Shown: positions 1 through 39,641 of the stretch, piece after piece
How positions within the stretch are numbered: position 1 is the first letter of the stretch
How the letters are laid out: every line of letters begins with the position of its first letter
Assembly (NCBI GenBank): GCA_012522805.1
Contig: JAAYJS010000003.1
Coordinates: forward strand, 1 to 39,641
Source: Eubacteriaceae bacterium
GTDB lineage: Bacteria; Bacillota; Clostridia; Eubacteriales; Eubacteriaceae
Direction of reading: 5' to 3'
Length of the DNA: 39,641 nucleotides
Made by a program: the position numbers and the translations under genes
Notes under the pieces: model-generated
Told to the model about the DNA's origin: nothing
What the model saw: only the letters and a program-made list of their open reading frames with translations
The model's database searches: none

Positions 1-257
1 ATGTTGACCCCAATCATGCCTTTATTTTTGCTGATTTTTCTAACTTTTTCAACTTCTTTCAATAAAGCTCTGTGATTGGCTTCCATCGGATTGGATAAAA
101 TATCTTTTTCTCGATATCCGATATGGACCGATGATATGACGCCCATGCCGCCTTCTGCAGCCACAGCACCCGCCAATCCGCCTAAGGAAATACCAACGCC
201 CATACCACCTTGAATAATGGGGACGCTGATACCTTTGTTTCTGATTTTTATGAACAT
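1..257 (-). CDS. FabK/nitronate monooxygenase-like flavoprotein, partial (N-terminus only)
   Basis: The first 85 codons of an FMN-dependent TIM-barrel oxidoreductase of the NMO/FabK superfamily lie here; the rest is beyond the left edge. The start MFIKIRNKGISVPIIQGGMG carries the N-terminal QGGM flavin-binding signature, followed by a glycine/alanine-rich helix (GLAGAVAAEGGMGVI). The ATG is preceded by AAGAGG and overlaps the last 10 bases of fabK, so it is the next gene of the same operon and probably translationally coupled. It is a paralogue of fabK, not a copy. The insertion after the GGMGVI loop (HIGYREKDILSNPMEAN) looks more like nitronate monooxygenase or a stand-alone flavin reductase than enoyl-ACP reductase. 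Substrate cannot be told from this fragment. Confidence 0.85.
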   Translation of the reverse strand, partial: MFIKIRNKGISVPIIQGGMGVGISLGGLAGAVAAEGGMGVISSVHIGYREKDILSNPMEANHRALLKEVEKVRKISKNKGMIGVN

Positions 258-1189
258 ATTAACCTCTTGCGATTGGTTAAATAGTCTTGATAGAGACCTT
301 CCAATATTTCTTTTACAGACCCTCTTTGGTTCACTTGCCCTACAACCAGTCCCGCCATTAAAGATCCGTTGTCGAGGTCTCCTTCGAAAACTGCTTTTTT
401 AAGGGAGCCCAAGGTAAAGACTTCTAGTTGCATCGGTGTCCAACCTTCTTTTTCTTTAGCGATATACTCCCGAGACATAGGGTTTCTGATTAAGCGAACC
501 GGTGTACCACCAATACGACCCGTTACGGTTATTTGTGAGCTTTTGGCTTTGAGAATTCGGTTCTTATAATTTTCATGAATCGGGCATTCATCAGCAACCA
601 ATAGGAGCGTTCCAATCTGTACACCTGCAGCACCCAAGGCTTCCGCAGCCAGCATTTGTCTGCCACTGGCAATACCGCCGGCTGCAATGACGGGCAAATC
701 TATTTCCGCACAAATTTGCGGCACTAGAGTCATGGTGGTCATTTCACCAATATGCCCGCCTCCCTCGGTGCCTTCTGCAATAATGCCATCGACACCTAAA
801 GAGGCCATTCTGATAGCTAAGCTGGGAACGGAAACAACCGGAAAAACCTTGATGTCGTGCTCTTTCCAAAGCTTGACATATTGTCCCGGATTTCCTGCGC
901 CGGTGGTCACTAAAAAAACCTTTTCTTCGCAAACGACCTGAGCCATTTTTTCTGATTCCGGGTTCAACAACATGATATTGACACCAAAAGGTTTGTCGGT
1001 TAGCTCTGCGCATCGTCTAATTTCCCGTCGCAAACTCTCTGCGTCCATACCGCCGGCACCAATAATACCTAAACCACCGGCATTTGAAACAGCAGCAGCA
1101 AAACTTCCCGTTGCGATATTTGCCATACCGCCCTGTAAGATGGGATACTTGATCCCTAATTGTTCATTTAATTTCATTATTTTTACCAT
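248..1189 (-). CDS. fabK: Enoyl-ACP reductase II (FMN-dependent FabK)
   Basis: This is the last reductive step of the fatty-acid elongation cycle, trans-2-enoyl-ACP to acyl-ACP, using FMN and NAD(P)H in the cytosol. The 313-residue protein has the family's usual length. It shows the N-terminal YPILQGGMANIA motif, the phosphate-binding TTGAGNP loop near residue 96, the EGTEGGGHIG motif with conserved His146, and PVIAAGGIASG and GAAGVQIGT further on. FabK replaces FabI in many Firmicutes and is insensitive to triclosan (family knowledge). The first ATG overlaps the fabH stop by 7 bases (ATGGTAA) and has no clear ribosome site of its own, so coupling is likely; the ATG at codon 5 is an alternative start. 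Confidence 0.96.
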   Translation of the reverse strand: MVKIMKLNEQLGIKYPILQGGMANIATGSFAAAVSNAGGLGIIGAGGMDAESLRREIRRCAELTDKPFGVNIMLLNPESEKMAQVVCEEKVFLVTTGAGNPGQYVKLWKEHDIKVFPVVSVPSLAIRMASLGVDGIIAEGTEGGGHIGEMTTMTLVPQICAEIDLPVIAAGGIASGRQMLAAEALGAAGVQIGTLLLVADECPIHENYKNRILKAKSSQITVTGRIGGTPVRLIRNPMSREYIAKEKEGWTPMQLEVFTLGSLKKAVFEGDLDNGSLMAGLVVGQVNQRGSVKEILEGLYQDYLTNRKRLICS

Positions 1190-2115
1190 TTAAACAAAGC
1201 GGTGACCCAAGAAAATCCGGCACCGAACCCCATTAACATCACCCATTGACCGGGCTTAATCTGATTATTTTTGACCATGTCATCCAGTGCAATCGGAAGA
1301 CTGGCTGAGGAAGTGTTACCCATTCTGTCGATATTCATAAAAAATCTGGAAATCGGCAAACCGGCCTTTTTAGCTACATGTTCAATAATCCGACTATTGG
1401 CCTGATGACAAACAATGTGCGATACATCTTCCCCACGGATTCCGGCTTTTGCCAATGTTCTTTCCATGGAATCCGGTAGTGTTCTGGATGCAAATCGAAA
1501 AACATTTTTGCCCTGCATACTGAGTGCACCCAAGGGCACATCAACTTGAATGCCCGGAACATAAATATCTTTAAGATTACTACGAGTCCCTTCATCGAAG
1601 TAAATAGCATCTTCATTTTTTTCAACTAAGGTTACGCCGGCACCATCTGCAAAAATAACCGCCGTGGTGCGATCATGCATATCCAAAACTTTAGAGATGA
1701 CTTCTGCACCTAAAACTAAAGCCATTCGCTTATTCTTTAAAAATGCTTCTGCTAAATGTAAACCTGCAACGTAACCGCTACACCCCATATTAAAATCAAT
1801 GGCAAATAATTCTTCTTGAAGACCTAAAGGTGCTTGCAAGGATGCCGCAATTGATGGCGCCACTATATCCGGTGTAAAGGTTGCGACAAATATCGCATCA
1901 ATTTTTTCTTTTTCCTCTTCAGTTAAACCCAATGCCTCGCAGGCCATTAAGGCTATCTGAGACGTGTCTTCCTCTTTGGAAGAAAAATGCCTTTTTTTGA
2001 TACCGGTTCTTTCTGAAATCCATTGATCAGAAGTGTCTAAAAATGTTTCAAACTCAGAATTAGGTACAATTCTCTTAGGTAAGTATTTTGCTGTTTTTCT
2101 TATTCTAATTCCCAT
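1183..2115 (-). CDS. fabH: 3-oxoacyl-ACP synthase III (KAS III)
   Basis: FabH condenses an acyl-CoA primer with malonyl-ACP and so starts fatty-acid synthesis. The 310-residue thiolase-fold protein has the catalytic triad in place: Cys112 in NMGCSGY, His237 in CHQANSR and Asn267 in GNTSSAS. The N-terminal DTSDQWISERTGI motif and the C-terminal GFGAGFSWV loop are also typical. The gene shares one base with the end of accA (TAATG) and has its own ribosome site, GGGAGAGG, inside accA. It lies fifth from the end of the acc run, so primer supply and malonyl-CoA supply are made together. No frameshift or missing residue was seen. Confidence 0.97.
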   Translation of the reverse strand: MGIRIRKTAKYLPKRIVPNSEFETFLDTSDQWISERTGIKKRHFSSKEEDTSQIALMACEALGLTEEEKEKIDAIFVATFTPDIVAPSIAASLQAPLGLQEELFAIDFNMGCSGYVAGLHLAEAFLKNKRMALVLGAEVISKVLDMHDRTTAVIFADGAGVTLVEKNEDAIYFDEGTRSNLKDIYVPGIQVDVPLGALSMQGKNVFRFASRTLPDSMERTLAKAGIRGEDVSHIVCHQANSRIIEHVAKKAGLPISRFFMNIDRMGNTSSASLPIALDDMVKNNQIKPGQWVMLMGFGAGFSWVTALFKW

Positions 2116-3053
2116 TAAAACCCTCTCCCAATTCTTCTAAATTTTTGCATACGCAAATGTTTTAAGCGATCTTCGGAAAAACGCTTTAACCGTTTCAGCT
2201 CCTCTTCGATTGCCAGTTTGACTCGTTTTAAATTGTTGTCAAATTCTGATTTTTCAAAGCAAACTTCCTCCTTGATAATGCGATCGCATACCCCAAAGGT
2301 TTTTAAGTCTTCTGCTGTTAATTTCATCATTTCCGCTGCTTCTTCCGAACGGTTACTGTCTTTCCATAAAATCGAAGCAAAACCTTCCGGGGTTAAGATC
2401 GAATAAACAGCATTTTCCAACATCATCACTTGATTGGCTACGGCTAAAGCCAAAGCCCCGCCGGAACCGCCTTCACCTGTAATAACGGTGATGACAGGTA
2501 CCTTCAAACCGGTCATACATTCAATGCATGAGGCGATCGCTTCTCCTTGACCTCTTTTCTCCGCTTCGGATCCGGGGTAAGCCCCCGGTGTGTCCACAAA
2601 GGTAATGATCGGTCTGTTGAATTTATCCGCTTGCCGCATCAGCCTGATGGCTTTGCGATACCCTTCGGGGCTGGGCATACCGAAATTGTATTTCAGGTTC
2701 TCTTCTAAGGTTTCCCCTTTAACAGTCGCCAAAAAAGTGACGGGATCTCCATTAAACTCCGCAATACCACCTGCTATACTCTTATCGTCACCAAATGCCC
2801 GGTCTCCATGAAAATATATCGGTTCGTCCAACAGTGTTTCAACAAATGTTTTGGTTTTTGGGCGTTTTGGATGTCGCGCTAGGTAAACTCTATCGGATGC
2901 ACTTAAGTTTTTAGAAGCTTTTTTTCTGGTTTTTACCTTTGCAATGTGCAAATCCTGCAATAAGTGAAAACGCACATTTTCATCGGTGAAGTTTTTAATT
3001 TTTTCTTCTTGTTTCACCAAAGCTCTGTACTTTTTTTCGTAGTTTTCTATCAT
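2115..3053 (-). CDS. accA: Acetyl-CoA carboxylase carboxyltransferase subunit alpha
   Basis: AccA is the alpha half of the carboxyltransferase that moves CO2 from carboxybiotin to acetyl-CoA, giving malonyl-CoA. At 312 residues it matches the family length. Diagnostic stretches are [39 protein letters not shown], the [10 protein letters not shown] crotonase-fold loop, [10 protein letters not shown] and [13 protein letters not shown]. The protein works in an alpha2beta2 complex with AccD, encoded directly upstream with a 4-base ATGA overlap, which suggests coupled translation in equal amounts. The C-terminal tail is rich in Lys and Arg. Confidence 0.97.
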
Positions 3054-3934
3054 TTCTTTTTTTCTCTACTATGAAGCGCAATTAAACGAGCAAGGGTTGT
3101 TTTTAACTCCTGTCGATGGATAACAGCATCGATAAACCCATGTTTCTGCATAAATTCCGACCGCTGAAAACCTTCCGGAAGTTTTTCGCCGATGGTCTGT
3201 TCAATGACGCGTTGCCCGGCAAAACCAACCAATGCGTTGGGTTCCGCCAAAATAATATCTCCTAAGGAGGCAAAACTAGCCGTCACACCACCCGTGGTCG
3301 GATGTGTAACACAGGAAATAAATAGTAAACCTTTCTCTCCGTGTTCGCGTACGGCACCTGCCGTCTTGGCCATCTGCATCAGCGAAAGGATACCCTCTTG
3401 CATACGTGCACCGCCGCTGGCTGAAAAAATAATGACCGGCCATTTTTTATCGCCGGCCATTTCGAAGCCTCGAGTAATTTGTTCTCCGACATAGGTACCC
3501 ATGCTTCCCATCATAAATGCAGCATCCATCGCCATGGCAACGAGGGGTAAAGTGTCGATGGTTCCCCTTGCCACCACAACGGCTTCTTCCGCATCGGTCT
3601 TATTGAGCAAATCTCTCATCTTTTCTTTGTAACCGGGAAAAGATAAGGGGTTTCTATAACGCGCTCTTCTTTGTATTTCTTCGTATTCCGGATCCAATAT
3701 CAGGTCCAAACGCTCTCTTGCTCCCATGGAAAAATGGTAATCGCAATCGGGACAGACTTTTCCGAGTTCTTTTAAACGATCGGTCAGAATATTGCTGCCA
3801 CAATTGGGGCATTGGGTGAAAAGATGTTGTGGTATGTTTATCTTGTCTTTGATATTGATTTCGACATCTTCTTCTTTTTTTCTTCTTCTTTTAATTAAAC
3901 GAATTAAATTTCTACGTTTTAAAAAGTTGTTCAT
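3050..3934 (-). CDS. accD: Acetyl-CoA carboxylase carboxyltransferase subunit beta
   Basis: AccD is the beta half of the acetyl-CoA carboxyltransferase. The 294-residue protein starts with a basic stretch (residues 1-22, many Arg/Lys) and then a four-cysteine zinc ribbon, Cys42, Cys45, Cys61 and Cys64, as in bacterial AccD. The crotonase-like core follows, with [43 protein letters not shown] and [10 protein letters not shown]. In E. coli the zinc ribbon binds nucleic acid and gives autoregulation; whether that holds here is unknown. The gene is 7 bases after accC and overlaps accA by 4 bases. Confidence 0.97.
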
Positions 3935-3941
3935 CCTTCAC

Positions 3942-5312
3942 CTATTCTTCCAACACCATCAAAGAAAGCAGTGCATCTTTCTTTTTTTCCATAAAACCCG
4001 TATCAAATTGCCCACGAATAAAATCGGGATCGTGCAAAATGGTATACTGAAAAGCTGAGTTCGTCTGGACACCTTCGATGATCGTCTCTTCAAGCGCACA
4101 TCGCAACTTACGTATGGCTTCCAAACGATTATTACCTAAAACAATAATTTTACCAATCATTGAATCGTAAAAAGGGCTGACCTCTCCACCGGTATACAAA
4201 AGTGAATCAAATCGAATGTTCATGCCACCGGGTTCATGAAGAAAAAGGATCTCTCCCGAAGACGGCGTAAAATCCTTTTGCGGAATTTCCGCATTGATGC
4301 GACATTCCATTGCCCAACCGCGCATACAAATGTCATCTTGCTTCACAGATAAAGGAAGGTCGCTGGCAATGCGCAATTGTTCTTTGATTAAATCGATCCC
4401 GGTTACCATTTCCGTTACGGGGTGCTCTACCTGTATACGGGTATTCATTTCTATGAAATAAAAATTCTTTTCTTTGTCTACGACAAATTCTACGGTGCCT
4501 GCATTTTTGTAACCGCAAGCTTTTGCGGCACGTATGGCAACGGTACCCATTTTTTCGCGAAGGTCATCATCTAAAAATAAGGAAGGCGACTCCTCCAACA
4601 TTTTTTGATTTTTCCTTTGGATGGAACAATCTCTTTCTCCCAGATGAACCACGTTGCCAAGATGATCCGCTAAAATTTGAAATTCTATATGACGAGGGTT
4701 GAGAATGAGCTTTTCAATGTAGACTCTGTCGTCGGCAAAGCAAGCTTTCGCTTCGGAACGGGCACTGTCAAAAGCAGACCGGACTTCCTCTTCTTTGTCT
4801 ACACGTCTCATCCCTCGACCGCCGCCACCCGAAGAGGCTTTGATCAATACGGGAAACCCGATTTCGCGGCATACTTTGATGGCCTCTTCTAAAGTTGCCA
4901 CAGGGCCGTCAGATCCGGGAACCGTGGGGACACCATTGCTTTCCATGCATTTTTTTGCAGCGGATTTATCCCCCATTTGTTCAATGACATCTGCAGAGGG
5001 ACCGATAAAGGTAATACCGCAGGCTTCCACGGCTCTAACAAAATCGGGGTTTTCAGATAGAAAACCATACCCCGGATGAATGGCATCGCAATTGGTGAGA
5101 ACCGCTGCACTTAAAATAGATGCAACATTTAAATAGGAATAAGCGGCTTGTGCCGGACCGACACAAATAGATTGATCAGCCATTTGAACGTGAAGCTGAT
5201 GCTGATCGGGAACGGAATAAATAGAAACAGTTTCTATTCCCATTTCTCGACATGCCCGAATAATGCGTATGGCAATTTCGCCTCTGTTAGCAATCAATAC
5301 CCGTTTAAACAC
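3942..5312 (-). CDS. accC: Acetyl-CoA carboxylase biotin carboxylase subunit
   Basis: AccC carboxylates the biotin carried on AccB, using ATP and bicarbonate. The 456-residue ATP-grasp protein has the N-terminal FKRVLIANRGEIAIRI motif, the AIHPGYGFLSEN motif, the glycine-rich ATP lid SSGGGGRGM (about residues 160-168), GERDCSIQRKNQK, and the catalytic RIQVEHPVTE segment beginning at Arg292. The length is that of a stand-alone biotin carboxylase; there is no fused carrier domain. The start overlaps the end of accB by 8 bases. All visible catalytic residues are present. Confidence 0.97.
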   Translation of the reverse strand: MFKRVLIANRGEIAIRIIRACREMGIETVSIYSVPDQHQLHVQMADQSICVGPAQAAYSYLNVASILSAAVLTNCDAIHPGYGFLSENPDFVRAVEACGITFIGPSADVIEQMGDKSAAKKCMESNGVPTVPGSDGPVATLEEAIKVCREIGFPVLIKASSGGGGRGMRRVDKEEEVRSAFDSARSEAKACFADDRVYIEKLILNPRHIEFQILADHLGNVVHLGERDCSIQRKNQKMLEESPSLFLDDDLREKMGTVAIRAAKACGYKNAGTVEFVVDKEKNFYFIEMNTRIQVEHPVTEMVTGIDLIKEQLRIASDLPLSVKQDDICMRGWAMECRINAEIPQKDFTPSSGEILFLHEPGGMNIRFDSLLYTGGEVSPFYDSMIGKIIVLGNNRLEAIRKLRCALEETIIEGVQTNSAFQYTILHDPDFIRGQFDTGFMEKKKDALLSLMVLEE

Positions 5313-5751
5313 CGGTTACCTCTATTTCTATCAGCGGCGTATCGTATTCCACCAACTCTCCGTTTGCTATGAAAATCTCTTTCACAACACCGGATACCGG
5401 AGAAACCACTTCGTTGATCATTTTCATGGCTTCGATGATGCACAACACCTGACCTTTGGCGATCTGATCTCCTATTTTGATAAAAGGAGGGGATTTTGGA
5501 GAAGGAGCCTCATAAAAAACACCGACCATCGGCGCTTTGACAATATGCCCGGAGGTTTGATTGTCGTCCGTCGATGGTTCGGCGGTGTTATTCGTAGATT
5601 CACGGACCATAGCCGGTATCATACCAAGATCTTGGGTCCTTTGTTTTTCCTTTTTTAAGTTAAGCTCAAAATCCCCTTGCTTAAGGGCCAACTCAGAAAG
5701 ACTCAGAGAGTCAAATAGGCGTATCAGGCTTTCAAGCTCTTTTAAGTCCAT
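5305..5751 (-). CDS. accB: Biotin carboxyl carrier protein of acetyl-CoA carboxylase
   Basis: AccB carries the biotin that shuttles CO2 between AccC and AccD/AccA. The 148-residue protein has the usual three parts: an N-terminal AccC-docking helix (residues 1-34), a Thr/Asn/Ser-rich linker (about 40-70) and a C-terminal biotinyl domain. Lys110 in the EAMKM motif is the expected biotinylation site. The biotinyl domain opens with VKAPMVGVFY. The start codon shares one base with the acpP stop (TAATG), so the carrier proteins for malonyl-CoA synthesis and for acyl chains are translated in tandem. Confidence 0.97.
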   Translation of the reverse strand: MDLKELESLIRLFDSLSLSELALKQGDFELNLKKEKQRTQDLGMIPAMVRESTNNTAEPSTDDNQTSGHIVKAPMVGVFYEAPSPKSPPFIKIGDQIAKGQVLCIIEAMKMINEVVSPVSGVVKEIFIANGELVEYDTPLIEIEVTGV

Positions 5752-5981
5752 TATTGACGACTCTCAATATATGAACAGATATCGCCTACAGTTTTTAGTT
5801 CTGCAAAGTCTTCGTCTTCGATTTCTATGTCAAACTCATCTTCTAAAGCCATGCTTAATTCTACAGCATCTAAAGAGTCTGCACCTAAATCATCGATAAG
5901 ATTGGCATCCATCACAACGGCATCTGCTTCGCATCCTAAGTTTTCAACAATAATGTTTTTAACAGTATCAAATATCATCAT
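5751..5981 (-). CDS. acpP: Acyl carrier protein
   Basis: ACP holds the growing acyl chain on a 4'-phosphopantetheine arm attached to Ser36 in the GADSLDAVE motif. The 76-residue acidic four-helix protein is of standard length. It is the first gene of the operon, with a strong ribosome site (AAGGAG, 6 bases before ATG) and a near-consensus promoter about 60 bases upstream. Its place in front of accBCDA and fabH means the most abundant product of the pathway is translated first. An ATG doublet opens the gene; the first is used here. Confidence 0.97.
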
Positions 5982-6039
5982 ATTCTCCTTAATTATTTAT
6001 TCTACAAAATGAATAAATATATTTATGTATTTTATGGTT

Positions 6040-6068
6040 ATTCTAGACTTTATTTATAAATATGTCAA
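6040..6068 (-). promoter_or_regulatory. Sigma-A promoter of the acpP-acc-fab operon, with a dyad on the -35
   Basis: On the minus strand a perfect -35 (TTGACA, 6063-6068) is followed after 17 bases by TAGAAT (6040-6045), a 5/6 match to the -10. It sits 58 bases upstream of the acpP ATG. The -35 overlaps a dyad, GTCAA-5-TTGAC (6064-6078), a possible repressor site. It does not look like the known FapR or FabT boxes, so the regulator is unassigned. Confidence 0.75.
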
Positions 6069-6139
6069 GAGTTTTGACCTTTTGTCTGATTTATTTTCAT
6101 CATCACCATGCAAAGTTAAAGATTTTTTATTGTATAAAA

Positions 6140-6177
6140 GATCAAAGGAGGCCGGGTGTACCCGGCCTCCTTTGATC
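6140..6177 (-). terminator. Rho-independent terminator of the pot operon
   Basis: A perfect 17-bp GC-rich stem (arms 6140-6156 and 6161-6177, loop of 4) begins one base after the potD stop and is followed on the minus strand by TTTTAT. It separates potABCD from the fatty-acid operon. Confidence 0.85.
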
Positions 6178-6178
6178 G

Positions 6179-7237
6179 TCATTGGTTTTTAACTTCCTGC
6201 CAAATATCGTCGTAAATTTTTACCATATCTCCAGGATCTCTAAAGACTTCCAATTTTTCTAAAACTTTTTTAGGCGGATACGCCACCTCACTGTTTTGAA
6301 GTTCCTCTTCCAGTAACTCTTTAGCTGCTGTGCTGGGAATTGAGTACCATATAAACTCAGCGTTTTGAGCTGCATTTTCCGGTGCCAACATAAAATTAAT
6401 AAACTTTTCTGCATTTTCCGGATGTTGAGCGTTTGCCGGTATCACCATGGCGTCAAACCATAAATTAGACCCTTCTAAAGGAATTGCATAGGCTAAATCC
6501 TCATTTTCAGAAAGGGCCTCCACTGCATCGCCGGAGTACATTACAGCTAAGGCTGCCTCTCCGTTAATCATAATATCCTTAGTTTGATCTACCAAGTAAG
6601 CATAAACCAAGGGGTATTGTTCTTTCAGTAAAGCTTCTGCTTCTTTTAATTGATCGAAATCTGTGGCATTCATAGAATAACCCAATAAAGCCAAGGCAAT
6701 ACCAATAGAATCTCTGGAGGAGTCCAACATCACAATTTGTCGTTCATACTTTTTATTCCAAAGGATCTCCCAAGATTCTACAGGATCTTCCACCAAAGTC
6801 GTATTGTAAACAATGCCTAAAGTCCCCCAGAAAAAAGGGGCAGAGTACTTCTGGTTTGGATCGTAGGAGTGATAAAGATATTCCCGATCTACGTATTTTA
6901 AATTGGGTACATTTTTCCAATTGATGGGGCGCAACATATCTTCATTGCTCATTTTTTCTATCATATAGTCCGAAGGTACCACCACATCGTAATTGGATCC
7001 ACCGTTTTTCAATTTGACGTACATGTCTTCGTTGGTGTTGAAATTCGAGTAGATGACTTTGACACCGGTTTCTTCTTCAAATTTTGTGAGAAGATCCTTA
7101 TCGATGTACTCCCCCCAATTATAAATATTGACAATATTTTTTTCGTTTTGAGCTTTATCTGAGCAGGAGGATGTCACACATAGAATTGCGACTAAACAAA
7201 TTGCAACGACTATTTTTAAACCGTATTTTTTCATCAT
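6179..7237 (-). CDS. potD: Spermidine/putrescine-binding lipoprotein PotD
   Basis: PotD is the extracellular substrate-binding subunit of a polyamine ABC importer. The 352-residue protein opens with a lipoprotein signal peptide: Lys3-Lys4, a hydrophobic core, and VTSSC with Cys25 as the likely lipid-anchored residue; the Thr at -3 is not the commonest choice. The mature part has features of the PotD/PotF family: NIYNWGEYID near the N-terminus, GVKVIYSNFNTNEDMYVKL, VPSDYMIEKM and the WGTLGIVYN segment. It is the last gene of potABCD and ends one base before a strong terminator. Spermidine versus putrescine preference cannot be read off safely. Confidence 0.94.
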   Translation of the reverse strand: MMKKYGLKIVVAICLVAILCVTSSCSDKAQNEKNIVNIYNWGEYIDKDLLTKFEEETGVKVIYSNFNTNEDMYVKLKNGGSNYDVVVPSDYMIEKMSNEDMLRPINWKNVPNLKYVDREYLYHSYDPNQKYSAPFFWGTLGIVYNTTLVEDPVESWEILWNKKYERQIVMLDSSRDSIGIALALLGYSMNATDFDQLKEAEALLKEQYPLVYAYLVDQTKDIMINGEAALAVMYSGDAVEALSENEDLAYAIPLEGSNLWFDAMVIPANAQHPENAEKFINFMLAPENAAQNAEFIWYSIPSTAAKELLEEELQNSEVAYPPKKVLEKLEVFRDPGDMVKIYDDIWQEVKNQ

Positions 7238-7242
7238 CTCTC

Positions 7243-8010
7243 CTACTCCGCACTTTTTGTTCTCAGATTCATAATGAGCATCAGCAACAACATCGTCCCG
7301 AAAATCAGTGCAGACAGCGCATTGATTTCAGGGTTAATGCCTCTTCTTGCCATGGAAAAGACCAACGTTGAAATGGTTTCAACTCCGTGGCCTGTCGTGA
7401 AAAACGATACGACAAAATCATCGACAGACAAGGTAAAAGCCATCAAGGCACCGGAAAAGATACCCGGTTTAATATAAGGGATGATGACCTTCCATAGGAT
7501 TTGTGCCGGTGTCGCCCCTAAATCCATGGCTGCTTCCGGAAGTGTTTGGGGCATTTGCTTTAATTTTGGCAAAACCGATAAAACCACATAGGGCACTGTA
7601 AATGCGATATGGGATAAAATCAAACTCAGCCGTCCAAAGTCCAACCCCAAACTGCGATACAAAACCATCAAACCCACAGCGATGACGATGTCGGGATTCA
7701 TGACGGGTATTTGATTGACAGCAAGCAATGCATTTCTTAGGTTTTTTCTATATTGTGAAATGCCGATGGCACCCAAAGATCCGATAATGGTTGAAACAAC
7801 GGTTGAAACAGCGGCCACAAAAAAAGTGTTCTTGACCGCTGATAAAATCTCGGCATCTTCTATCAAGAGTTGGTACCAAATTAAGGAAAAATTGTCCCAA
7901 CTCCCCCTGGTTTTCCCTTCATTAAAAGAAAAAACAATGAGGACCACAATCGGAGCATATAAAAATGCATAGATGACTGTCAAGTAGGTTCGTTTCCAGA
8001 ATTTAGTCAT
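7243..8010 (-). CDS. potC: Spermidine/putrescine ABC transporter permease PotC
   Basis: PotC is one of the two membrane permeases of the polyamine importer. The chosen start is the ATG of MTKFWKRTYLTVIYAF, 255 residues in all. It has GGAGG 6 bases upstream and matches the N-terminus of E. coli PotC; the frame stays open upstream, but that region is inside potB. About six membrane segments are visible, and the cytoplasmic EAA loop that contacts the ATPase reads EAAMDLGATPAQILWKVIIP. The motif FTLSVDDFVVSFFTTG is typical of PotC. The gene overlaps potB by 8 bases and ends 6 bases before potD. Confidence 0.95.
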   Translation of the reverse strand: MTKFWKRTYLTVIYAFLYAPIVVLIVFSFNEGKTRGSWDNFSLIWYQLLIEDAEILSAVKNTFFVAAVSTVVSTIIGSLGAIGISQYRKNLRNALLAVNQIPVMNPDIVIAVGLMVLYRSLGLDFGRLSLILSHIAFTVPYVVLSVLPKLKQMPQTLPEAAMDLGATPAQILWKVIIPYIKPGIFSGALMAFTLSVDDFVVSFFTTGHGVETISTLVFSMARRGINPEINALSALIFGTMLLLMLIMNLRTKSAE

Positions 8011-8890
8011 AATGCACCTCCTGTTGGTTGGTCTCCGGAAAAGCCACATCCTGATGAGTGTCCACCATATCGCTGGCTGAGGCATGCACTTTGTCTCTTT
8101 CTTCTCGGTCCGTGAAAAACAAAGACACCAATAAGAAGAGCATCAACACCACAGAGATGGCCGAACCGTAATGCCAATCGCCGGTTACGGTAAATTGTTG
8201 CTCAATGACATTGCCGATCAAATTCGTTTTATTACCACCTAACAAAGCTGTGATCTCAAAGGTGGAAATAGCCGGGATAAACACCATAGCCACTCCGGAC
8301 ACAACCCCCGGTAAGGATAAAGGAAAAATGACCTTTACAAAGGTTAACACCTTATTACAGCCTAAATCCGCTGCGGCTTCAATCAATCCCTGATCCATTT
8401 TTTCTAAAACCGTGTATATCGGTAAAATCATAAAGGGCAAAAAGTTATACACCATACCTAAAACAACAGCCCAATCGGTATATAAAATATCTAAGGGACC
8501 AAGACCGACCATCCTCAGCAAAGAATTTAAAATTCCGTTTTTAGATAAGATCGTCACCCACGCATATGTTCTGAGTAAAAAATTCATCCACATCGGTATC
8601 ACGATGAGCATGATTGCCGTTGCCCGGTAGCGTCCGGAAGTGCTCATGGCAATGATATACGCAAGAGGATAGCCGATGATCAGACATATAACTGTGGATA
8701 TCAAAGCGATTTTGAGGGATTGAAACAAGGTGCCCAAGGTACTGCCCGAAAAAAAGCGTACAAAATGTTGGGTGGTGAACTGGCCCGTTTCTCCGGTAAA
8801 GGCGTAAAAAATGACCATGAAGAGCGACACGACGATGAAGATAAGCGCCCAAACAACATAAGGTGCAGAAAGGTTTTTAAAGTGCTTCAT
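8003..8890 (-). CDS. potB: Spermidine/putrescine ABC transporter permease PotB
   Basis: PotB pairs with PotC to form the polyamine channel. The 295-residue protein has about six membrane helices and the EAA loop EAAADLGCNKVLTFVKVIFP, and shows the PotB-like RTYAW segment after the third helix. It starts 10 bases after potA with a ribosome site AGGTGGCGG. After the last membrane segment (ending LVSLFF) there is a hydrophilic, acidic tail of about 40 residues with no recognised motif. Confidence 0.94.
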   Translation of the reverse strand: MKHFKNLSAPYVVWALIFIVVSLFMVIFYAFTGETGQFTTQHFVRFFSGSTLGTLFQSLKIALISTVICLIIGYPLAYIIAMSTSGRYRATAIMLIVIPMWMNFLLRTYAWVTILSKNGILNSLLRMVGLGPLDILYTDWAVVLGMVYNFLPFMILPIYTVLEKMDQGLIEAAADLGCNKVLTFVKVIFPLSLPGVVSGVAMVFIPAISTFEITALLGGNKTNLIGNVIEQQFTVTGDWHYGSAISVVLMLFLLVSLFFTDREERDKVHASASDMVDTHQDVAFPETNQQEVHYD

Positions 8891-8900
8891 TACCCGCCAC

Positions 8901-9935
8901 CTAACCTTTTCTCATAACATGGATATTGTCCGGTATCACTCGAATGCCTACGGTATCGCCTACATCTCTGGCAATGGTAGAATGCGCAAGGTACACTTCA
9001 TTTCCGGTATCGATTCTCATTTCATAATGAACACCTAAAAATAAGCAAGACAACACCCTACCGGTCAACATCCCCTCTTGTGGCGAGACAATTTCTACAT
9101 CCTCCGGTCGAATCACGACATCTACCTTTTCGTCAGTTTTAAAACCGACATCCACACATACAAATCGATGATTAGAAAAAGTTACATCATAATCGCGGTG
9201 CATCACCCCTTCTATGATATTGGATTCTCCGACAAAATCCGCAACATAAGCGTTGCTCGGCTCATTGTAAATACCGATGGGAGTTCCAATTTGCTGAATA
9301 ACCCCTTCATTTAAAACAACAATGCGGTCGGATAGCGTTAGGGCCTCTTCTTGGTCGTGGGTTACAAAAATAAAGGTGATACCGGTTTCCTGTTGGATAC
9401 GTTTTAATTCTACTTGCATATCCTTTCTGAGCTTTAAATCTAAGGCGCCTAAAGGTTCGTCCAACAATAGCACCTCCGGACGGTTCACCAAAGCTCTTGC
9501 CATGGCAATGCGTTGTTGTTGCCCTCCGGAAAGCGATTCCACCCGTCGTTTGTCGAAGCCCCGTAAGTTTACCAAATTCAGCATTTCTCCAACTCTCTTT
9601 TTAATTTCAGCTTCTTGGATTTTTTTAATACGCAAACCAAAGGCAATGTTTTCATACACATTTAAATGGGGAAACAATGCGTATTGTTGAAATAAGGTAT
9701 TGACCGGTCTTAAGTATGGTGGTAAATGGGTAATATCTCGGCCTTCAAAGATAATAGAGCCGCTGTCGGGGGTTTCAAAACCACCGATAAGCCTGAGAAT
9801 CGTCGTTTTGCCACAACCGGAAGGACCCAAAAGCGTTAAAAATTCGTCTTCCTCTATGCCAAGGTTTAAATCTACCAAAACCGGGTGATCATCAAATGCT
9901 TTATTAATATTTTTCAATTCAATTTGTAGTGTCAA
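8901..9935 (-). CDS. potA: Spermidine/putrescine ABC transporter ATPase PotA
   Basis: PotA is the ATP-hydrolysing subunit of the polyamine importer. In its 344 residues it shows Walker A GPSGCGKTT (37-45), the Q-loop FQQYALFPH (82-90), the ABC signature LSGGQQQ (135-141), Walker B LLLDE (156-160), the H-loop VTHDQEEA and a C-terminal TOBE domain from about residue 240. The start is a TTG (9933-9935) with TAGGAGG 8 bases upstream; no ATG fits better. The gene follows a short upstream ORF by 19 bases, and that ORF follows a terminator-like hairpin, so expression may be controlled in the leader. Confidence 0.95.
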   Translation of the reverse strand: MTLQIELKNINKAFDDHPVLVDLNLGIEEDEFLTLLGPSGCGKTTILRLIGGFETPDSGSIIFEGRDITHLPPYLRPVNTLFQQYALFPHLNVYENIAFGLRIKKIQEAEIKKRVGEMLNLVNLRGFDKRRVESLSGGQQQRIAMARALVNRPEVLLLDEPLGALDLKLRKDMQVELKRIQQETGITFIFVTHDQEEALTLSDRIVVLNEGVIQQIGTPIGIYNEPSNAYVADFVGESNIIEGVMHRDYDVTFSNHRFVCVDVGFKTDEKVDVVIRPEDVEIVSPQEGMLTGRVLSCLFLGVHYEMRIDTGNEVYLAHSTIARDVGDTVGIRVIPDNIHVMRKG

Positions 9936-9954
9936 TAAAATTACCTCCTATGCT

Positions 9955-10014
9955 TTATGTAAATGCTTCATTTCTCAATATGACTGGTTGAATTCTACTC
10001 AATGGTTCTAACAT
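9955..10014 (-). CDS. Possible 19-residue leader peptide upstream of potA
   Basis: A short frame, MLEPLSRIQPVILRNEAFT, has an ATG placed 5 bases after a good ribosome site (AGGAGGG) and ends 19 bases before the potA TTG. It is preceded by a promoter-hairpin unit, so it lies in the mRNA leader of the polyamine importer. Ornithine- or polyamine-sensing leader peptides are known elsewhere (speFL in E. coli), but this peptide is not obviously related to them. Composition is not skewed to one amino acid, so it is not a classic attenuator peptide. It may be a translational coupler, a sensor, or chance. Confidence 0.45.
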   Translation of the reverse strand: MLEPLSRIQPVILRNEAFT

Positions 10015-10053
10015 AAACCCTCCTATTATTGGTTTTTTCATTCTATCCTGCAT

Positions 10054-10107
10054 AAAAAAACATCGCCTACAGCCCTTGGAAAAACGCATAAAGCTATCAA
10101 CGATGTT
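10054..10107 (-). promoter_or_regulatory. Terminator-like hairpin in the pot leader (candidate attenuator or riboswitch)
   Basis: Right after the likely transcription start, the minus strand folds into a 7-bp outer stem, AACATCG/CGATGTT (10101-10107 with 10059-10065), a symmetric 3x3 internal loop and a 5-bp inner stem (10093-10097 with 10069-10073, one G-U pair). The closing arm runs directly into a T tract (10054-10060). It could end transcription early, before the leader peptide and potA. The 19-base apical loop could hold a ligand site or pseudoknot. No known riboswitch consensus was recognised. Confidence 0.5.
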
Positions 10108-10112
10108 CTTTT

Positions 10113-10141
10113 ATTATACAACGATTGCCGGATTGAAGCTA
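10113..10141 (-). promoter_or_regulatory. Likely promoter of the pot operon
   Basis: A perfect -10, TATAAT (10113-10118), lies 6 bases before the leader hairpin. The -35 at 17 bases is weak (TAGCTT, 10136-10141), which suggests help from an activator or low basal use. Transcription would begin near 10106, so the hairpin is at the very 5' end of the message. Confidence 0.5.
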
Positions 10142-10181
10142 TTAAATTTTTTATATTATATTTAAAGTTCGGCTCTAACAA

Positions 10182-10216
10182 TAAACCCTGCAACTTCTAT
10201 CGTTGCAGGGTTTTAT
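10182..10216 (-). terminator. Rho-independent terminator of the mannitol operon
   Basis: A 9-bp perfect stem CCCTGCAAC/GTTGCAGGG (10186-10194 and 10202-10210) with a 7-base loop is flanked on both sides by A/T runs, so it can work in both directions. It lies 32 bases past the mtlD stop. Confidence 0.85.
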
Positions 10217-10241
10217 TCAGCACTGAATTCATCAGCTTTCG

Positions 10242-11390
10242 TTATCTTTTAACCGCATGGTAAGCCCCTATGATTTCAGCAATCAAGGTGTTGTCATCTA
10301 AACCGGTGATGTCTTTTAAAACCGCATCTAAGGGTTCTTGTTCTTTTCTCTTTTTCAGTTCCATGCTTTGATCATCGCCAATATTTTCATAGCATAGTAT
10401 TTTACCAACCACGGCCAGTAAGGTTTTGTAACTAAAGCCTCTTTCTCTTAGCTCACGAATCGGTCGGATAAAGCGTTCGTTATAGCCCAGCTTACGAATA
10501 GGTGTTCTGCCGACTCTGGTAAGTTCGTCAGAAATAAAGGGATTGATGAACCGTTCCACAATTTTTTTCTTGTAGGCATCGTGTTGCTCTTCATCAAAAT
10601 GCCACTTATCGATTAAAAGAGTTCCGGTTTCATCCAAGACATCCTTTAAGGTTTGAAGAATTCCTTCATCTTTCAGGGCTTCATCCACAGTGGTATAACC
10701 GGCGTACATTCCGGAATAAGCCACCGTCGCGTGCCCAGTGTTAACAGAAAACAACTTTCTTTCGATATAAGGCTTTAAATCTTCGACATAGTGAACACTA
10801 TTCAACTCGATTTGTGTCGCTTTGCGATTTTTATTTTCTATGATCCATTCCTTAAAAGGTTCGACCGAAACAAATAACGGATCCTTAGGAGATTGAATCG
10901 GTACGATCCGGTCCACCGCTGCATTCGGAAAACCGACGTATTCTTCAATATAAGCCTTGTCTTCTTCGGTTAAGAAAGCTTCCATTTTTGAGTAAAGGAA
11001 TTCGCTACCGCCGATCATATTTTCGCAAGCGATGATATCGATGGGGGTTTCATTGCCTTTTTTACGACGTTTGCGGATACCTTTAGCAATCAGTTCCACA
11101 ATAAAGGGTATGACATTGGGACCGATAGCTGTGGTGACAATATCGGAAGTGGCAACGGAATTGATGGCAGCTTCCGGGTTTTTCGCATTATTAATACCGG
11201 TTACATTGGTGATATGAATGGTATCTCTACCTTCGTGGGCAAGGCCGATATGGTATTCCCCTCGGTTGATCAATGCATTGATGATCTTTTCATTAATGTC
11301 AACAAATTCGATGAAGAAATTGTTGTCAGCAAGAACTTCTCCGATAAAGCCTCTGCCGATATTACCGGCACCAAAATGTGTGGCTTTCAT
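10242..11390 (-). CDS. mtlD: Mannitol-1-phosphate 5-dehydrogenase
   Basis: MtlD oxidises mannitol-1-phosphate to fructose-6-phosphate with NAD+, feeding mannitol into glycolysis. The 382-residue protein is of normal length. It opens with the dinucleotide-binding motif HFGAGNIGRGFIG; the family segments ACENMIGGSEFLY, GFPNAAVDRIVP and NTGHATVAYSGMYAGY follow. The gene starts one base after mtlF ends and is the last of mtlA-mtlF-mtlD, so uptake, phosphorylation and oxidation of mannitol are made together. Nothing unusual was seen in the protein. Confidence 0.96.
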   Translation of the reverse strand: MKATHFGAGNIGRGFIGEVLADNNFFIEFVDINEKIINALINRGEYHIGLAHEGRDTIHITNVTGINNAKNPEAAINSVATSDIVTTAIGPNVIPFIVELIAKGIRKRRKKGNETPIDIIACENMIGGSEFLYSKMEAFLTEEDKAYIEEYVGFPNAAVDRIVPIQSPKDPLFVSVEPFKEWIIENKNRKATQIELNSVHYVEDLKPYIERKLFSVNTGHATVAYSGMYAGYTTVDEALKDEGILQTLKDVLDETGTLLIDKWHFDEEQHDAYKKKIVERFINPFISDELTRVGRTPIRKLGYNERFIRPIRELRERGFSYKTLLAVVGKILCYENIGDDQSMELKKRKEQEPLDAVLKDITGLDDNTLIAEIIGAYHAVKR

Positions 11391-11391
11391 G

Positions 11392-11835
11392 TTATTGCTC
11401 TCCTTTAAAGAAGTCGATCAGCTCTTCTTTGGTTTGAGCATCGGCAAGCTTTGCAACATTTTCCAATTGTGAGCAGAATATCGCGATTTCTTGCAAAATA
11501 TCCATGTGTTCATCACCGATACCCGCTATTCCGAATAAAATAGTGGCACATTGTTCATCGCCATCTTCGGTTTTTCCGAAAGAGACCCCTTGTGGTACTT
11601 GAATAATGGAGATGCCACTTTTATGGATGTGTTCTTTTGCTTCATCTGTACCATGCGGTATTGCGACAAAATTACCTGCATAAGTGCTGACAATTTTCTC
11701 TCTTTCCTGCATCGCTTCCAAATAGGCTTCATCGACACAACCGGCATCGAACAGCAATTGGCCTGCTGCATGGATGGCTTCCTCTTTTGTATTATAACTT
11801 TGGTTCATTAAAACCATGTTCGGTGTTAATTCCAT
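11392..11835 (-). CDS. mtlF: Mannitol PTS EIIA component
   Basis: This 147-residue EIIA protein receives phosphate from HPr and passes it to the IIB domain of MtlA. The active-site histidine is in the FVAIPHGT motif. The chosen start is the ATG of MELTPNMVLMNQ, with GGAGG 6 bases upstream; the frame also runs back to a TTG eight codons earlier, but the ribosome site lies between the two. EIIA is a separate protein here, unlike the fused E. coli MtlA, and sits between mtlA and mtlD with short gaps. Confidence 0.95.
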   Translation of the reverse strand: MELTPNMVLMNQSYNTKEEAIHAAGQLLFDAGCVDEAYLEAMQEREKIVSTYAGNFVAIPHGTDEAKEHIHKSGISIIQVPQGVSFGKTEDGDEQCATILFGIAGIGDEHMDILQEIAIFCSQLENVAKLADAQTKEELIDFFKGEQ

Positions 11836-11865
11836 AGATAACCTCCTAGTTTCGTACAACCTGGT

Positions 11866-13617
11866 TTACAGCTGTTCTTTTAATTTCTCATAGGCAGATT
11901 CGTCAACAAAGCTATCCAACGTCATGTGAAGTGCATTAGGAGCTTGTGCTTTTGCTGCACTTTCAGTGGATGCTAAGGTCAAGACAATCGCATTCTTTTG
12001 GTCTTTTAAGTCTGCAATGGGCAGGTTTTCAATCGTCAATGGTCTATCCATTTTCTTGAGTAGGTTGCGCAACAAAGTAGCACCCATGGTAGAAGACCCC
12101 TGATTGGCATCGTAGACTAAGTAAATCGTATCGACACTGCTAAACGTCGTTACGTCAGAGACAGTTGTTTCTACTACGACCTCTTCCACATCAGCCGGTA
12201 CATCGCCGTCGCCTTTTACAAAACGATTGACGATTTCATCGTATTTAGGAGAATTCATAAAGTTGCCGACTGTCACAAAAGTCGAACGTGGCGCCTGTTT
12301 TTTTGCACGAACGGCCAACTCTTCTTGAGTGACCACCAAGGTATTGGGATCGTCTTTTAAATTGTTAATCGCAGAATTTGTAACCGGAATATTTAATCCC
12401 GCTTCTTTCATTTTATTGCGCAGTACGGAGGCTCCCATAGCAGAGGAACCCATACCGGCGTCGCAAGCAAAGATAACATTTGTCAACGCGCCATAATCCG
12501 CCATTTCGGCAACAGGCTCTTCAAGGCCTTTGCTCTCGGATTTTGCACTTTGAATCGCCAATTGGGCTGCTTCTAAATCGTCTTCAGCTGATCGATCCGC
12601 TTTTAAAATAACCGATGCGACTAAAAACGATGCTATGGCTGCGCCGGTCACGCCTAATAATACCGGAATTAAACCACCTCTTGGACTCATCGCTATAATT
12701 GCCAAGATAGAACCCGGAGACGAGGCAGCGACCAGGCCGGCTCCAAACAATTGGAAAATAAAAGTACCGGTGATCCCACCAGCTATGACCGCCAATAGGA
12801 GCATGGGTTTCATCATGACATAGGGGAAGTAAATTTCGTGAATACCACCGAAAAAGTGGATGATAACTGCACCTGGTGCGGAAGATTTTGAAGATCCTTT
12901 TCCGAAAAGCGTAAAAGCCAACAATACGCCCAAGCCCGGACCCGGATTCGCTTCTAATAAGAAGAAAACAGATTTACCAACTTCTGCACTTTGCTCTAAA
13001 CCTAAGGGTGTTAAAATACCGTGGTTGATCGCGTTGTTTAAGAATAAAATTTTTGCGGGTTCAATCAACACATTCGCTATCGGTAACAAACCGATGGTAA
13101 CAATGGCTTGTACCCCATTTGCTAAAGCATGGGTGAAAAATTCCACAACAGGGCCAACGCCGTAATAAGCTAAAATGGCTAGAAGCATCCCGATAATACC
13201 GGCAGAGAAGTTGTTGACGAGCATTTCAAATCCGGCTTTTACCTTGTCTTTGAAAATTGCATCGAACTGTTTGGTACAATAACCACCCAAAGGTCCCATA
13301 ATCATCGCTCCGATAAACATCGGTATATCGGCTCCGACAATGACACCGCAGGTTGCAATCGCTCCGACTACAGCACCTCGCTGTTCATAAACCATTTTAC
13401 CACCGGTGTAACCGATGAGTAACGGCAAGAGGAACTTCAGCATAGGTTCGACCATGGCTGCCAACTGCTCATTGGGAAGGTATCCGTCCGCTATAAAGAG
13501 AGCTGTGATAAGACCCCAAGCGATAAAAGCACCAATATTAGGCATAACCATTGAGCTTAAAAAGCTACCTAATTTTTGAACACTGGCTTTCAAGCCTTTT
13601 TGTTTTGTTCCCTCCAT
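11866..13617 (-). CDS. mtlA: Mannitol PTS EIICB component with a second, Cys-less IIB-like domain
   Basis: MtlA takes up mannitol across the membrane and phosphorylates it. The start at MEGTKQKGLKAS has AGGAG 5 bases upstream and gives 583 residues; the open frame extends 14 codons further back without a ribosome site. Residues 1-340 form the IIC channel, including the GGIHEIYFPYV substrate motif. Residues about 379-467 are a normal IIB domain with phosphocysteine Cys385 in VIFACDAGMGSS. A second IIB-like unit (about 495-583) reads YLVYDANQGSSTMGATLLRN: the fold motifs are kept but Tyr502 replaces the cysteine, so it cannot carry phosphate by the usual route. The acidic linker between them is rich in Val, Glu and Asp. 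Confidence 0.95.
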   Translation of the reverse strand: MEGTKQKGLKASVQKLGSFLSSMVMPNIGAFIAWGLITALFIADGYLPNEQLAAMVEPMLKFLLPLLIGYTGGKMVYEQRGAVVGAIATCGVIVGADIPMFIGAMIMGPLGGYCTKQFDAIFKDKVKAGFEMLVNNFSAGIIGMLLAILAYYGVGPVVEFFTHALANGVQAIVTIGLLPIANVLIEPAKILFLNNAINHGILTPLGLEQSAEVGKSVFFLLEANPGPGLGVLLAFTLFGKGSSKSSAPGAVIIHFFGGIHEIYFPYVMMKPMLLLAVIAGGITGTFIFQLFGAGLVAASSPGSILAIIAMSPRGGLIPVLLGVTGAAIASFLVASVILKADRSAEDDLEAAQLAIQSAKSESKGLEEPVAEMADYGALTNVIFACDAGMGSSAMGASVLRNKMKEAGLNIPVTNSAINNLKDDPNTLVVTQEELAVRAKKQAPRSTFVTVGNFMNSPKYDEIVNRFVKGDGDVPADVEEVVVETTVSDVTTFSSVDTIYLVYDANQGSSTMGATLLRNLLKKMDRPLTIENLPIADLKDQKNAIVLTLASTESAAKAQAPNALHMTLDSFVDESAYEKLKEQL

Positions 13618-13702
13618 AATAACTCCTTTCAGTTTTAACATCATTCCAAACGTGATCATAAAATAATAATAATTAAACCGGATAAAACGATATTATATTA
13701 CT

Positions 13703-13731
13703 ATTTTAATCCAAGTTGCCGTTTTTATCAA
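13703..13731 (-). promoter_or_regulatory. Probable promoter of the mannitol operon
   Basis: On the minus strand TTGATA (13726-13731, 5/6) and TAAAAT (13703-13708, 5/6) are 17 bases apart, about 85 bases before the mtlA ATG. A second TATAAT just downstream (13690s) lacks a good -35. No convincing catabolite-repression (cre) site was found by eye, and no mtlR gene is in the window. Confidence 0.55.
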
Positions 13732-14092
13732 TCACTTTACCTATATAGAACTGTACTTATAGCATTATGCCATTTTTAGTCTTATTAAATTGGACGGCTA
13801 CCGGAAATTTGATTGTATTTTCTGCACCCCCATCACAACAGCGAGGTAATATCTCGCTGTTGTGATGAAATGTTGTTATTGTAAGGACGATTTTTTTCTT
13901 AGCTTGATTCAACTCTGCAAGATAGTGATTTTTTTGTTCTTTTATATAATAGAAAATGCCTTTGCTACTTTATTCATCATCTAATTTCTAAAACGGACAA
14001 AGTTATATTGAATTGGTGCTTGGGTTCATGTTTTTGAAACTAGATAAGCACTTTACCAGTACCGATATGATCATGGAAAAAATATAGCAATT
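13732..14092. other. Spacer between the UroD-like operon and the mtl promoter
   Basis: Apart from the inverted repeat at 13831-13867 I see no gene. On the minus strand one frame stays open for about 70 codons across the repeat (roughly 13768-13977), but it has no ribosome site, no good start and no family I recognise. Confidence 0.5.
13831..13867. repeat. Perfect 15-bp inverted repeat upstream of mtlA
   Basis: Arms 13831-13845 and 13853-13867 are exact complements around a 7-base AT-rich loop (GTAATAT). Neither side has a run of T, so it is a poor intrinsic terminator. It lies 100 bases upstream of the mtlA promoter in a 527-base spacer. It may be a folded RNA, a regulator site, a weak terminator or part of a small element. 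Confidence 0.85.
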
Positions 14093-14130
14093 AAAAAAAC
14101 CTCTCAGATTTACATTGTAATTGAGAGGTT
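14093..14130 (-). terminator. Rho-independent terminator of the UroD-like operon
   Basis: The stem AACCTCTCA/TGAGAGGTT (14098-14106 and 14122-14130) with a 15-base loop runs into seven T on the minus strand. It lies 15 bases past the stop of the 40-residue ORF, which supports that ORF being part of the upstream transcript. Confidence 0.85.
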
Positions 14131-14144
14131 TGTGTTATATCTAG

Positions 14145-14267
14145 TTATGCCATTAACATACCGATAATCAAGATGATTTCCATAGCATCCTTTTCTTCAT
14201 CGGTTTGTAAAAATTGAGAAAAAATGTTTTCCCGCGCCATTTGCATCAATTGCTCCATTTCTGTCAT
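14145..14267 (-). CDS. Small 40-residue protein behind the UroD-family gene
   Basis: The frame begins MTEMEQLMQMARENIF and ends in a hydrophobic stretch, EIILIIGMLMA. The ATG has GGAGG 8 bases upstream, inside the gap after the UroD-family gene (16 bases), and a strong terminator follows at once. The placement between stop and terminator with its own ribosome site suggests a real gene. Six methionines in 40 residues and the amphipathic N-terminal half are notable. I recognise no family. It could be a partner or stabiliser of the upstream enzyme. Confidence 0.6.
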   Translation of the reverse strand: MTEMEQLMQMARENIFSQFLQTDEEKDAMEIILIIGMLMA

Positions 14268-14282
14268 GTCGTCTTCCTCCTT

Positions 14283-15452
14283 TTATTTATTGTAAACACC
14301 GTAATCCAAAACAAAGTCCGTAACAGCTTTTAAGTTTTCCGGTTTGGCGTCCTGTGGTGTCAACAAGACCTTAGTGGTCGTAAAGATATAACCGCCACCG
14401 GGAGCTAAATCATCGATCAGTTTTTTTGCTTTATCCAAGCATTGTTCCTTGGTACCGTAGTACAAAGAGTTATTGTCCATCCCACCGGCAATGCACATCA
14501 CATCGCCTAAGGCTTTCTTGGTTTTTCTTAAGTCATCATCTTCGAAAAGGCCCATGATGCAACCCTTGGGCAATTCTTGCAGATACTCGTACAAGTGTTC
14601 CCAATTCTTTTCAAAATAAATGATCATTTTGTAACCTCTATCTGCGAAGAAGTCCACAAAAGCTTTAAAAGATGGCCAGTAAACCTTTTCAAAGTCTTTA
14701 GGTCTCAAAAATTGCGGTAGATGCAAAAACAAAGCGAGATACTTGTCATCTTGTGGTTGTGGACACATCGCTAAAGTATAGGTAATAGAAGGCTTGACCA
14801 AAGCCATGCTGGCTGCAGCTACTTTATCCGGACATCTTTTGATGTCCAGCATGGTGCCTCTAAAGTCTCTTAAAAAATCCAAGATTAAATCCGTCGGCAT
14901 AAAAGGTGCTGCTACAGTGGGAATCATTAACCCGTGTTCCTTTTTATACCTTTCCACCAACATGCCTCTGTCTTGTCCCCATGCACCGTTGATAGCAATG
15001 GCATTGGCAAATTTGCCGAATTTTTCTTCTAAGGAACCTTCCTGAAAGATTTTGTGCTTTCTTGGTATGATAGTATTCAAAACAAATTTCATCGGGTCTT
15101 CAATCAGCTGGTCGTACTCATCGACATGCATAATTTCTGATTGACTCGTGGCTACTTGAATCGTCTCTTTGTCGGTATCGTAGATACCTCCACCTAAGGA
15201 TTCAATAAATTTTAATGGATACGTTATCCCTGGAGATAATGCAGCGTCAAAATTAAAATCCGTCAATGCTTTGGAGTAAGCTGCGTATTCGATCTTCACA
15301 TCATTTTTAGCTTCTTCCAAATTGGTACCGTAATAAGACAAGGCCCAATTATCCACTAACCCATATAGGGGAACACGATCCGGTTCTTTTAACTCAACGG
15401 CGGCATTCATTCGTTGCACACGCTCTTTGTAACGTTTTTCTAAATCCTGCAT
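14283..15452 (-). CDS. Uroporphyrinogen decarboxylase (UroD/MtaA-CmuA) family protein
   Basis: The start at MQDLEKRYKERVQRM has GGAG 8 bases upstream and gives 389 residues. The TIM-barrel layout, the early ELKEPDRVPLYGL segment and the C-terminal GGYIFTTTKVLLTPQDAKPENLKA resemble the UroD superfamily branch found in anaerobes: methyl-corrinoid methyltransferases such as MtaA and CmuA, and O-demethylase components. No other heme genes are nearby, which argues against true heme synthesis. In acetogens such proteins move methyl groups from methoxylated compounds via corrinoid proteins (family knowledge), but no corrinoid protein lies in the window, so the substrate is unknown. A divergent TetR gene and an overlapping dyad point to induction by a small molecule. 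Confidence 0.85.
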   Translation of the reverse strand: MQDLEKRYKERVQRMNAAVELKEPDRVPLYGLVDNWALSYYGTNLEEAKNDVKIEYAAYSKALTDFNFDAALSPGITYPLKFIESLGGGIYDTDKETIQVATSQSEIMHVDEYDQLIEDPMKFVLNTIIPRKHKIFQEGSLEEKFGKFANAIAINGAWGQDRGMLVERYKKEHGLMIPTVAAPFMPTDLILDFLRDFRGTMLDIKRCPDKVAAASMALVKPSITYTLAMCPQPQDDKYLALFLHLPQFLRPKDFEKVYWPSFKAFVDFFADRGYKMIIYFEKNWEHLYEYLQELPKGCIMGLFEDDDLRKTKKALGDVMCIAGGMDNNSLYYGTKEQCLDKAKKLIDDLAPGGGYIFTTTKVLLTPQDAKPENLKAVTDFVLDYGVYNK

Positions 15453-15517
15453 CTTATTTTCTCCTTTAACCATTTTGTTGTTCGCAAATCACCATTCGTA
15501 AATAATAGTATATTTAC

Positions 15518-15570
15518 ATAATAACAGATTGGCTTATCATAGTCAATATATTTGTTTAACATGATAGGCT
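15518..15570 (-). promoter_or_regulatory. Promoter of the UroD-family gene with overlapping dyad (possible TetR operator)
   Basis: On the minus strand TTGACT (15541-15546) and TATTAT (15518-15523) are 17 bases apart, each 5/6 to consensus. An imperfect inverted repeat brackets the -35: GGCTTATCAT (15531-15540) and ATGATAGGCT (15561-15570), matching at 8 of 10 positions. It lies between the divergent UroD-family and TetR genes, so it is a good candidate operator for that regulator. Confidence 0.6.
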
Positions 15571-15636
15571 GGTTTTTGTTGCTTTTAAATGCGCCATTGT
15601 GTTAATATTTTTGTAATCAATCAAGGGAGTGATAAC

Positions 15637-16695
15637 ATGGAACCGGATACAAAATCAAAAATAATTGAAATTTCTAGAGAACTTTTTTATAAAAATGGAT
15701 ATGCCCATACAACAACGAGAGAAATTGCAGATGCAATCGGTTTGTCCAGTCCTTCCCTTTTTCATCACTTTAAGAACAAGAAGGATATCTTGACACAGAT
15801 TTTTTTAGAATTTGACGATAACATTTCTAAGGCTGTCAATCCTTTTTTTGAAAATCTCTCGTCGCTGGAAAGAAGAGTACTCGTTTTAAAGATATATCTT
15901 CTTCCTCTTCTTAGGGATAAAAATTTATCAAATCTTTATTTGGAAGCTTTTAATGAGAATATTTTGAATGATATTATCCGCGTGAACATTCATCATTATT
16001 TTAATTTTGACCATTTTATTGATAACCCACAAAAAGTAGAAAAGCAAAACTTATCCGTTTTTAGATACAATGCTTTTCTTGGTACTCTTCGGGAAAATGT
16101 GATGAATTTCATCAATGGCACTATTGAGTTTAACGAAGAGAATATCCATCTTTATTTGACAGCTGTCTTGGATCTTTTTTACAATGTGTCCACCGAAGAA
16201 ATTTTTGCTGCGATAGAAAAAGTAAACAAGGTGTTAAAATTTGTAGCTTTTGAAGGATTTGATGTGCAAGTTGTTGCTGACGATGTCATCGCTTTGATGG
16301 ATGAACACTGCCATCATCGAAATTTGAATTTCAAAGTGATTTTCACTGAAGATATGAATGACTTTATCATCAAAACAGAGAGACTTGAAAGCGATCATAC
16401 CATTCATCAATTTGAAAAGGTCATGATTTTAACCAAAGTCTATCCCCTACAAAATCCCTTTGACTTTCAGAGGATTGAAGAAATTCAAAAGGATTTTACT
16501 ACAGAAATTCTCGATGTGCGCAATGTCTTGCAAAAAAAACTAAAAAAGGATTTTATCATCGCCAGCTATGTTGCGGATTCACATCTTCGTACTTTTGAAG
16601 AGTTGGGATTAAAACCGGAATTGATTTTACGTAAATATGAATTGTATTCTGATGCAGAAAATATAACCAATTGTGCCTTATTGTTTTATTCTTAA
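15637..16695 (+). CDS. TetR/AcrR family transcriptional regulator, unusually long
   Basis: The start at MEPDTKSKIIEI has AGGGAG about 7 bases upstream; the open frame before it has no ribosome site. Residues 1-50 form a typical TetR DNA-binding domain, with the helix-turn-helix TTREIADAIGLSSPSLFHHFKNK. TetR proteins are usually about 200 residues; this one has 352. The added C-terminal part (about 215-352) has no motif I recognise and has mixed charge with no membrane segment, so it may be a second ligand-binding or dimer domain. It is divergent from the UroD-family gene and probably controls it. The stop is followed by a bidirectional terminator. Confidence 0.85.
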   Translation: MEPDTKSKIIEISRELFYKNGYAHTTTREIADAIGLSSPSLFHHFKNKKDILTQIFLEFDDNISKAVNPFFENLSSLERRVLVLKIYLLPLLRDKNLSNLYLEAFNENILNDIIRVNIHHYFNFDHFIDNPQKVEKQNLSVFRYNAFLGTLRENVMNFINGTIEFNEENIHLYLTAVLDLFYNVSTEEIFAAIEKVNKVLKFVAFEGFDVQVVADDVIALMDEHCHHRNLNFKVIFTEDMNDFIIKTERLESDHTIHQFEKVMILTKVYPLQNPFDFQRIEEIQKDFTTEILDVRNVLQKKLKKDFIIASYVADSHLRTFEELGLKPELILRKYELYSDAENITNCALLFYS

Positions 16696-16729
16696 AATTT
16701 AAAGTACATTTTTTATCTGCTCAATAATA

Positions 16730-16769
16730 AAAATCTGCAAGAAAAGCAAAAACTTTTCTTGCAGATTTT
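16730..16769. terminator. Bidirectional terminator between tetR and the VOC gene
   Basis: A perfect 17-bp stem (16730-16746 and 16753-16769) with a 6-base A-rich loop has A/T runs at both ends. It sits between two convergent genes and can serve both. Confidence 0.88.
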
Positions 16770-16792
16770 AGATTTTTGAGCTTTAGGTTGTA

Positions 16793-17152
16793 TTATGCTT
16801 TGATCACTTGAATGCCGACATTATTCGGATCTTTTACAAAAAAACATTCCAAATGACCACCTAAAATTTGTGGTTCAACCGTTATGATCTTTCTTTCTCT
16901 GGCGTTTTCCAACAATTCATCGTAGCGGTCCGTCGCAATTCCGATAGAAACACCGGTGGCATTGGTAACTTCCTGTAGGTTCTTATTCTTGATCAGCTCT
17001 ATTTGCATTTGATTCTCTGCTTCATAGAAAACGATAGACATCGTTTCATCAGGAGAAAAGGCATCCTTTAATGTCAGTCCCAAATATTCGCCATAAAATT
17101 CCTTCGATTTTTCCAGATCATCCACCATGATGGTTACCCATTGAATATTCAT
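16793..17152 (-). CDS. VOC (glyoxalase/bleomycin-resistance) family protein
   Basis: The start is MNIQWVTIMVDDL, 119 residues, with GGAGG 5 bases upstream; an ATG four codons earlier overlaps that ribosome site. Two beta-alpha-beta-beta-beta units of the vicinal oxygen chelate fold are visible, with FYGEYLGLTL in the first and VKDPNNVGIQVI at the end. The usual metal ligands of glyoxalase I (His, Glu, His, Glu) are mostly missing: the first strand has Gln-Trp, the third site has Val-Ser and the last Glu is Gln; only the Glu of MQIELI remains. It lies 139 bases after methylglyoxal synthase, which tempts a glyoxalase call, but the missing ligands argue for a binding protein or another VOC activity. 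Confidence 0.85.
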   Translation of the reverse strand: MNIQWVTIMVDDLEKSKEFYGEYLGLTLKDAFSPDETMSIVFYEAENQMQIELIKNKNLQEVTNATGVSIGIATDRYDELLENARERKIITVEPQILGGHLECFFVKDPNNVGIQVIKA

Positions 17153-17291
17153 ATTTTCCTCCATTCAAATTTAAACAACACATGCCAAAAAATTCAACCA
17201 CAGCTCATTGCAGCCAATTTTTATGACAACGTCACCAGTATTCAACCAATATTATTCTTAAATCCTAACATCGCCAATTCAAAAAAATATC

Positions 17292-17666
17292 TCAGAGTAG
17301 GCCTTCTTCTAAAGCTTTTACCAAAACTTTTGCCGTTCCTAGGTTCGTCGCCAAGGGTACACCGTGAACATCACAAAGTCGAATCAGCGCTGTGACATCG
17401 GGCTCGTGGGGTTGCGCAGTCAACGGATCTCGCATAAAAATGACCAGATCCATCTTCCCCACAGAAATCATAGCTCCTATTTGCTGATCGCCACCCAAAG
17501 GCCCGGAGTTAAAACGATGCACCGTTAAGCCGGTCGCATCCATGATGCGCAATCCAGTTGTACCTGTAGCGTAAAGCTGATGGGATTTGAACAGGTTTTG
17601 ATTGGCAAGAACCAGTTCGACTATGTCTTCTTTTTTTTGATCATGTGCAATCAATGCAATATGCAT
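17292..17666 (-). CDS. mgsA: Methylglyoxal synthase
   Basis: MgsA turns dihydroxyacetone phosphate into methylglyoxal and phosphate, a bypass of lower glycolysis when phosphate is short. The 124-residue protein starts at [12 protein letters not shown] with AGGAG 5 bases upstream; the eight extra codons of the open frame before it lack a ribosome site. Key family residues are present: the phosphate-binding LYATGTTG loop and Asp60 in [12 protein letters not shown], the catalytic Asp, followed by [15 protein letters not shown] with its conserved His. It sits 73 bases after the ytvI-like gene, on the same strand. Confidence 0.95.
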
Positions 17667-17739
17667 ACCGACTCCTTTATGAATAAGCAATCTGTTAGCA
17701 ATTCTTATTCTTTCATTTCATGTTGCAGTCCTTTTGGTT

Positions 17740-18930
17740 TTAGGATTGATTTTCTTTTTTTAAAATCGGCAAATATCTTCTTTCTCCGGAATCAAGTAAG
17801 TCGGAGAACTTCTGAAACAAGGCTTTAATATCCGCGATGGCATTGTTAAAAATGCCTGTTTTTGCAATATTGATCACCAACATGGCCAGCAATGCACCGA
17901 AAACAGCTCCCCAAATACCGGAAAATTGTAAGCCTACATAGGTAGAGATCAAAGCCAGTAATGGGTGCAAACCGGTTTGGCTTCCCATTACCTTGGGCTC
18001 TAAAACTCGACGCACCAACATAAATACCACGCCTATGACGACCAAAAATATGGCCTTATGCACATCTCCACCGATAAACTCTATAATTCCCCAAGGGAGT
18101 AATACGGCAATGCAACCCAAGATAGGCAGCAAATCGACGAAAGCAAGCAAAAATGCCATCAATAAAGCGTAGGGCTGGCCGTATAGGGAAAGTGCAACAA
18201 ACATAAATACCATGGCAATGGAAGACAAAATAAGTTGTGCTTTAAAATAACCACCCAAGGCTGTAGAAATGGTTTGATATAACAATCCCATCATTTGATT
18301 TAGACTTCTAGGTAGGAATTTTTCACCCATAACGGAAATACCATCGTAATCGACAATAATAAAATACAACGCCAAGAAAAAAGTAATGAAACCAACAAAA
18401 AAATTGCCGGTTTTAGCGGTCATGGCTGCGGTAATTGTAACGGTTGTCGTAATAAAAATTCTACCAAAGTTTTGCAAAGCAATGATGGCCTTTTCTACAA
18501 AATCATTGAGCATGTCCGTTACTTGAGGTGGCGCAATATCTATGAGCCAAGTTAAGTTCTCCAAGAAGTTCTCTATTTCATCTACAATATTCGACCAGTT
18601 TTCTTGCAAATAAGTCCCCAAGGTAATGGCTTCTTGTACAATTCTAAAAACAATAAAGTAAACCAACACCACGATCAACAAAATGATGACTATATTGATG
18701 AGCAATGCAACAAATCGCCGGGAATTTGAAAGTTTTGCATTCACTTTTTGAACCAAAGGATTGGCCAAATTAGCTATCAACCAAGCCAGTATAAAGGGCA
18801 ACATTACTTCAAAGGCTCTCGGTAATACATAGATCGTCAACAGAACGCCAATCACGGCTATCGCCAATCTAAGCGCAAGCCGTTTGTACAAGAGCGTATC
18901 CTGAGTGTCTTGACTTTGAATTTTTTTCAT
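17740..18930 (-). CDS. AI-2E family transporter / YtvI-like membrane protein
   Basis: This 396-residue membrane protein has about eight hydrophobic segments in the AI-2E exporter (DUF20) layout: two helices near the N-terminus (residues about 20-55), a long helix near 75-95, a hydrophilic stretch with a helical hairpin (about 100-160), then a cluster of helices to about residue 375. The segments ALLMAFLLAFVDLLPILG and EPKVMGSQTGLHPLLALIS are characteristic of the family. In spore formers the YtvI branch is linked to sporulation; other members export small molecules or ions (Na+/H+ antiport has been shown for some). Which applies here is unknown. It has a strong GGAGG ribosome site. Confidence 0.88.
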   Translation of the reverse strand: MKKIQSQDTQDTLLYKRLALRLAIAVIGVLLTIYVLPRAFEVMLPFILAWLIANLANPLVQKVNAKLSNSRRFVALLINIVIILLIVVLVYFIVFRIVQEAITLGTYLQENWSNIVDEIENFLENLTWLIDIAPPQVTDMLNDFVEKAIIALQNFGRIFITTTVTITAAMTAKTGNFFVGFITFFLALYFIIVDYDGISVMGEKFLPRSLNQMMGLLYQTISTALGGYFKAQLILSSIAMVFMFVALSLYGQPYALLMAFLLAFVDLLPILGCIAVLLPWGIIEFIGGDVHKAIFLVVIGVVFMLVRRVLEPKVMGSQTGLHPLLALISTYVGLQFSGIWGAVFGALLAMLVINIAKTGIFNNAIADIKALFQKFSDLLDSGERRYLPILKKENQS

Positions 18931-19419
18931 TCTTTCCTCCTAAAATGCTACGTCAAATTCTATCTTGCCGGTAGGATTCTTATTCATTCATTAACATCAT
19001 TGTATTAGTCTCAAATCACAGCTGAGCGGATGAGTATTTTAGTTTTGAAAAGAAAGGCTTCGTAACAGAGTCTTGAACTTTTAAAGACATCTTAACCTTG
19101 CTCCCCTACTTTCTGCTCTGTTGAGCAATTCTATGATTTTCTATTTTCATACTTCTATCGACTTTAAATTCGATAGACCCTTTGTTGAGAAATACCGAGC
19201 AGTCGCTACACCGATTTATTTAGATTGTTTTTATCGTTATGATTTCTTTTAAGTGCACAAAGACAATCAAACTCTTTGGCTTTTTTGATCCGAGTCTATT
19301 CCATTTGCTATATATTAGACTATTTTGTCAGTTTTACACAGCTTCGTCAATCTTTTGTCGTGAATATCTTGATAAATCTTAACATTTGTACTTCATCCCA
19401 TCATATCAGAAAAAGATAA
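18931..19419. other. Long AT-rich spacer between divergent ytvI-like gene and fetA
   Basis: About 490 bases without a convincing gene. A small dyad, CTATCGA/TCGATAG (19155-19176), lies inside. On the minus strand a frame runs for about 107 codons (near 18997-19317) with only two stops, fewer than expected by chance, so a decayed gene is possible, but I recognise no family. Confidence 0.45.
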
Positions 19420-19428
19420 TGTTATAAT
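19420..19428 (+). promoter_or_regulatory. Extended -10 promoter of fetAB
   Basis: TGTTATAAT combines the TGn extension with a perfect TATAAT. There is no good -35, as often with extended -10 promoters. Transcription would start near 19435, giving a leader of about 70 bases before fetA. No Fur-like box was clear by eye. Confidence 0.6.
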
Positions 19429-19505
19429 AGGGTTATCTTAAATAAAATGATAGGCTCGTAGCTGACGTGTAACCAAAATTTGAGGGTTAAAGGAGAATGA
19501 GGAAC

Positions 19506-20162
19506 ATGTTTTTACTGAAAAAAGTAAAATACAAACATATTTTGGACATTCAACACTTGTCCATTCGAGAAAATAAAATTACCTGTATTGTGGGTGAAAG
19601 CGGCAGTGGTAAAACCATTCTATTGCGCCTTCTAAATAAACTTATCTCCTGCGATAGCGGTGAGATTTACTACAAAGAACAAGAATTGTCGTCCATCTAC
19701 TCCATCGATTTGAGAAGAAAAATCGTCATGTTGCCCCAACAAGCGGCTATTTTTCCGGGAAACATTCGGGACAATCTGCTAATCGGTTTAAAGTTTGCCG
19801 AACAACCCATCGTCCATGATTCGGAATTACAACACACCTTGAAAATGGTCCACCTGAAAAATAAGTTGGACGATCCCAGCGAAACATTATCCGGCGGCGA
19901 AAAACAAAGACTGGCATTGGGGCGAATTATCCTCATGAAGCCGGAAGTCTTTTTATTGGACGAACCTTCTTCTGCATTGGACGACGAAACAGAACGCATC
20001 ATCATCGAACAATTGGTTGCCTATACCAAAGAAAATCAAAAGTCTCTCATTATGGTAACCCATTCAAGAAATATTGCTCAAACCTATGCCGACGATATCA
20101 TAGAAATACACAATGGAACAATCGCTCATTTTCAGGAGGTCTCTGATGAAAGGTATCATTGA
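19506..20162 (+). CDS. fetA: FetA-like iron-export ABC transporter ATPase
   Basis: This ABC ATPase, 218 residues from MFLLKKVKYKHI, shows Walker A GESGSGKT, the Q-loop LPQQAAIFPG, signature LSGGEKQR, Walker B VFLLDEP and the H-loop VTHS. The sequence and its pairing with FetB match the YbbL/FetA family, which in E. coli exports iron and protects against peroxide stress (family knowledge). I prefer the ATG at 19506, because the earlier ATG at 19497 sits only 2 bases after AAAGGAGA. The gene overlaps fetB by 17 bases, so the two are coupled. Confidence 0.87.
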   Translation: MFLLKKVKYKHILDIQHLSIRENKITCIVGESGSGKTILLRLLNKLISCDSGEIYYKEQELSSIYSIDLRRKIVMLPQQAAIFPGNIRDNLLIGLKFAEQPIVHDSELQHTLKMVHLKNKLDDPSETLSGGEKQRLALGRIILMKPEVFLLDEPSSALDDETERIIIEQLVAYTKENQKSLIMVTHSRNIAQTYADDIIEIHNGTIAHFQEVSDERYH

Positions 20163-20934
20163 GTTGCAAATTTGGCAAATGATAGCCGCCTACGTATTCG
20201 TCGTGGTTCTTTTATTGGTTGTCAGACTAAAGGGTATCCGACGGGAGAAGGAAATCTTTATTGCCACCATTCGGATGACGCTGCAACTCATTTTAACCGG
20301 ATATGTTTTAGTGTTTTTATTTGAAAATCCATCTCCTGTTTTGACGATTTTGTTTCTATTGGTAATGGAAGTTTTTGCAGTCTTCAATATTTTTAAAAGG
20401 GTAAAACTGGAACTTTCGACAAAACTTAAGCAAATCATCGCTCTATCCATGGTGATCGGCACCATTTCTTGTCTTTTGTATTTTTTGTTGGTCGTGGTGC
20501 GCATATCCCCTTGGTATGATCCTCAATACTTTATACCCATCGCAGGAATGCTTATCGGCAATTCCATGACCGGCATTTCTTTAGGAGTGACCAGACTGGT
20601 GGACGGTATGCAAACACAAAAGGATTTGGTGGAAGGCGCTTTGATGTTGGGAGCCACACCGAAAATGGCTTCCAAGCGCATCGTGGACAATGCCTTTGAT
20701 TCCGCCATACTTCCCTCTATCAACTCCATGGTGGGCATGGGCATCGTCTTTTTACCGGGTATGATGACGGGGCAAATTCTATCCGGTGTGTCGCCGGTTA
20801 CCGCCATTGAATATCAGATTGCCATCATGTTGGGGATCGTGGGCTCCGTGGCCCTAACGGTGATTATCTTTGTTCATTTGGGTTATAAAACTTTTTTTAA
20901 CGAGCAATGTCAACTCATCACTGACCAAGACTAA
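20146..20934 (+). CDS. fetB: FetB-like iron-export ABC permease
   Basis: FetB is the membrane partner of FetA. From MKGIIELQIWQMI it has 262 residues, with GGAGG 7 bases before the ATG inside the end of fetA. About seven hydrophobic segments are visible, with the UPF0014 hallmarks FIPIAGMLIGNSMTG, EGALMLGATPKMAS and GIVFLPGMMTGQILSG. The first ATG of the open frame (20113) has no ribosome site. The gene ends before a strong terminator. Metal specificity is inferred from the family only. Confidence 0.88.
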   Translation: MKGIIELQIWQMIAAYVFVVVLLLVVRLKGIRREKEIFIATIRMTLQLILTGYVLVFLFENPSPVLTILFLLVMEVFAVFNIFKRVKLELSTKLKQIIALSMVIGTISCLLYFLLVVVRISPWYDPQYFIPIAGMLIGNSMTGISLGVTRLVDGMQTQKDLVEGALMLGATPKMASKRIVDNAFDSAILPSINSMVGMGIVFLPGMMTGQILSGVSPVTAIEYQIAIMLGIVGSVALTVIIFVHLGYKTFFNEQCQLITDQD

Positions 20935-20965
20935 ACAGGTGTCGCCATTATCGACGACAAGCTGC

Positions 20966-21016
20966 AAAATGCCCCTCATGGCTAGGATATATTCTGGCTA
21001 TGAGGGGCATTTTTTT
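20966..21016. terminator. Terminator after fetB
   Basis: An 11-bp perfect stem, ATGCCCCTCAT/ATGAGGGGCAT (20969-20979 and 21000-21010), extends inwards with G-U pairs and is followed on the plus strand by seven T. A short A run on the other side may let it also serve the convergent cupin gene. Confidence 0.88.
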
Positions 21017-21032
21017 GTTTAAACTTTAATCT

Positions 21033-21353
21033 TTATTGTTGTGCTTGGGGTGCCGGTGCTTTGACTACAATCAGTTCCAAGGTTTCGTCATGTAAGTTTT
21101 TAACATTCATTTTCGTTTTATAAGGAATTTTAAGCAACGTCCCTTTTTCGTAGGTATGGATTTCTTGATCGTCCAACCCAATGGATAAGGTACCACGAAC
21201 CACGGTCATATAGACATTGGAGTTGGAAAAATGCTCCGGCAATCCTTCTTCTTTGTTGAAAACCATATGGATGTAGTGAACATTTTCATCAAAAATAACT
21301 TTTTCTACTGCTTTATCGTTCCCGGTGTACAATTCAAACACTTGTTCTACCAT
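21033..21353 (-). CDS. Small cupin-domain protein
   Basis: A 106-residue protein with a single cupin-like beta barrel. PEHFSNSNVYMTVVRGTLSIGLDD corresponds to cupin motif 1, with the expected His replaced or shifted (one His in EHF), and YEKGTLLKIPYKTKMNV to motif 2, which lacks the usual His. So metal binding is doubtful. The C-terminus is a short Ala/Pro/Gln tail. The ATG has GGAGG 7 bases upstream. It is a single gene, convergent with fetB. No specific function can be given. Confidence 0.8.
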   Translation of the reverse strand: MVEQVFELYTGNDKAVEKVIFDENVHYIHMVFNKEEGLPEHFSNSNVYMTVVRGTLSIGLDDQEIHTYEKGTLLKIPYKTKMNVKNLHDETLELIVVKAPAPQAQQ

Positions 21354-21389
21354 ATCGCGCCTCCGGTTGATTGAATTTCAATACATTTA

Positions 21390-21407
21390 AAATGGTTACA
21401 ACCATTT
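21390..21407 (-). terminator. Weak candidate terminator after the RimJ-like acetyltransferase
   Basis: AAATGGTT and AACCATTT form an 8-bp dyad with only 2 bases between, followed by T/A-rich sequence on both strands. It is 86 bases past the GNAT stop. The small loop makes it a weak hairpin; it could instead be a regulator site upstream of the cupin gene. Confidence 0.35.
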
Positions 21408-21492
21408 TTTTATATTGTGCTTTCATCATAATCCTTCAATAGCGAAATAGAGGTAACATCGGTTACGTTTAAGGTAAAATAATATCGATCTT

Positions 21493-22041
21493 CTAGAGTT
21501 GTTCTGTTTCCCACTTTTCTTTGGTTAGGCATGAAATGCGTTGCGTATGACTTTCGTTGATCAACGGCAAAAAGACATCCTTTTGGGTAAAGCGATATTC
21601 AAAACCACATTTCTCTTGGACACGGATGGACCGAACATTGTTTTCTAAGGATCCGCACCAAAGCTTTTTTAAATGCAAGTTTTCAAATCCGTAGCGTATG
21701 ACTGCCAGCACCGCCTCGGGAGTCAAGTGTCGACCCCAATAAGGCACGCCGATCCAATACCCGATTTCCGCTTCATCTTCCGGTAGGTCGAGAACGCTTT
21801 CCTCTCCAATCATCAAACCGATACTCCCAATGGGATGGGCTACCTGTTTGGAAACTATGGCAAAGGTATTGGGGTCGGATAATATCTCAGAGATAATATC
21901 GCGACTGTCATCCACGCTGGTATGAACCGGCCAACCGGCCATAGGCCCTACACGAGGGTCTTTGGCGTATCGATATAAAAACTGAGCGTCCTCCCCCGAC
22001 CAAGGCCGTAAGATTAAGCGTTGGGTTTCTAAAACCATCAT
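21493..22041 (-). CDS. GNAT N-acetyltransferase, RimJ/RimL type
   Basis: This 182-residue protein is of the GNAT fold, RimJ/RimL-like branch that acetylates protein N-termini or small amines. It begins with LETQRLILRPWSGEDAQFLYRY, typical of the branch, has EAEIGYWIGVPYWGRHLTPEAV as the acetyl-CoA region and ends with SIRVQEKCGFEYR. Two ATG codons open the frame; the second (22036-22038) is better spaced from AGGAG. No neighbour gives a substrate. Confidence 0.88.
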   Translation of the reverse strand: MMVLETQRLILRPWSGEDAQFLYRYAKDPRVGPMAGWPVHTSVDDSRDIISEILSDPNTFAIVSKQVAHPIGSIGLMIGEESVLDLPEDEAEIGYWIGVPYWGRHLTPEAVLAVIRYGFENLHLKKLWCGSLENNVRSIRVQEKCGFEYRFTQKDVFLPLINESHTQRISCLTKEKWETEQL

Positions 22042-22171
22042 TTTCTCCTGAAAAATATCGTCTGTTTCTTTTGATGAGCTCTATCGATTTAAAATTTCTC
22101 ACATTGATAGGAAGTCTTGTTTGAATGTGCGACCATTTTTTAATACCTCATGGCGCATTAGTTGCAATACT

Positions 22172-22681
22172 CTACATATCAAACGCTTTGGGATAACGCA
22201 CAAGGCCTTTAATCGATGCTATTTTATTGGACAATGCATAGACCATGTAGTTTTTAGAGGGAATATCGTAGGGAGATTGGATGCCAACTTGCGCTGCAGG
22301 GATATAGCCAAATTGAGGGTAGTAGGCATCGCTTCCCAACACAACGACACAATCGTATCCCAAGGCCTTTGCAATGCGATGGCCTTCCGCAATTAAAGCA
22401 CGTCCGATGCCTTGTCTTTGAAACTCCGGCAAGACTGCCAACGGTGCTAGGGTTAATTGCGTCGCGTCTCCGATTTTTACCTTTGTAAATAAGATATAGC
22501 CGACCACTTGACCGTTAACCTCTGCAATTAAGGATAATTCCGGTACAAAAGTCTCGCCTTTACGCAAAGCCTCGACGATATCTTGTTCCATGCCATCGCT
22601 GTATCGGGTACTTTTAAATGCTTTTTTAATTAAACGATGCACCTCTTGGTGATCTTCTTGGGTTTCTTGGCGAATTATCAT
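22172..22681 (-). CDS. GNAT N-acetyltransferase, YhbS-like
   Basis: A 169-residue GNAT protein. The acetyl-CoA pyrophosphate loop is RQGIGRALI, preceded by LAPLAVLPEFQ, which together mark the YhbS-like branch; VVLGSDAYYPQFGY follows. The ATG has GGGAG 7 bases upstream. It lies 143 bases from katA and 130 bases from the RimJ-like gene on the same strand, with a hairpin between it and katA. Substrate unknown. Confidence 0.9.
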   Translation of the reverse strand: MIIRQETQEDHQEVHRLIKKAFKSTRYSDGMEQDIVEALRKGETFVPELSLIAEVNGQVVGYILFTKVKIGDATQLTLAPLAVLPEFQRQGIGRALIAEGHRIAKALGYDCVVVLGSDAYYPQFGYIPAAQVGIQSPYDIPSKNYMVYALSNKIASIKGLVRYPKAFDM

Positions 22682-22741
22682 ATTGACACTCCCTGGTGCA
22701 AATTGTTTACTTAGATCGACTACTTTGATTTTAAGGACAAA

Positions 22742-22777
22742 CGATCCATTCGATGGGAGTTCCCATCGAATGGATCG
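22742..22777 (-). terminator. Hairpin after katA
   Basis: A perfect 17-bp stem (22742-22758 and 22761-22777) with 2 bases between, so the loop must open. On the minus strand only GTTTGTCCTT follows, so termination may be weak or rely on the stable stem. It lies between katA and the YhbS-like gene. Confidence 0.6.
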
Positions 22778-22824
22778 ACATGCATCAAGTTTTCAGTTCT
22801 AAAACCGCTACATTTATTATAAAA

Positions 22825-24531
22825 TTATAATAAGTGAGGGTCGTTTTCCCAGCTGTATAGATCCGCCGGGTTTTCGACATTGGTATCTCTACCGGTTGGC
22901 GGTAAGTCCTTAGCAGATTCCGGATCTGCAGGTGTGGTGGGCGTATTCAACTCTGCGCCACGGGCATTGTCTTGCTTCCAAGTTTCGTGACTGTCGGATT
23001 TCATCGGTGTTAAATCGACCTCGTCAATATCGATCCCTAGAGCTTTTGCAACACCTTTACCGTATTCGGGATCGGCCATATAGCAATGGTTGATATGTCT
23101 GTGTTTAATTTGTAAGGTCGAGTCTCCCATGTTACGCGCTGTGTTTTCAAAAAGAACCAATTTTTGCTCATCACTCATATTGCGGAAAAGCATACCCGGC
23201 TGTGTGTAATAGTCGTGGTCGTCTTCACGGAAATCGTAGTGATAAACATCGCCACCTTCTTGGATGGGTTCTGCTGTTTCCGGATGATCCGTCCAGTTGC
23301 CATAGCTGTTGGGTTCATAATGCAATTCGCTACCCATATTACCGTCTACACGCATCATACCGTCGCGGTGATAACTATGGGGATGTTCCACACCCTGAGT
23401 GCTGTTGACCGCTATTTGATGGTGGTTGACACCTAAGCGATATCTTTGAGCATCTCCATAAGAGAAAAGTCTGGTTTGAAGCATACGGTCTGGAGAATAA
23501 CCGATTCCAGGTACATTGTTCGCCGGATTAAAAGCTGCCTGTTCGACATCTGCAAAGTAGTTTTCAGGGTTTTGATTTAAAACCAATTCTCCGACTTCAA
23601 TGAACGGAAAGTCTTTTTTAAACCACATTTTGGTTAAGTCGAAGGGGTTGTAAGGCATCTTCTTTGCCTGCTCTTCCGTCATCACTTGGACAAACATGGT
23701 CCATTTGGGGAACATGTCTTTTTCGATGGCGGTATACAAATCTCTTTGGTTGCTTTCCCGATCTTTGGCTACAACCATTTCAGCTTCTTGATCCGTCAAG
23801 TTTTGAACACCTTGTTGGCTTCTAAAGTGGAATTTGACCCACACGCGTTCGTTGTCTGCATTGATGAAGCTGTAAGCATGACTGGAAAAACCATGCATAT
23901 AGCGGTAAGACGAAGGGATTCCCCTATCGCTCATGGTAATGGTAACCTGAAGCAGTGATTCCGGTAAGGAGGACCAAAAATCCCAGTTGGTGTTGGGGCT
24001 ACGCATATTGGTTCTCGGATCTCTCTTAACGGCGTGGTTTAAGTCGATAAATTTTTTAGGATCTCTAAAGAAGAACACAGGTGTGTTGTTTCCAACCACG
24101 TCCCAGTTGCCCTCTTCGGTATAAAATTTGATGGCAAAACCGCGAATGTCGCGTTCCGCATCAGCAGCGCCTCTTTCGCCGGCTACTGTTGAAAAACGCA
24201 TAAATATTTTAGTTTTCTTACCAATTTCAGAAAATAGTTTGGCTTTCGTGTACTTGGTAATATCGTGGGTAACTGTAAATTCTCCAAAGGCACCGGATCC
24301 CTTAGCGTGCATCCGACGTTCTGGAATCACTTCACGATTAAAGTGTGCGTGCTTTTCCAGCAACCAAGCATCTTGTATTACTTGTGGGCCTCTTGGGCCT
24401 GCTGTCATGGTGTCTTGATTGTTGATAACCGGAGCACCTGTTTCTCTTGTAATACCGGGATGTTTTCCGGTTGTATCGTTTCTACTCGGCAGGGGGGTAC
24501 CCAATTTGTTTTTCTTCATAGGATCTTTCAT
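22825..24531 (-). CDS. katA: Heme catalase (monofunctional)
   Basis: This catalase breaks hydrogen peroxide into water and oxygen. The 568-residue protein shows catalytic His75 in [12 protein letters not shown], distal Asn148 in [10 protein letters not shown], and the heme-ligand Tyr358 in [14 protein letters not shown]. It is longer than small-subunit catalases (about 480-510): the C-terminal part past residue 500 is a polar tail rich in Asp, Pro and Thr without a flavodoxin-like domain. The N-terminal stretch [20 protein letters not shown] is also extended. Its promoter carries a near-perfect PerR box, so peroxide induction is likely. A catalase in an apparent anaerobe suggests exposure to oxygen. 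Confidence 0.96.
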
Positions 24532-24712
24532 TGTCTACCTCTCTTTGAATCCTTATATCCATAAAGCAATGGGAATCTTAGAAGTGGAAAGAGTGCACTA
24601 TGTGCTTATAGGATTGCCAATCTTTCTCAAAAGCAACAAGTAAAAGCACCATCTTTCAAATGCATTCTCTTCCCAATTATAGTCTCTCCTCTTAGAATAT
24701 AATTACTCCTAT

Positions 24713-24748
24713 CTATAATCATTATAACTGTTTCACAATTTATGTCAA
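24713..24748 (-). promoter_or_regulatory. katA promoter with overlapping PerR box
   Basis: On the minus strand TTGACA (24743-24748) and TATAAT (24721-24726) are separated by 16 bases. The site 24713-24727 matches the PerR consensus TTATAATnATTATAA at 14 of 15 positions and covers the -10, so a bound PerR repressor would block RNA polymerase. The katA leader is then about 180 bases long. Confidence 0.82.
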
Positions 24749-24786
24749 CGAAACCACCGGGAACACCTTAGTTTTCTTATAAATTC

Positions 24787-25071
24787 TTAATTTATATTAT
24801 TCTTTGGTTTTGCACCATCGGTTTTCATAGATAGGGAATGCTGCCCCGTGGTGTAGGTCTGAATCATACCAAAGAGGATGGCTATGCTTGCTAAGCGGAT
24901 AAACCAAGGTAGTATTTTGCTTTTTGTGACAACGGCCAGACTCTCGCCAAAGTTACCGCCGATCATTAAAGATAAAGTAAAAAGTAAAGCCACAATGCCA
25001 CCGCCAATCAGGGCGATCAATAGACTTGCAGCAAAAATCTTTTCTGAATAGTGATGAATTCTTTCTTTCAT
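24787..25071 (-). CDS. Small two-helix membrane protein next to a TRAP permease
   Basis: The start MKERIHHYSEKIF has GGGAGGG 5 bases upstream, giving 94 residues; the open frame runs 11 codons further back without a ribosome site. Two hydrophobic segments are visible, about residues 12-38 and 54-76, with a hydrophilic C-tail. It begins 10 bases after the TRAP gene and is probably in the same operon. TRAP systems use a small DctQ-type membrane subunit of four helices and about 160 residues; this protein is shorter, so it could be a reduced partner or an unrelated helper. Confidence 0.7.
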   Translation of the reverse strand: MKERIHHYSEKIFAASLLIALIGGGIVALLFTLSLMIGGNFGESLAVVTKSKILPWFIRLASIAILFGMIQTYTTGQHSLSMKTDGAKPKNNIN

Positions 25072-25081
25072 GTTGCCCTCC

Positions 25082-26446
25082 CTATAAAAACGGTACCGGT
25101 ACAATGCCTAGAAGAATGAGCACGGCTACCGTCAGGTGTGCAAACACCCAAATCAAAGCTAAGCGGCTGGTCTCCTTCATTCCCGATCCGGAAATACCCA
25201 TGGCGGTGTACATACACAGGGCCAAGGGTGGCGTCATACCCTCTAAAGCACCAGTAATTGCCGGAAGAATGCCCGCTGCCAATAAGGGCGGCACATCTAC
25301 GGCAATTAAAACTCCTACAATCCCCACACCGAAAATTGCTATTTGAGAACTACCGGGCAAAAACATACCTAAAAACATGGTGAACAATGGCACGACAATG
25401 GCAACTTGCCATCCGCTCAAATTAAAAGAAGAGATGGTATGTTCCAAGGCTTGGCCCACATTTGCCTGTCCGAATAATTCCGAAATACAATATGCAAAAT
25501 AAATCGTCGCCGCTACCGGCACAACAGATTTGACTCCCTTTTTAAAAAGATTGACAATGGCTCGGGGACGAAGACCCCCTTCTAGTTGGTTTCGGCTGAT
25601 CCAAAGGGTGTATAAAGCAGCGACACCGGGTGTAAATTGTATTACCGATGAAAACAGGGCACCGGCGCCTTCTGCGCCGATTCGGGCTGTAAAAAAAGTG
25701 TCTTTGAGTAAAAAATCCAATAGAAGTGGTAGAAAAATAATGAAGGGAACCAACAAGGCTTTCCAACCTTCTTTAACCGTCTTTTTGAATGAGGAAATGT
25801 CCGCCACAGGAATCGCCTTGACCTTTTCTACTCGACACAAGATAAAGAGTAGCAACAGCCTCTGCGCGACAAACCAAAGACCTATCCCCCAAACCACCAG
25901 CCAAAAAGTGGAGAGATTAAAGGTATCGGGCATCGTCGCATCCAAAACACCAAAGGCTAAGAGGATCGTTCCCGATGGGGGTATCATCGGACCTAGAGAG
26001 CTGGCTGACATCTCCGTCGTTGCCGCTAACTCCGGGCTGAAGCCGGTTTTCATCATGGTGGGTATCGTAAAGACTCCGGTTGCGGCAACATTGCCCGGAC
26101 CAGTCCCCGACAAGGCGGACATAAAAGCAGAGGATGTTAAGGAAACGTAGCCGGCACCACCTCTAAACCGGCCTACCAAGCTCATCATAAAAGTGATGAT
26201 GGTGTTGACAACTTGGGTCTCTCCAAACACAAAAGCTAAAGTTAAAAATGCGACAATGGCATAAAATAAGGTGTTGGTGGAGGGTTTTAATAAGAGAGCC
26301 GGTATCGCCTTTCCTTGTCCCATCACCACTGCCAACACAAGAAAACCCGTTAACATCGATTCGTAAATCGGACGCTTGAAAATAATAAAGCTGAGAACAA
26401 TAATAGCTAAAAGAAGAAGCATCCATAATAATTCCAATGGTATCAT
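25082..26446 (-). CDS. TRAP-type transporter, large permease (DctM-like)
   Basis: The 454-residue protein has about 12 membrane segments and DctM-type motifs: SALSGTGPGNVAATGVFTIP in the first half and GMFLPGSSQIAIFGVG in the second, plus SSLGPMIPPSGTILLAFG. Such proteins drive sodium-coupled import of organic acids or similar solutes with a solute-binding protein. No binding protein gene is in this operon, so the system may borrow one from elsewhere or work as a stand-alone permease. The ATG has AGGAGG upstream inside the preceding ATP-grasp gene and overlaps its end by 4 bases. Substrate not assigned. Confidence 0.82.
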   Translation of the reverse strand: MIPLELLWMLLLLAIIVLSFIIFKRPIYESMLTGFLVLAVVMGQGKAIPALLLKPSTNTLFYAIVAFLTLAFVFGETQVVNTIITFMMSLVGRFRGGAGYVSLTSSAFMSALSGTGPGNVAATGVFTIPTMMKTGFSPELAATTEMSASSLGPMIPPSGTILLAFGVLDATMPDTFNLSTFWLVVWGIGLWFVAQRLLLLFILCRVEKVKAIPVADISSFKKTVKEGWKALLVPFIIFLPLLLDFLLKDTFFTARIGAEGAGALFSSVIQFTPGVAALYTLWISRNQLEGGLRPRAIVNLFKKGVKSVVPVAATIYFAYCISELFGQANVGQALEHTISSFNLSGWQVAIVVPLFTMFLGMFLPGSSQIAIFGVGIVGVLIAVDVPPLLAAGILPAITGALEGMTPPLALCMYTAMGISGSGMKETSRLALIWVFAHLTVAVLILLGIVPVPFL

Positions 26447-27423
26447 CCTGTGTTCCTCCTTTCTAAGGCTAAGGTCACCAATTTGTCCAAAAGTGCTTCG
26501 TAGCTGTAACCTCCCATTTCTGCAAGAATCGGAAAATCTGAATAGCCTTTTTGCAGACCCGGCAATGTGTTCAGCTCGATGACATGGGGTTGACCTTTGT
26601 GATCCAGCCTGAAATCAATTCTGGCGAATTGCCGGCATCGTAAAGCAAGAAACGCTCTCTTTGCCATGTCGACTATTTCTTCTTCCAATTCTTTTGACAA
26701 TTCTGCAGGCACTTGGAATGAGACAACATCGTCGGCTTTTGCTTTGATCGTTAAAAAATCAACACCGCCGTCTTCAAAGATGTATTCCTTAATGGGCAAT
26801 ACTTCAAGAACATCGTTGCCCAAGATGCCCACCGTAAACTCTCTGCCCGGCAAAAATTCTTCCACCAGGATCATTTGATTGTAAGTTTTGATTTTTTCTT
26901 GAATGATTTTTCTTAGATTGTTTCGCTGAAGGACTTTGCTGGACTCTGTGATGCCGACGCTGGAGCCTTCGTGCTCCGGTTTGACGATGACGGGAAATTC
27001 AAAATCTTCTCTGATTTCTTCCTCCCCGGTAGAAAATAGTTGGGATTTTGCCGTTCGCACGCCCGCATCCTGCAAAAGAATCTTCGCTATTTTCTTATGT
27101 AGGCTTAGTACCTGGGTGGCCAGCCCGGATCCTACAATGGGCACATCCAGCATTTCCAACATGCCGACTATGTTGGCTTGGCTGCGTTTATTGGTGATGC
27201 CAGCACTTAAATTGAAAATAACGTCGGGCTTCGCTTTTAAGGCTTCTATTTTTTCCAGAAGCACATTGGTGGCTTCTATTTTCGTAACGCGATGTCCCAT
27301 AGATTTTAGGCCCATGGCAACCGCCCATACCGTTTCTCTCATTTGCTCTGCCCCATGGGGATTAAAAATTTGAGCCGATTCTTCCAAGTTCTCGTATTGA
27401 TTGTAAACTAAAACGATATCCAT
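26443..27423 (-). CDS. ATP-grasp ligase related to D-alanine-D-alanine ligase
   Basis: The start is MDIVLVYNQYENLEES with GGAGGG 6 bases before the ATG, 326 residues; the open frame extends 30 codons further back without support. ATP-grasp features are clear: FPVIVKPEHEGSSVGI (triphosphate loop), LVEEFLPGREFTVGI and HVIELNTLPGL (Mg-binding end). It lacks the N-terminal GGxSxEHxVS motif of true Ddl, having instead NPHGAEQMRETVWAVAMGL. So it is probably a peptide or amino-acid ligase of the Ddl family, with D-Ala-D-Ala synthesis not assured. It overlaps the TRAP permease by 4 bases, an uncommon context for a wall enzyme, and suggests it acts on an imported or exported solute. Confidence 0.8.
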   Translation of the reverse strand: MDIVLVYNQYENLEESAQIFNPHGAEQMRETVWAVAMGLKSMGHRVTKIEATNVLLEKIEALKAKPDVIFNLSAGITNKRSQANIVGMLEMLDVPIVGSGLATQVLSLHKKIAKILLQDAGVRTAKSQLFSTGEEEIREDFEFPVIVKPEHEGSSVGITESSKVLQRNNLRKIIQEKIKTYNQMILVEEFLPGREFTVGILGNDVLEVLPIKEYIFEDGGVDFLTIKAKADDVVSFQVPAELSKELEEEIVDMAKRAFLALRCRQFARIDFRLDHKGQPHVIELNTLPGLQKGYSDFPILAEMGGYSYEALLDKLVTLALERRNTG

Positions 27424-27734
27424 CCACGCCCTCCTATGTATACTAGATTTCAGAAAATAAAATAAAATGTTATATCTTGTGAAAATTTCAATTGAAAATA
27501 ATGTGAATAACATCTACAACTATAGCAGAGTTAACCTAAAACTAGCATAAAAAGTAGAACAAAACGATCAACGTGAAAATTTGAAGATGAACAGCATAAA
27601 AAGTTAAAAACTGTAAAATGTTGGTTCATTATTTGTTTTGAAATCCTATCGCTTAAGGGCTCTAATAACAACCTCCCTTGTCCCTCATCCAAAACTAAAG
27701 ATCCACTTGCTAAGGTTTCAAAAAGAAGGGCAAT
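27424..27734. other. Spacer between the ATP-grasp operon and the repeat-protein gene
   Basis: Very AT-rich, no credible gene on either strand. The promoter of the ATP-grasp operon should lie here (minus strand), but I find no hexamer pair good enough to name. Confidence 0.6.
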
Positions 27735-27771
27735 AAAAAATCAGAGTGGAGATGTTTTCTCCACTCTGATT
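27735..27771 (-). terminator. Terminator of the repeat-protein gene
   Basis: A perfect 13-bp stem, AATCAGAGTGGAG/CTCCACTCTGATT (27739-27751 and 27759-27771), runs into TTTTTT on the minus strand, 52 bases past the stop. Confidence 0.9.
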
Positions 27772-27822
27772 AGAGCAATTGAGTTCATAGACTTAATCCC
27801 AAAGGATCGGATCTATTTTAAT

Positions 27823-30800
27823 TTAACGCTTGCGCAACCACTTGATACCAACAAAGATGAGTCCGATTAACGAAACTCCCAATAACCCGCCTATGATGAA
27901 CAAGGGCGTGGTATCTCCGGTTCTCATACCAAGTTTTAATGGTATTCTCGTATAGGCTTTAGGTTTCTTTGAAACCTCTTTACCCTGTTTTGGATCCGGC
28001 TTTGGATCTGGTTGCTCTCCGCCCGGATCGGAAGGGTCTTTTTTATAGGTTGCGGTGACCTCTACGTCTTCCGCCGGCATGGTAAAGGTCGTGGTGGCAG
28101 CATTGGCATCGGCCAGTGTCACAGCGCCACTGTCCACCACCCATTTGTCAAAGACATAACCGGCCGGTGGCGCATCGGCTACAATGGTTACTTCGTCATT
28201 TTCTTCGGCTTCCGTAACCGTCACACCGCCCACTTGTGCAATCCCCTTGTTAACCGTCACATTGTATTTTTCAGGTGGCGTGGAGTCCGCTTTATAGGTG
28301 GCGGTCAATTCTACATCTTCCGCCGGCATCACAAAGCCGGTGGTGGCGGCATTGGCATCCGCTAAGGTAACGGCACCACTGTCAACCACCCATTTATCAA
28401 AGACATAACCGGCCTCCGGCGCATCAGCAGCGATGGTCACGTTCGCACCAGCTTTCGCTTTGGTGATCACGTTATGACCGTCTTCCGCTTGACCACGGTT
28501 TACTTTTATGTTGTATTCCGGTTCCGGCTCCTCAATGTTCTTATAGGTCGCCGTTACTTCCACGTCTTCCGCCGGCATTATAAAATAGGTGCTGGGCGCA
28601 TTGGCATCGATGAAAGTAACATCACCTCGTACTACAACCCATTTATCGAACTCTTGCCCGGCTGGTGGGTCAAAGGCATCCAAGTTCACCTCCGCATTGA
28701 CTGCGGCACTGGAAGCTGGGGATCCTCCGACTGTTGCACTACCATTGTTGACGGTAATCAAATATTGACCGTCCGGTGGTGTTTCTTTGTCCCTATAGGT
28801 CGCTGTTACTTCCACATCTTCCGCCGGCATGGTAAAGCTGGTGGTTGTGGCAGCAGCATTTGCTAGGATTGCGCTACCGCTGTTTACCACCCATTTGTCA
28901 AAGACTTGGCCCGCCGGTGCCGTATCGGCAAGCAAGATGACGTTGTCGTTCTCCTGGGCTATGGTAATCGTGACACCACCGACTTCCGCATGACCATCGT
29001 TGACGGTAACGTTATACTCTGTGGGGGCTGCCGTTTTATAGGTGGCGGTCACTTCTACGTCTCTTGCCGGCATGGTAAAGGTCGTGGTTTCGGCGTTGGC
29101 ATCGGCCAAAGTAATTGTTCCACTGTCGACTACCCATTTATCAAAGACTTGTCCCGCCGGTGGGGCATCCGCTATGATGGTGACTTCGGCATTTTCCTCG
29201 GCTTCCGTTACGGTCGCACCACCCACTTGCGCTTTCCCTTTGTTGACCGTCACTTTGTGTTTCTTAGGCAGGGTGGGATCTGCCTTATAAGTAGCGGTCA
29301 CTTCTACGTCTTCCGCCGGCATAGTAAAGCTGGTGGTTTCGGCGTTGGCATTGGCCAAAGTAATCGTTCCACTATCCACTACCCATTTATCAAAGACTTG
29401 TCCAGCCTGTGCGGCATTGGCGACGATGGTGACCGTATCCCCTTCCTTCGCTTTGGTGGTTGGTGTTGAACCGATCCTTGCGATCCCTTCGTTGACTTTT
29501 ATATTATTAGCATCGGGATCTTCTTTATAAGTGGCGGTTACCTCTACGTTTTCCGCCGGCATGATAAAGTTGGTTATTCGCATATTGGGATTGCCTAAGT
29601 TAACGGCCCCTTTATTGACTACCCACTTGTCGAAAACTTTTCCGGGCAAGTCATTGCCAATGAGTTCGATGCGTTGACCTTCATCGGCTTTGGTAACCGT
29701 CTTTGACCCGAGCTTAGCGGTGCCTTCATTCACTTTTATATCAAATTCTCCCACATCTGCATCTTTATAAGTAGCGGTTACTTCCACGTCCATAGGCGGC
29801 ATAATGAAAGTCGTCCTCGTATCTTTTGCATTTTTCAAATAGACCGCTTCTTCGCCGGTATTGACGACCCAACGGGCAAAGACTTGACCTTCAGGTGCGG
29901 GTCCGGCATTCAAGATGACCTCTTGCCCCACTTCAGCACTTTGAATTATGGTTAACCCGCCGGGGGCATACGCCTTTCCGCTGTTCACTTTAACCTTGTA
30001 AGTTGTTGGGTCTCCTTTAAAGGTCGCTGCTATCGCAAAATCCTGTTCATTCGTTTTGAATTTTGCATCGGGTTTAGTCAATTCCTCCTCTGCAATAGCA
30101 GCAGGAGCGGATGTAAGGACCACCCATTTGTCAAAGGTCTTCCCCGGAGGGGTGTGGGGTTGCAATTGATACTTGGTATAGAAGTTCGCTGTCTTGGTGG
30201 TCACATCGTTGTTTTCGGGATCTCTCGCCACACCGTTTATGACTCTTATTTTATTCACCAGGGGCTTCCCTCTCATGATCGCGGTGACTTCCACGGGTTC
30301 ATCGCCCATGGTAAATTCAGGATACTCTTTCGTTGTATCAAAACTCACACCACCGCTGTTGATCTCCCATCTGGAAAACGGAGTACCCGAACGGGGTGCC
30401 AAACGGGCGAGTTTAACCGTATCTCCCGGTTTCGCCGATTGAGCATAGACAAAGGTTCCATCACTTAATTCTTTTCTAGCGTATCCATTGTTCACTTTAA
30501 TAGGCAATTCATCGGCAGGCATGTCTTTAAAATGAGCGGTCACTTCGAGTTTTTGTGCTCGCATTGTAAACCAATTGGTATTGGGTGACAGCTTCAATGT
30601 TTGGTAATCGTCCGCATCCGGCAGATATCCGGTAATGACTTCCCAGTGATCAAACACTTTACCCGCGGGGATATCGGCGACCAATTTAATTAACTCCGCA
30701 CACTCCGCTTTAGTGATCGCTCCATCTCCCGAGTAGGCAGTCCCTCCGTTGACCACCACCTCATAAGTAGGCGGTGGCGCCGCCAAGGCGGTCCCTAAGC

Positions 30801-30870
30801 CCGGCATTAAAGCCAGTGTTAAGGCGACCACAATTAATACGGCAACCATTTTTTTTGCTTTCATCATCAT
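27823..30870 (-). CDS. Exported surface protein with eleven InlB-type B repeats
   Basis: A 1015-residue surface protein. It has a signal peptide (Lys-rich start, hydrophobic core about 8-29, cleavage near ALAA at 28-31), then eleven repeats of about 75-80 residues at about 36-115, 123-201, 207-286, 291-370, 376-450, 456-529, 538-612, 619-693, 703-777, 786-860 and 869-943. Each repeat runs roughly VNxGxAxVGG, a Glu/Ala-rich stretch, PAGQVFDKWVV, and FTMPAEDVEVTATYK, the pattern of divergent InlB B-repeat domains. The C-terminal repeats are more alike than the N-terminal ones, as after recent duplication. A Pro/Lys linker and a membrane segment (989-1009) with a basic tail follow. The sorting site is abnormal: GMRTGD (981-986) stands where LPxTG would be. 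Likely role: adhesion or surface binding. Confidence 0.88.
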   Translation of the reverse strand: MMMKAKKMVAVLIVVALTLALMPGLGTALAAPPPTYEVVVNGGTAYSGDGAITKAECAELIKLVADIPAGKVFDHWEVITGYLPDADDYQTLKLSPNTNWFTMRAQKLEVTAHFKDMPADELPIKVNNGYARKELSDGTFVYAQSAKPGDTVKLARLAPRSGTPFSRWEINSGGVSFDTTKEYPEFTMGDEPVEVTAIMRGKPLVNKIRVINGVARDPENNDVTTKTANFYTKYQLQPHTPPGKTFDKWVVLTSAPAAIAEEELTKPDAKFKTNEQDFAIAATFKGDPTTYKVKVNSGKAYAPGGLTIIQSAEVGQEVILNAGPAPEGQVFARWVVNTGEEAVYLKNAKDTRTTFIMPPMDVEVTATYKDADVGEFDIKVNEGTAKLGSKTVTKADEGQRIELIGNDLPGKVFDKWVVNKGAVNLGNPNMRITNFIMPAENVEVTATYKEDPDANNIKVNEGIARIGSTPTTKAKEGDTVTIVANAAQAGQVFDKWVVDSGTITLANANAETTSFTMPAEDVEVTATYKADPTLPKKHKVTVNKGKAQVGGATVTEAEENAEVTIIADAPPAGQVFDKWVVDSGTITLADANAETTTFTMPARDVEVTATYKTAAPTEYNVTVNDGHAEVGGVTITIAQENDNVILLADTAPAGQVFDKWVVNSGSAILANAAATTTSFTMPAEDVEVTATYRDKETPPDGQYLITVNNGSATVGGSPASSAAVNAEVNLDAFDPPAGQEFDKWVVVRGDVTFIDANAPSTYFIMPAEDVEVTATYKNIEEPEPEYNIKVNRGQAEDGHNVITKAKAGANVTIAADAPEAGYVFDKWVVDSGAVTLADANAATTGFVMPAEDVELTATYKADSTPPEKYNVTVNKGIAQVGGVTVTEAEENDEVTIVADAPPAGYVFDKWVVDSGAVTLADANAATTTFTMPAEDVEVTATYKKDPSDPGGEQPDPKPDPKQGKEVSKKPKAYTRIPLKLGMRTGDTTPLFIIGGLLGVSLIGLIFVGIKWLRKR
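28042..30765 (-). repeat. Tandem array of eleven InlB-type repeats (about 225-240 bp each)
   Basis: The coding sequence is a direct array; the repeats nearest the 3' end of the gene (plus coordinates about 28.0-29.3 kb) share long near-identical stretches such as those coding FDKWVVDSG and MPAEDVEVTATYK. Such DNA can expand or contract by slippage and is prone to assembly collapse. Confidence 0.85.
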
Positions 30871-30898
30871 TCATACCCTTTCTTCTAAATTATCCAAT

Positions 30899-30926
30899 AC
30901 ACTTACACATTTACACTTACACATTT
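30899..30926. repeat. Tandem 14-bp direct repeat in the repeat-protein leader
   Basis: ACACTTACACATTT occurs twice in a row (30899-30912, 30913-30926), and a partial copy, ACACATTT, follows at about 30937. It is in the 5' leader of the surface-protein gene, 29 bases before the start codon. It might bind a protein or be a slippage tract. Confidence 0.85.
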
Positions 30927-30968
30927 CTATATTAGGACACATTTTTTTGGTCGGTATGCAACAGAACC

Positions 30969-30986
30969 GTTCAATCAGTTCAATCA
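30969..30986. repeat. Tandem 9-bp direct repeat near the transcription start
   Basis: GTTCAATCA occurs twice in a row just downstream of the predicted start of transcription. Direct repeats here could be half-sites of a regulator. Confidence 0.8.
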
Positions 30987-30994
30987 TATACTTA

Positions 30995-31023
30995 ATAATA
31001 ACTTAATTTTCATTGAAAATCAA
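30995..31023 (-). promoter_or_regulatory. Candidate promoter of the repeat-protein gene
   Basis: On the minus strand TTGATT (31018-31023, 4/6) and TATTAT (30995-31000, 5/6) are 17 bases apart. The leader would be about 120 bases and contains the two sets of direct repeats. Confidence 0.5.
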
Positions 31024-31073
31024 GCATGTGCACCCGTTCCCATCTTAAAAATACCTTTTCATTCCCTTGTCTC

Positions 31074-31131
31074 CAAAAAAACCTCACCTCAGTCGACATT
31101 TTTGTAAATGAGATTGTGGACTGAGGTAAGG
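31074..31131 (-). terminator. Terminator after the MATE gene
   Basis: The arms CCTCACCTCAGTC (31082-31094) and GACTGAGGTAAGG (31119-31131) pair with one mismatch around a 24-base loop, and seven T follow on the minus strand. It is 88 bases past the stop of the restored MATE frame (31219). Confidence 0.75.
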
Positions 31132-31295
31132 CCCTTCGTGCGGCTCTCTTCCTAATTGTAAGATTGCTCTTTTCTCTTTTTCATTTGTGTTGTTACTTTA
31201 TCTGTTTGGTTTTGTGGTTTACTGATCTACCGTTACCATCTTGTTTTCCGCAGAAAGCGCTCGACTTATCCATAAAAAGCCTACCAATTCACTGG

Positions 31296-32519
31296 CTAAA
31301 AAGGAGAGCCAACGCCGGTTACACCTAAAAGCTTCTGCAATACAAGAAGGAATAAGATCAGCATAATCATTCCTCTAGCCAATGCAAAGAAAAAGGCTTC
31401 TCTGCTTTTTGCAGCGGATTGCAGGGCGATGGAACCAATCAGGTTGTAGCCCAAAAATAAGAATCCAAGGCTATAAAGCCGTAATCCCTTTAGGGTCATG
31501 GCTAGTACCTCCTCATCGCCAGAAATAAAGACCGATGCCAAGAGTTTTGGAAAGAGCATACAGATCAGCACAACTGATATGGACAAAATCCAACTGACCT
31601 TCTGTGAGAAGGAAAGGATCTCTCGATATTTTTTTTCGTTTTCAGCACCTTTTGCCCTCCCTAAAAGAGGTTGCGCTCCTTGAGAAAGGCCTAAAAAGAT
31701 CGCTGTGAACATAAGAGATAAATTGGCTATGATCGCATAGCTGGATACGCCAATTTCACCAACCAGTGAAAGCAGCACAGCATTAAAGGCGAAAATAACA
31801 ACACCTTGACTGACTTCCATGACAAAGCTGGCCATTCCTTTTCCTAGAAGACGAAAAGGCGGCAGAAGTCTGGGTCTTAATTGTCTTAAAAGTTTTGCCT
31901 TTCTAAAATGCAGTGTACAGACAAGCAACCCTGCTACTTGTGCTATACCCGTCGCAAGACCAGCGCCGAATAACCCCCACGAAAAGCCAAAGACAAAGAG
32001 TGCATCCAGCGTTACGTTGAGGCAGCTACAAAGAAGCAATGCCGTCATGGCAAGTTTTGCTCCGTCATCATTTCGAAGAAGTACGACAAAGCTTTGAAAA
32101 AATACATAAAAGGGGCTAAACCAAAGGAGAATCCCTAAGTACTCCCTTGCGCCCTCTAAGGCTTCGCCACCACCTGTTAAAAACAGAAGAAGCGGATCAA
32201 AGAAAAACTGAAGCAGCAGGAGAAGTCCCAACCCTGTTAGAACAGCCCAGCTCATGGTCTTTTCAGCCCACTCTTTTGCTCTTTCAGTATCTCCACTACC
32301 GAGGGCTCTACTCATGGCTGTTGCGCCACCAAAACCAAGAAGAAGCCCCAGCCCCTGCATGACGTTGATCATGGGAATGGAAAGATTTAGACTTGCAAGC
32401 CCTTCATGTCCGAGTGCTTGGCCGACAATGAGTGTGTCTCCCAATACATAGAGACTGGTTCCCATCAGGCCAAAGATGCCCGGTAAAAAGGCAGATGTTA
32501 AAATTTTTCTTTTATTCAA
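31296..32519 (-). CDS. MATE family efflux transporter, C-terminus altered by a frameshift
   Basis: The 407-residue MATE multidrug exporter starts at a TTG with GGAGG 8 bases upstream. It has eleven or more membrane segments; LPGIFGLMGTSLYVLGDTLIVGQALG is typical of helix 1 and SLNLSIPMINVMQGLGLLLGFGGATAMSRALG of helix 2. MATE proteins usually have about 450 residues. Here the frame breaks after GVTGV: the next codons give GSPF and stop, while the other frame continues with LSFLASELVGFLWISRALS and more, ending at 31219. One missing T in a GTTTGG at about 31311 would restore a normal C-terminus (GVTGVWLSF). The break removes the end of the last membrane segment. Either a mutation or a base-calling error. 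Confidence 0.85.
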   Translation of the reverse strand: MNKRKILTSAFLPGIFGLMGTSLYVLGDTLIVGQALGHEGLASLNLSIPMINVMQGLGLLLGFGGATAMSRALGSGDTERAKEWAEKTMSWAVLTGLGLLLLLQFFFDPLLLFLTGGGEALEGAREYLGILLWFSPFYVFFQSFVVLLRNDDGAKLAMTALLLCSCLNVTLDALFVFGFSWGLFGAGLATGIAQVAGLLVCTLHFRKAKLLRQLRPRLLPPFRLLGKGMASFVMEVSQGVVIFAFNAVLLSLVGEIGVSSYAIIANLSLMFTAIFLGLSQGAQPLLGRAKGAENEKKYREILSFSQKVSWILSISVVLICMLFPKLLASVFISGDEEVLAMTLKGLRLYSLGFLFLGYNLIGSIALQSAAKSREAFFFALARGMIMLILFLLVLQKLLGVTGVGSPF

Positions 32520-32566
32520 ATAATAATCCTCCTCTATTAATTTTAAGAAAGAATAGAGCTTTTGTC

Positions 32567-32596
32567 AAAAAAACGGTAGATTTCTCTACCGTTTTT
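32567..32596 (-). terminator. Terminator between the GNAT and MATE genes
   Basis: A 12-bp stem AAAAACGGTAGA/TCTACCGTTTTT (32569-32580, 32585-32596), loop TTTC. T runs exist on both sides. It ends the GNAT transcript upstream of the MATE gene. Confidence 0.85.
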
Positions 32597-32627
32597 ACTA
32601 ATTTTAAATATGATTATATGTCGAATG

Positions 32628-33131
32628 TTATTCAAAAGTACGCGTATACCTTACTTCTCTAACGCTTTTGCCACCTATTTTATCTTCAAGGTAGTCGTTT
32701 TCTCTCATAAACCCCGAGTTCTCATAAAACCGGATCGCTTTTTTGTTTTCTTCCAAGACATACAGGAAAATCTCTCGATAACCTTGTTTTCTCAACTCTT
32801 CAAGTACAACATTTATGAGCTTTCGGCCCCATCCCTTTCCCATATACTCAGGCATTAAATAGATGGATACAATTTCACCTGCACTTTGATGTTCTTCAAA
32901 CCTAGAGGCACAAAAACTTGACGTACCAATGTATTCGCCGTTCTCAGTCATGACGATGGTGTTTATGTCTTCAAGCTCAAGAAAGGAAACCCATCTTCCA
33001 CTCTCTAAACTATCTAGAAATGATTCAGGTATCAAACCTTTATAGGCATACTTCCAACTTTCCTCGTATATTTTGCTTATCTTAAATAGATTATCCTCAG
33101 AATTTATGTATCTAATTTCCAAATTTCTCAC
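32628..33131 (-). CDS. GNAT N-acetyltransferase
   Basis: A 167-residue GNAT with the motifs GEIVSIYLMPEYMGKGWGRKLI (acetyl-CoA loop GKGWGRKL) and LYVLEENKKAIRFYENSGF (motif B). The first start is GTG (33129-33131). A TTG three codons later (33120-33122) has GGGGTGAG 4-5 bases upstream, and the GTG is part of that ribosome site, so the TTG (MEIRYINSED) may be the true start. Substrate unknown. Confidence 0.85.
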   Translation of the reverse strand: MRNLEIRYINSEDNLFKISKIYEESWKYAYKGLIPESFLDSLESGRWVSFLELEDINTIVMTENGEYIGTSSFCASRFEEHQSAGEIVSIYLMPEYMGKGWGRKLINVVLEELRKQGYREIFLYVLEENKKAIRFYENSGFMRENDYLEDKIGGKSVREVRYTRTFE

Positions 33132-33443
33132 CCCATGTGTTTGCCATCTCTTTTATCCAAACAGTTTTGATATCTAGACTATACTTTCAACTCGTGCTCT
33201 TACTATAAATTCTTTCTAGGATGGGCATGCCGTTACAATACATCCTCCACAATTTTGTTGGAGACTTCAGATCGGATTCTGCGCCAAGGCAGCATCTTTT
33301 GAAAAAGAGCTGAGGATTTTATTTACCCCTGTTATAGAAAAAAAGACTGGAGTTGTTCATTCCAATCGCTTTAATTTCATTTTTTTTGTATGACTCCTTA
33401 CCCTCCTATGGAATAAACCATCAAGAGCTACGTTGAGAAAATA
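33132..33443. other. Spacer without a clear gene
   Basis: No open frame with a ribosome site and more than about 30 codons was found on either strand; no obvious hairpin terminator. Confidence 0.6.
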
Positions 33444-33623
33444 TTATCTTTGTTTTTCTTGTTTTTTCTTTGACAATTTATCTAAAAACAACCCAACTAA
33501 GAGAATGCCGATGGCCGCACCGTATAAAAAACCGGATATAAAGTCACGGATGTTTGCAATTTTTGGTAAAATGATGGCTAACACTAAGAACAACATACCA
33601 ATAGGAATATACGTTTTTTTCAC
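33444..33623 (-). CDS. Small membrane protein, 59 residues
   Basis: A GTG start (33621-33623) with GGGAGGG 4 bases upstream opens a frame MKKTYIPIGMLFLVLA and onwards. Two hydrophobic segments (about residues 6-20 and 28-47) are joined by a short polar turn, and the end is strongly basic (KKKQEKQR), so the C-terminus is likely cytoplasmic. It is preceded on the same strand by the MerR gene, 121 bases upstream. No family is recognised. Good ribosome site and two-helix layout favour a real gene. Confidence 0.65.
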   Translation of the reverse strand: MKKTYIPIGMLFLVLAIILPKIANIRDFISGFLYGAAIGILLVGLFLDKLSKKKQEKQR

Positions 33624-33744
33624 TTTGCCCTCCCATTTTTAATTTTATTTTTAAAGTAACAAATCATTTTATCATTTAAGAGTGTATCTTTCAAACATCG
33701 CTTTTCCTATATCTTTTAGATCGCTCTAAATTTGTCATTTAACT

Positions 33745-34605
33745 TTATGAGATCTCATCACTTTGATTCAATAGCTTTTCATTTGCCTCAAGCATGTTTT
33801 GATAATATGCGTCATAATCAGAACTAAACTGCCTAATTAAAGAAACTGCCATGTCATCATAAGCATTTTGCTCCAAATATTCTCTAACTTTTTCTAGAAT
33901 ACGAACCATTGGATGATGGGTATACGCTTCACTTTGTTTGAAATCCCTGTATTGTGATATGCATTCCCTATTCTCATCAAACCATTTATCATAATCTTCA
34001 ACGGCTTCTATTTTTGCTTTGTTAACTGCCTTCAGATCTGTTGCAGATAGGCTTTTCGCAGCTTGCTCTATTAATGCCTTTTCCTCTTCAGAGAGAGAAA
34101 GTTCCGGCAAGTGATCCAAGAAGCGTATATATTGATCAAAATATTTTTCATCTTCTTTTTTCAGTTTTACATCTAGGAAAGGTTTGTAAGCCATGAAGAA
34201 TGCTTGTCCGATATAGCCGGGAAAAATCCGCATTAACCTCGAATACATTGTTTCTTGCTTTTCAATCCAGTCCAGCTCTTCTTCGACGATATGGATATCC
34301 TCATTTTTGATGATAAGTTTTAATACTTCTACTTTTTTGTTTTCTAATTCTAAGTCGATTTCTCTTTTCCTGATTATTTCGGCAAGCTTTCCATTATTTT
34401 GACTGCTAAGAATTTCTTTGATTTCTTCAATTGAACACCCCAGTTTTCTAAACAAAGATATTTCCTTTAGGATTTTTACATCCTCCGCAGAATAGATTCT
34501 ATAATTGTTGTCTCCTCTTGCAGGGTGAATGAACCCTTTTTCTTCATAGTATTCAATTGCTTTTCTGGTTAATTTGGTTTTCTCTATTACTTCTCTCATT
34601 AACAT
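33745..34605 (-). CDS. MerR family transcriptional regulator with long C-terminal domain
   Basis: The start is the ATG of MLMREVIEKTKLTRK with AGGAGGTG upstream, 286 residues; an earlier GTG lies inside that ribosome site. Residues 1-70 form the MerR winged helix (TRKAIEYYEEKGFIHPAR, NNYRIYSAEDVKILKEI, FRKLGCSIEEIKEIL). A coiled-coil (about 75-110) and a 170-residue C-terminal domain follow; it has no Cys cluster, so metal sensing is unlikely and a ligand such as a drug or multidrug signal is more likely. Its own promoter has a 19-base spacer, the mark of MerR-activated promoters, so autoregulation is likely. No efflux gene is adjacent. Confidence 0.87.
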   Translation of the reverse strand: MLMREVIEKTKLTRKAIEYYEEKGFIHPARGDNNYRIYSAEDVKILKEISLFRKLGCSIEEIKEILSSQNNGKLAEIIRKREIDLELENKKVEVLKLIIKNEDIHIVEEELDWIEKQETMYSRLMRIFPGYIGQAFFMAYKPFLDVKLKKEDEKYFDQYIRFLDHLPELSLSEEEKALIEQAAKSLSATDLKAVNKAKIEAVEDYDKWFDENRECISQYRDFKQSEAYTHHPMVRILEKVREYLEQNAYDDMAVSLIRQFSSDYDAYYQNMLEANEKLLNQSDEIS

Positions 34606-34625
34606 GTTTGGCACCTCCTAACTGA

Positions 34626-34656
34626 ACCTTATCAGTGCCCCTTAGGTGTATGTCAA
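34626..34656 (-). promoter_or_regulatory. MerR-type promoter with a 19-base spacer
   Basis: On the minus strand TTGACA (34651-34656) and TAAGGT (34626-34631) are 19 bases apart, and the spacer contains a partial dyad ACCTAA/TAAGGT. MerR regulators bind such long spacers and twist them to make a usable promoter. It lies 21 bases before the MerR start. Confidence 0.65.
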
Positions 34657-34738
34657 GAGGTATGATTGTATTTTATAGCTTACGATTCATTCTTTTGATT
34701 CAGTTGAATCATTTGAGCTTCAAGCTGGATAGCCATAC

Positions 34739-36181
34739 TTAGATAGGGATGTAGTTGCCTGTATCTTCCCTGTTATATGAGGAGATTTTCAATAGTTCTT
34801 CCATTGCTTCAATTGCGTTCTTCCCAAATGCTCGATGGTTCTGACCAAATCTTTCCGGAACGCTTTGTCTCGTCACATAAGCGACTTGATAGGTTTTTTT
34901 ATAATCGAGTTCCTCTTGACCAACAAAGACATACTGGATGCGGTGGCCATATGGATTCTCCAATTTAAAGTATACTTTTAATCCGGAGTTCCTCTTAATA
35001 TATCCACCCATCTGCTTGAATGGTTCTTTTGAGAAGGTAGCCTCTAAGTTTTCTTCTAACATTTGGACGATTTCTTCTCCTATCATTTCAGCAGTCATAA
35101 TGGGCGGATCCATGGGGACAATGTAATAGAGGTCTCTGCGCGTCAATTTTCCTTTTTGGATGGCACCGCCGTATCGCCAGCCATTTGAAAAAGCGATATC
35201 CAAACCCGTTGCGTGACGCATACTGTCAAGTAAAAGGTAATCCATGGTTCCGTAAAATGAACTTGCCCGGTGTAAATCGACGAGGCTCTCTCCTACTACC
35301 GTTTCCAAATATGCTTTGTGTTGATTTAAGATCGCGTCATCAGCCAGCATCTCAAGCATCTTTGCATCTTCTTTAACTGTGTGATCCAGAATGATGTATT
35401 CATGATTGATGCGCTTAATTTGGCCCTGATCTATGACGAGTTCCAAATAACCCATTGAAGATGCCAAGGATCCCGATTGGATAATATAACTGTCATTCAC
35501 CTTTTCAATTTCTCTGATTCTGTTATGGGTATGACCGGATAAACAAATATCGATACCATCCACGCGATTTAAGAGTTCAATATCTTGAGGGTAACCTAAA
35601 TGAGAAAGTAAAATGATGACATCCACCCCTTCATCTTTTAGTTTCTTAACAAAATGTCTTGATTCATGGATGCCATTGGTGAACTCTGCGCCTTTCCAGA
35701 AAGGCTCTGGCATGTTTTTCTTAATAATATTGGAAGCGACCCCAATCACACCAAACTTCACACCATCCACAAAAAAAATCTCAGTCGATTGAAAGAAATG
35801 ATCCTCGGTGCCTTCATGATAGACATTAGCCGCTAGGATTGGATATCCCAGTTTTTCTTCAAGAGATTTTAAATGTCGGGGTGTATAGGCTGAATCCCAA
35901 TGGAAGGTCATGGCATCAACACCAAGTTCCCTCAAGTAAGGAATCATGACTTCTCCTTTAGAAATCACTGCCTCGTAAGTTCCATGAAGTGTATCTCCGT
36001 TATCAAAAACTAACAGATTATCACCATGTTTCTCGCGATATTCATTAATTTTGGTCATGATTCTCGGATATCCGCCCATGGTTTCAATTTGAAATCCGGC
36101 ACCGGTGTATCTGACATCATCATGAGGCAATAAATTAGCATGCGTGTCATTCATCTGTACAATTCCAATCTTTTTCGTCAT
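34739..36181 (-). CDS. Metallophosphoesterase, 5'-nucleotidase / SoxB-like
   Basis: A 480-residue protein of the 5'-nucleotidase/SoxB family. The N-terminal metallophosphoesterase part has DTHANL (metal Asp12, His14), FDNGDTLHG, LSHLGYPQD and LSGHTHNR; the C-terminal nucleotidase domain starts near residue 290 (FSNGWRYGG and MTAEMIGEEIVQMLEE). The usual GNHE/D motif is replaced by FHWDSAYTP, as in the SoxB branch (GHWEFTY, family memory). There is no signal peptide, so it may work in the cytoplasm on nucleotides or a related phosphoester. GGAGG is 7 bases upstream. It is a single gene; no sulfur-oxidation genes lie nearby, so true SoxB function is unlikely. Confidence 0.86.
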   Translation of the reverse strand: MTKKIGIVQMNDTHANLLPHDDVRYTGAGFQIETMGGYPRIMTKINEYREKHGDNLLVFDNGDTLHGTYEAVISKGEVMIPYLRELGVDAMTFHWDSAYTPRHLKSLEEKLGYPILAANVYHEGTEDHFFQSTEIFFVDGVKFGVIGVASNIIKKNMPEPFWKGAEFTNGIHESRHFVKKLKDEGVDVIILLSHLGYPQDIELLNRVDGIDICLSGHTHNRIREIEKVNDSYIIQSGSLASSMGYLELVIDQGQIKRINHEYIILDHTVKEDAKMLEMLADDAILNQHKAYLETVVGESLVDLHRASSFYGTMDYLLLDSMRHATGLDIAFSNGWRYGGAIQKGKLTRRDLYYIVPMDPPIMTAEMIGEEIVQMLEENLEATFSKEPFKQMGGYIKRNSGLKVYFKLENPYGHRIQYVFVGQEELDYKKTYQVAYVTRQSVPERFGQNHRAFGKNAIEAMEELLKISSYNREDTGNYIPI

Positions 36182-36317
36182 AAGAATACCTCCTGTTTAT
36201 TCGATGTGCTGTCCTAGTACGGTGTCGATTAGGACGTCCCACACTTTTTCTAATCTCATCCAGCAATATTTTATAGTATACTTGGCACTATTTCAAATTC
36301 ATGTTCAGCACCATCCA

Positions 36318-36561
36318 TTATTGTAATGAAGGTATCTGATAACAGTATTTTTTTGCACCTTCATCAGGCAGCTGGGATTTAGTATTTTTCACAGAGCCTG
36401 TTGCGTATATACCGTTTAACCAACAATAAATTATAGAAATTCCTCCAACAATTTTTCCCTTATAATATAAAATATATTCTCCGATCATCGTTCAATGGCT
36501 TATATCCTTTAATTCAAAATAATTGTTCTTAAATAAACTCCGAATATTCCTTGCTTGATGC
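36318..36561 (-). pseudogene. Decayed TfoX N-terminal-domain gene
   Basis: The frame MIGEYILYYKGKIVGGI (from 36488) matches the TfoX N-terminal domain core (usually MMGEYILYYxGKxxGGI), and upstream, in a different frame, ASSKEYSEFI and EQLF match its start (MASSKEYLDFVLEQL). Two in-frame stops and at least one shift separate these pieces. The downstream part keeps KSQLPDEGAKK but then diverges and stops at 36318. TfoX proteins are small regulators linked to competence in some bacteria; here the gene is clearly broken. It lies in an otherwise empty 400-base spacer. Confidence 0.7.
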
Positions 36562-36581
36562 GTAAGATGCGTTGCCAAAAA

Positions 36582-36839
36582 TTATAATTTATTTTTCTTA
36601 TTATGCTTATCATCATACCGATTTTGTAAACTACCGAAAAATCCAAATAACATCATTCCAATTCCGGCTCCTATAGGTAGTCCAAATAACATACCGTAAA
36701 TCATATCATTAAAAATAAGCCATCCTAGAAGCATACCAACGGCAAGTCCGATTCCAGCTCCAATGGACAATCCAAGCGAGATGCCTGTTGCAACATTGTC
36801 TGCTTCTTTATTTTTGTTTTCAATTTTATCATCTCTCAT
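36582..36839 (-). CDS. Glycine-rich small membrane protein
   Basis: An 85-residue protein with two membrane helices (about 20-43 and 46-69) rich in Gly, with glycine-zipper spacing such as GAGIGLAVGMLLG and GLPIGAGIGMMLFG. A charged N-tail and a basic, Asn/Lys-rich C-tail flank them. The ATG is preceded by a modest ribosome site (AAAGGAAA). Family not recognised. Glycine-zipper helices pack tightly and often oligomerise, so a pore or a membrane anchor is possible. Confidence 0.65.
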   Translation of the reverse strand: MRDDKIENKNKEADNVATGISLGLSIGAGIGLAVGMLLGWLIFNDMIYGMLFGLPIGAGIGMMLFGFFGSLQNRYDDKHNKKNKL

Positions 36840-37236
36840 CGATTATTTCCTTTAAATGAACAAATTCTTGTTTTCACTATGATAACATGCATCCCATAGC
36901 CACAATCCGAAAAAATATCTAAGATACAGACATTTATCCCAAAGCACATCAGTCTCTTGAATACAAGACCTCTGCAGAAATCTATTTTGGAGAAGAAACT
37001 CAACGAACTTCCTCAAAGCAAAGGAGGAGTTCATAACTAAGAATAGAAATTATGTGTCTTGACAAGCGTGAACAACGTGACCATTATAATAAATCTCTAA
37101 TACATCCAACATTATCTACAAATCTCCACTATATAAATAAGTCAATCAACTTCTTATCTAAGAAACAATTGAAATAATTTTAAGAGTAAGTCAAAATGAG
37201 CAGATAAACTTGAAAAATAATGAAATATTCTCATGT
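36840..37236. other. AT-rich spacer without a supported gene
   Basis: One 60-codon frame exists on the minus strand (36852-37034) but has no ribosome site and unlikely composition (many Trp, Phe and Cys). Nothing else is visible. Confidence 0.55.
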
Positions 37237-37267
37237 AAAAAAGTGACTAAGATTTTCTCTTAGCCAC
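37237..37267 (-). terminator. Terminator of the hsdR-like gene
   Basis: A 9-bp stem with one mismatch, GTGGCTAAG/CTTAGTCAC on the minus strand (37259-37267 and 37243-37251), is followed by six T. It lies 18 bases past the stop. Confidence 0.8.
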
Positions 37268-37284
37268 CAATATTTTTGTAAATT

Positions 37285-39492
37285 TTATACTACTAACCTG
37301 TTATTTATTTTATCGATAGTGAAAATAATATCCTTAGCAAGGTCTATATTGTTATCAAATAATTTGATTACTCCACCTTTTTTATTAAAGGGAAATTCCT
37401 GTAAAACTTCTTTTTCAATAGAGCCGTTTTTAACAATATAATCAATAATATTATTGACAAAATTAATCTGATCGGAGTTTAGTTTCTCAGCTGTTAGAAA
37501 TTTAGAAAACTCTCTTTTTGCAGCTTCTCTGTCCATACCTGTGATACTAGCAACCAATTTTAAAAGCGGTTTATCACCATAAACTTTCTGATAAGAGTCT
37601 TTATCTCCTAGCTCTTCAAACAAATTTTTTTCAAAATATTTGATATCTTCTTTAGTAAGCTCTTCATTGTTTCTAAGTTTATAAATCGGCAAATCATCCC
37701 TATACTTCTTAAAATAAGATACCACTTTTTCTCTATAGGTATCTAAATCATTCACATTGTATATTGGACTGCCTTCTCTGATTCCGATTACTTCGTCCGC
37801 AAAATCTGTATAATAAATTACTTGCCTCTCTCTATCTATTAGCTTTATAAGATCTCTTAAGGCCTTTCTAACTCTTTCATAATCAAAAAGATCCGCATCT
37901 TCCCAAAATTCTTCTTCCTGTATCTTATAAATTAGATCCTTATTCTTTTGCACTTGTGCTATAGAACCTTTTTTCTCCAAGTCATGGGCAGTCTTTTTAA
38001 CCCTGCTCTTTGGCATAGAATATGGTTTTTTCTCAAGATGAGCATATTGTATAGTATACATTAGATAATCAAATCTCTTTGCTAACTCATCATCGTCTGT
38101 AGAGATAATAAGGGGTGAAATTTCATCCTTTAGATTTTTAACATCAAGCTCTTCTAGACTTTCAAATGCTCTTTTATCTAGGTACCTATCTATTAGATGT
38201 ATCTTCATCCTTGCGTTAAATCTTTCAATATTTATCCCTTTAGTTAAAAGACAAATATTATCTATTAATTCATTTCTATATTTTATAAACTCATCTTCTT
38301 GATAGTCTAAATGTTCCAAAGCTTTTATCAAATCGACCTTAATATTGAATAAGTTTTCTGTTAGAGATCTTTGAATGCCGCCTTCGTAACCTCTCTTATT
38401 TATTTCAAAAAACTCAAAATTGTAATAATAATCAAATATTAAAAATTTTTCTTTGTGGAGGCCTGGGCCAAATAAATCTTCACATAACCTAGTACCTCTA
38501 CCAATCATCTGCCAAAACTTAGCCTTAGACCTAACCTTTTTAAAGAATACTAGATTTACAAGTTCAGGAACGTCTATCCCTGTATCGAGCATGTCTACCG
38601 ATACTGCTATCTGAGGATATGAATCTTTATCCTTAAATTTGTCTATAAGGTTGTCTACATAATTAATTTTATGATAAATAGCCTGAACAAAATTTCCTCT
38701 GTATTCAGGATATAGTACATTGAATCTTTCAACTATAAAGTCAGCATGGGCTTGGTTAGCTGCAAATATAATAGTCTTGCCTAGTTTGTCTCCGCCTTCT
38801 ACTTTTATTCCTTTTTCCATCAAATCCTTTAAAACCAAATCTACTGTATCTATATTAAAAAGACTTTTATTTACAATTTCGCTGGGAATATCTTCAAAAG
38901 AATCAAAGGTGCTTTCAAATTCTTCTTTTTCTTCCTCAGATAAATCTTTATATCTTATTCCTTCCTTCATAATCTTAGTTTCAGATACTTGAGGAAGCTC
39001 ATAATTAACTAGATATCCGTCTTCAATGGCTTCTTTTAACTCATAAGCAAAGGTAGGGTTCCCCTCTTCAAGTTCAAAAATTCTATATGTGTTCCTGTCA
39101 ATCTCATCTACGGGAGTAGCTGTTAATCCTAAAAGCCTAGCATTAAAATAGGCAAAGATATCTTGATATTTTTTATAGATAGACCTATGGCTTTCATCGA
39201 AGATGATCAAGTCAAAGTGTCCATTGGTGAAAATTCTCTCTCCATCAGTACCCTTTTTCTCATCTATAGCATTCATAATGGTTGGATAAGTGGAAAATAC
39301 CATTCTACTATTAACGTCATCCCTGCTGTCCAAAAGATTGCAAAGGGAAAGTTCAGGCAAATGTTCATTAAAGCTTTCCTTGGCTTGTTTGACTAGAGCT
39401 GTCCTATCTGCTAAAAATAAGATATTTTTAGCCCAGTTATACCTAACCATAATATCTACAATAGAAACCGTCGTTCTTGTTTTACCACTTCC
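37285..39492 (-). pseudogene. hsdR: Type I restriction enzyme R subunit (HsdR), N-terminus lost
   Basis: The frame codes the motor half of HsdR: the Walker A GSGKTRTTVSIVDI at 39451-39492, LFLADRTALVKQA, the DEAD-type IIFDESHRS, LLGLTATP, and FWQMIGRGTRLCED of helicase motif VI. The usual PD-(D/E)xK nuclease domain of about 200 residues should precede Walker A, but the reading frame hits TAG (39493-39495) directly before GSGKT, and the sequence beyond differs. From the first ATG (39450) it would give 721 residues that lack Walker A. So the R subunit can neither cut nor use ATP properly. The rest of a type I system (hsdM, hsdS) is not in the window. Base composition is markedly AT-rich compared with the left half. 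Confidence 0.8.
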
Positions 39493-39641
39493 CTATCGTG
39501 TCAAGGGAATGATACTATTTTTTCTTAAAAACTTTATAGGAAAAAGGAGACCATAATTAATTGATCTCCTTCCATTGTACTAACAATATTCTATTTTTTC
39601 TATGCCTTTACCTGAAATGTATATTGTTTTGATATATTTAG
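39493..39641. other. Junction and unassigned sequence at the right edge
   Basis: Beyond 39498 the sequence does not continue hsdR. It starts TGTCAAGGG (39499) and holds an imperfect palindrome GGAGACC...GATCTCC near 39545-39570. The TGTCAAG end is reminiscent of the ends of some insertion sequences (IS21-like ends begin TGT), but the window stops before a transposase could be seen. Confidence 0.35.

Follow-up and report, generated by a model that had tools for sequence, protein, structure and literature searches.

A terminator-like hairpin and a small open reading frame in the leader of a clostridial potABCD operon

In the 39,641-nucleotide stretch of DNA analysed here (the window), the minus-strand region between mtlD and the polyamine import operon potABCD carries a terminator-like hairpin followed directly by seven T residues and, further downstream, a small upstream open reading frame (uORF) led by a Shine–Dalgarno (SD) sequence. 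Both the hairpin and the SD-led ORF exceed chance. The most satisfactory reading of the leader is a 5' terminator or attenuator specific to this lineage, in which the uORF is incidental or secondary; that a 5' intrinsic terminator limits read-through into potABCD is held with moderate confidence, and conditional control of this termination is plausible. The elements from which the original prediction started, i.e. a TATAAT, a two-tier hairpin, a T tract, a ribosome site and a 19-codon ORF ending 19 nt before a TTG start, are all present on the minus strand.

Organization of the locus and candidate promoter

The genes and signals around the leader are as follows.

10242-11390, minus strand: mtlD, the gene upstream of the leader
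10178..10213, minus strand: hairpin, CCCTGCAACGATAGAAGTTGCAGGG then TTTATTGTT, likely the terminator of mtlD
10113..10118, minus strand: TATAAT, candidate -10 box
8901..9935, minus strand: potA (344 aa, TTG start at 9935), first gene of potABCD
8003-8890, minus strand: potB, operon member
about 7243-8010, minus strand: potC, operon member
6179-7237, minus strand: potD, operon member
6177-6140: strong terminator, which the end of potABCD precedes

Since mtlD appears to have a terminator of its own upstream of the leader, potA would need its own promoter; and because the leader hairpin comes after the mtlD terminator, it is not needed to end mtlD. We infer promoter use from the TATAAT in front of the hairpin, and potABCD would then have its own leader of about 175 nt. 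No -35 element was found at the usual spacing from this TATAAT, and a promoter scan with a threshold of 9/12 or better listed no promoter at this position, nor did it find a better one between the hairpin and potA. A second TATAAT lies at 10160-10155 on the minus strand, and the motif is cheap in A+T-rich sequence such as this intergenic region, which is 33% G+C. The leader promoter is weak, and its TATAAT, unlike the hairpin and the SD-led ORF, is not beyond chance.

The hairpin and T tract

10059..10108, minus strand: two-tier terminator-like hairpin, with a 10-bp lower stem and an 8-bp upper stem with G-U pairs
10054..10060, minus strand: T7 tract directly after the hairpin, whose first bases can also pair with the 5' A-rich flank

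The hairpin follows the TATAAT directly, its arms being GAACATCGTT.ATAGCTTT...AGGGCTGT.GGCGATGTTT at 10108-10059, and with the T tract it lies in the 5' leader in the orientation of potA. The energy of its core is about -18.8 kcal/mol (roughly -19), and reaches -22.7 kcal/mol when the A-rich and T/U-rich flanks are paired. None of 500 dinucleotide shuffles of the 242-nt leader gave a hairpin of this strength before a T run (the best shuffle gave -16.2 vs -17.8 by the same measure). Hairpins of about this strength or more are nevertheless not rare before T runs: in a genome sample made up of six stretches (97 kb) and the window, coding DNA included, they precede about 50 of 1133. The fold of the leader from 10125 to 9930 has a z score of -2.1; that of the plus strand of 9955-10141 (z -1.1) is uninformative. 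The stem is poor in G-C pairs, and the A-rich flank can pair with some of the T tract; both features may weaken termination.

From this arrangement we infer termination and any conditional control of it: soon after initiation, polymerase would transcribe the hairpin and a U7 tract, which together would form an intrinsic terminator, and only a part of the transcripts, possibly a regulated part, would reach potA.

The small ORF and the potA start

10019..10023, minus strand: GGAGG, the SD of the uORF, 4 nt upstream of its ATG
9955..10014, minus strand: uORF of 19 codons, MLEPLSRIQPVILRNEAFT, from ATG 10014 to TAA 9957-9955
9944..9949, minus strand: AGGAGG, a strong SD for potA, 8 nt upstream of the TTG

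Translation of the uORF is probable. Only 10 of 500 dinucleotide shuffles of the leader yielded an ORF of 15 codons or longer behind an SD. The uORF frame remains open for 44 codons (9955-10089, minus strand) and has a further ATG at 10089, within the hairpin, so that the 19-codon start rests on its SD; the 44-codon reading from ATG 10089, which has no SD, is disfavoured. A different frame crosses the hairpin without a stop over 51 codons (10038-10193, minus strand); no good SD was seen for it, and it is probably due to chance.

The position of the uORF limits what it could do. Its SD lies 30 nt and its ATG 39 nt downstream of the T tract; polymerase is therefore past the termination point before a ribosome loads on the uORF, and translation of the uORF cannot steer the terminator. 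A classical leader-peptide (ribosome-mediated) attenuator is thereby rejected, as the uORF is neither upstream of the terminator nor overlapping it. The original prediction stands only in part: a terminator or attenuator is plausible from the chance statistics and from the analogy with a sister genus described below, but the uORF, being downstream of the T tract, could not govern it. As for potA translation, the uORF stop lies 19 nt from the TTG and 5 nt from the potA SD, a spacing that permits translational control in that a ribosome paused at the stop would cover this SD. Dependence of potA on the uORF is, however, not required by the sequence since potA has its own AGGAGG at 8 nt, and this part of the original prediction found no support. 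The 19-codon ORF would thus lie outside any terminator switch and might at most tune potA translation locally.

Pairing between the hairpin and the potA start is also conceivable.

9952..9959, minus strand: CATAAAGC, beside the potA SD and perfectly complementary to GCTTTATG in the hairpin (10094-10087); possible alternative pairing

The complementarity is exact over 8 nt, GCUUUAUG (10094-10087) with CAUAAAGC (9959-9952), and at least 8 pairs were reached in 18 of 1000 shuffles in a test devised post hoc. An alternative fold, in which GCUUUAUG binds CAUAAAGC and the U tract binds an A-rich stretch, has an energy of -30.5 vs -34.6 kcal/mol for the best fold, i.e. 4 kcal/mol above it, and appears on blocking the 5' arm of the hairpin.

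Searches for known RNAs and for relatives

A covariance-model search of the leader against Rfam gave no match at gathering thresholds and only sub-threshold chance matches at permissive ones, in agreement with the earlier remark that no known riboswitch class could be recognized. SAM-I (RF00162) did not match the leader at gathering or at E values up to 10, and the ldcC RNA (RF02440) had no match in the window. No DNA homologue of the leader was found in 60 relatives of the family or order (none of the same genus) or in plasmids. The genome has no other full copy of the leader, only weak matches of 22-38 nt, so that the leader is not a repeat. The nearest PotA in the collections searched, from Murdochiella, is 68% identical and is preceded by an unrelated leader, and viral contigs held only distant PotA homologues. 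No known clostridial potA leader was found in the literature.

Gene content was compared as well. Many clostridial potA genes follow a gene for an XRE-cupin regulator, which was seen on the same strand as potA in 24 other loci; it is absent at potA in the window, and the genome itself has only a weak helix-turn-helix match elsewhere. The genome encodes an OKR-type decarboxylase. It gave no match to the spermidine synthase family, and may for this reason depend on imported spermidine.

Leaders of potA in other clostridia

A sister genus in the family, with a PotA about 57-58% identical to that of the window, has a potA leader of the form AAGC-AACGAAYC-GCUU / CCCUGGG-GAAAG-CCUGGGG / U7 / GCUU, nearly invariant across species (loci L038-L043, L045, L047, L050, L051 and L143, upstream of potA). 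It is more conserved than its surroundings and, in the eight genomes with the pattern, occurs only at potA. Like the leader of the window, it places a terminator-like hairpin with a T7 tract between the promoter region and a potA with a TTG start; unlike it, it lacks the 19-codon ORF, and there is no evident sequence similarity between the two. Several further features of these leaders were observed. The AAGCAA has two alternative partners, the near GCUU and the UUGCUU that follows the T tract; the second hairpin is present in three tandem copies in L038 (G023); and a two-codon ORF that shares bases with the potA TTG start is conserved, as ATGAATTGA or ATGACTTGA (L038-L051, e.g. GGAGGATTTATGAATTGA). 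Among the 111 potA genes examined, 41 were called with a TTG start; calling was by SD only, and the species are not independent.

Six other clostridial potA leaders have in common an unannotated element, AAAACYCUUUG(UCA or CGG)...(UGA or CCG)CAAAGGGGGAUGC, found in L060, L061 and L062 (just upstream of potA), L168:1496-1602, L169 (same place as L028) and L170:1496-1595. Its 10-bp stem covers the potA ribosome site, and the pairing is kept through two-sided changes (UCA/UGA vs CGG/CCG). Four of these loci were scanned against Rfam with no match, and the element is a candidate cis-regulatory RNA for polyamine import. In three clostridial loci the ldcC RNA (RF02440) precedes potA, scoring well over its gathering threshold (L026:2347-2399 on the minus strand, L058:2633-2682 and L063:2632-2686), a position that links this orphan RNA to polyamine import. 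The conserved potA leaders of other clostridia are more striking than the leader of the window.

Comparison with known systems

Attenuation in a potABCD leader has already been proposed: an attenuator, the ABC-leader, was predicted in Haemophilus somnus and Pasteurella multocida (Naville and Gautheret 2010, PMC2965389). Compared by description rather than by sequence, it resembles the leader of the window in having a predicted intrinsic terminator ahead of potABCD, but it is conserved in two species and has a predicted antiterminator, whereas the window offers a weak alternative fold only. A class of spermidine riboswitches, variants of SAM-I, acts through transcription termination of polyamine genes in Gram-positive bacteria (Salvail and colleagues, PMC10853860); these have a four-stem SAM-I scaffold, absent in the window, and precede biosynthesis genes (speE, speB, ldcC and metK constructs). 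In Borrelia burgdorferi, spermidine-dependent 5' RNAs of potB are premature mRNA ends in a spermidine importer operon, as would be those of an attenuated leader, but they end inside the potB coding region while the hairpin of the window is in the leader (PMC10319736). The Haemophilus and Pasteurella attenuator and the Borrelia RNAs are precedents for conditional control here, while broader support for leader control of pot operons comes from the sister-genus leader and from the XRE-cupin gene, frequent before clostridial potA and missing in the window.

Like the leader of the window, speFL of Escherichia coli and Salmonella has a short ORF before a polyamine gene. The speFL ORF precedes the control hairpins, and the uORF of the window differs from it in both sequence and arrangement, as the original prediction had noted for the peptide.

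Alternative explanations

The hairpin, at the extreme 5' end of the transcript, could protect the mRNA from decay without appreciable termination. Known 5' mRNA stabilisers sit at the extreme 5' foot of a transcript, and transcription would likewise start at the foot of the stem if the TATAAT at 10118-10113 were the -10 box; a stabiliser, however, needs no T7 tract directly after its stem, and the whole proposal, rather unlikely in our view, leans on a putative promoter. It is distinctly unlikely that the hairpin only backs up the terminator of the mtl operon, or is a relic, with potA transcribed from a downstream promoter or by leakage and the uORF incidental. The mtlD terminator is only about 70 nt upstream of the hairpin and a TATAAT without a -35 makes a promoter before the hairpin uncertain, yet two terminators in series are unnecessary and the promoter scan offered nothing better downstream.

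Three further explanations would make the leader a sensor. The uORF could sense translation in the manner of speFL, with polyamines or a precursor setting the pausing of a ribosome that covers the potA SD from the uORF stop, or through coupled reinitiation. The good SD of the uORF and its spacing to the potA SD would suit such a role, and uORFs that respond to polyamines are known to control other genes (reviewed in PMC10319736); but no peptide homologue was found that would show conservation, potA has a strong SD of its own, and the sister genus does without such an ORF, so that this is quite improbable. Still less probable, and to be regarded as very doubtful, is a single switch joining the hairpin to the potA start, in which GCUUUAUG would have two alternative partners, one within the terminator and the other CAUAAAGC at the uORF stop, and polyamine-set ribosome occupancy at the end of the uORF would decide between them, feeding import back on both transcription and translation. 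Almost no credence can be given to a new riboswitch that binds polyamine directly: gene context and the alternative fold pairing GCUUUAUG with CAUAAAGC favour it, but no Rfam class matches, SAM-I included, one hairpin of 50 nt would make a small aptamer, and no conserved relatives were found.

A 5' terminator that limits read-through into potABCD is supported because the hairpin with its T tract is well formed, goes beyond all 500 shuffles and comes after the mtlD terminator. It is supported also because the sister genus has an analogous hairpin with T7, because the XRE-cupin gene is missing, and because of the precedent in Haemophilus and Pasteurella. Counting against it are the missing -35 element, the features of stem and T tract that may weaken termination, and the failure to find a homologous leader in the 60 relatives.

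Significance

Feedback of polyamines on potABCD is putative, as is the place of this leader as a further case of the leader terminators of transporter operons; as it stands, this is a plausible though ordinary leader element. Little is known of how clostridia control polyamine import at the RNA level, and here a genome with neither a spermidine synthase match nor an XRE-cupin gene at potA carries a terminator-like leader instead. Across loci, the pattern fits a picture in which a neighbouring regulator controls some pot operons and leaders of various kinds control others. If the leader does attenuate transcription, it would be another case for pot operons repeatedly acquiring unrelated leader controls.
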